Source of the DNA: Ottowia thiooxydans DSM 14619
Lineage (GTDB): Bacteria; Pseudomonadota; Gammaproteobacteria; Burkholderiales; Burkholderiaceae_C
NCBI RefSeq assembly: GCF_000422885.1
Contig: NZ_AUGX01000048.1
Span: forward strand, 1-34,208
Direction: 5' to 3'
DNA: 34,208 nt
Part shown: positions 1 to 34,208 of the stretch, piece after piece
Position numbering within the stretch: position 1 is the stretch's first letter
Layout of the letters: each line of letters starts with the position of its first letter
Notes under the pieces: generated by a model
What the model was told of the DNA's origin: nothing
Seen by the model: the letters and a program-made list of their open reading frames with translations, nothing else
Database searches by the model: none
Position numbers and translations under genes: made by a program

Positions 1-327
1 CGGGACGGGCTTTGCTGAGTAGCTTGGGGGCTCCCGATCGAGCTCTGCACCTGCTCATGGATCGCGCCTACGAGGGCAACGAGACACGGCAGTTGGCACT
101 CGATCTGGGCTTCATTCCTGTCGTTCCTCCCAGGCAAACGCGGATGACGCCATGGGAGTACGACCGACAGATGTACAAACGTCGAAATGAGATCGAACGC
201 CTCTTTCGCCGCCTCAAAGGCTATCGCCGGATCTTCTCTCGCTTCGAGAAACTCGACATGATGTTCATCGGTTTCATCACCTTCGCACTGATCGTCGATG
301 GACTTCGTTTGTGTTAACACGCCCTAG
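1..327 (+). mobile_element. 3' end of an IS5-family insertion sequence (left part outside window)
   Basis: The transposase tail at 3-317 is followed at once by the element end GTGTTAACACGCCCTAG (311-327). The transposase stop codon lies inside this terminal sequence, as is common in compact IS5-group elements. The end matches the outer ends of the two miniature elements at 22569-22690 and from 34059 in 16 of 17 bases. The CTAG at 324-327 probably contains the target-site duplication (TA or CTAG; not provable here because the other end is outside the window). Assignment to the IS5 family rests on the transposase; the exact IS name is not recognised. Confidence 0.8.
3..317 (+). CDS. IS5-family transposase, C-terminal part (5' end outside window)
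   Basis: This is the catalytic C-terminal part of a DDE transposase, which cuts and joins DNA at the ends of its own element. The frame is open to the left edge, so no start codon is assigned. Two hallmarks are visible: the LLMDRAYEGNETR segment, holding the second catalytic Asp, and RNEIERLFRRLKGYRRI, holding the catalytic Glu in the Y-(2)-R-(3)-E-(6)-R-type signature of IS4/IS5 relatives. The C-terminus (FITFALIVDGLRLC) is typical of the short IS5 ORF2 product. The stop codon lies inside the terminal inverted repeat. Nothing in the visible part is broken, so the element may be active. It is a plausible source of transposase for the two miniature elements in this window. Confidence 0.85.
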   Translation, partial: GRALLSSLGAPDRALHLLMDRAYEGNETRQLALDLGFIPVVPPRQTRMTPWEYDRQMYKRRNEIERLFRRLKGYRRIFSRFEKLDMMFIGFITFALIVDGLRLC

Positions 328-335
328 TTCACGAA

Positions 336-361
336 GCAAGAGCATCTTGCAGTGCTCTTGC
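336..361. other. perfect stem-loop next to the IS end
   Basis: GCAAGAGCA (336-344) and TGCTCTTGC (353-361) form a perfect 9-bp stem with an 8-base loop, nine bases outside the IS end. There is no T-run, so it is not a typical intrinsic terminator. It may be part of the target sequence or a remnant of another small repeat. Confidence 0.4.
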
Positions 362-472
362 CCGCCCCTTGCCCTGCGCTCCTCAGCACGGCCTCAAGGG
401 GTGGGGAACCTGATTCGGGCCATTGCTGCGCTCGGCCCTGAAACTGTCAGTCGCAAGCGAAGGATTTTTACG

Positions 473-666
473 CCCTCTCCCGCATGCGGGAGAGGGTGGG
501 GCGGCCGGCTGCGGCGTGAGGGCCAGCAGCTTCTCAAGGATTCACTAGGCTTCATTCAGGAAGAGCATCGTCGGTCTTTTTTGCCATCTTTCATGCCACT
601 AATTTGCTTAGTCCACGTGGATGCGCTGCCCCCTCACCCCCGCCCTCTCCCGCATACGGGAGAGGG
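473..666. repeat. two copies of a CCCTCTCCC palindromic repeat in the gap 318-739
   Basis: The gap between the IS end and the first Bug gene (422 bases) holds no credible gene. It does hold two 24-bp palindromes of the form CCCTCTCCCGCAT-GC/AC-GGGAGAGGG. The one at 473-496 is perfect; the one at 643-666 has one mismatched pair. Each is flanked on its inner or outer side by a short GTGAGGG or CCCTCAC stretch (about 517-522 and 631-636), in inverted orientation, so 471-667 reads as one composite unit of about 200 bp. Palindromes of this kind are scattered between genes in many proteobacterial genomes. In the minus direction the second copy could also help end transcription of the Bug gene. Confidence 0.65.
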
Positions 667-739
667 AGCAAGATTAGTCGCGAGCACAGGGACCGTGCCT
701 GCGCCTGACAGCGCGCCGTGAGCATGCCGCAACTTCATA

Positions 740-1789
740 TCAGCGCAGCGAGATGCCGGCGGCCTTGATGACCTGCGCATAGCGTGGCCGCTCCTTCTCA
801 ATGCTGGCGGCCAGTTCCGCTGCGCTGCCGCCGGCGACTTTGTAGCCCATCTCATCGAGCTTGGAGCGGACCTCGGGCATGTTCAGGACAGACGCCATGT
901 CTCGGTTGATCTTGTCGATGACAGGTTTTGGCGTGCCAGCGGGCGCGAGAAAGCCTTGCCAGCTCTCGACTGCATAGTCCGGCAGGCCAGCCGCCTCTGC
1001 CACCGTGGGCACATCTGGAAGCGCGGGGGAGCGGTAGGCTGTGGTGACGGCCAGCGCTCGCAGCTTGCCAGTACGCACCTGTTCGGTCACTGCGGCCAGC
1101 GTGATCACCAGGGCGTCGGTTTGGCCTGACAGCGTGGAGAGCGACGCGGGTGCGCCGCCGGAGTACGGGATGTAGTTCACCTTGATGCCGGTTTGCTGCG
1201 CCAGCATGGCATGAGATATCTGAGCGATGGTGCCATTGCCTGCGAGAGCCAGGTTGATGCTGTCGGGTTTCTCGCGTGCACGGTTCAAGTAGTCGCGCAG
1301 AGTCATCATGCCGGTATTGGGATGGACGACCAGAATTTGCGGATTCACTACCGCCTTGATGATGGGCGTGAACGATTTTTCAACATCAAATGGCAGGTCT
1401 TTCAGCAGCAAGCCAGCCAGCGTGAGACCTTCGCCGGTTTGCATCAGGGTGTAGCCGTCAGCCGCTGACCTGGCGGTGCGTGCCGCGCCAATGGTGCCCG
1501 TGGCGCCAGGCACGTTCTCCACCAGAACGTTCTGCTTCCACATCACTGAAAGCTTCTCGGCAATCAACCGTGTGAGTTTGTCGGAACTGCCCCCGGCAGC
1601 CACGGGCACGATGATGCGCACGGGCTTGGAGGGGTAGTTGCCCGGAGCGTCTGCGGCGAAAGCCGAATGACACCCTAGGCTGGCGGCCACTCCCGTGGCA
1701 GTGAAGGCTCCTGCTTGTCCAAGCCAGGCACGGCGCGATGGGGAAACAAGGGGCGGGAAAACGGCGGCGGCGATGTCTGACCTTGGCAT
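740..1789 (-). CDS. Bug-family (TctC-like) periplasmic solute-binding protein
   Basis: A 349-aa tripartite-tricarboxylate-transporter receptor of the Bug family, which binds carboxylates or related solutes in the periplasm. The N-terminus has a long n-region and a twin-arginine-like motif (SRRAWLG, residues 18-24), then a hydrophobic stretch ending in AFA near residue 45, so Tat export is likely. The mature part starts with the family signature YPSKPVRIIVPVAAGGSSD, followed by GATGTIGA and ADGYTL. The start is supported by AGGAGA a few bases upstream. It lies downstream of the rhodanese gene on the same strand with a 115-base gap, so co-transcription is possible but not shown. No TctA/TctB genes lie nearby. 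The ligand cannot be read from the sequence. Confidence 0.9.
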   Translation of the reverse strand: MPRSDIAAAVFPPLVSPSRRAWLGQAGAFTATGVAASLGCHSAFAADAPGNYPSKPVRIIVPVAAGGSSDKLTRLIAEKLSVMWKQNVLVENVPGATGTIGAARTARSAADGYTLMQTGEGLTLAGLLLKDLPFDVEKSFTPIIKAVVNPQILVVHPNTGMMTLRDYLNRAREKPDSINLALAGNGTIAQISHAMLAQQTGIKVNYIPYSGGAPASLSTLSGQTDALVITLAAVTEQVRTGKLRALAVTTAYRSPALPDVPTVAEAAGLPDYAVESWQGFLAPAGTPKPVIDKINRDMASVLNMPEVRSKLDEMGYKVAGGSAAELAASIEKERPRYAQVIKAAGISLR

Positions 1790-1904
1790 AGTTGTCTCCT
1801 ACTGGGTCGGTTGTGGTTGTAATCTGGTCGCGGGATGCCCACCGCCCCCCGCACATTTCAGTCGAGCGGGATGGCGGAGAAAACGGAAGAAGTAGCGCGG
1901 CGCT

Positions 1905-3551
1905 TCAGGGCAAGCGAAAGCCGGCGCGCTCTTGCGCATCCAGCTGCGCCACCAGACCGGTCTCCCAATCCAGGTAGCGCTGCGCCGCTTCCTTGTTGCC
2001 GTCATGACGGTCATGCACAAAGAAGAGGTAGTCGATGCATGCAGCATCTGGCGGGTTGTCGGGCGTGGCTTGCTCCGGGTAACCAGCAGCGAGCCAGGCC
2101 TGCATGCCGCCGGCCAGTAGCAAAGGCGCAGTCACGTGCTGCGGCCAGTCGCTGGCGACTGCCCAGGCGGCGGATGTGGCATCGTCGGCCACCAGCACCA
2201 CTTGGCAGTTGGCCGGTAGGTGCTGCACCACCGCTTCAGCCAAGCGCGGCCGAATGGCCCAGAAGGCTTGAGGAATGTGCCCGGCTCGGTAGACCATGCC
2301 CGCGCGCAGATCCAGCACCACGGTGCTACCTGCTGCAAGGCGGGTGGCCAGCGCTTGGGCATCGATGGTGGCCAGGGGCGGTGGCTCAGGAATCACGGCC
2401 ACATCCAACGCCAGGCCGCTCTCCAACCCATTGGCCAAGATGCTCACGTCATGCCCCATCTGGAAGAGCCAACTCGCCACAGTGGGCGCACGCGTGCCAT
2501 CGCTGTCAAACAAAACCAGGCGCGCACCGCGAACGCCAACGAACTGATCCGCTGCCTGCAACATCTGGCCACCGGGGGTGTGGCGCGCACCGGGCAGGGA
2601 CCGCACGGCAAATTCCTCCGCGGTGCGCACGTCGCAAAGATACAGGCTGCGGCCGGGCTCGACGGCCCAGGCCCTTACCGTGGCGGCATCTACCGTGGGA
2701 ATAGGAAAGCGTGCGGCCAGTTGCTGCGCCGCGCCGGCCAGCGCAGTGCTGCCCGAATCTTCAGGGTAGAGACGGCGGCTTCCGTGGTCCAACTGGTGAT
2801 CAGTCAAATACCACCCCTGCGTGCCATTTTCCAGCGCGTAAACCGGGTTGCTCACCCCCAGGTTGATCAGCGTCTGCGCGCCAATGATGCTGCGCGTGCG
2901 GCCCGCGCAGTTAATGACGATAGGAGTCTCCGCGTCCGGCACCAGTTGAGCTATGCGATAGGCCAGCTCTCCATTGGGACAGCAGGTAGCGGTAGGGATG
3001 CTCATCTTGCGGAACTCCGCCGCCGGTCTGCCGTCAATGACCACGGGTGCGTTGGCGCCCTGGAGCATGGCGGCGAGCTGGGTCGCGGTCACGCGGGGCG
3101 TATGGTAGGCCAGCTCGACCAATTCTCCGAAGGTCTTGGACGGAAGATTGACGCCAGCAAAGAGCACGTACCCCGCCCCTTGCCAGGCGGCAGCGCCACC
3201 TTCAAGCACATGCACCTCGGTGTAACCCAAGGCCACGAGGCGTGCAGCGGCGCGCTCGGCCACTTGGGGGGTACTGGCATCGCCTGCGTCATACACCACC
3301 ATCCGCGTACCGCGCCGCGGCACCAGGCGAGTGACTTCCTGCTCCAGCACACTGTAGGGCACGGAAGTGGCGTAGAACAGATGCGCCTCACCATATTGGC
3401 CGTGCTCGCGCACGTCGAGTAGTGCGATCTCCTGCCCATCGTGCAACCAAGCCTTCAGGGTTGCTGAGGACACTGTCTGCGCCACGCCCTGCTCCATCGG
3501 CTTAATGGTGGATGCGGCGGCGGTGCCTTGCTGATCTGCTAACTGGCTCAT
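1905..3551 (-). CDS. four-domain rhodanese (sulfurtransferase-like) protein
   Basis: A 548-aa cytoplasmic protein made of four rhodanese-like domains in tandem, at about residues 25-130, 150-250, 285-385 and 393-492, plus a short C-terminal tail. Rhodaneses move sulfane sulfur through a cysteine persulfide. Only domain 2 has the active-site cysteine: C215 in INCAGRTRS, a CxxRxR/S-like loop. The matching places in domains 1, 3 and 4 carry Asp (D88 in VVYDAGDAS, D349 in VLFDSDGTR, D456 in VLVADDATS), so these look non-catalytic. The domains keep typical features such as LLDVRE, LCDVRTAEEF and LAGGMQAWLAAGYP. There is no signal peptide. The gene starts 211 bases downstream of the metH half on the same strand. 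A link to sulfur amino acid metabolism is tempting but inferred only from position. Confidence 0.9.
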   Translation of the reverse strand: MSQLADQQGTAAASTIKPMEQGVAQTVSSATLKAWLHDGQEIALLDVREHGQYGEAHLFYATSVPYSVLEQEVTRLVPRRGTRMVVYDAGDASTPQVAERAAARLVALGYTEVHVLEGGAAAWQGAGYVLFAGVNLPSKTFGELVELAYHTPRVTATQLAAMLQGANAPVVIDGRPAAEFRKMSIPTATCCPNGELAYRIAQLVPDAETPIVINCAGRTRSIIGAQTLINLGVSNPVYALENGTQGWYLTDHQLDHGSRRLYPEDSGSTALAGAAQQLAARFPIPTVDAATVRAWAVEPGRSLYLCDVRTAEEFAVRSLPGARHTPGGQMLQAADQFVGVRGARLVLFDSDGTRAPTVASWLFQMGHDVSILANGLESGLALDVAVIPEPPPLATIDAQALATRLAAGSTVVLDLRAGMVYRAGHIPQAFWAIRPRLAEAVVQHLPANCQVVLVADDATSAAWAVASDWPQHVTAPLLLAGGMQAWLAAGYPEQATPDNPPDAACIDYLFFVHDRHDGNKEAAQRYLDWETGLVAQLDAQERAGFRLP

Positions 3552-3728
3552 GCTCTAGGTTCCGTTCATGTTTCACGGACTTTAAGCAGCCTTGAATCAA
3601 GAAACAATCGCGCTGCAGAAACTAAAACATAAATAAAATTTAAGCGTGAGTCGACGCGCACCACGGCAATGGCCACCCATGAAGAGGTAGCTGCTGCAGT
3701 GGTTGGCTACGCTCTGTTTCGAAGCAGC

Positions 3729-3752
3729 GGTGCCTTGGCCAAGCAAGGCACC
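3729..3752 (-). terminator. stem-loop just after metH
   Basis: GGTGCCTTG (3729-3737) and CAAGGCACC (3744-3752) form a perfect 9-bp stem with a 6-base loop, ten bases past the metH stop. No T-run follows on the minus strand, so it is at best a weak or factor-assisted terminator. The rest of the gap 3552-3762 shows no other clear element; it must hold the promoter of the rhodanese gene if that gene is transcribed separately. Confidence 0.4.
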
Positions 3753-3762
3753 ACCACTGATT

Positions 3763-4809
3763 TCAAGCAGTCGCACTGTAGAAAGCGGCCCGCCGCGCGC
3801 CACGTGGTGCCAGCGGTAACACCGTGTCGGCAATGGCGCCGATGTGATCAGGCGTGGTGCCGCAGCAGCCACCCACGATATTGACCAGCCCCTCGGCAGC
3901 GAACTCATGCAGCAACCTGCTGGTGACTTCGGGGGTTTCATCAAAGCCGGTGTCGCTCATGGGGTTGGGCAACCCGGCGTTCGGGTAGCAGCTGATGAAA
4001 GTGTCTGGCGCGATCTTGCTGAGCTCCTGGATGTAGGGGCGCATCAGCGCGGCTCCCAGGGCGCAGTTCAGCCCCACCGCCAAAGGCCGGGCATGGCGCA
4101 CGCTGTGCCAGAAGGCGGTCACGGTTTGGCCAGAAAGCACTCGGCCAGACGCGTCGGTGACGGTGCCGCTGATGATGATAGGCAAGCGCTCGCCGCTCTT
4201 GTCAAAGAACTCCTCTATGGCGAACAGCGCGGCCTTGGCATTCAGGGTGTCGAAGATGGTCTCGACCAGCAGCACGTCGGAGCCGCCTTCCACAAGCGCT
4301 TCTACCTGCTCGTAGTAGGACGCGCGCAGTTCCTCAAAGCTGGTGTTGCGCGCCCCGGGGTCGTTGACATCCGGGCTGATGCTGGCGGTCTTGGGAGTGG
4401 GGCCAAGAGCGCCGGCCACAAAGCGCGGGCGATCCGGCGTGCTGTATTTGTCACAGGCGGCACGCGCCAGCTGTGCGGACACGAGGTTCATCTCGCGCGC
4501 CAAGTCCTGCATGTCGTAGTCAGCCTGGGCCACCTGAGTGGCGCCGAAGGTGTTGGTCTCGATCAGATCGGCACCGGCCGCGAGGTATTTCTCATGAATA
4601 TCCAGGATGACATCGGGCCGCGTCAGGCTGAGCAACTCGTTGTTGCCTTTGACATCCTTGTGGAAGTCTTTGAAGCGCTCGCCCCGGTATTGCTCTTCAC
4701 TGAGTTTGAAACGCTGGATCATCGTGCCCATGGCGCCATCGAGGATGGCAATGCGTTTCTCAAGGATGGCAGGCAGCTCGGCGGCGCGGGTATAGGCTAG
4801 CGGGTTCAT
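3763..4809 (-). CDS. metH: homocysteine S-methyltransferase half of cobalamin-dependent methionine synthase (split MetH)
   Basis: A 348-aa protein matching the N-terminal homocysteine-binding barrel of MetH, which passes a methyl group from methylcobalamin to homocysteine to make methionine. The three zinc-binding cysteines are present: C249 in GLNCALGA and C315/C316 in [11 protein letters not shown]. Other family segments are [20 protein letters not shown] and GALGPT. I chose the ATG at 4809 ([10 protein letters not shown]) because family members begin there; a GTG at 4878 would add 23 unlikely residues. Full MetH has about 1200 residues with pterin, B12 and reactivation domains. In many Burkholderiales the gene is split and the second half sits next to this one. 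Here the next gene is the rhodanese, so the partner is not adjacent. Confidence 0.9.
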
Positions 4810-4874
4810 CCTTCGTATTGTAGGAACCCTGCACGCTCCTGGCCTCTCACCACCTTTGTGCCCCCACCCAGAGG

Positions 4875-5807
4875 TCACCTCCGATAGGGAGCGATGTGAG
4901 CCAGTTCCGTATCCATTACCTCGCGCACATGCTCCGTGAACGCGGCCTTAAGGCGCGAATGGGGTGCCCCAGGGGCTTGCATGAGGCCAAGGCGCACCGT
5001 CACGGCGGGCTTGAATGGCCGCACTTCGATGTCCAGATAGCGCTGCTCTTCCAGCGCCGCGAGCGGATTAATCACGCTCACCCCCATGCCGGCGGCCACC
5101 AGCGAGCACACGGAAGCGCCTAGATCAGACTCCAACGCAGTTCTGGGCCTGATGCCTTCGGCCACCAGTATGCGGTCGATGCGTTCGCGGGGTCCGCTGC
5201 CGAGCGGAAATGACACAAAGGCCTCACCGTCAAGATCCGTCGCATGAATCTGCGCTTTCTGCGCCAGGCGATGCTGCTTGGGAAGTATGCAAACGCAGTC
5301 CATGCTGAGGAGTACGGAGACATCTATACCCGGCGGGTCGCCATCGTAGAGGATGGCCAGGCCCAGCTCACACAAGCCCGAACCGATCCATGTATTCACA
5401 GTGGACGCTGCGCCTGAATGAATTGTGACCAGCGTCTCAGGGAAATCGCGTTTGAAGCGCGCCACCGCTTTGCTCACGATCCCGCCCGCGATGCGCGGCA
5501 TAGCCGCCACGGCCAGACGATCGCCGCCAAACGTACGGATATTGGAGGCCGCCGCTTCCAACCCTTGAATTCCGGCGAATGCCTTTTCAACATCCTGGAA
5601 GAAGCGCTTGCCATCAATGCTGGGCAGCAAGCGCGTGCCGATGCGATCAAACAGCGCAAAGCCAACGATGGCCTCCAGTTGAGCCACCAGCCTGCTGACC
5701 TGAGGCTGGGAGGTGTGCAACCGCCGCGCGGTCTCCGTCATCGATCCAGTCTGCATGACGGCACGAAAGGCTTCGATGTGCTTGAGAGACATGCGGCGCG
5801 TTGTCAT
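4875..5807 (-). CDS. LysR-family transcriptional regulator
   Basis: A 310-aa LysR regulator with an N-terminal winged helix-turn-helix ([20 protein letters not shown] onwards; recognition helix around [14 protein letters not shown]) and a C-terminal ligand-binding domain. The start at 5807 ([10 protein letters not shown]) was chosen from family alignment; the ATG at 5792 is also possible, and neither has a clear ribosome-binding site. The frame stays open far upstream, but that part has no family match. The gene is divergent from the threonine-aldolase-like gene, with about 70 bases between the start codons. This is the usual LysR layout and suggests that it controls the aldolase/Bug pair in answer to its substrate. 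The effector cannot be named. Confidence 0.9.
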
Positions 5808-5809
5808 AT

Positions 5810-5871
5810 CAGTATTGTATAAGCCATAGGTAAAAAAGCATTTCACGCATTGAATGATCGCTGCAATACTG
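5810..5871. promoter_or_regulatory. divergent promoter region with a separated inverted repeat
   Basis: CAGTATTGTA (5810-5819) and TGCAATACTG (5862-5871) are inverted copies with one mismatch, one beside each of the two divergent start codons (5807 and 5878). The AT-rich stretch TAAAAAAGCATTT lies between them. The pair could be two LysR half-site regions or be due to chance; the arms do not form a standard T-N11-A site by themselves. Confidence 0.4.
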
Positions 5872-5877
5872 GCAGCC

Positions 5878-6969
5878 ATGATCTCCCAAACTACGTCCCA
5901 CCAAGGGGTGCAAGCACATGCCGAGGATGCGCCGGGACCCTTCACGGACCTGCGCAGCGATACCGTGACGCTGCCCACCGCCGCGATGTATGAACGCATG
6001 CGGCACGCTGCACTGGGTGACGACGGCCTCGATGGAGATCCTACGGCGCGTGAACTGGAAGCGCTGGCTGCCCGCACATTCGGCAAGGAGGCGGGCCTTT
6101 ACGTGCCGACAGCCACCATGGGAAATCTGCTCGCCGTGCTGACGCAGGTCCCGCGGCAAGGCCAGGTCGCCATGGAAGCGACAGCACATATGTTTCTGAC
6201 CGAGCGCGGTGGTGCCACCCTGGGCGCGGTCGCCTACCTGGGCATTCCAGGCACGGCGGGTGAGATGGACTTGAGCGGCCTGAAGCAAGCCTTGCTACGC
6301 TCGAACGCACTGCGCACGGAACTGGTGTGCATGGAGACCACGCACGTCAACGCAGGTGGCGCAGTCTTGTCTTTGGCGCATATGCGCGCGGTCCGAGACC
6401 TGGCTCACGGGGCCGGGGCTCGCGTGCATATCGACGGTGCGCGTATCTTCAATGCAGCCGTGGCGCTGCAAGTGGCCCCGGACGCCGTGGCCGGCTTTGC
6501 GGACACCGTCTCCATCTGCCTGTCCAAGGGGCTCAGTGCGCCCGCCGGCGCGGTGCTGGTCGGGCCTGCGGAAACGCTTTCCCGAGCACGGCAGTTGCGC
6601 AAGATGCTCGGCGGCACACAGCGCCAGATTGGCATCCTGGCGGCAACTGGCCTGGAAGCCATCGAAACAATGCCCAAGCGGCTAGCGCAAGACCACGCCA
6701 TGGCGAATCAATTGGGCGCCGCGTTGCGCGCCGTGCTTCCAGACCAAATTGGCCTTACCGGGCCGGCGACCAACATCATCTTCGTTGAATTGCCCGACGA
6801 CGTTCCAGAAAGTGCCGCATGGGCGCGGGAACTCCAAAAACACGGCGTGCTCATCCGCCCTTGGGGTCAACGCCGGATACGCCTGGTCACACATCGGCAT
6901 ATCAACTCGGCCTCCATTGCCGCTGCCGCCGCTGGGTTTGAAAAAGCCGCCAGCGAACTACTCGGCTGA
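5878..6969 (+). CDS. threonine aldolase-like PLP-dependent lyase
   Basis: A 363-aa fold-type I PLP enzyme of the beta-eliminating lyase / low-specificity threonine aldolase family. Such enzymes split beta-hydroxy amino acids into glycine and an aldehyde. Seen in order: LRSDTVTLPT (25-34), GDDGLDGDPT (47-56), METTHVNAGG (152-161), HIDGARIFNA (184-193; the Asp contacts the PLP ring nitrogen) and CLSKGLSAPAGA with the PLP-binding Lys at 217. The ATG at 5878 fits the family better than the upstream ATG at 5854; no strong ribosome-binding site is visible. A Bug gene starts 61 bases after the stop, and a LysR gene diverges upstream, so a beta-hydroxy amino acid or related compound may be imported and cleaved. 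Substrate stereochemistry cannot be judged. Confidence 0.88.
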   Translation: MISQTTSHQGVQAHAEDAPGPFTDLRSDTVTLPTAAMYERMRHAALGDDGLDGDPTARELEALAARTFGKEAGLYVPTATMGNLLAVLTQVPRQGQVAMEATAHMFLTERGGATLGAVAYLGIPGTAGEMDLSGLKQALLRSNALRTELVCMETTHVNAGGAVLSLAHMRAVRDLAHGAGARVHIDGARIFNAAVALQVAPDAVAGFADTVSICLSKGLSAPAGAVLVGPAETLSRARQLRKMLGGTQRQIGILAATGLEAIETMPKRLAQDHAMANQLGAALRAVLPDQIGLTGPATNIIFVELPDDVPESAAWARELQKHGVLIRPWGQRRIRLVTHRHINSASIAAAAAGFEKAASELLG

Positions 6970-7030
6970 AACCCCGTTTGAGCAACGCCGTCTCCATATC
7001 CGCAACGAACACACCATAGGAGTTATCGCC

Positions 7031-8011
7031 ATGCATTCTCTTTCCAGACGTCAATTTGCTACTTCTCTCCTGGCCTTGACTGCCGGCTCTGCGAGTCAAG
7101 TTGCATGGGCCAACGACTTCCCGAACCGCCCTATCCGGCTGGTCGTTCCCTATGGCGCCGGGGGTGGCTCCGATTTCGTGGGCCGGCTCATCGCCCAGAA
7201 GCTGACCGAGACCGCGAAGTGGAACGTGGTGGTAGACAACAAAGCAGGCGCGTCCAGCATGATCGGCACGGACGCCGTGGCCAAGAGTGTGGCCGATGGC
7301 TACACCTTGCTTTTAGCCGACACCGCGCATGCGACCAATGCCGCTGTGGTGGCCAAGCTCTCATTTGATCCAGTCAAGGACTTCGCGCCGGTCACGCTGG
7401 TGGGTTCATCGCCCCAGTTGCTGGTGGCGCATCCCTCCCTTCCTGCCAATAACCTCAAAGAGCTGCTGGCACTGCCGCGCAGTCAATCGCGCCAATTTGG
7501 CGTTGGCACTCCTGGCCAAGGCTCTGCCCCGCACCTGCTCTATGAAATGCTCAAACTGCAGAGCGGCATGGAGCTTGTCAATGTGCCCTACAAAGGCGGC
7601 GCCTTGGCATTGAACGATGCCGTAGGTGGACAAATCCCCATGGTGATCAATTCAATGCCTGCGTGCATGCCGCACATCGAAGCCAAGCGCCTGAAGGTGC
7701 TGGCCATCGCCAGCCCAGCGCGCAACCCCAAGCTGCCCAATGTTCAGACATTTGCGGAAAGCGTTCCTGGGATTCTTGGCAGCGCATGGTACGGATTCAT
7801 GGCGCCCGCGAACACGCCTGCGGACATCCTGCAAGAGCTGGACTCCACGATCCAGGGCGTATTGAAGTTGCCCGAGGTGCAAGCCCGACTGGCCAGTGCT
7901 TTCATCGATCCCTTGCCACCTGGGCCTCAAGCCTTCGCGAAGCTGCTGAAAGACGAGATTGCGCGCTTCCAGGACGTCGTTAAGCGGACTGGCTTCACAC
8001 AGAACAGTTAA
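7031..8011 (+). CDS. Bug-family periplasmic solute-binding protein, Tat-type signal
   Basis: A 326-aa TctC/Bug receptor. The N-terminus MHSLSRRQFATSLLALTAGS has a twin-arginine motif (SRRQF) and a hydrophobic core, ending near ASQVAWA, so it is probably exported folded by the Tat system. The mature protein opens with the family signature FPNRPIRLVVPYGAGGGSD, then KAGASSMIGT and ADGYTLL. AGGAG at about 7018-7022 supports the ATG at 7031; the frame is open further upstream, but that part overlaps the end of the aldolase gene in another frame. It lies 61 bases behind the threonine-aldolase-like gene and probably forms an operon with it under the divergent LysR. No membrane subunits are present. 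Confidence 0.9.
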   Translation: MHSLSRRQFATSLLALTAGSASQVAWANDFPNRPIRLVVPYGAGGGSDFVGRLIAQKLTETAKWNVVVDNKAGASSMIGTDAVAKSVADGYTLLLADTAHATNAAVVAKLSFDPVKDFAPVTLVGSSPQLLVAHPSLPANNLKELLALPRSQSRQFGVGTPGQGSAPHLLYEMLKLQSGMELVNVPYKGGALALNDAVGGQIPMVINSMPACMPHIEAKRLKVLAIASPARNPKLPNVQTFAESVPGILGSAWYGFMAPANTPADILQELDSTIQGVLKLPEVQARLASAFIDPLPPGPQAFAKLLKDEIARFQDVVKRTGFTQNS

Positions 8012-8185
8012 GTTTCAGCGAGATTTTGTTTCTCTTCATATCACCATGGAGCGCAATCCAGCGCCCGCGGTGAGTGCTGAGCGATCGCAGAATGCCGGCA
8101 AGCCTTCTGCTCGTGATAGGCTCCGCTGCCGCTTTGGTTGCAGACACGCCCCATCTCGAATTTTGCGCTCGCCGCTAGAAACTCC

Positions 8186-10117
8186 ATGACGACTGTTGAT
8201 CACGCGCCTGCGCGCGTGCCGCTTGCCATTTTGCAAGAGGTCTTTGGCTATCCCGCCTTCCGCGGCCAGCAGGCCGCCGTGGTCGACCATGTGACATCCG
8301 GCGGTGATGCGCTGGTGCTGATGCCCACGGGCGGAGGCAAAAGCCTCTGCTACCAGGTGCCCGCCATTGCGCGCCAGCGCGCCGGGCGCGGGGTAACTCT
8401 GGTAATTTCCCCCCTCATTGCCTTGATGCACGACCAGGTCGGTGCACTGGATGAGGCGGGCGTGCCGGCCGCGTTTCTCAATTCCACGCTCGATTGGGAG
8501 CAAACCAAGGAAGTGGAGCGCAAGCTGCTGGCCGGCCAGCTCACACTTCTGTATGCCGCTCCCGAACGCATCTCCACCCCCCGGTTTTTGGGCCTGCTGG
8601 ATACGCTGCACGCGCATGGAAAACTGAGCCTGTTCGCTATCGACGAGGCCCATTGCGTCAGCCAGTGGGGGCATGATTTCCGGCCTGAATACCGTGCGCT
8701 CACGGTACTGCATGAGCGCTGGCCCAGCGTGCCACGCATCGCGCTGACGGCCACCGCAGACGACACCACACGGGCCGACATCGTGGAGCGCCTGCAGCTT
8801 CAGGAGTCGCAGCAGTTCGTCAGCAGCTTCGACCGGCCGAACATCCGCTACACCATCGTCGAGAAAAAAGACCCCACCACTCAGCTTCTGCGTTTCATCC
8901 AGAATGAGCACACGGATGAATCGGGCATCGTTTACTGCCAATCCCGGCGCCGGGTAGAAGAATTGGCACAAACACTGTGCGAAGCCGGCCTGGACGCCAT
9001 GCCCTACCACGCCGGCCTGCCGGCTGCCGAGCGGCAAGCCAACCAGGACCGCTTCCTGCGCGACGAAGGCGTGATCATGGTGGCCACCATTGCCTTCGGC
9101 ATGGGCATTGACAAGCCAGACGTGCGCTTTGTAGCCCACATCGACATGCCCAAGAACATTGAGGGCTACTACCAGGAAACGGGCCGCGCTGGCCGTGATG
9201 GCGGCCCCGCGCAGGCCTGGATGGCCTACGGCCTGCAAGACGTGGTCAATCAGCGCCGCATGATCGACGAAAGCCCCGCAGAAGACGCTTTCAAGCAGAT
9301 CATGGTGCGCAAGCTGGATGCGCTGCTGGGCCTGGCCGAGGCCATCGACTGCAGACGTGCACGGCTGCTGGCGTACTTTGGTGAGCAAATGGTGCCTGCC
9401 AAAGATCCCTCTGGCGCTCATACGCAACCGTACTGCGGCAACTGCGACAACTGCCTGCAACCACCCGATGTATGGGATGCCACTGATTGCGCGCGCAAAC
9501 TGCTCTCCACCATTTACCGTGTTCAGCAGATGAGCGGCATAGGCTTTGGAGCCGGCCACATCATGGACATCGTGCGCGGTAAATCCACCGACAAGATGAA
9601 GCAGTTCGGCCATGAGGAGCTTTCCACCTTCGGTCTGGGTGCTGAGTTCAGCGAACCACAACTTCGGGGGGTGTTGCGACAATTGATCGCTGTTGGCGCC
9701 TTGCATGTTGATGCGCAGGCTTTCAACACCCTTCGCCTGCTAGATGGCGCCCGCCCTATCCTGCGCGGCGAGCAGCCAGTTCGCCTGCGCGCCGCCAGCG
9801 CCAAACCGGAACGCGCGCGCAAGGTCCGTGGCGAACGCGCCGAGCGCGGTTCCCGCAGCCGGGCCACACCGCCAGCAGCCGCTGAGCTGGACGCCGCCGG
9901 GCAAGCTCGTTTTACCGCGCTGAAGGCTTGGCGCGGTGAGGTGGCACGCGAGCACAACCTGCCCGCCTACGTGATCTTCCACGACGCCACCCTGGCCGCC
10001 ATTGCGGCACGTGACCCTCAATCCTCCGCTGATCTGCAAGGCGTGACCGGCATTGGCGCCACCAAGCTGGAACGCTACGGCGAAGAAGTCCTGCGGGTAA
10101 GTCGGCAAGCCGGGTAG
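8186..10117 (+). CDS. recQ: ATP-dependent DNA helicase RecQ
   Basis: A 643-aa 3'-5' DNA helicase that acts in recombination and repair of stalled forks. All parts of a full RecQ are visible: Walker A MPTGGGKS (46-53), [16 protein letters not shown] box (153-156) with [14 protein letters not shown], motif [12 protein letters not shown], a zinc-binding region with cysteines in DCRRARLL and CGNCDNC, a winged-helix domain, and a C-terminal HRDC domain (from about [15 protein letters not shown]). A basic low-complexity linker ([20 protein letters not shown]) joins the last two domains. I chose the ATG at 8186; a TTG at 8138 would add 16 unconvincing residues. It stands alone: the upstream 174-base gap after the Bug gene shows no clear promoter or terminator. 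Confidence 0.96.
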
Positions 10118-10232
10118 AGAGCGACACCCTCCCCCTGGCTTTGGCCACAGCATCCCTCCTCATGCGCCCTGCGCTCCCCGGGAATTGCCCGTGCACAGAC
10201 AGGCGCTGAACAAGCATTCTGGCCAGGTCCAG

Positions 10233-10268
10233 CAATAAAAGGGTAAAAAGGGTATATTTGCCTTATTG
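10233..10268 (+). promoter_or_regulatory. likely promoter/operator of the toxin-antitoxin pair
   Basis: Two perfect tandem copies of AAAAGGGTA (10237-10245 and 10246-10254) run into TATATT (10254-10259), a plausible -10 box about 30 bases before the antitoxin start. CAATAA (10233-10238) and TTATTG (10263-10268) frame the region as an inverted repeat. Repeats overlapping a promoter fit autoregulation by a Phd-type antitoxin. The rest of the gap after recQ (10118-10232) shows nothing clear. Confidence 0.5.
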
Positions 10269-10287
10269 AACCCGTAAGGATCCTGCC

Positions 10288-10638
10288 ATGAGCGCTATTG
10301 CCTTAGCCTTTGACCAACTGCCCCGTACGCCTGCTTCAGATGTCAAGAAGCTGGGATGGCGCGGTGTCATGCGCGCGGTAGGGCGTGAGGGCAAGGTATT
10401 GGTGACCAACCATGATCGGCCAGAAGCCGTGATCTTGTCCCCGGATGAATATGAGCGCCTGACACGCGCTGCAGCCGCTACCGAAGCACGGCAGGAAGAC
10501 GCCATCGACGCCCTGCGCCGCCGCTTTGACGACCGCCTGGCTACCTTGCAGCAAGCAGACGCCGGTCAGCGCTTGCGGGAGGTGTTTGCACAAGGCCCTG
10601 AACTGCAAGGCAAGGTACTCGCTGGCGGTAGTCACTAA
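10288..10638 (+). CDS. Phd/YefM-family antitoxin
   Basis: A 116-aa small protein with the Phd/YefM fold in its first 60 residues: DVKKLGWRGVMRAVGREGKV, then LVTNHDRPEAVILSPDEYERL, the typical beta-strand and helix order of prevent-host-death antitoxins. The N-terminal part should dimerise and bind the operator. The charged helical C-terminus (about 65-116) should wrap and block the toxin. It is longer than classic Phd (about 73-85 aa), mainly in this toxin-binding part. The toxin gene follows after 21 bases. TAAGGATCCTGCC in front of the ATG gives a usable ribosome-binding site. The partner is a zeta-like kinase rather than the usual Doc, YoeB or RelE toxin. Confidence 0.82.
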   Translation: MSAIALAFDQLPRTPASDVKKLGWRGVMRAVGREGKVLVTNHDRPEAVILSPDEYERLTRAAAATEARQEDAIDALRRRFDDRLATLQQADAGQRLREVFAQGPELQGKVLAGGSH

Positions 10639-10659
10639 AAATCTGCTCTCGCTCTAGTT

Positions 10660-11295
10660 GTGCCCGCACCGCGTCCTGTTCTTTACGTCCTGGCTGGGGT
10701 CAACGGCGCAGGTAAAAGCAGTATTGGCGGGCATTTGCTCACACGTGCTGGTTTGACTTGGTTCAATCCGGACACGTTCGCACGCGAACTCCTTGCAGCC
10801 ATCCATTGCGATCAAACCACCGCCAACGCCGCCGCCTGGACTGAAGGACAGCGCCGGCTGGATGAAGCGCTAGCCAAAGGGCAAAGCTTCGCTTTTGAAA
10901 CCACGCTGGGCGGACACAGCGTAGCCAAGCGATTGAAGGGTGCCGGACAAACGCACGACGTATTGGTCTGGTTTTGCGGCCTGGCTTCGCCCGAACTGCA
11001 TCTGGCCCGTGTTCACGCACGCGTGGCGGCCGGTGGCCACGACATTCCTGAAGCCAAAATCCGCGAGCGCTGGGTAGCTTCCATTGCCAACCTCATCGCC
11101 CTCACGCCTCACTTGGCCGAGATACGCCTATTCGACAACAGCGCCACCATCGCACCCGGCCAGCCCATACCGGATCCACTACCGGTAGCCGTGATCCAGC
11201 AGGGCCGATTGACTTGGCCCTCTGTCAAAGACACTGATGTGCTGGCCCGCACGCCGGACTGGGCCAAGCCGGTGCTTGAAAGTGTGATCCATTAA
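10660..11295 (+). CDS. zeta-toxin-like P-loop kinase, probable toxin
   Basis: A 211-aa P-loop protein of the zeta-toxin/AAA type. Zeta toxins phosphorylate UDP-N-acetylglucosamine and so block cell-wall synthesis; that activity is family knowledge and not proven here. Walker A is GVNGAGKSS (residues 13-21). It is followed by FNPDTFAREL, which fits the zeta substrate-site Asp region, and FETTLGG, which matches the strand after the helical insert in zeta-like kinases; RVHARVAAGGHDIPE resembles the lid with basic residues. The start is GTG at 10660, 21 bases after the antitoxin stop, which suits a co-transcribed pair. No membrane segment or signal is seen. The gene seems intact. Confidence 0.82.
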   Translation: MPAPRPVLYVLAGVNGAGKSSIGGHLLTRAGLTWFNPDTFARELLAAIHCDQTTANAAAWTEGQRRLDEALAKGQSFAFETTLGGHSVAKRLKGAGQTHDVLVWFCGLASPELHLARVHARVAAGGHDIPEAKIRERWVASIANLIALTPHLAEIRLFDNSATIAPGQPIPDPLPVAVIQQGRLTWPSVKDTDVLARTPDWAKPVLESVIH

Positions 11296-11497
11296 ATCGG
11301 CGGGCTGCGCTCAGGCTCGGGTTAACCACCACCGCTATGACGCGCTACATATGGCTGAATTGCCGTTCGCCCCGTAGCGCCAGAGACCTGATACGACGAA
11401 GATTCACGGTTCGGGCTATGCGCTCGGGCCGCCCTGCGGCGCCCACTTCGAGCCTCACAGGCCATCATCCCATTCAAAATAAAAGGAGATTCTCAGC

Positions 11498-12466
11498 ATG
11501 ATTTCAAAGTTGGTTACCCACGGAGTTGCAGGTTTTCTACTCGCCAGTTCCACCATGGCGCTTGCTCAGGACTACCCCAACCGCCCCATCCGAATGGTGG
11601 TGCCCTTCGCCGCTGGGGGTGGTGCTGACATCGTCGCACGCGCAGTTGCACAGCCCCTTTCCAAACGCCTGGGTCAGCCCATCGTGGTCGACAACAAGCC
11701 AGGTGGCGGCGCCACACTGGGAGCTGATCTGGTGGCCAAGTCCCCGGCCGATGGATACACGATCCTCTACACCACGCCTGGCCCGCAGATGACCAACCCC
11801 TATCTGATGAGCAAGCTGCCCTATGACCCTGCGCGCGATCTCGTGCCGGTGGCGTCAGTGGCCATTGTTCCCAATGTGCTGGTCGTGAGCAAAAACGTAC
11901 CTGCCCGCACCGTCAAAGAGTTCATCCAGTACGCCAAAACCAACCCAGGCAAGGTCAATTACGCGAGCGCGGGTATTGGGGCGAGCAGCCATCTGGCGGG
12001 AGAGCTCTTCAAGCAATCCGCCGGTATTCATATGGTTCACATCCCCTACAGAGGTACCGGCCCGGCGCTGGCGGATCTGCTTTCAGGAGAGGTTCAAGCA
12101 GCCATCGACAGCATCGCCGTTTACAAGCAGCACATCGACTCCGGGGCGCTCAAGGCCCTGGGTGTTGCCACGCGCCAGCGTTCGAAAGCACTGCCCAATG
12201 TGCCCACCATCGCCGATGACCTCAAAGGCTTTGATGCAGCGCCGGTGAACTACATCTCGGTCCCCGCCAAAACCCCGCAAGCGATCGTAGACCGCCTGAA
12301 CACTGAAATCAACGCAGTGCTGCAATCAGCGGAATTGCAGGAACAACTCGCCACGCATGGTGTTATTCCTCAAGGGGGAACGCAGGCTGAGATGGTTGCG
12401 CTCGTGCGCAGCGAAGCCGCCAAATGGAAAAAGGTGATTGAAACTTCTGGTGCCAAGCTGGACTAA
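11498..12466 (+). CDS. Bug-family periplasmic solute-binding protein (orphan)
   Basis: A 322-aa TctC/Bug receptor with a standard Sec signal peptide (MISKLVTHGVAGFLLASSTM, cleavage after ALA near residue 23). The mature part begins YPNRPIRMVVPFAAGGGAD, then KPGGGATLGA, ADGYTILY and the YRGTGPALADLLSGEVQ segment. AAAAGGAGAT upstream supports the start. It is a lone gene: no enzyme or regulator is next to it on the same strand, and a terminator follows. Its C-terminal KWKKVIETSGAKLD is nearly the same as KWKKVIETSGAQLD of the Bug protein at 30006-31010, so these two may be closer relatives than the other three. The upstream gap 11296-11497 shows no clear promoter. The last codons and stop are duplicated in the DNA (see 12451-12482). 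Confidence 0.9.
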   Translation: MISKLVTHGVAGFLLASSTMALAQDYPNRPIRMVVPFAAGGGADIVARAVAQPLSKRLGQPIVVDNKPGGGATLGADLVAKSPADGYTILYTTPGPQMTNPYLMSKLPYDPARDLVPVASVAIVPNVLVVSKNVPARTVKEFIQYAKTNPGKVNYASAGIGASSHLAGELFKQSAGIHMVHIPYRGTGPALADLLSGEVQAAIDSIAVYKQHIDSGALKALGVATRQRSKALPNVPTIADDLKGFDAAPVNYISVPAKTPQAIVDRLNTEINAVLQSAELQEQLATHGVIPQGGTQAEMVALVRSEAAKWKKVIETSGAKLD

Positions 12467-12482
12467 TGCCAAGCTGGACTAA
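12451..12482 (+). repeat. perfect 16-bp tandem duplication across a stop codon
   Basis: TGCCAAGCTGGACTAA occurs twice in a row (12451-12466 and 12467-12482). The first copy holds the last residues and stop codon of the Bug gene; the second lies just outside it. The protein is not changed. It looks like a recent slippage or duplication event. Confidence 0.9.
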
Positions 12483-12537
12483 TCCAGCTCAGCAAGCTCA
12501 CGTGGATGGTGTTCTTTCCCACGCAATGCAAAAGAAA

Positions 12538-12571
12538 GGTTCGAAGTCTGTAGGTTTCGAGCCCTTTTTTT
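12538..12571 (+). terminator. intrinsic terminator after the Bug gene
   Basis: GGTTCGAA (12538-12545) pairs with TTCGAGCC (12556-12563), including one G-U pair, and a run of seven Ts follows (12565-12571). It sits between two convergent genes, downstream of the plus-strand Bug gene and 16 bases from the end of the minus-strand LeuD-like gene. Confidence 0.7.
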
Positions 12572-12586
12572 GGTGTGGCCGTTCGC

Positions 12587-13135
12587 TCAGGCCGCCAGCG
12601 CCTCACGCTCAGCTTGGCGTGCTTGCCACCAGTTGCGCAGCACGCCATTGGAGCCGCCCACGGCAATGATCTCGCGCAGCACATCGGGCAGCGGCTCATA
12701 TTGAGCCGTGACGCCCGATGTGAGGTTGGTGAAGCGGCCTGTCAGGAAATCCATTTCGGTGCGATCGCCGTCATTCACAAGCTGGGTGATTCCCGTGCAG
12801 TCGGTCAGGAACAGCAACCCTGCGCAGACAGCGCCTCGATAAGCCAGAAAAGGCATGGATTCACTCAACACGCCCACGCCCAGCGCGCGCAGGCCAATGT
12901 AGCCCTGTATCTTGGCCTTGCCTTTGCCAAAGTTCTGGCCCGCAACCACCAGATCACCAGGTTTGACTGCCTTGGAAAAACCGGGCCGAGTCAGCTCCAA
13001 GGTTCGAGGGGCCAGTACAGCGGGATCAAAAATTCGGTCAGAAGCGAAGTGCGCATCGATCAGGCCGTCGTTGTGGCGCAGATCGTCACCGAACTTATGG
13101 CAAACGCCACTAAGCTTCCATTGGATATCAGACAT
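12587..13135 (-). CDS. LeuD/aconitase-family small subunit with an altered catalytic loop
   Basis: A 182-aa homologue of the small (swivel) subunit of isopropylmalate dehydratase-type enzymes. The fold is recognisable from CHKFGDDLRHNDGLIDAHF, PGFSKAVKPGDLVVAGQNFG and the later strands (LAYRGAVCAGLLFLTD). In known family members the text after NFG is C/xGSSREH/QA; the first Ser supplies the catalytic base in aconitase and the Arg binds substrate. Here residues 71-79 read KGKAKIQGY, so Ser, Ser, Arg, Glu and His are all gone. The length is between archaeal-type (about 165) and bacterial LeuD (about 200). AGGAG precedes the ATG. It is the last gene of the LacI-controlled operon, 45 bases after its large subunit. 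Leucine synthesis is unlikely: no leuA or leuB is near. Confidence 0.8.
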   Translation of the reverse strand: MSDIQWKLSGVCHKFGDDLRHNDGLIDAHFASDRIFDPAVLAPRTLELTRPGFSKAVKPGDLVVAGQNFGKGKAKIQGYIGLRALGVGVLSESMPFLAYRGAVCAGLLFLTDCTGITQLVNDGDRTEMDFLTGRFTNLTSGVTAQYEPLPDVLREIIAVGGSNGVLRNWWQARQAEREALAA

Positions 13136-13180
13136 ATGCTTTCTCCTGTGAGATGGGTTGATGGCGACCGCTCAGGCCAT

Positions 13181-14455
13181 TCACGCCGCTATGGCACGGG
13201 CATCTGCGATGTGCCCCACCAATGCAGAGGCGGCCACCGTGGCCGGGCTGCCCAAATAGATCTCTGAAGTCTTGTCCCCCATGCGGCCAGCGGTATTGAC
13301 CGCAGCAGTAGAGATGGACACTTCCCCAGCCCCCAGCGAGCCGGATTTCGCACCCGCGCACGGTCCGCAGCCGGGCGGCAAGATGATGCAGCCAGCTTCT
13401 TGAAAGGCAGATATGAGGCCCTCTTCCGACAGGCGCTTGGCAGTGGCCACCGTGCCAGGCACGATGGTCATACGGGTACCGGGCGCAATGCGCTTGCCAC
13501 GCAAGATGTTGGCAGCCACCAGCATGTCTTCATACATGCCCGAACCGCAGGAGCCAATGAAGGCGTGGTTAATGGTCCGCCCGAGCACGCTGGAGAGATC
13601 CACTGAACGTTCCGGACCACCCGGCAGCGCGACTTGAGGCTCCAGACTGGAAAGATCGAATTCGCCTTCGGCTTCGTACTCAGCATCATCGTCGCTGTAA
13701 ACGCCTGTGAACGGACGCCCCGCGGCCTTCGATTGGCGTTCCACAATCTCGCGTGTAGGCGGGATGAACACATGCGCCACACCCACTTCGGTGGCGGTGT
13801 TGATCAGCGCCACACGGGCTGCGAGGTCGAACTGATCCAGGTTGCCGGCCAGTTCAATCACACGATAGGCAGGGCTCACACCACCATAAGCGCGGTCGGC
13901 CAGATTGCGCGCCAGGCAGTAGCCCACATCGCGGCCGTAGACACCGGCTTTCAGCTGGCCGGTGAACTTGATGCGAATCGTGCTGGGCACCTTGATCCAC
14001 AGCTCGCCCATGGCAATGGCATTGGCAATCTCGGTTCCCACGCGCAGCGCTACCGCACCCACTGCACCGAAGTTGGTGCAGTGCATGTCGTTGGCGTAGA
14101 TAAACATGCCAGGGCCCACCAAACCCATCTCGATTGGAAAGATGTGCCCGTGCCCGCCTTGGCCCACGTCAAAGAACTTGTCCACCTTCCAGGCTTTGGC
14201 TGCCTCGCGGATGCGCAGGCCACGTTGGGCGGCTTTGGGGGTGGAATAAACGACCTCGTGGTCCGTCACAAACACCACCTTGGAAGGATCGTCCAGCTCA
14301 GTGATGCCGATCTCATCCAGCTCGATCTTGGTGGATTCGACCTGCCCATCGTGTAGGAACATCAGGTCCGCGCGTGGGTAGACAAATTCGCCCGGCTTGA
14401 CCGAAGGCAGGCCGGCGGCGCGTGCGGTGATTTTTTCGAATGCGGTCATGCCCAT
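13181..14455 (-). CDS. aconitase-superfamily hydratase large subunit (LeuC/DmdA-like)
   Basis: A 424-aa large subunit of the isopropylmalate/homoaconitate/dimethylmalate dehydratase group, which adds or removes water at a [4Fe-4S] cluster. The cluster cysteines are present: C303 in IGSCGSG, and C363 and C366 in PPGCGPCAG. The active-site Asp-His pair is kept in NDMHCTNFGAVGA (123-125), where the family usually has DSHT. The segment that normally reads NRNFxGR reads AVNTAGR (385-391), so one substrate-binding Arg is missing while the last is kept. The length matches archaeal-type or DmdA-type proteins (about 420), not bacterial LeuC (about 470). Only one base separates the preceding aldolase stop from this start, so translation is coupled. 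ATG at 14449 is an alternative start. Confidence 0.85.
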   Translation of the reverse strand: MGMTAFEKITARAAGLPSVKPGEFVYPRADLMFLHDGQVESTKIELDEIGITELDDPSKVVFVTDHEVVYSTPKAAQRGLRIREAAKAWKVDKFFDVGQGGHGHIFPIEMGLVGPGMFIYANDMHCTNFGAVGAVALRVGTEIANAIAMGELWIKVPSTIRIKFTGQLKAGVYGRDVGYCLARNLADRAYGGVSPAYRVIELAGNLDQFDLAARVALINTATEVGVAHVFIPPTREIVERQSKAAGRPFTGVYSDDDAEYEAEGEFDLSSLEPQVALPGGPERSVDLSSVLGRTINHAFIGSCGSGMYEDMLVAANILRGKRIAPGTRMTIVPGTVATAKRLSEEGLISAFQEAGCIILPPGCGPCAGAKSGSLGAGEVSISTAAVNTAGRMGDKTSEIYLGSPATVAASALVGHIADARAIAA

Positions 14456-14456
14456 G

Positions 14457-15224
14457 TCAGTTCACCTCCGCAACGGGTTCAGCGGCTGCGCGTGCAGCCA
14501 AATCCTTGGCCTTGGCTTCCAGCACCTTTTTGGCACCCGCCGTGACCAGCTTGGCCGAACTGATTTCCACCACAATGTCTTCGCGCATCAACTTGCCAGC
14601 GGCATGCACGCGGTCAAACAGATACTGACGCGCTTTGAGCACTTCCGGATGATCCGGCTCGCCGGGATAGCCCAAACCTTGCGAGAAATCATTCATGCCG
14701 ATGTAGAGGAAATCGATACCCGGCACAGCCATGATTTCATCGATCTTGTCCATGCCCTCGCGGTCTTCGATCATCACACCCACCATCATCTGCTTGTTCG
14801 ATTCGGCGTAGTACTCCCGCCCGTCTTCCTCCCACAGCTGAAAACCTGCACCACGGGCGCTGCCCAGGGAGCGGTCGCCAATGGGGCCAAAGTAAGCAGC
14901 ATCGGCCACTTGTTTCGCCTGCTGGGCGTTGGAGATATGCGGCGCAATGATGCCCTTCACACCCCGGTCTATGTACTGCAGGATGGTGCTGGAATTGATG
15001 TTGGGAATGCGCGCGATGGGTGTCATGCCATAGAGCTCGGCGGCGCGGCAGGTGTTTTCCACGTCTTCGAGCGAGAACAGGCCGTGCTCGCCATCGATCT
15101 GGACATAGTCCATGCCCAACGTCCCCAGAATTTCCACCATCTGCGGCGCCGGCCATGACAGCACAAAACCGTAAACCTTATAGCGGTTGATCGCCGCCTG
15201 CTTGACTTTATTGACTCTGATCAT
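14457..15224 (-). CDS. HpcH/HpaI-family class II aldolase
   Basis: A 255-aa cytoplasmic aldolase of the HpcH/HpaI family. Known members split or join 4-hydroxy-2-oxo acids, with pyruvate as one partner, using a divalent metal. The catalytic set is present: H47 in QIDGEHGLFS, R72 in ARIP, and metal ligands E153 in VMIEDREG and D179 in IGMNDFSQGLG. The C-terminal tail is Ala/Lys rich. AAGGAA in front of the ATG at 15224 supports the start. It lies 46 bases after the Bug gene and one base before the aconitase-type large subunit, so all belong to one operon. The likely job is to cleave a branched or multi-carboxylic hydroxy-oxo acid made or used by the hydratase. The precise substrate is unknown. 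Confidence 0.88.
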   Translation of the reverse strand: MIRVNKVKQAAINRYKVYGFVLSWPAPQMVEILGTLGMDYVQIDGEHGLFSLEDVENTCRAAELYGMTPIARIPNINSSTILQYIDRGVKGIIAPHISNAQQAKQVADAAYFGPIGDRSLGSARGAGFQLWEEDGREYYAESNKQMMVGVMIEDREGMDKIDEIMAVPGIDFLYIGMNDFSQGLGYPGEPDHPEVLKARQYLFDRVHAAGKLMREDIVVEISSAKLVTAGAKKVLEAKAKDLAARAAAEPVAEVN

Positions 15225-15270
15225 CGTGGTTCCTTAGGAGATAAAGCAGAAGATGTGGACTTCAGCTGCC

Positions 15271-16248
15271 TCACTGCACCTTGATGTTGAGAGCCGAAAT
15301 CAACTTGCCCCACTTGGTCGATTCCGCGCGAATGAAGGTGTTGAATTCGTCGGGCGTAGAGACCTTCACCACCAAACCAGTGCTGGTAGTGATCTGCTCG
15401 CGCACCTCTTTGGCATCCAACACCTTGGCCACGTCCTGCGCCATCTTGTTGATCACATCGCGCGGAGTCCCAGCAGGAGCCACAATGCCGTTCCATCCCT
15501 GGATCACGACATCGTTGAAGGCTGGGCCCGCTTCCTGGATGGTGGGAACATCAGGGAAAGCAGGCAGGCGCTGCGTGCCGCCCACGGCAATCAGGCGCAA
15601 GCGGCCAGAACGAGCATGGCCGGCTACGGCGGGAATACCCACGAACATCACCTGAGTCTGCCCCGCCATGACATCCTGCAGCGCAGGTGCATCACCCTTG
15701 TTGGGAATGTGGTGCATGCTGAAGCCGCCCCGGTCAGCCAACAGCTCAGCCGCCAAATGACCAATATTGCCGATGCCTGCGGAGCTATAGTTCATCTCTC
15801 CCTTGAGGGATTTGGCATAGGCCACCAATTCCTTGACGTTGTGCACGGGCAGCTTGGGGTTGACCACCAGTGCGAAAGGCACGCTGCCGATCTGCGCTAC
15901 GGGCACCAAATCCTGCAGGGGATTGAACGGCATCTTGTAGAGAAAGGGATTGATGGTCATGTTGCTGGGCACGCCCAAGCCCACTGTGTAGCCATCTGCC
16001 GGCGCTGTAGCCACGGCTTGCATGCCAATGTTGCCGTTGGCACCCGCCTTGTTCTCCACCACCATCTGCTCGCCCCACACGTCTGATAGCTTGAGCGCGA
16101 TCTGGCGTGCCGTCGTGTCGGGGCTGGAACCAGCCGGTTGCGCCACGATCAGCTTGACCGGCTTGTTTGGCCACGAATTGGCAAATGCGGGGCTGCTCAC
16201 GCAAGCGGCCGCGAGCAAAGCGGCGCAAAGTCGTGCCAAAGGTTTCAT
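15271..16248 (-). CDS. Bug-family periplasmic solute-binding protein of the LacI-controlled operon
   Basis: A 325-aa TctC/Bug receptor with a clear Sec signal peptide (MKPLARLCAALLAAACVSSP, cleavage after AFA). The start of the mature protein, WPNKPVKLIVAQPAGSSPD, departs a little from the family: the usual PFxxGGxxD is AQPAGSSPD, which may affect the ligand pocket. NKAGANGNIGM and ADGYTVGLG follow as expected. AAGGAG at 16255-16260, six bases from the ATG, gives a strong ribosome-binding site. It is the first gene of an operon with the HpaI aldolase and the aconitase-type subunits, and its promoter carries two LacI-type operators. It probably captures the acid that the downstream enzymes break down. 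Confidence 0.92.
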   Translation of the reverse strand: MKPLARLCAALLAAACVSSPAFANSWPNKPVKLIVAQPAGSSPDTTARQIALKLSDVWGEQMVVENKAGANGNIGMQAVATAPADGYTVGLGVPSNMTINPFLYKMPFNPLQDLVPVAQIGSVPFALVVNPKLPVHNVKELVAYAKSLKGEMNYSSAGIGNIGHLAAELLADRGGFSMHHIPNKGDAPALQDVMAGQTQVMFVGIPAVAGHARSGRLRLIAVGGTQRLPAFPDVPTIQEAGPAFNDVVIQGWNGIVAPAGTPRDVINKMAQDVAKVLDAKEVREQITTSTGLVVKVSTPDEFNTFIRAESTKWGKLISALNIKVQ

Positions 16249-16290
16249 CGGGGGCTCCTTCTTGATATTTCTGAAAATCTACAAATCACT

Positions 16291-16306
16291 ATGACATCGA
16301 TGTCAT
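16291..16306. promoter_or_regulatory. LacI-type operator O1
   Basis: ATGACATCGATGTCAT is a perfect 16-bp palindrome with the central CG typical of LacI-family operators. It falls at about +3 to +18 of the predicted minus-strand transcript, where a bound repressor would block RNA polymerase. A second, similar site lies 25 bp away, centre to centre. The LacI-family gene just upstream is the obvious regulator. Confidence 0.75.
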
Positions 16307-16315
16307 TTGTGGCGA

Positions 16316-16331
16316 ATGTTATCGATGTCAT
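16316..16331. promoter_or_regulatory. LacI-type operator O2
   Basis: ATGTTATCGATGTCAT shares 14 of 16 bases with O1, including the full right half and central CG. On the minus strand it overlaps the -10 box and ten bases of the spacer of the predicted promoter, an ideal place for repression. Confidence 0.7.
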
Positions 16332-16344
16332 GACTGGCTGTCAA
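16316..16344 (-). promoter_or_regulatory. sigma-70 promoter of the Bug/aldolase/hydratase operon
   Basis: Read on the minus strand, TTGACA (16344-16339) is followed after exactly 17 bases by TAACAT (16321-16316). The -35 matches the consensus fully and the -10 in four of six bases. Transcription would start near 16309, leaving an untranslated leader of about 60 bases before the ATG at 16248. Confidence 0.72.
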
Positions 16345-16399
16345 CCGCATTTTCAGAACTCGGGGGTGCCAACCGAGCCCCCCAGAGGCCAGCGAGTGA

Positions 16400-17425
16400 T
16401 CAGGTGCTTTCGCGCACGTTCAAGGTAAAGCCCAGGTCGATGCTGCGGGGGGCCGGTACGGGCGTACCTGATTCCAGGCTTTCGAGCAGCAACAAACCTG
16501 CTTGCCGCCCCAACTCATACCTCGGGATGAGCAGCGAGGTAATCCCCGGGTCGGTATGGGCTGCCAATTCGCTGTCATCGTAGGCTGCGACTGCAATGCG
16601 GCCAGGCACGCTCCAGCCTTGGCGCCGGCACTCGATCAAAGCGCCAGCGGCCAGGTCGTCTCCAACGAAAAATCCAGCGTCCGCCGGTTGTGCGAGCCCC
16701 ATCAAGTGCCGCAAGGCCGTAGCAGCGCCCGCGAAGCCCGGCTCAGCGGCCACTTCCAATTCCGGCGCAAACGCCAGGCCCGCATCGGCAAGCGCTTGCC
16801 GGTAGCCACTGCGGCGAATCCAGGTGCGCTCGTTGCCGGGGCCACGGTAGATGAAAGCAATGCGCTTGCGCCCACTCGCGGCGAGGTGCGCAGTCATGGC
16901 GCGCGCCGCCTCATGGTTCGAATAGCTCACCACATGGCCCAAGGGCTCTGCGATCAAGTCACCAGTCTCGATCAGCGGCACGCCGTAGCGGGGAAGTTCG
17001 TCGCGGGTGCGGGCCGTGTGCACCGTGTTGTGCAGCAAGATCGCGCAAGGCCGCAGCGGCAGGAAAGCGCGGATGGTGCGCTCCTCGCCTTCGGGTGTCT
17101 CCTCGGTAGTGCCCAGCACCAAATGCAGGCCGCGCGGCGAGATCACATCTGAAATGCCCTGGATCATGTGCGCCAGGTAGCTGTGCATGATGCTTGGAAT
17201 AAGCACCAGCACCAGGTTCGTGCGGCGGGACTTGAGACTGCCCGCGACGCTGTCAAAAACGTAACCGGTTTGCGCAATCGCCTGCTCAATGCGCTCTCGC
17301 GTGGCAGGCGCCACAGAGCGAGGCGCCCGCAGCGCCCGCGACACCGTGATGGTGGACACGCCAGCGATTCGGGCCACGTCGGCCATGGTCACATGCGGCA
17401 AGCTGGCGGGAGGCGAGAGGGACAT
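16400..17425 (-). CDS. LacI-family transcriptional repressor
   Basis: A 341-aa LacI/GalR-type regulator. The N-terminal helix-turn-helix reads TMADVARIAGVSTITVSRAL, followed by the hinge-helix region (GYVFDSVAGSLKSRRTNLV), whose leucine or equivalent inserts in the central CG step of operators. The rest is the periplasmic-binding-protein-like sensor domain. I chose the ATG at 17425 (MSLSPPASLPHVTMADVARI); the longer open frame to 17584 has no family match, and no strong ribosome-binding site is seen at either place. The gene lies upstream of the Bug/HpaI/LeuCD-like operon on the same strand, separated by a 151-base gap that carries two palindromic operators. The effector is probably the imported acid or a breakdown product. 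Confidence 0.93.
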   Translation of the reverse strand: MSLSPPASLPHVTMADVARIAGVSTITVSRALRAPRSVAPATRERIEQAIAQTGYVFDSVAGSLKSRRTNLVLVLIPSIMHSYLAHMIQGISDVISPRGLHLVLGTTEETPEGEERTIRAFLPLRPCAILLHNTVHTARTRDELPRYGVPLIETGDLIAEPLGHVVSYSNHEAARAMTAHLAASGRKRIAFIYRGPGNERTWIRRSGYRQALADAGLAFAPELEVAAEPGFAGAATALRHLMGLAQPADAGFFVGDDLAAGALIECRRQGWSVPGRIAVAAYDDSELAAHTDPGITSLLIPRYELGRQAGLLLLESLESGTPVPAPRSIDLGFTLNVREST

Positions 17426-17582
17426 GCGAAAAAAAGAAAAACCTGGTTGGAGGCGCAACACCCAGCGCGCCTCTTGCGCGCCAGGGGCTGAAGCGCAGAC
17501 TGTAACTGCAACGCCTGGGAAGCCCCTCAGAACCTCATGCGGATGCAAACCGTTCTGCTCGGAATTAGTGCGCAGATCAGGC

Positions 17583-17615
17583 AAAAGAAGCGAGCCCGCA
17601 ATAAGGGGCTCGCTT
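17583..17615 (-). terminator. probable terminator of the AAA+ ATPase transcript
   Basis: AAGCGAGCCC (17588-17597) and GGGCTCGCTT (17606-17615) make a perfect 10-bp stem; on the minus strand CTTTTG follows. It lies in the 296-base gap between the AAA+ gene and lacI. A second, weaker hairpin sits nearer to the AAA+ stop: AGGGCA/TGCCCT at 17696-17711, followed by GCTGATTTTCT. The rest of the gap (17426-17582) shows no operator resembling those in front of the Bug gene. Confidence 0.5.
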
Positions 17616-17721
17616 CAGATTGTGGAGCTCCCCGCTTTACTAAGGCAGGGGGTTTTCTTTCCGGATTGAGGACAGGCAATATCGAGAAAATCAGCAGGGC
17701 AAGCCTGCCCTTTCTGTGCTG

Positions 17722-20055
17722 CTAGTGCATAAACCCCATCGACCGATGCTCCCGCACTTCAGGCTTGATGCGGTGCTCAGCTTCCAGCTGCTCGATAAAT
17801 TCCTCTATCGAGAACTCCACCGCCAAGATATCGCACTGGCGCTTCACTGCAGCAAAATCGCCAGGGGCCAATTGCTCCAGTTTGGCCAGGCGCCGGCTGA
17901 CCTCCGGCGTGAGCTTCTCTGCATCACCCGCCAGCGCTTCAGTGACGAACATCTTCTCACGCTGCACCGCCGTCAGCGGCAGGAACTTGATCTTGAAAGT
18001 AAAGCGCCGCAGTGCAGCCTGGTCCATGCGATCAAGCAAGTTGGTGGTGCAGATGAACACGCCATCATGGCGCTCCATCTGTTGCAGCATCTCGTTGACT
18101 TCAGTCACCTCGTAACTGCGCTGAGCGCCGCGGCGATCAAGCAGGAAGCTGTCGGCTTCATCCAGCAGCAGCACCGCTTTCTCCTGCGATGCCTCGGCAA
18201 ACATGGCAGCCATATTCTGCTCCGTGTCACCCACGTACTTGCTCACCAGGTCGCTGGCTTTCTTGATCATTAGCGGCTTGCCAAGGTGCTCCGCGATGTA
18301 CTCACCCAGTGCCGTCTTGCCGGTGCCTGGCGCGCCGTAAAAACACAGTGCGCCATGGCCGCGCGCCTTCAAGGCCTCCACGATGCGTGGGATCTCGAAG
18401 CGGGTTTCCACATTGAGCATGTCCAGGTCATAGGTGGTGACCTGGCGGCGGCCTTTTTTCCCGGTGTCAGGCCTGCGGCCCAGGGCGGCGTCTGAATTCT
18501 TGAGTTGCCGCTCTATCAACGCCTCGAACTCCTCCCCACCCGCTTCAGTCCCCGCATGAGCCAGGTCGGCAAAGCGCACTGCGGTACGAATCTGCGCTGG
18601 CGTGAGGCCTTTGCGCTCCGTCAGCGTGGTCAGGAAGCCATCACTCAATGCCACGCCTTCCAGCGTCTTGCGAATGAGTTGCTCGCGTGCACCCGGTGGC
18701 GGCGACTTCAGCTCCAGGTGGTAGGCAAAGCGGCGGCGGAACGCCGGGTCAATCTGCTCGATGCGGTTGGTCACCCAGACTGTGGGCACCGGGTTGGATT
18801 CGAGGATCTGGTTCACCCACGCCTTGCCATTCACCGAATGGCTTACGGCGGCACTCATGGCTTGCTGCTCAGCGCGCGCCATGAGGCCTGCCGCATCCAC
18901 GCTGATCGGTGGGAACACATCTTCCACTTCATCAAAGAGCAACGCGGCCGCATCTGCCCCCTTGAGAAACACCTGCGCAATTTGCAATGAACGATAGCGA
19001 TCCCGGCCCGAAAGGCTATTGCCATCGCGGTCCGCGTATTCCACCTCGAACAAATCCAGCCCCGCCTCACGGGCCACCACCTTGGCCAGCTCAGTCTTGC
19101 CGGTACCGGGCGGGCCATACAGCAGCACATTGACGCCCACAGCCTTGGTCTGCATGGCTTTGCGAAGCAGATTGACCAAGACCTGTACATCGTCGCCCAC
19201 GAACTCGAAGTCCAGCGCCTTCAACTCGCTCTGCGTCGCGGGGCGAGTAAACACCGCCATCAATTCAGCCCGATCGCGGTACTCACGCATCAGCACAGGC
19301 GGCAGCTTCTCGCTCACCTTCATCAAGTCAGCCAGGTCCGTAATGCTGTGCTCGGAAATCAGGTTCTCAACCAGGCCTATGCGCTCCAGCCGGCCACCGG
19401 CTCGCAAGGCATCAGCCACTTCGGTGGCAGAGACACCCGCAAGATCAGCGATGGCCGCATAAGCCTCTGGCGCATTGTTGACCTTGAATTCCACCAGCAG
19501 GCTGCGCAGATCGCGCTGATAGCGTGCGAGCGTTCCATACAACAGGAGCGCCCGCTCCGCCTTATTGAGCTGCAGCAGGTTCGCCAGGGAATCGATGTTC
19601 TTTTCGACCAGGGTGGATTGCTTCTTGAGCGCGTGGCTGAGCCATTGGCCGGTGCTTGTCAGCAGGGCCAGCAAATCCTTGGGTGAATCCTTGGCATATT
19701 CATCCAGGTAGAAGAACAGGGTGCCTTCCTCGTAGGGGCCGCGCCAGATGCCATGCCGCTCAAGGAACTCAGGATTGGAGAGTTGCTCGTGGCCGCGCCA
19801 GAAATCATTCTCTTTGCACCTGCGACCCAGGAATTCGCGTACGCGCGCCAACACCGGCTCCGGCCACATCAAGTGCCGGCCAGCCAAGGCCATGAGGCCG
19901 TTGATGTCGCGGCGCACGTTGAACTTGGCGCCCTGCTTGGCGGCCAAGGTCAACACGAAGTGGGAACACATCAAATCCAGCACCGGGGCAGCCTGAAGCC
20001 CCGGCGATGCCAGCATGCCGGCCGGTTCCCGAACCTGAATCATTCGCTTAGTCAT
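17722..20055 (-). CDS. tandem AAA+ ATPase of unknown role
   Basis: A 777-aa cytoplasmic ATPase with an uncharacterised helical N-terminal region (about 1-280) and two AAA+ modules. Module 1 has Walker A GPPGTGKT (314-321), Walker B LLFDEVED (372-379), an Asn sensor in VTNR (N430) and Arg residues at 440-442. Module 2 has Walker A GAPGTGKT (574-581), Walker B LLLDEADS (629-636), CTTN (N672) and an Arg pair in ALRRF. Both modules look competent for ATP hydrolysis. It has no protease, zinc-binding or membrane domain, so a remodelling or chaperone role like that of other two-ring AAA+ proteins is reasonable but inferred. GGAG upstream supports the ATG at 20055. It is divergent from the membrane protein at 20360. 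Confidence 0.85.
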   Translation of the reverse strand: MTKRMIQVREPAGMLASPGLQAAPVLDLMCSHFVLTLAAKQGAKFNVRRDINGLMALAGRHLMWPEPVLARVREFLGRRCKENDFWRGHEQLSNPEFLERHGIWRGPYEEGTLFFYLDEYAKDSPKDLLALLTSTGQWLSHALKKQSTLVEKNIDSLANLLQLNKAERALLLYGTLARYQRDLRSLLVEFKVNNAPEAYAAIADLAGVSATEVADALRAGGRLERIGLVENLISEHSITDLADLMKVSEKLPPVLMREYRDRAELMAVFTRPATQSELKALDFEFVGDDVQVLVNLLRKAMQTKAVGVNVLLYGPPGTGKTELAKVVAREAGLDLFEVEYADRDGNSLSGRDRYRSLQIAQVFLKGADAAALLFDEVEDVFPPISVDAAGLMARAEQQAMSAAVSHSVNGKAWVNQILESNPVPTVWVTNRIEQIDPAFRRRFAYHLELKSPPPGAREQLIRKTLEGVALSDGFLTTLTERKGLTPAQIRTAVRFADLAHAGTEAGGEEFEALIERQLKNSDAALGRRPDTGKKGRRQVTTYDLDMLNVETRFEIPRIVEALKARGHGALCFYGAPGTGKTALGEYIAEHLGKPLMIKKASDLVSKYVGDTEQNMAAMFAEASQEKAVLLLDEADSFLLDRRGAQRSYEVTEVNEMLQQMERHDGVFICTTNLLDRMDQAALRRFTFKIKFLPLTAVQREKMFVTEALAGDAEKLTPEVSRRLAKLEQLAPGDFAAVKRQCDILAVEFSIEEFIEQLEAEHRIKPEVREHRSMGFMH

Positions 20056-20359
20056 CCCAGGATCTCCATAAGAACGTGCTTACGATCTATTCGGGCGCCG
20101 GGCCTCCGGGCTCGCGCACGTTTCACAATAACGCAATCCGGTGCCAGGGGGAAGACAGCAGTAGGTGGCGAGACAAAAATACTGTGGCGCAGGATTGACA
20201 ACTTTTTGGCACAAACGGCTATTGATCATGAGTTAGGGCATTCCTGAAAAAGTTCCGCAATGCCTTGACCTCTCTCTACTTCAGGGCGCCCAAGGTTGAC
20301 TATGGCGCGTGCACTCTGCCATCATGGAGCGGTTTCAAACTGTAGTGAGGAGTAAGGGC
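20056..20359. other. divergent intergenic region between the AAA+ ATPase and the membrane protein
   Basis: This 304-base gap must hold promoters for both genes. I see no credible gene, no long dyad and no clear consensus promoter. The plus-strand gene has GAGGAG ending about nine bases before its ATG. Confidence 0.4.
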
Positions 20360-21922
20360 ATGAACATGACCACTATGTGGGACTCGCTTCAGAGTTCAAT
20401 GGGAGTGCATCTTCCCCAAGTGCTGGGTGCGCTGGCCATATTTATCATCGGCTGGTTCGTAGCAGCCCTGGTGAAAGCCGGTACACGCAAAGGCTTGGGG
20501 CTCCTGCGCCTGAATGAACGCTTTTCCGGCAGCACTGGTCAGCGGGTGGATATCGAGGGCGTCATATCGCTCAGCCTGTTCTGGCTCGTGCTGCTGCTCA
20601 CCTTGGCCGCTGTGTTCAATGCGCTGAACCTGGCCATGGTGTCTGGCTCTCTGGCAGCACTCACGACCCAGTTGTTTGAATACGCTCCGCGCCTTCTGGG
20701 TGCTGTATTGCTTGCCTTGCTGGCATGGCTGCTGGCCACGCTGGTGCGCGGTGTCACGCAAAAGGTGCTGGATAGAACCACGCTGGATGAAAGACTTTCC
20801 GAGCACGCCAATATGTCGCCCATCAGCGAGAGCCTCTCCAGTGCGCTGTACTGGCTGGTGATCTTGCTCTTCCTGCCTGCCATCCTTGGCGCGCTGCAGA
20901 TGGACGGCCTGCTGAGCCCGCTGCGGGAAATGACCACCAAGGCGCTCGATATGCTGCCCAACGCAGTGGCGGCATTGATCATCGGTGGCATCGGCTGGAT
21001 TGTGGCCACGGTGCTGCGCAATCTCACCACCAACCTGCTGCGCTCAGCTGGGGTTGATCAGATCGGTACCAAAGCGGGACTGTCTGACACGGTGCAACTG
21101 TCAGGCCTGGCCGGGCTGCTGGTATTCATCCTGGTGTTCGTGCCTTCACTCATCGCGGCACTGGACGCGCTCAGGATCGACGCCATCTCGGCCCCCGCCA
21201 CTCAGATGCTCGCGATGCTGATGGAATCTGTGCCGCGCATCGTGGCTGCAGGCCTGATCCTGGCCATCACCTGGATGGTGGCCTCTTTTGCTTCACGCTT
21301 GCTGGCCAACCTGCTGGCCAGCGTAGGGCTCGATACAGTGCCGGCGCGGATAGGCATGGCACACGCGTTTTTGAAGACCCCTCCGTCCATGTTGATTGGC
21401 CGCATCGCGCTCGTCTTCGCCATGCTTTTTGCTACCGTTGAGGCGGGCAATCAGCTCGGGTTCCAGCGTTTCTCCGACATGATCACCACCTTCATCGAGT
21501 TTGCGGGCGATGTGCTCCTGGGCTCGGCCATCCTGGTGATCGGCTTCATGCTGGCCAATTTGGCCTACGAGGCCATTGCCCGTGCCAGCGAGCATGAAGA
21601 CGGCAGCAGCAGTGATGGGGGCATCGGCCTGGCCCGTGTGGCCCGGGTGGCCATCCTGGGCATCGTCGTCGCCATGGGGCTGCGTGCCATGGGCATTGCA
21701 GATGACATCGTCAACCTGGCCTTCGGACTCACTTTGGGCGCTGTCGCGGTAGCCGTAGCGCTGGCATTTGGCCTGGGTGGCCGCGAAGCTGCAGGACGCC
21801 TGGCCTCGCGCTGGGTGGACCGCCTGTGCGGCAAGCAGGACAAGACGCCCACCGTACTGACCACGTCCGCACCCCCGCCCGCACCGACCACACCGCCAGC
21901 CAATCCCACAGATCCGCAGTGA
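20360..21922 (+). CDS. TM_helix-repeat / mechanosensitive-channel-like membrane protein
   Basis: A 520-aa inner-membrane protein with about ten to twelve hydrophobic helices arranged as repeated units: a helix pair such as PQVLGALAIFIIGWFVAALV followed by an amphipathic KGL-L/NLLRSAGVD segment. This is the pattern of the conserved TM_helix repeat found in MscS-like proteins. Near the C-terminus, FGLTLGAVAVAVALAFGLGG resembles the glycine/alanine-rich pore helix of MscS, but the large cytoplasmic beta domain of MscS is missing. The tail is a Pro/Thr-rich low-complexity string. ATG at 20360 has GAGGAG upstream; a TTG start at 20309 is less likely. A role in relief of osmotic stress is possible but not shown. 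Confidence 0.82.
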   Translation: MNMTTMWDSLQSSMGVHLPQVLGALAIFIIGWFVAALVKAGTRKGLGLLRLNERFSGSTGQRVDIEGVISLSLFWLVLLLTLAAVFNALNLAMVSGSLAALTTQLFEYAPRLLGAVLLALLAWLLATLVRGVTQKVLDRTTLDERLSEHANMSPISESLSSALYWLVILLFLPAILGALQMDGLLSPLREMTTKALDMLPNAVAALIIGGIGWIVATVLRNLTTNLLRSAGVDQIGTKAGLSDTVQLSGLAGLLVFILVFVPSLIAALDALRIDAISAPATQMLAMLMESVPRIVAAGLILAITWMVASFASRLLANLLASVGLDTVPARIGMAHAFLKTPPSMLIGRIALVFAMLFATVEAGNQLGFQRFSDMITTFIEFAGDVLLGSAILVIGFMLANLAYEAIARASEHEDGSSSDGGIGLARVARVAILGIVVAMGLRAMGIADDIVNLAFGLTLGAVAVAVALAFGLGGREAAGRLASRWVDRLCGKQDKTPTVLTTSAPPPAPTTPPANPTDPQ

Positions 21923-22033
21923 GATCAGGTGAACCCGATTTCCGTCATACTCTGCCGTCCGCCCGGGCATGACTGGGAAATAAGAACGTTCGCGGTGAGT
22001 TGATATTCACCACATGATCAGAGCTAGCATTTA

Positions 22034-22083
22034 GGACCTGTTCATGATCTCTTCGGGACCTCGAAAAGATCATGGACAGGGTC
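22034..22083. repeat. long imperfect inverted repeat (hairpin) between two genes
   Basis: GGACCTGTTCATGATCT (22034-22050) and AGATCATGGACAGGGTC (22067-22083) pair over about 16 bases with one mismatch and one bulge; CTTCG and CGAAA inside extend the stem. TTATATATATC follows on the plus strand. It lies 112 bases after the stop of the membrane-protein gene, so it could act as its terminator, but its length suggests a small mobile repeat or a regulatory RNA structure. Confidence 0.6.
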
Positions 22084-22105
22084 TTATATATATCCATCGC
22101 CCAAA

Positions 22106-22522
22106 ATGCCCACTTCAGCCGAAATCGCCCCCCTGCAAGACGCACTCAAAGAATTGTTCGCCCCCTGGGTTCAGGCCCTAGGCCTGCAGGTAGAAGAAGC
22201 CAGCGAATCGTGCGTGGTGCTGCGCCTGCCCATGAGCGAGCAGTTCGCACGCTCGGGGGGCATGCTGTGCGGGCAAGCCATGATGGCTGCGGCCGATACT
22301 GCCATGGTGTTGGCACTTATTCAGCACTTTGGCGAGTTCCGCCCCTGCACCACGGTCCAGCTCTCCACCAGCTTCCTGCGGCCTCTTTCCAACCAGGACG
22401 CTTTGGTAGAAGCCCGGGTGCTGCGCGCCGGAAAGGCCCTGGCCTTCGGCGAGATCGAGTTGCGCGGCGCAGATGATGGCAAGAGTGTGTGCCGGGCCAG
22501 CACAACTTACGCGCTACTGTAA
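22106..22522 (+). CDS. hotdog-fold thioesterase, PaaI-like
   Basis: A 138-aa single-domain hotdog protein of the PaaI/4HBT group. Such enzymes hydrolyse acyl-CoA or aromatic-CoA thioesters, often to free CoA from dead-end products. The core motif ARSGGMLCGQAMMAAADTAM (residues 48-67) shows the glycine-rich loop and the Asp at the position of the catalytic acid in this group. TTVQLSTSFLRPL forms the central strand. The ATG at 22106 is the only sensible start; the ribosome-binding site is not obvious. It seems to stand alone, behind the hairpin at 22034-22083 and in front of a miniature element that begins 46 bases after its stop. The substrate is unknown. Confidence 0.85.
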   Translation: MPTSAEIAPLQDALKELFAPWVQALGLQVEEASESCVVLRLPMSEQFARSGGMLCGQAMMAAADTAMVLALIQHFGEFRPCTTVQLSTSFLRPLSNQDALVEARVLRAGKALAFGEIELRGADDGKSVCRASTTYALL

Positions 22523-22568
22523 TAGCAGGGTGCCTATCTATCTGGAGCACAGCGCGAGCTTGCTGAAG

Positions 22569-22690
22569 CTAGGGTGTGTTCACACTAAATTCGCCCCCGC
22601 GCGAGGTTCTAGCGAGCCGCAATCAAGGCGCAAACCGCAGCCGGGTTGGACACCCGGCGAGGGGGTGAATTTAGTGTGAACACGCCCTAG
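22569..22690. mobile_element. MITE (non-autonomous element) with IS5-like ends, copy A
   Basis: A 122-bp unit with no coding capacity. Its ends are inverted repeats that match in 31 of the first 34 bases: CTAGGG(T/C)GTGTTCACAC continuing with TAAATTC(G/A)CCCCC. The outer GTGTGAACACGCCCTAG differs from the end of the IS5 element at 311-327 by one base, so the IS5 transposase may mobilise it. The CTAG at each border fits a TA or CTAG target duplication. It lies between the thioesterase stop and the glycosyltransferase stop, ending only five bases from the latter. Copy B starts at 34059. Confidence 0.85.
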
Positions 22691-22695
22691 ATGAA

Positions 22696-24018
22696 TCAAT
22701 CTGTATGAGGGATTCCCATCCCCTGGGACAGCTGGGGTTCGGGCTCCAGCTCAGACACGCGTTGATGGACTTCTGAAAACCCGACATCAATTTTTGGCCA
22801 AACCGTTTCTGCCGCCAGCATGCCGCGGCGAGCCAGTTGCGCACTCAGTTGCGGATAATCAAGGGCAAGCCATATCTCTCCCCAGCCGCCTACCTTAATG
22901 CCGAATCCGTTGCGTAGTACGCGCCGCATCGGATTCAGCCCGAGAAAGGCCTCCAGGTAGGCTTCGAACATCGAGACCAAGCCTATGCGTCTTGCAATCA
23001 CGGCGACACGGGCAGTTGGCGCCGCCGACAGGGCCACGAGATGCAAGGCGCTGCCTTCATTGATCAAAATCCTTGATGCGCTGCGATAGGTCTGCACCTG
23101 ATGGGCCACATCGTGCTCTTGCGGATGATAGACCTCGTACCCCGACTCCGAGAGCAGTGTCTCGAGAAGTTTTTCCTGCAAAATCGTGCCGGAAAATGGC
23201 CGTCCTGCGGGCGGCGCAATCCGGCTGCGGGACACGTAGATGCTCCGGTCACCAGAAAATTCGATCTGCGGCGCGAAATTCTCTCGCAACATGACAGCGA
23301 CCTCGCGCACGCACACCATGCCAAGCTCGGCCGCCGTAGCCTGCAGAGGTATGACCACCTCGTCTACTTGCGTGGGCTCATCTACAACCTGAACAGGTGG
23401 AAGCCCGGAGAACAGAGCCAAGGCTTGCAAACCTTCTACTGAAGGTGGGCCAATAGGCGAGCGCAGGAAGCATAAGCTATCCAGCCGGTCGTCAGGCTTA
23501 AAGAACGCATACCAAATGCGGCCCAAACTCTCTGCTAAAAAGTGACCGAAGTGCTCACGCGCAACCCCACCGTACAGCACGCGCCCAGGTTGGGAACCTG
23601 CCTGCCCTCGCCATTGCCCTTCGGATTCCACCCACGGCCAGATGGAAGAGTAGTGATGCGCGACTGGATCGAAGGTGCCGTTCCTGCAGGTAACCCCACC
23701 TTGCACTCTCGCCGTACTCAAATCGATTTCAGTTCGGGGCGGCGGAAAGAGGATGCCGTTTGCCACGGTGACATAGGGAGCGCTGGGTGACATTCTGTCG
23801 CGATACTGCTGTAGCTGGAGCAGAGTCAGCGGAGCTTCGGGATAGAGATGACTCTCACCTATCGCCGGGAGACTGGCAATGCCCGCAGAAAACGACGCAA
23901 GAGACGCTCTTTGCACGATAAAGCTCCGAAACGTTTTCGCAATGAATCCAGGATGGTTCGTCGAATACAACTGGTTCGTGTCGTGCGCAATCAATGCATC
24001 ATGCAATCTCCAACTCAA
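22696..24018 (-). CDS. family 61 glycosyltransferase (DUF563)
   Basis: A 440-aa protein of the DUF563/GT61 family, found in capsule and cell-surface polysaccharide loci. Family landmarks are REHFGHFLAESLGRIWYAF (154-172), YVSRSRI (261-267) and the late INEGSALHLVAL motif (319-330). There is no signal peptide or membrane helix, so it should act in the cytoplasm on a nucleotide-sugar donor. It is an isolated glycosyltransferase; no other polysaccharide genes are visible. The open frame is intact, and a MITE sits five bases past its stop. The ATG at 24018 is the most upstream start that fits; no strong ribosome-binding site is visible, so the exact start is uncertain. The acceptor and sugar are unknown. 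Confidence 0.82.
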   Translation of the reverse strand: MSWRLHDALIAHDTNQLYSTNHPGFIAKTFRSFIVQRASLASFSAGIASLPAIGESHLYPEAPLTLLQLQQYRDRMSPSAPYVTVANGILFPPPRTEIDLSTARVQGGVTCRNGTFDPVAHHYSSIWPWVESEGQWRGQAGSQPGRVLYGGVAREHFGHFLAESLGRIWYAFFKPDDRLDSLCFLRSPIGPPSVEGLQALALFSGLPPVQVVDEPTQVDEVVIPLQATAAELGMVCVREVAVMLRENFAPQIEFSGDRSIYVSRSRIAPPAGRPFSGTILQEKLLETLLSESGYEVYHPQEHDVAHQVQTYRSASRILINEGSALHLVALSAAPTARVAVIARRIGLVSMFEAYLEAFLGLNPMRRVLRNGFGIKVGGWGEIWLALDYPQLSAQLARRGMLAAETVWPKIDVGFSEVHQRVSELEPEPQLSQGMGIPHTD

Positions 24019-24109
24019 TAAAGCGCCGTTTCATGCTGACTATTCAGCAGATATCTGTGCAGTTCAACACAATATGTGCACTATTAAAAAATTCTCGCAG
24101 ATTGTCTAG

Positions 24110-24313
24110 TTCCCGCCTGAGCAGGCGCGCCGTTTCCACCTGGCGCTTGATGGACATGCGATCGGTGATGGGGCCGGCAAACTCTACGCTGCTTTGTGCA
24201 GCGCACTGAGCTCCCAAGACATACAAGCTCAGTTGAAGAAGCCGTACGGTGAAATCTGGAGCAGCACGCCCGGAGAAATGGTGCGGGAAGCCAAGATCGA
24301 TGCAGTCAATTAG
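24110..24313 (+). pseudogene. possible remnant of a Bug-type gene (C-terminal part)
   Basis: The reading frame after a stop at 24107-24109 runs to the TAG at 24311-24313. It has no usable start of its own. Its last 45 residues (GKLYAALCSALSSQDIQAQL, then KKPYGEIWSSTPGEMV) resemble the C-terminal helix region of Bug proteins, which typically reads like xKLNAALxxALxxPDVQAxL followed by a GTPEE segment. No signal peptide or central part is present, so it looks like a decayed end of a sixth Bug gene. The match is by eye and weak. The minus strand over 24044-24226 is also open (60 codons), with no recognisable family. Confidence 0.35.
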
Positions 24314-24327
24314 TCATTAATGACTAA
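24310..24327. repeat. perfect 18-bp palindrome
   Basis: TTAGTCATTAATGACTAA is a perfect dyad covering the stop codon of the Bug remnant. Such AT-rich palindromes can be operators for dimeric regulators. No regulator gene is next to it. A second dyad, ATTCCCCTGGGGAAT, lies at 24406-24420 in the same gap before the 48-aa membrane protein. Confidence 0.6.
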
Positions 24328-24497
24328 AAATCGAGTGGGAACGGGTGCACGGTGCGAACCCGCCGAGCTCAGAATTTCCCCGTTCCAGTGAGGGTTCGCG
24401 AGCCAATTCCCCTGGGGAATCCGTTGAAAAAGGGGATGGGCTTTCTTTATTTCGCCACCTCGGTAAAATCAACCCTCCCCCGTTTGAAGAGGTCCCC

Positions 24498-24644
24498 ATG
24501 TCCGCGCCAGTATCTGAACACGCCCACAACGAGCATCCGGTCGATCCCATCGAAGAGGTCACCAAGCACATCCCCGTTGTGCTCCCAGTCGCTGGGGCCA
24601 TCATGATCTTCCTGCTGGCTTTTATCGCGGTCACTATGGCCTGA
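24498..24644 (+). CDS. small membrane protein, 48 aa
   Basis: A 48-residue protein with an acidic, His-containing N-terminal part (SAPVSEHAHNEHPVDPIEEV) and one membrane helix (VVLPVAGAIMIFLLAFIAVT, about 27-46). AAGAGG ending a few bases before the ATG supports translation. I believe similar small proteins occur in related betaproteobacteria, but no function is known to me. The strong hydrophobic helix and good ribosome-binding site argue that it is real. It lies 366 bases upstream of pckG on the same strand; joint transcription is not shown. Confidence 0.65.
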   Translation: MSAPVSEHAHNEHPVDPIEEVTKHIPVVLPVAGAIMIFLLAFIAVTMA

Positions 24645-25010
24645 GCGCCTGTTTGAAATCTTACGGGCACTGATTTAGGGCTATGACTTTTTCAATTCTC
24701 GCCCCACTTCCGGGCGGTTTTGGCAGCGTGCGCCTACGCGACAGGACAGTGCCTCCGGTATTTCATAGAATCGTCACCTGTTTGCGCTAGCCATAGGCGG
24801 TCTCCAAGAGATCTCCAGGCACGGGTGAACTCAGATTGAATCGACTATCTTTTCATCGCCGGGCCGGCGGAGACAACTAATACCCCTTCGGGGGACAGCG
24901 GACCCAAGCGAGGCAGGTATGCGTGGGGGTTCTTTTACCACCAGTCTTCTTTCCCAAGGTTGCCGTCCGCGGCTTTCGCAAAGAAGATTTTCAACTTGAG
25001 GATTCTTTCC
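24645..25010 (+). promoter_or_regulatory. leader and promoter region of pckG
   Basis: The 366-base gap holds no credible gene. A short hairpin, CCCC-TTCG-GGGG, lies at about 24886-24897. TAGAAT near 24766-24771 could be a -10 box but has no good -35 partner. GAGGAT ending about ten bases before the pckG ATG is the ribosome-binding site. No known riboswitch was recognised. Confidence 0.35.
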
Positions 25011-26885
25011 ATGAACGCACCAATCATGCAGGGCACGCCAGTCAATGCCCCTGATTACGTCAAAAATGCCAAACTGATCTCCTGGGTCAGCGACATGGTG
25101 GCGCTGTGCAAGCCTGCCCAGGTGTACTGGTGCGACGGTTCCGAAGCCGAATACCAGCGCCTTTGCCAGCAGCTGGTGGATGCCGGTACCCTGACCAAGC
25201 TGAATCCTGCCAAGCGCCCGGGCTCCTTCCTGGCCCGCTCTGACCCATCCGATGTGGCGCGCGTGGAAGATCGCACCTTCATCTGCTCGGAAAAGCAGGA
25301 AGATGCCGGCCCCACCAACAACTGGACGCCTCCGGCCGAGATGCGCACCAAGCTGCAGCCCCTGTTTGATGGTTGCATGAGCGGTCGCACGATGTATGTG
25401 GTTCCGTTCTCCATGGGCCCTCTGGGTTCGCCCATTGCCCACATTGGTGTCGAGCTCTCGGACAGCGCCTATGTGGCCGTCAACATGAAGCTGATGACCC
25501 GCATGGGCAAGGGTGCCATCCAGGTTCTAGGGGAAAACGGGCATTTCGTGCCTTGCGTGCACACCGTAGGTGCGCCTCTGGCGAAAGGCGAAACAGATCA
25601 AACCAGCTGGCCTTGCAACCCCGATGTGAAATACATCGTGCATTACCCAGAAACACGCGAAATCTGGAGCTACGGCTCCGGCTACGGCGGAAACGCGCTG
25701 CTGGGCAAGAAGTGCCTGGCCCTGCGCATCGCTTCAAAAATGGGGCAAGACGAAGGCTGGCTGGCTGAGCACATGCTGATCCTGGGCGTCACCAATCCAC
25801 AGGGCAAAAAGTACCATGTGGCGGCGGCCTTCCCCAGCGCTTGCGGCAAGACCAACTTCTCCATGCTCGTGCCGCCCCAAGGCTTCGAAGGCTGGAAGGT
25901 CACCACCATTGGCGATGACATTGCCTGGATCAAACCGGCGGCTGACGGCAGGCTCTATGCCATCAACCCCGAAGCTGGCTACTTTGGCGTGGCTCCTGGC
26001 ACCAACACGCTTACCAACCCCAACTGCATGTCCACGCTCACCAAGGACGTGATCTTCACCAATGTCGCGCTGACCGACGATGGCGACATCTGGTGGGAAG
26101 GCATGGAGAAAGACCAGGGCGGCCAACCTCCCTCACACCTGATCGATTGGCAAGGCAACGACTGGACACCGGCAGATGGCAAAGCCGGCAAGAAAGCCGC
26201 CCACGCCAACGCACGCTTCACCGTGGCAGCCACCAACAACCCCGCGATCGACCCTGCGTGGGACGACCCGGCAGGCGTGGCGATTGATGCCTTCGTTTTC
26301 GGCGGCCGTCGCTCCACCACCGTGCCGCTGATCACTGAAGCGCGCAACTGGACAGAAGGCGTCTACATGGCCGCCACTATGGGTAGCGAGACCACTGCCG
26401 CCGCCTTTGGTGCGCAAGGCGTGGTCCGCCGCGATCCTTTCGCCATGCTGCCCTTCTGCGGCTACAACATGGCTGATTACTTCGGCCACTGGCTGAACCT
26501 GGGCGAGAAGCTGCGCGCTCAAGGCGCCAAGCTGCCGGCCATCTATTGCGTGAACTGGTTCCGCAAAGGCGAAGACGGCAAGTTCGTCTGGCCCGGCTAC
26601 GGCGAGAACATGCGTGTTCTGAAGTGGATCATCGATCGCGCAGAAAACCAGGCCCCCGGCCAGCAAACCTTGTTTGGCATTGCCCCGGCCTATAGCGAGA
26701 TCAACTGGACCGGCCTGCCCTTCACGCCTGAGCAGTTCGCCACGGTCACCAGTGTCGACAAAGCTGCCTGGGAAGACGAGTTCCGCCTGCACGAAGAGCT
26801 GTTCACTCAACTGGCACAAGGCCTGCCTGAAGCCCTCACGGCTACCAAGGCATCTCTGGAAGAGCGCCTGGCCGAATTGAGCTGA
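25011..26885 (+). CDS. pckG: phosphoenolpyruvate carboxykinase (GTP)
   Basis: A 624-aa cytoplasmic enzyme converting oxaloacetate and GTP to phosphoenolpyruvate, the entry to gluconeogenesis during growth on organic acids. GTP-type landmarks are the kinase-1a loop [10 protein letters not shown] (274-283), the metal-binding GDDIAWI (301-307), [26 protein letters not shown] with the PEP-binding Arg pair, and the late [14 protein letters not shown] segment. The ATG at 25011 ([10 protein letters not shown]) has a fitting ribosome-binding site; an upstream start at 24960 would add 17 residues without support. The length is normal for the family. A strong terminator follows. The gene suits a bacterium living on carboxylic acids, in line with the many Bug modules here. 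Confidence 0.97.
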
Positions 26886-26905
26886 GCGTTTAAAGCGCCG
26901 ACATC

Positions 26906-26936
26906 AAGCCGCCAGTTAAGCCTGGCGGCTTTTTTT
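26906..26936 (+). terminator. intrinsic terminator of pckG
   Basis: AAGCCGCCAG (26906-26915) pairs perfectly with CTGGCGGCTT (26922-26931) around a 6-base loop, followed by a T-run to 26936. It is a textbook rho-independent terminator, 21 bases after the pckG stop, and separates pckG from the convergent LysR gene. Confidence 0.92.
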
Positions 26937-26982
26937 CGTCCGCGAACGGGTTGGGCCGGGCTTTGCCCACCCGCTCTCTGGA

Positions 26983-27894
26983 TTACTGAAACTCCGAAGT
27001 ACTTCGCGACACGGCCTGGCATGCCTGGACGAAAGAATCCAGCAATGGCGGGGGGGTGCGGTCATTCATGCTGACTGCAGAAATACTGCGGTAAGTAGAG
27101 TGTCCGGCAATACGCCGAAAAGTGAGGTTCGTCATGTTGGCCTGGCCAAGACTGGAGTGCGACAGCACACCAATGCCCAAGCCCGTGCGAATCATGGAAA
27201 GCAGCGTGACTGCAAGGCCAACCTCATAGGCAGGCCTGAAATCAGGCAGTACGGCAGACATCTGTCCATCCACCGTTTTTCTGAGCGTGCTTGGACTTCT
27301 GATCTGGATATGGGGATACTCGCGTAGATCACCCCAGTTGACTTCAGCCTTGCAGGCGAGAGGGTGATCTTCCGGCATCACCACGACGAAGTAGTCAAAG
27401 AACAGATCAATCTGATTGAGCTCCTGAGTGAGGCCTTCGGTGGGTATCAGCGCGACATCCACCTTTCCTTTGCGAAGGAGGTCGATGCATACATCCGCTA
27501 ACTCGTCGTAGAACTTGATTTCTACTTCGGGGTGCGATGTCAGGTAGTGGGCAATCACTTGTGGCGCAAAACCTGCGGCAATGGACGGGCTCGCGGCCAC
27601 CACGAGTTTCCCCTTCTTCGCGTGAACAAACTCTCTGATGTTCAGATGCACTTGCTGGATCTTGTCTCGCAGTGGAAGACACATGTCCTGAAACTCGCGG
27701 CCAACGGCGGTCAACGACACATTTCGCGTATGGCGATCGAAGAGTTTGGCGCCAATGGAGTCCTCCAGCTTTCGAATATTCATGCTCAAAGCTGGTTGAG
27801 AGATATGACTCATCTCTGCAGCCTTGCTGAAGCTCAGTGTTTGCGCAACTGCCAGAAATAGCTCTATTTGTTTGAAGGTGGCATTGCTGCTCAT
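26983..27894 (-). CDS. LysR-family transcriptional regulator of the CoA-enzyme cluster
   Basis: A 303-aa LysR regulator. The N-terminal helix-turn-helix spans FKQIELFLAVAQTLSFSKAA and HISQPALSMNIRKLED; the rest is a two-lobed effector domain. The ATG at 27894 (MSSNATFKQI) was chosen from the family N-terminus; the frame extends to 27990 without homology. It lies downstream of the Bug/CoA-transferase/hydratase genes on the same strand, 186 bases after the hydratase, behind a strong stem-loop. It is therefore a likely cluster regulator that may have its own promoter in that gap. The effector may be the imported acid or its CoA ester; this is inference from position. Confidence 0.9.
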   Translation of the reverse strand: MSSNATFKQIELFLAVAQTLSFSKAAEMSHISQPALSMNIRKLEDSIGAKLFDRHTRNVSLTAVGREFQDMCLPLRDKIQQVHLNIREFVHAKKGKLVVAASPSIAAGFAPQVIAHYLTSHPEVEIKFYDELADVCIDLLRKGKVDVALIPTEGLTQELNQIDLFFDYFVVVMPEDHPLACKAEVNWGDLREYPHIQIRSPSTLRKTVDGQMSAVLPDFRPAYEVGLAVTLLSMIRTGLGIGVLSHSSLGQANMTNLTFRRIAGHSTYRSISAVSMNDRTPPPLLDSFVQACQAVSRSTSEFQ

Positions 27895-28040
27895 CGTGTG
27901 CCCGCCATTTGCTTGCTCGAGACCATCGTACCTTGCATGTGGTTGAGGCGCCTCTCTCATCAGCCCTGAGAATGAAATTTCGAGCCTCACGAAAGGTCTT
28001 CGGCCTGGGTCGGCAACGAGAGCCTCCAGGAATTGCTAGG

Positions 28041-28074
28041 TCATTTGAAGCGGTTTCCCCAACGCTTCAAATGA
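28041..28074. terminator. perfect 12-bp stem-loop after the hydratase gene
   Basis: TCATTTGAAGCG (28041-28052) and CGCTTCAAATGA (28063-28074) pair fully around a 10-base loop, six bases past the hydratase stop. No T-run follows on the minus strand. It may end or slow transcription, or protect the 3' end of the message, before the LysR gene. The rest of the gap 27895-28080 shows no clear promoter. Confidence 0.5.
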
Positions 28075-28080
28075 GCGTTC

Positions 28081-28836
28081 TCATGCTTGCTGGGTCTTTT
28101 CGAGTCTGCACAGCGCAGCCTGGTCTACATCCGCGTGTGCCAGCAGGTGTGTATGGGCTGATTGCAAAGCATTGATGTTTCGTTTGCTGATCTGGAGCGC
28201 CAATTTCGACTTGGCAGCGATCGCTTGCGCCAAGCCAAGCGCGTGTGAGGTCACCTGCTCCGCTGTGTGAACAAAATCCACCAAGCCCCACTGCAGCGCG
28301 GTATCTGCGGAAATCTTCTCTCCCAGTATGACCAGCCTCTTCGTGTATTGCGGGCCGATGGCGGAGTTCAGGCGAGGAATGGTGTTCCATGCATAGATAG
28401 AGTCCATATCCACTTCTGGTACGGAGATGAACGCGTTGTCTGCCATAACCCTGAAATCACAACATAGGGCAATAGACAGGCCACCACCAATAGCGAAGCC
28501 TTCAATCGCCGCAATCGTGATCTGCGGCAACTCTGCCCAAGCCCTTGCGATCTCGGTGCGCAATACCAGGCCGAGCCTGTACTCGAAAGCCGATGCGCTG
28601 GTAAACACACAGGGGTCTTTAAGATCTGCGCCGGCCGAGAAACAGGTGTCTCCGCCCGTCAAAACGGCCACAGAGACCTGTGGATTCACTCGGAGCTTTC
28701 TTGCGACCAAGTCAAGCTCATTGAGTAAAGCACTGCTCAGCGCGTTTTTCTTGCTTTCGCGTAGAAACCGCACTAGTGCGACCCGACCATCCTGTTGCAC
28801 GGATATGAACTCACCCGAAAAAAACTCAACCTGCAT
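28081..28836 (-). CDS. enoyl-CoA hydratase/isomerase-family protein
   Basis: A 251-aa crotonase-fold protein acting on acyl-CoA thioesters. The oxyanion hole is formed by FSAGADL (66-72) and GFAIGGGLSIAL (113-124). The first catalytic Glu of hydratases is kept (E141 in SVPEVDM). The place of the second Glu seems to be Arg (in YTKRLVILGEKISADTA), so it may not be a plain hydratase; isomerase, hydrolase, lyase or decarboxylase activity is possible in this superfamily. Its ATG overlaps the stop of the CoA-transferase gene by one base (TAATG), so translation is coupled. The pair likely activates an acid to its CoA ester and then changes it. The gene is less GC-rich than recQ or pckG. Confidence 0.86.
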   Translation of the reverse strand: MQVEFFSGEFISVQQDGRVALVRFLRESKKNALSSALLNELDLVARKLRVNPQVSVAVLTGGDTCFSAGADLKDPCVFTSASAFEYRLGLVLRTEIARAWAELPQITIAAIEGFAIGGGLSIALCCDFRVMADNAFISVPEVDMDSIYAWNTIPRLNSAIGPQYTKRLVILGEKISADTALQWGLVDFVHTAEQVTSHALGLAQAIAAKSKLALQISKRNINALQSAHTHLLAHADVDQAALCRLEKTQQA

Positions 28837-29978
28837 TACGAATCCATTTCTGCAAGGATTTCATTCCGGTCCGCGTCGATGTTCGGAGGAAGTCTGGATA
28901 TTTTCCCCGGAGTTCTCGATAGTTTGATCGGTATGCCAAGCAACTTCTGATCTTGGACGGAGACCACCATTTGACGGTACTCTGCATGGGGATGTGAAAG
29001 AGCTTGCCCCACGCTCAGTACGACGCCGGCAGGAATATCTGCCTGATTAAGTCTGAGTGCAAGTTCTTCCGATTTCTCTTGTTTCAGTTTTTGATTAACT
29101 ATTTCGATCAGGCAATCTCTGTTTTTTGCTCGGTTTTCCATGCTGGTGAATCTTTCATCTTCCAGCAAGTGTGGTACATCCAGAATGTCACAGAGCTTTA
29201 TGAAATTTCGGTCAGTGGAGACCGCGAGGTAGATGGGGTCATCTGCCGTGTCGTACACCCCCATGGGTGTGAAGGTAGGGTGTTGATTGCCACTTCGTTC
29301 CGTTTCAGCATTGGAATAGAGCCAGTTGGCAGCGTGGGGATGCAACAGCGGAAAGGCGCAATCGTAAAGACTCATGTCGAGGTATTGGCCAATACCGTCG
29401 CGCTCCAATGCCTTGAGTGCGAGCAGCACTCCGATGGCGGCATGCAAGCCAGTTGACACGTCCACAACCGACAGTCCGAAGCGCATGGGACCGGAGCGTT
29501 GTTCACCATTCGCAGAAATGACACCCGTCCATGCACCGGCCGAGCCGTCATATCCGGGCGTTCCACCCAAAGGACCATCTGCACCGAAGCCTGATATGGC
29601 CACCATGATCAATCGCGGTTGCTGCTCCTTCAACTCATGAAAGCTCAGACCCCACCGCTCCATCGTTCCAGGCTTGAAGTTATGCACGAGCACATCCGCA
29701 TTTCGGATAAGCCTGCGTATTTCCAGTTTTCCCTCTTCGCTGCTGAGATCGATGACTATGCTTCGCTTGTTCCGGTTCAAACCGTAGAACATCGAGGACG
29801 AGCCATCGTGAAATGGTGGCCCCGACCCTCGACTCTGGTCACCTGAAGGTGGCTCCACTTTGATGACGTCGGCACCGAAATCACCAAGAATCTGTGTACA
29901 CAACGGTCCTGCAAGAACACGTGTCAGGTCTACGACCTTCAAACCCTGAAGTGGCGGGCTATTATTTTCTGTAGGCAT
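28836..29978 (-). CDS. CaiB/BaiF family III CoA-transferase
   Basis: A 380-aa cytoplasmic CoA-transferase of family III, which moves CoA from one acyl-CoA to a free carboxylic acid through an aspartyl intermediate. The catalytic Asp is D173 in GLSVVDVSTGLHAAIG. Other landmarks are LKVVDLTRVLAGP (13-25), LGDFGADVIKVEPP (31-44), NRNKRSIVIDL and GFGADGPLGGTPGYD. The length is normal. It lies 27 bases after the Bug gene and overlaps the hydratase gene by one base, so it is the middle gene of an operon. It probably activates the acid delivered through the Bug receptor. Donor and acceptor are unknown. Confidence 0.9.
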   Translation of the reverse strand: MPTENNSPPLQGLKVVDLTRVLAGPLCTQILGDFGADVIKVEPPSGDQSRGSGPPFHDGSSSMFYGLNRNKRSIVIDLSSEEGKLEIRRLIRNADVLVHNFKPGTMERWGLSFHELKEQQPRLIMVAISGFGADGPLGGTPGYDGSAGAWTGVISANGEQRSGPMRFGLSVVDVSTGLHAAIGVLLALKALERDGIGQYLDMSLYDCAFPLLHPHAANWLYSNAETERSGNQHPTFTPMGVYDTADDPIYLAVSTDRNFIKLCDILDVPHLLEDERFTSMENRAKNRDCLIEIVNQKLKQEKSEELALRLNQADIPAGVVLSVGQALSHPHAEYRQMVVSVQDQKLLGIPIKLSRTPGKISRLPPNIDADRNEILAEMDS

Positions 29979-30005
29979 GTCGAGCGCGGTGTTTGGTTAC
30001 GTCAA

Positions 30006-31010
30006 TCAATCAAGCTGGGCACCGGACGTTTCTATTACTTTTTTCCATTTTTTATTTTCTTGTTCAATGAATTTCCCGAATTCCACGCTGCTGATACTGG
30101 AAGGTTCACCGCCTTGTTCTTGAATTTTCTCCACGACGTCCTTGCTGGACATGACCTTCTTCAGGAGCAATTCGATTTGCAGTTTGACCTCGGGTGGAGT
30201 TTGCGCTGGAGCAAACAATCCAAACCACGACATAACCTCATACCCAGGTAGACCGGCCTCGGCGATGCTTGGCGTCTCCGGCAGGGCAGCAGAGCGGCTT
30301 CCACTGGTGACACCCAACGCACGGAGTTTTCCTGCCTTCACATGTTGAATGACAGACGGCAGGTTGTCGAATGTGATCTGAACCTGACCTCCAATCAGAT
30401 CAGAGACCACGGCAGAGCTACCTTTGTAGGGAATATGTTTGATATCAATTTGGGCCATTGACTTAAACAATTCTCCGGCGAGATGTGTCGAACCGCCTGT
30501 ACCGGCAGATGCAAAATTCAGTGTGCCGGGATGTTTTTTCGCGTAGCCGATGAGCTCAGACACACTCGTGTACGGCTCTTTAGGATTGCTCACCAAGAGA
30601 TTGGGAACGGCAGCAATTTTGGCGATCGGTGCGAAATCCGTATTTGGGTTATAGGTAAGATTTTTATAAAGCCAATAATTGATGGCTTGGGTGCCGACGG
30701 TTCCAAGAAATAGGGTATATCCGTCCGCCATGGACTTGGCGGCAATGGCTGCGCCTACGTTTCCACCCGCCCCAGCCTTATTCTGCACAATCACGCTTTG
30801 ACCTGAAACAGTAGCGAGTTGATTGGCGACGATGCGCGCCAATATGTCAGTGGTTCCGCCGGGAGGATAGGGAACAATTATGTTAATTGTTCTTTTTGGA
30901 TAGACCTCGGTTTTCGCTTGCGCCAAACTGTGGTTGGAATACATGGCATGCGCTGCAAACAAAGAAATGCTTGAGAAAATAATTGCTTGCCTACGCATTT
31001 TTAAAAACAT
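30006..31010 (-). CDS. Bug-family periplasmic solute-binding protein of the CoA-enzyme operon
   Basis: A TctC/Bug receptor of about 334 aa. From the ATG at 31010 the N-terminus is basic then hydrophobic (MFLKMRRQAIIFSSISLFAA), with signal cleavage likely near SLAQA; the mature part starts YPKRTINIIVPYPPGGTTD. NKAGAGGNVGA, ADGYTLFLG and YKGSSAVVSDLIGGQVQ follow. Starts at 31079 or 30998 are also possible; none has a good ribosome-binding site. By hand count the line 30061-30120 is 47% GC against 63% for 8221-8280 in recQ, so the gene has foreign composition. Its C-terminus is almost identical to that of the orphan Bug protein at 11498-12466. It is the first gene of the operon with the CoA-transferase and hydratase. 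Confidence 0.9.
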   Translation of the reverse strand: MFLKMRRQAIIFSSISLFAAHAMYSNHSLAQAKTEVYPKRTINIIVPYPPGGTTDILARIVANQLATVSGQSVIVQNKAGAGGNVGAAIAAKSMADGYTLFLGTVGTQAINYWLYKNLTYNPNTDFAPIAKIAAVPNLLVSNPKEPYTSVSELIGYAKKHPGTLNFASAGTGGSTHLAGELFKSMAQIDIKHIPYKGSSAVVSDLIGGQVQITFDNLPSVIQHVKAGKLRALGVTSGSRSAALPETPSIAEAGLPGYEVMSWFGLFAPAQTPPEVKLQIELLLKKVMSSKDVVEKIQEQGGEPSSISSVEFGKFIEQENKKWKKVIETSGAQLD

Positions 31011-31075
31011 GGTGTTCACTGATTTGTTTCCGGCTATCTGATTCTTTTGGATGGTATTTTTTTCATATTTATAAG

Positions 31076-31093
31076 TCAATTTTTAAAAATTGA
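31076..31093. promoter_or_regulatory. perfect 18-bp palindrome upstream of the Bug/CoA-transferase operon
   Basis: TCAATTTTTAAAAATTGA is fully self-complementary and lies 66 bases upstream of the chosen Bug start. It sits in very AT-rich DNA (about 31040-31125), where the operon promoter must be. It contains a T-N11-A spacing as LysR sites do, but the AT-richness makes chance matches likely. The LysR at 26983-27894 is the candidate binder. Confidence 0.45.
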
Positions 31094-31227
31094 TATTTTG
31101 ATTTGGTTTTCTTATAAATTGCTGCAGGCCAAGGATGTGCAGTGGTGCATGGCCTCCTTGCGGGATCGGTCCATCCGCGGAGGGCCCCTTTATCCATGAT
31201 GACCTCGTGGTTGATGTGTGCACCAAC

Positions 31228-31247
31228 AATATGATCAACATCATAAA
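31228..31247. promoter_or_regulatory. TetR operator O1 (in front of tetR)
   Basis: AATATGATCAACATCATAAA matches the site in front of the dehydrogenase gene (31886-31905) at 16 of 20 positions and has the same AATATGA...TCATA dyad form. It ends 16 bases before the tetR ATG, so the repressor should control its own gene. The element contains TATGAT, a possible -10 box. Confidence 0.72.
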
Positions 31248-31263
31248 AAGCTACATTAGCCGC

Positions 31264-31845
31264 ATGGCGTCGAAACCCACTCGCAGCGAAACCACTCACG
31301 AGCGCATCGTGGAGGTCGCGGCACGCACATTGCGGCGCAACGGTTACGGCGGGGTCGGCGTCGCTGATGTGATGAAACAAGCGGGGCTAACGCACGGCGG
31401 CTTCTACGCCCACTTCGAATCTCGAGACGCCCTTCTGGCAGAGGCGATCAAGCGGGCTGGCCGCGACAGTGCTGCGGTGATGAACCGGCGCATGGATACC
31501 AGCCGCGAGCGGGGTCAGAGCCCATTTCGTGCGCTTGTTGAAGGCTATTTATCCGAAACCCACCTCAATGGCGTAGAGGATGGCTGCGTGGTGGCAGCCC
31601 TGGGTTCCGAGATGCCCCGTCAATCCCCCGTGTTGCTCGAGCTCTCGGCCGAGCGTGTGCGCAGTCTCATTGAAATGATTCGAGGCGCCTTACCCGAAAA
31701 CGGCACGCCGGAACAGGCCATGGTGATTGCCTCAACGATGGTCGGAACCTTGCAGCTGGCACGCACGCTGGGCGGCAATACGCAAGGCAAGGCCATGCTT
31801 ACCGCCACCCGCAGTGCGCTGCTGTCCCAGTACGACTCTGCATAA
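31264..31845 (+). CDS. TetR-family transcriptional repressor
   Basis: A 193-aa TetR regulator with an N-terminal helix-turn-helix (ERIVEVAARTLRRNGYGGVG, then VADVMKQAGLTHGGFYAHFE) and a C-terminal ligand domain (FRALVEGYLSETHLNGVEDG, CVVAALGSEM). This C-terminal type is common in regulators of efflux or reductase genes that answer to small toxic compounds. The ATG at 31264 (MASKPTRSET) fits the family; in-frame starts further upstream (31231 or 31135) would place the operator inside the gene. It is followed on the same strand by a dehydrogenase and an MFS exporter, and near-identical dyads lie in front of tetR and of the dehydrogenase. It most likely represses both units until an inducer binds. 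Confidence 0.92.
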   Translation: MASKPTRSETTHERIVEVAARTLRRNGYGGVGVADVMKQAGLTHGGFYAHFESRDALLAEAIKRAGRDSAAVMNRRMDTSRERGQSPFRALVEGYLSETHLNGVEDGCVVAALGSEMPRQSPVLLELSAERVRSLIEMIRGALPENGTPEQAMVIASTMVGTLQLARTLGGNTQGKAMLTATRSALLSQYDSA

Positions 31846-31885
31846 ACGCCCGCGACACGCCATGACGTCCCTTTTTTTCACTCGA

Positions 31886-31905
31886 AATATGACGAACATC
31901 ATATT
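31886..31905. promoter_or_regulatory. TetR operator O2 (in front of the dehydrogenase/exporter pair)
   Basis: AATATGACGAACATCATATT holds perfect 7-bp arms AATATGA/TCATATT around six bases. It shares 16 of 20 positions with O1 and lies 26 bases upstream of the dehydrogenase ATG, within the 86-base gap after tetR. Confidence 0.75.
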
Positions 31906-31931
31906 CAGCCATTTTTCCAAAGAAGAAACCC

Positions 31932-32639
31932 ATGAAACTAGCTAATGCCACCGTCCTCATCACTGGCGCCAACCGCGGCCTCGGTCTGGCTTTTGCTCGC
32001 GAGGCGCTGGCACGCGGCGCACGCAAGGTCTACGCAGCGGCGCGAGATCCGTCCAGCGTGACGTTGCCGGGCGTGGTGCCCATCCGGCTTGATGTGACGA
32101 AGCCCGACGACATCGCCGCTGCCGCGCGCGACTACCCTGACGTGACACTGCTGATCAACAACGCCGGTATTGCGGAATTGGGTGGTTTCCTGAGCGATAC
32201 CAGTGTCCAATCGGCGCAGCGTCACTTCGATACCAACGTCGTCGGCCCAATGCGCCTGACCCAGGCCTTCGCACCGGTACTCGCGGCGCACGACGGCGGC
32301 GCCATCCTGAACGTGTTGTCAGTGGCCAGCTGGATCAATGGGCCGATGCTGGGTGTCTATGGCATGAGCAAGTCGGCGGCGTGGGCGATGACGAACGGCA
32401 CCCGCATAGAGTTGCACGACCAGCACACGCAAGTGCTGGCGCTGCATGTCGGCTTTATCGACACCGATCTGACGCGCGGCCTTGATGTCCCCAAGCTGGC
32501 GCCCGACGACGTGGTGCGTACGGCGCTGGATGCGCTAGAGGCTGGTGCCAGCGAGGTGTTGGCCGATGAGCTGACGCGTCGTGTGCACGCCGGACTGTCT
32601 GCTCAGCCTGCTGTCTACTTGCAAGCGCAAGACCGGTGA
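31932..32639 (+). CDS. short-chain dehydrogenase/reductase
   Basis: A 235-aa classical SDR, an NAD(P)-dependent oxidoreductase. It shows the nucleotide-binding TGANRGLG (11-18), NNAG (76-79), the catalytic Ser in NVLSVASW (S130 or S133) and the YxxxK pair Y143/K147 in VYGMSKSAA. An Arg-rich stretch after the first strand (YAAARDPSS) suggests a preference for NADP. AAGAAG in front of the ATG gives a ribosome-binding site. It lies between tetR and the MFS gene, seven bases before the latter's ATG, and has a TetR operator in its promoter. A role in reducing a reactive carbonyl or other toxic compound, with export by the MFS partner, is inferred from context. Confidence 0.92.
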   Translation: MKLANATVLITGANRGLGLAFAREALARGARKVYAAARDPSSVTLPGVVPIRLDVTKPDDIAAAARDYPDVTLLINNAGIAELGGFLSDTSVQSAQRHFDTNVVGPMRLTQAFAPVLAAHDGGAILNVLSVASWINGPMLGVYGMSKSAAWAMTNGTRIELHDQHTQVLALHVGFIDTDLTRGLDVPKLAPDDVVRTALDALEAGASEVLADELTRRVHAGLSAQPAVYLQAQDR

Positions 32640-32646
32640 ATACGCC

Positions 32647-34062
32647 ATGACCGCCGCCACTGCACTGGCAACGGTGCCCGCCACAACCAGGCCACACGCT
32701 TCTCCCTGGCCTGTCTTCTGGATCGCCAGCATTGCCGTGTTTCTGGTTTCCCTGGACACCACGATGCTGTTCGCCGCATTTCGGGCCTTGCAAGCAGGGT
32801 TTCCCGGCACATCGGCGGCGGACATGTCGTGGGTGTTAAATGCCTACACCGTCGTCTATGCGGCCATGCTGATTCCGGCCGGTGGATTGGCAGACACCTA
32901 TGGCCGCAAGAAGGTGTTCATGCTCGGAGTCACGCTGTTTCTCGCGGCCTCGGCAGCCTGCGGGCTTTCCGGCACAGTCGAGTGGCTGATCGCCGCACGC
33001 GTGGCACAGGCGATCGGCGCTGCCATGCTGACACCCGCGTCACTGTCCATCGTGCTCGATGCCTTCCCTGACAATAAACGCGCCGTCGCGGTCAGTATGT
33101 GGGGTGCAGTAGGCGGCCTTGCTGCGGCCATTGGGCCAAGCGTGGGCTCGTTCATTGTCGACGCGGTGGGCTGGCAGTGGGCCTTCTACCTGAACCTGCC
33201 TCTGGGCGCTCTGTCCCTCTGGCGTGGTGCCACTCTGTTGCAGGAAGCAAAGAAACCCGCAGGCCGACGCTCAGTCGATATCGTCGGCATGGGCCTGCTG
33301 ATCGTCGGCGTCGGCGCGCTCGCATTGAGCATCGTGCAATCGGAGTCGCCGCGTTGGTCCGCCACCGAGTTGCTTGCTGCTGCCAGCACGGGTGTCACGG
33401 CACTGATTGGCTTCGTGCTGTGGGCTCGCCTCGCGCCCGCGCCGCTGGTTGATCTGCGGCTTTTCAAGAACCGTACCTACACCTTTGTGAATCTGGCCAC
33501 CCTGTCCTTCGGCATGGCTTTTTCGATGATGTTCTTCGGGTTCTTCTTCTATATGACGGAGGTCTGGCACTACACGCTTCCGCAAGCAGGCCTGGCCATT
33601 ACGCCGGGGCCATTGCTGGTCATTCCGTTTGCAATCCTTTGCGGTCGTCTGGCGAGTCGCTTCGGGCACCGGCCATTCCTGGTCGGAGGCGGGCTGATCT
33701 ACGCCTGCAGCGGTCTGTGGTTTCTTCTCGTGCCCGGTGCGCAACCGGCCTACCTGACGGATTGGCTACCCGGATTGGTCTTGTCTGGCGTTGGCGTCGG
33801 GATGGTGCTTCCGTCGCTATCAGCGGCGGCCGTGAACCGCTTGCCAACTGACCAGTACGCCGTTGGCAGTGCGGTAAACCAGGCGACCCGTCAGATTGGT
33901 TCGGTAATGGGTGTGGCGATCACAGTGTTGATGCTCGGTCACGCCGGGTTGACGCACCAGAGCTTCGTACCACTGTACGTGTGTCACGCCTCATTGGCGT
34001 TGTTGACTGCCCTTCTGTGCTTGCCCGTCAACACCAAGCCGCAAACGGCCTCTTCAGTCTAG
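32647..34062 (+). CDS. MFS exporter, DHA2 (EmrB/QacA) type
   Basis: A 471-aa inner-membrane drug:proton antiporter of the 14-helix DHA2 group. Seen are the helix-1 motif VSLDTTMLFAAFRAL, motif A GGLADTYGRKK between helices 2 and 3, RVAQAIGAAMLTPASLSIV, and motif C with GPSVGSFIVDAVGWQWAFYL and NLPLG, typical of DHA2. The ATG at 32647 follows the SDR stop by seven bases, so both are co-transcribed under the TetR. The stop codon TAG (34060-34062) lies in the first four bases of a MITE. The original C-terminus may therefore have been slightly longer; the last helix seems complete, so the protein is probably functional. Confidence 0.92.
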   Translation: MTAATALATVPATTRPHASPWPVFWIASIAVFLVSLDTTMLFAAFRALQAGFPGTSAADMSWVLNAYTVVYAAMLIPAGGLADTYGRKKVFMLGVTLFLAASAACGLSGTVEWLIAARVAQAIGAAMLTPASLSIVLDAFPDNKRAVAVSMWGAVGGLAAAIGPSVGSFIVDAVGWQWAFYLNLPLGALSLWRGATLLQEAKKPAGRRSVDIVGMGLLIVGVGALALSIVQSESPRWSATELLAAASTGVTALIGFVLWARLAPAPLVDLRLFKNRTYTFVNLATLSFGMAFSMMFFGFFFYMTEVWHYTLPQAGLAITPGPLLVIPFAILCGRLASRFGHRPFLVGGGLIYACSGLWFLLVPGAQPAYLTDWLPGLVLSGVGVGMVLPSLSAAAVNRLPTDQYAVGSAVNQATRQIGSVMGVAITVLMLGHAGLTHQSFVPLYVCHASLALLTALLCLPVNTKPQTASSV

Positions 34063-34208
34063 GGCGTGTTCACACTAAATTCACCCCCGCGCCGGGGTTT
34101 ACCGTACCGAAGCCGGCCGCGTTGCAGTGCAAGGCGTGCCGTGCCGCCAAGGTGCGATCCTTGGCAAGAGGCGCAACGCGGCAATGCGGCCCGGCAAACC
34201 CCGGCCCG
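34059..34208. mobile_element. MITE copy B with IS5-like end (right part outside window)
   Basis: The left end CTAGGGCGTGTTCACACTAA (continuing ATTCACCCCCGCG) is identical over its first 30 bases to the right end of copy A read in reverse. The inside is a long hairpin: GCCGCGTTGC pairs with GCAACGCGGC, CCGGGGTTTACCG pairs imperfectly with CGGCAAACCCCGG, and CCAAGG/CCTTGG (34147-34164) closes the loop. From the hairpin centre near 34155 the full element should be about 190-195 bp, ending some 44 bases beyond the window. It has no coding capacity. It supplies the stop codon of the MFS gene. Confidence 0.82.

Follow-up and report, generated by a model that had tools for sequence, protein, structure and literature searches.

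Judged from aligned sequences, a LeuC/LeuD-like protein pair of Ottowia thiooxydans DSM 14619 is a member of the aconitase superfamily that aligns with aconitase at the three cysteines of a putative iron-sulfur cluster and has a lysine in the place of the catalytic serine. On the same kind of evidence the lysine is a family trait and no private oddity of the window (the whole stretch of 34,208 nt that was analysed). Relatives sharing this replacement make up a family whose genes mostly lie next to those of C–C lyases of several kinds, and so it looks like an uncharacterised branch of the superfamily. No paper describing it was found in the open-licence PMC literature, which makes this a weak negative.

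A LeuC/LeuD-like pair encoded with an aldolase and a Bug receptor

The minus strand at 12587–16248 carries genes for a Bug/TctC receptor, an HpaI aldolase and the LeuC-like and LeuD-like subunits (Table 1). Their packing is operon-like, with gaps of 45, 1 and 46 bp in the order LeuD-like, LeuC-like, HpaI, Bug, as given by the ORF coordinates. The nearby LacI gene shares a protein cluster with the LacI gene adjoining the HpaI operons of three relatives (L089–L091, of which L091 belongs to Pigmentiphaga kullae K24). The pair does not stand in a leucine-biosynthesis context, its neighbours being Bug and HpaI. Both subunits scored under the cut-off of every NCBIfam model that they matched (at best 86.4 bits versus 108.95 for the small subunit and 355.3 versus 385 for the large one) and far under that of the equivalog isopropylmalate isomerase models. 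A Pfam search gave no Aconitase_C match to the window small subunit.

Table 1. Features of the operon and of the adjoining regulator gene
Feature	Position	Strand	Evidence or remark
LeuD-like small subunit (swivelling domain), 182 aa	12587..13135	-	NCBIfam TIGR02087 (LEUD_arch) 1.7e-24, below its cut-off; PDB 3vba 1.9e-24
Rewritten active-site loop NFGKGKAKIQGY, residues 68-79 of LeuD-like subunit	12899..12934	-	Gapless alignments to 3vba, 1v7l, 2pkp
LeuC-like large subunit, 424 aa	13181..14455	-	Pfam Aconitase 5.3e-57; PDB 4nqy 2.1e-67
AVNTAGR, residues 385-391 of LeuC-like subunit, replacing NRNFxGR	13283..13303	-	Arg447 lost; Arg452 kept as R391
C363-G-P-C366, cluster cysteines (Cys421, Cys424 of aconitase)	13358..13369	-	Alignment; 51/51 lysine-loop pairs
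C303, cluster cysteine (Cys358 of aconitase)	13547..13549	-	Alignment; 51/51 lysine-loop pairs
DMHCTN, residues 123-128 of LeuC-like subunit	14072..14089	-	M124 replaces Ser166; Asp165, His167, Asn170 equivalents kept
HpaI-type class II aldolase, 255 aa	14457..15224	-	PF03328 2.3e-27; PDB 2vws 1.6e-30
Bug/TctC periplasmic solute receptor, 325 aa	15271..16248	-	PF03401 4.7e-66 (TctC domain)
LacI-family regulator, 151 bp upstream of Bug	16400..17584	-	Pfam LacI 5.8e-16; start codon uncertain (17425 by codon model)

The serine base is replaced in an otherwise conserved active site

The original prediction held that the small subunit reads KGKAKIQGY in place of the GSSRE(H/Q)A loop, and the alignments to 3vba, 1v7l and 2pkp bear this out. 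The segment NFGCGSSREHA of 3vba aligns over NFGKGKAKIQGY with no gaps through the loop, the FGxGSSRE of the family becoming FGKGKAKIQ, and K73, A74 and K75 stand at the positions of aconitase Ser642, Ser643 and Arg644. The general base Ser642, a trait of the aconitase superfamily, is thus absent from the window small subunit, which has K73 instead; the GSSREH/Q loop of isopropylmalate isomerase is absent as well, and the sequence alignments placed no Ser–Arg pair elsewhere in the site. As had also been predicted, the large subunit keeps the cysteines C303, C363 and C366, and D65-H66 align with the Asp100-His101 pair of aconitase. The reported change of NRNFxGR to AVNTAGR was found too: A385-V386 occupy the places of Asn446 and Arg447, and N387 and R391 are retained. 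However, alanine at 385 also occurs in 10/10 serine-loop catabolic relatives and is therefore not special to the window. A further replacement, beyond those first listed, is that of Ser166 by M124.

Both aconitase-superfamily folds (domains 1–3 and domain 4) are present and normal in structure prediction. The small-subunit model (pLDDT 96) gave TM-scores against the 3vba chains of 0.84–0.86 by query length and 0.91–0.94 by target length, and the large-subunit model (pLDDT 89.8) gave 0.91 to 4kp1. In the HpaI protein H47, R72, E153 and D179 align in PDB 2vws with the His, Arg, Glu and Asp that we take to be the catalytic residues of YfaU. The protein is thus like the class II pyruvate aldolases HpaI, YfaU and GarL in family and aligned catalytic residues but lies under all equivalog cut-offs; the HpaI proteins of the five operon relatives are 47–59% identical to it.

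The lysine loop defines a family

Large-subunit patterns, one of which (DMHC[ST]NF) selects for M124 too, found 57 loci. Four of these (L134, L137, L142 and L144, the last a distant relative) gave no small subunit and stand outside the loop counts, which leaves 53 small subunits. The Ser642 position holds Lys in 49/53 and Asn in the other 4, and the Arg644 position holds His in 51/53, where the window has Lys. Lysine-loop loci found through the small subunit instead also read DMHC in the large one (8/8). As the loop of the family is mostly G-K-[AP]-H, the GKAK of the window is an exception (0/53 in this set and 1/51 among the lysine-loop pairs described below). Of the loop as a peculiarity of the window, the rewriting itself stands, whereas the lysine belongs to the family and the GKAK variant alone is exceptional.

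For a second set we scanned 116 stretches, 106 of which had a LeuC–LeuD pair (the other 10 were uncounted), and left out 6 of the 106 for an identical LeuC. With duplicates removed, this set holds 51 lysine-loop pairs, which were grouped by the loop itself; the second pair of the window genome (L087) and the extra loci stand outside both the tree and the counts. All 51 keep the cluster cysteines, D123, H125, N219, E223, N387 and R391, while D65, H66 and H104 are kept in 50 (the remaining one has a gap) and N128 in 49. In the LeuC-like tree, the partners of serine-less loops group together in a supported part. The nearest relative of the window is 65% identical.

At two positions the window differs from the rest of the family, having K75 (His in 48/51) and N22 (Asp in 50/51), and because these positions are near-invariant the window protein may be atypical or decaying, which counts against a catalytic role such as we propose below. 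These departures and the combined loss of Ser642, Ser643, Arg644, Arg447 and Ser166 would also be accounted for by a paralogue that is dead or has no enzymatic role, whether it is decaying or serves in regulation. We nevertheless regard such a paralogue as very improbable: the three cysteines are conserved throughout the 51 pairs, the operon recurs, and dN/dS was 0.04–0.11 for LeuC, LeuD and HpaI when computed among the three close operons L089–L091, where these genes are under purifying selection. The earlier proposal that the pair is probably a functional [4Fe-4S] protein whose base and pocket differ from the usual ones is supported.

Lysine-loop pairs mostly adjoin C–C lyases

A C–C lyase gene lies within 3 kb of 47/51 lysine-loop pairs (RraA 19, BKACE 15, HpaI 6, TPP enzyme 4, ICL 2, ICL with RraA 1), and on the same strand in 39/51. 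Around these pairs we counted 48 lyase matches in 292 kb of near sequence and 3 in 550 kb of far sequence, a contrast that is partly selection because the profiles were made from recurrent neighbours, the families having been picked for recurring there. Adenylosuccinate lyase was rejected as a pathway part and excluded from the counts (with 730 bits versus 446, the representative of this neighbour clears the cut-offs of the purB equivalog). The order Bug, aldolase, LeuC, LeuD is found with HpaI directly between Bug and LeuC in 5 loci (the window and L088–L091) and with RraA in the same slot in 10. HpaI and RraA are class II pyruvate aldolases with distinct structures according to PMC5065237, which cites a paper on their convergence.

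The tie to HpaI and Bug that had been noted in the window is present in each of the six loci that we found of the HpaI-linked clade (the window, L088–L091 and L138; L089, a near copy, was thinned from the tree), and the link to some C–C lyase is much wider. L141 was not counted as HpaI-linked, its HpaI lying at a distance of ∼8 kb and sharing only 28% identity. The expectation that homologues with the same loop always sit with both genes held for Bug (13/13 GKGK-loop homologues) but not for HpaI, which accompanies six; six others have BKACE on the other strand and one, at a contig end, shows no lyase. Overall, BKACE is on the other strand in 6 of its 15 cases. The match of the TPP-enzyme neighbour, which stayed under the cut-off, was to benzoylformate decarboxylase, an enzyme that acts on a 2-oxo acid.

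Pairs with other loops have mainly ICL-type lyases: 7/10 serine-loop pairs, 6/10 pairs with further serine-type loops, 5/5 Asn-loop pairs (one with RraA as well) and, for His-loop pairs, 5/9 within 3 kb and 9/9 within all of the sequence scanned around them. An ICL-type lyase is also near three lysine pairs, in two of them on the other strand. Group C (loop HPHY) looked lyase-free within 3 kb in 4/9, and in all four an ICL-type gene stands further on; in one pair of this group (L155), branched-chain-type ABC transporter genes stand between the pair and the ICL-type gene. The correlation between lysine and lyase rests on few clades.

A possible route to a 4-hydroxy-2-oxo acid

Our preferred reading, which we hold tentatively and with a little less than even confidence, is that the pair is a catabolic [4Fe-4S] hydro-lyase yielding a 4-hydroxy-2-oxo acid, which HpaI would cut to pyruvate. 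The Bug receptor would deliver an organic acid, and the pair would hydrate it, or isomerise it by dehydration and hydration, to a product of the 4-hydroxy-2-oxoglutarate or 4-hydroxy-4-methyl-2-oxoglutarate type. HpaI would release pyruvate and a second oxo acid or an aldehyde, and the LacI-type protein would sense the substrate. K73 would take over from the serine base, with the substrate-binding Arg447 and Ser166 gone. The serine alkoxide of aconitase must abstract a weakly acidic proton next to a carboxylate group, whereas in the proposed reaction the proton of the carbon acid would sit next to a ketone, so that a lysine amine could serve as acid/base. Several findings in the relatives speak against this reading. 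The substrate of BKACE has to be a beta-keto acid, and hydration to a 4-hydroxy-2-oxo acid would not explain one; none of the tested lyases occurs in the sister group B (loop GMGPKM; 0/20), although it nests with the lysine group. The BKACE genes on the other strand and the ICL-type lyases near lysine pairs count against it as well.

A further point against it is that the best solved HpaI homologues, the top PDB matches YfaU (a 2-keto-3-deoxy sugar aldolase) and 2-dehydro-3-deoxyglucarate aldolase, act on sugar-acid derivatives. The pair could instead be a sugar-acid (aldonate or aldarate) dehydratase, in which a vicinal-diol acid would lose water to a 2-keto-3-deoxy or 3-keto acid and HpaI, like YfaU and GarL, would cleave it to pyruvate and an aldehyde. 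LacI-type regulators often sense sugars, and one adjoins the operon in the window and in L089–L091; a substrate of lower charge would fit the absence of Arg447 and Arg644, and this reading would also account for BKACE and TPP enzymes as neighbours, both of which require keto acids. We consider this unlikely, however, since the R34 position (Arg in 46 and Lys in 5 of the 51 pairs) aligns with an arginine of 2pkp, presumably the substrate-loop residue of the homoaconitase small subunit, and points to a second carboxylate. Moreover, carboxylates are the usual ligands of Bug and TctC proteins. Around the six HpaI loci, where most flanking genes are unnamed, we recognised no aldehyde enzyme, and beside the four genes these loci share only the LacI cluster and an acyl-CoA dehydrogenase cluster (in L089–L091, and 8 kb off in L138).

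The loop might also only retune binding in an ordinary aconitase-type isomerase or hydratase (of the citramalate, dimethylmalate, maleate or citraconate type), with another group taking the proton. Most other catalytic residues and both predicted folds are indeed normal, and those catabolic relatives that adjoin ICL-type lyases agree with the logic of the dimethylmalate or methylisocitrate pathways. Still, lysine prevails among the relatives, HpaI and RraA neighbours are unsuited to malate-type products, and Aconitase_C is matched at 10 further places of the genome, some in frames of LeuD size and some of aconitase size. According to PMC8184944 the serine base persists even in AcnX, distant as it is, and we rate an ordinary isomerase as rather improbable. 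Returning to the 4-hydroxy-2-oxo acid route, a wider form of it, which we offer as a speculation, is that the branch swapped the serine base for a lysine acid/base (or even a lysine that forms a Schiff base with a 2-oxo substrate) and so opened keto-acid substrates; its sub-branches, each with a different C–C lyase (HpaI, RraA, BKACE or TPP enzyme), would then be exchangeable uptake–hydratase–lyase cassettes.

Comparison with known systems

The archaeal-type isopropylmalate/citramalate isomerase LeuCD (4kp1/4nqy, 3vba) has the same two subunits, folds, cluster cysteines and Asp–His pairs, but here SSR is KAK (KAH or KPH in the family), Ser166 is Met, Arg447 is Val or Thr, and the gene context is Bug and an aldolase. 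The homoaconitase small subunit 2pkp is alike in its fold and in the arginine aligned with R34, whereas its catalytic loop and gene context differ. DmdAB, a dimethylmalate dehydratase that works with an ICL-family dimethylmalate lyase, is likewise a catabolic LeuCD-like pair with a C–C lyase, and the NCBIfam small-subunit model is named LeuD/DmdB family. What sets DmdAB apart is the lyase partner: the ICL-family enzyme expected of DmdAB is replaced by HpaI in the window and by RraA, BKACE or a TPP enzyme in relatives. Aconitase X (cis-3-hydroxyproline and phosphomevalonate dehydratases) is also a divergent branch with a changed pocket and function. In PMC8184944, a serine base is described for aconitase, isopropylmalate isomerase, homoaconitase and also AcnX, where it is Ser70 of AtAcnX, the mutant being almost inactive; AcnX has other cluster-binding sites, while the lysine-loop family retains the ligands but has lost the serine.

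If our preferred reading is true, a lysine-for-serine clade with kept cluster ligands beside keto-acid-cutting enzymes would be a textbook site rebuilt for other chemistry. It would also give a testable function to proteins annotated as 3-isopropylmalate dehydratase or hypothetical, the names that relatives bear among the plasmid matches, and to operons that are multiple in some Burkholderiales: SAGV5 and 67-32 have four such loci each.

Active site of the LeuC/LeuD-like pair

The window carries a LeuC/LeuD-like gene pair behind Bug/TctC and HpaI-type aldolase genes (see table), with intergenic gaps, in transcription order, of 46, 1 and 45 bp and a LacI-type regulator gene on the same strand as Bug, 151 bp upstream of the set. 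The family assignments were backed by Pfam and NCBIfam; the LeuC-like, LeuD-like and HpaI proteins scored below the cut-off of each NCBIfam model they matched, and the two Bug proteins matched no NCBIfam model. Pfam Aconitase_C, which found 10 places elsewhere in a whole-genome search, did not pick up the LeuD-like subunit, which was nevertheless matched in NCBIfam and PDB sequence searches.

Table. Coordinates of the four-gene set and of further features
Feature	Position	Strand	Remark
Bug/TctC, HpaI-type aldolase, LeuC-like, LeuD-like (transcription order)	window 12587-16248	-	four-gene set
Second Bug/TctC gene	window 11498-12466	+	convergent with LeuD-like gene
Phd/YefM-type antitoxin, then zeta-toxin-like P-loop protein	window 10288-11295	+	candidate toxin-antitoxin pair
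LysR regulator, enoyl-CoA hydratase, family III CoA-transferase, further Bug gene	window 26983-31079	-	another Bug-linked set
Second serine-less pair of the same genome (L087, L189, L198)	G000:C3:366064-367870		loop NFAHHNHIEV, adjoins Bug

The small-subunit loop aligned without gaps to 3vba, 1v7l and 2pkp, so that K73, A74 and K75 occupy the positions of aconitase Ser642, Ser643 and Arg644 (aconitase numbering positioned through these alignments). In the alignment the LeuC-like subunit retains the three cysteines, D65-H66, D123, H125, N128, N219, E223, N387 and R391, with M124 in place of Ser166 and A385-V386 in place of Asn446-Arg447; alanine at 385 also occurs in all 10 serine-loop catabolic relatives. 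H104 is the best placement of the aconitase His147 equivalent, which a profile alignment put at another place. This position holds His in 50 of 51 lysine-loop pairs (one gap) and in 10/10 serine-loop catabolic pairs. Structure prediction gave both subunits a normal fold, with pLDDT 96 and 3vba as top PDB match for the small one and pLDDT 89.8 and 4kp1 for the large one.

Phylogeny of serine-less pairs

A quick IQ-TREE phylogeny of LeuC-like proteins was built from 94 rows: 91 left after 97% thinning (which removed L089, a near copy) and three further LeuC-like sequences from the O. thiooxydans genome. Serine-less pairs group in one part (78 rows, SH-aLRT 99), except L164 on a long single branch. 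Within this part, pairs with Lys at the Ser642 position (group A) join group B (loop GMGPKM, shorter by one residue; L079-L082, L084-L086, L166-L176, L178 and L179) in 64 rows with support 100, and because B nests with A, group A requires two changes on the tree. Group C, with its His loop, the Asn-loop rows and a single row fall into this part as well. The HpaI-linked rows (window, L088, L090, L091 and L138) form one branch (support 97). Deep branching order is unsure, several long branches meeting there. As the tree comes from LeuC and the group names from the LeuD loop, their agreement is not built in.

Neighbouring lyases and transport

We counted lyases near 51 non-duplicate lysine-loop pairs with Pfam-named profiles made from recurrent neighbours. 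A lyase lay within 3 kb of 47 (RraA 19, BKACE 15, HpaI 6, TPP 4, ICL 2, ICL plus RraA 1), on the same strand in 39/51; the four pairs lacking one within 3 kb were L122, L141 and two that lie at contig ends, L074 and L101. Matches numbered 48 in 292 kb near versus 3 in 550 kb far, a contrast partly built in because the families were chosen for recurrence; this choice does not account for the predominance of C-C lyases among the recurrent families. Bug lay within 3 kb of 46/51 pairs, and among the other five L111 and L143 carry ABC-type transport genes. Bug, aldolase and LeuC directly adjoin in this order at 10 RraA loci and 5 HpaI loci (window counted); L138 reads HpaI-LeuC-LeuD-Bug. At L099, L105, L106 and L110 the pair is followed by a TPP enzyme, benzoylformate-decarboxylase-like at L099, and flanked on both sides by genes of one amidase cluster.

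Group B had none of the tested lyases within 3 kb (0/20) and Bug in 18/20. An ICL-type lyase accompanied 7/10 serine-loop catabolic pairs, adjoined 6/10 pairs with further serine-type loops and occurred with 5/5 Asn-loop pairs (one with RraA too). Group C (L155-L163, GYGHPHYPAM) had an ICL/methylisocitrate-lyase-like gene within 3 kb in 5/9 and over the stretch analysed in 9/9, accompanied by Bug or, at L155, behind a branched-chain-type ABC transporter. The distant pair L164 (genome G132; loop GGGGKTIEGP, NFGGGGKTIEGP), with HpaI and Bug in front, is perhaps a separate, independent instance of the association.

PMC5065237 describes HMG/CHA aldolase (RraA-like) and HpaI as class II pyruvate aldolases that differ in fold, and it cites work on their convergence. 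Two non-homologous aldolases of the same chemistry occupy the same slot, which suggests that the pair's product is a 4-hydroxy-2-oxo acid. The main rival is a sugar-acid dehydratase: a LacI regulator and a YfaU-like aldolase are present, and the BKACE neighbours fit it better. In aconitase, a serine alkoxide abstracts the C2 proton (PMC8184944); were the proton to adjoin a ketone, the basicity of lysine would suffice. We infer the tie of lysine to keto-acid lyases from few clades.

Selection and distribution

Among L089-L091, loci of the window's HpaI clade, dN/dS was 0.04-0.11 for LeuC, LeuD and HpaI, which speaks against decay there. The K75 and N22 of the window's own pair, each found in 1/51 lysine-loop pairs, call for caution. 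Searches of an open-licence collection of papers turned up no account of the lysine-loop family; IPM isomerase, homoaconitase and AcnX are the closest described cases.

A contig scan gave 57 loci. Most are from Burkholderiales; the others come from Alphaproteobacteria and a spirochaete, apart from a single distant gammaproteobacterial match. Residues 642-644 in 53 of their small subunits were KAH (26), KPH (19), NPH (4), KTH (2) or KPR (2), the window's KAK being absent from these. With the O. thiooxydans genome included throughout, 32/200 genomes of the family had some match, mostly paralogues with a serine loop or an otherwise rewritten one; at a threshold of 1e-20, 28/399 of the order had a match, groups A and B being counted jointly; in the class 4/369 matched, the other three with serine-type loops; and with the large subunit as query, 7 of 60 relatives matched at 1e-60. 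Two further matching genomes belong to the genus and have the loops FAHHNHIEV and GTGSSREQ, neither with lysine, which makes the lysine pair an accessory one within the genus. In the same-genus genome G956 (L203) the loop is identical to the NFAHHNHIEV of the second O. thiooxydans pair, and Bug is likewise present.
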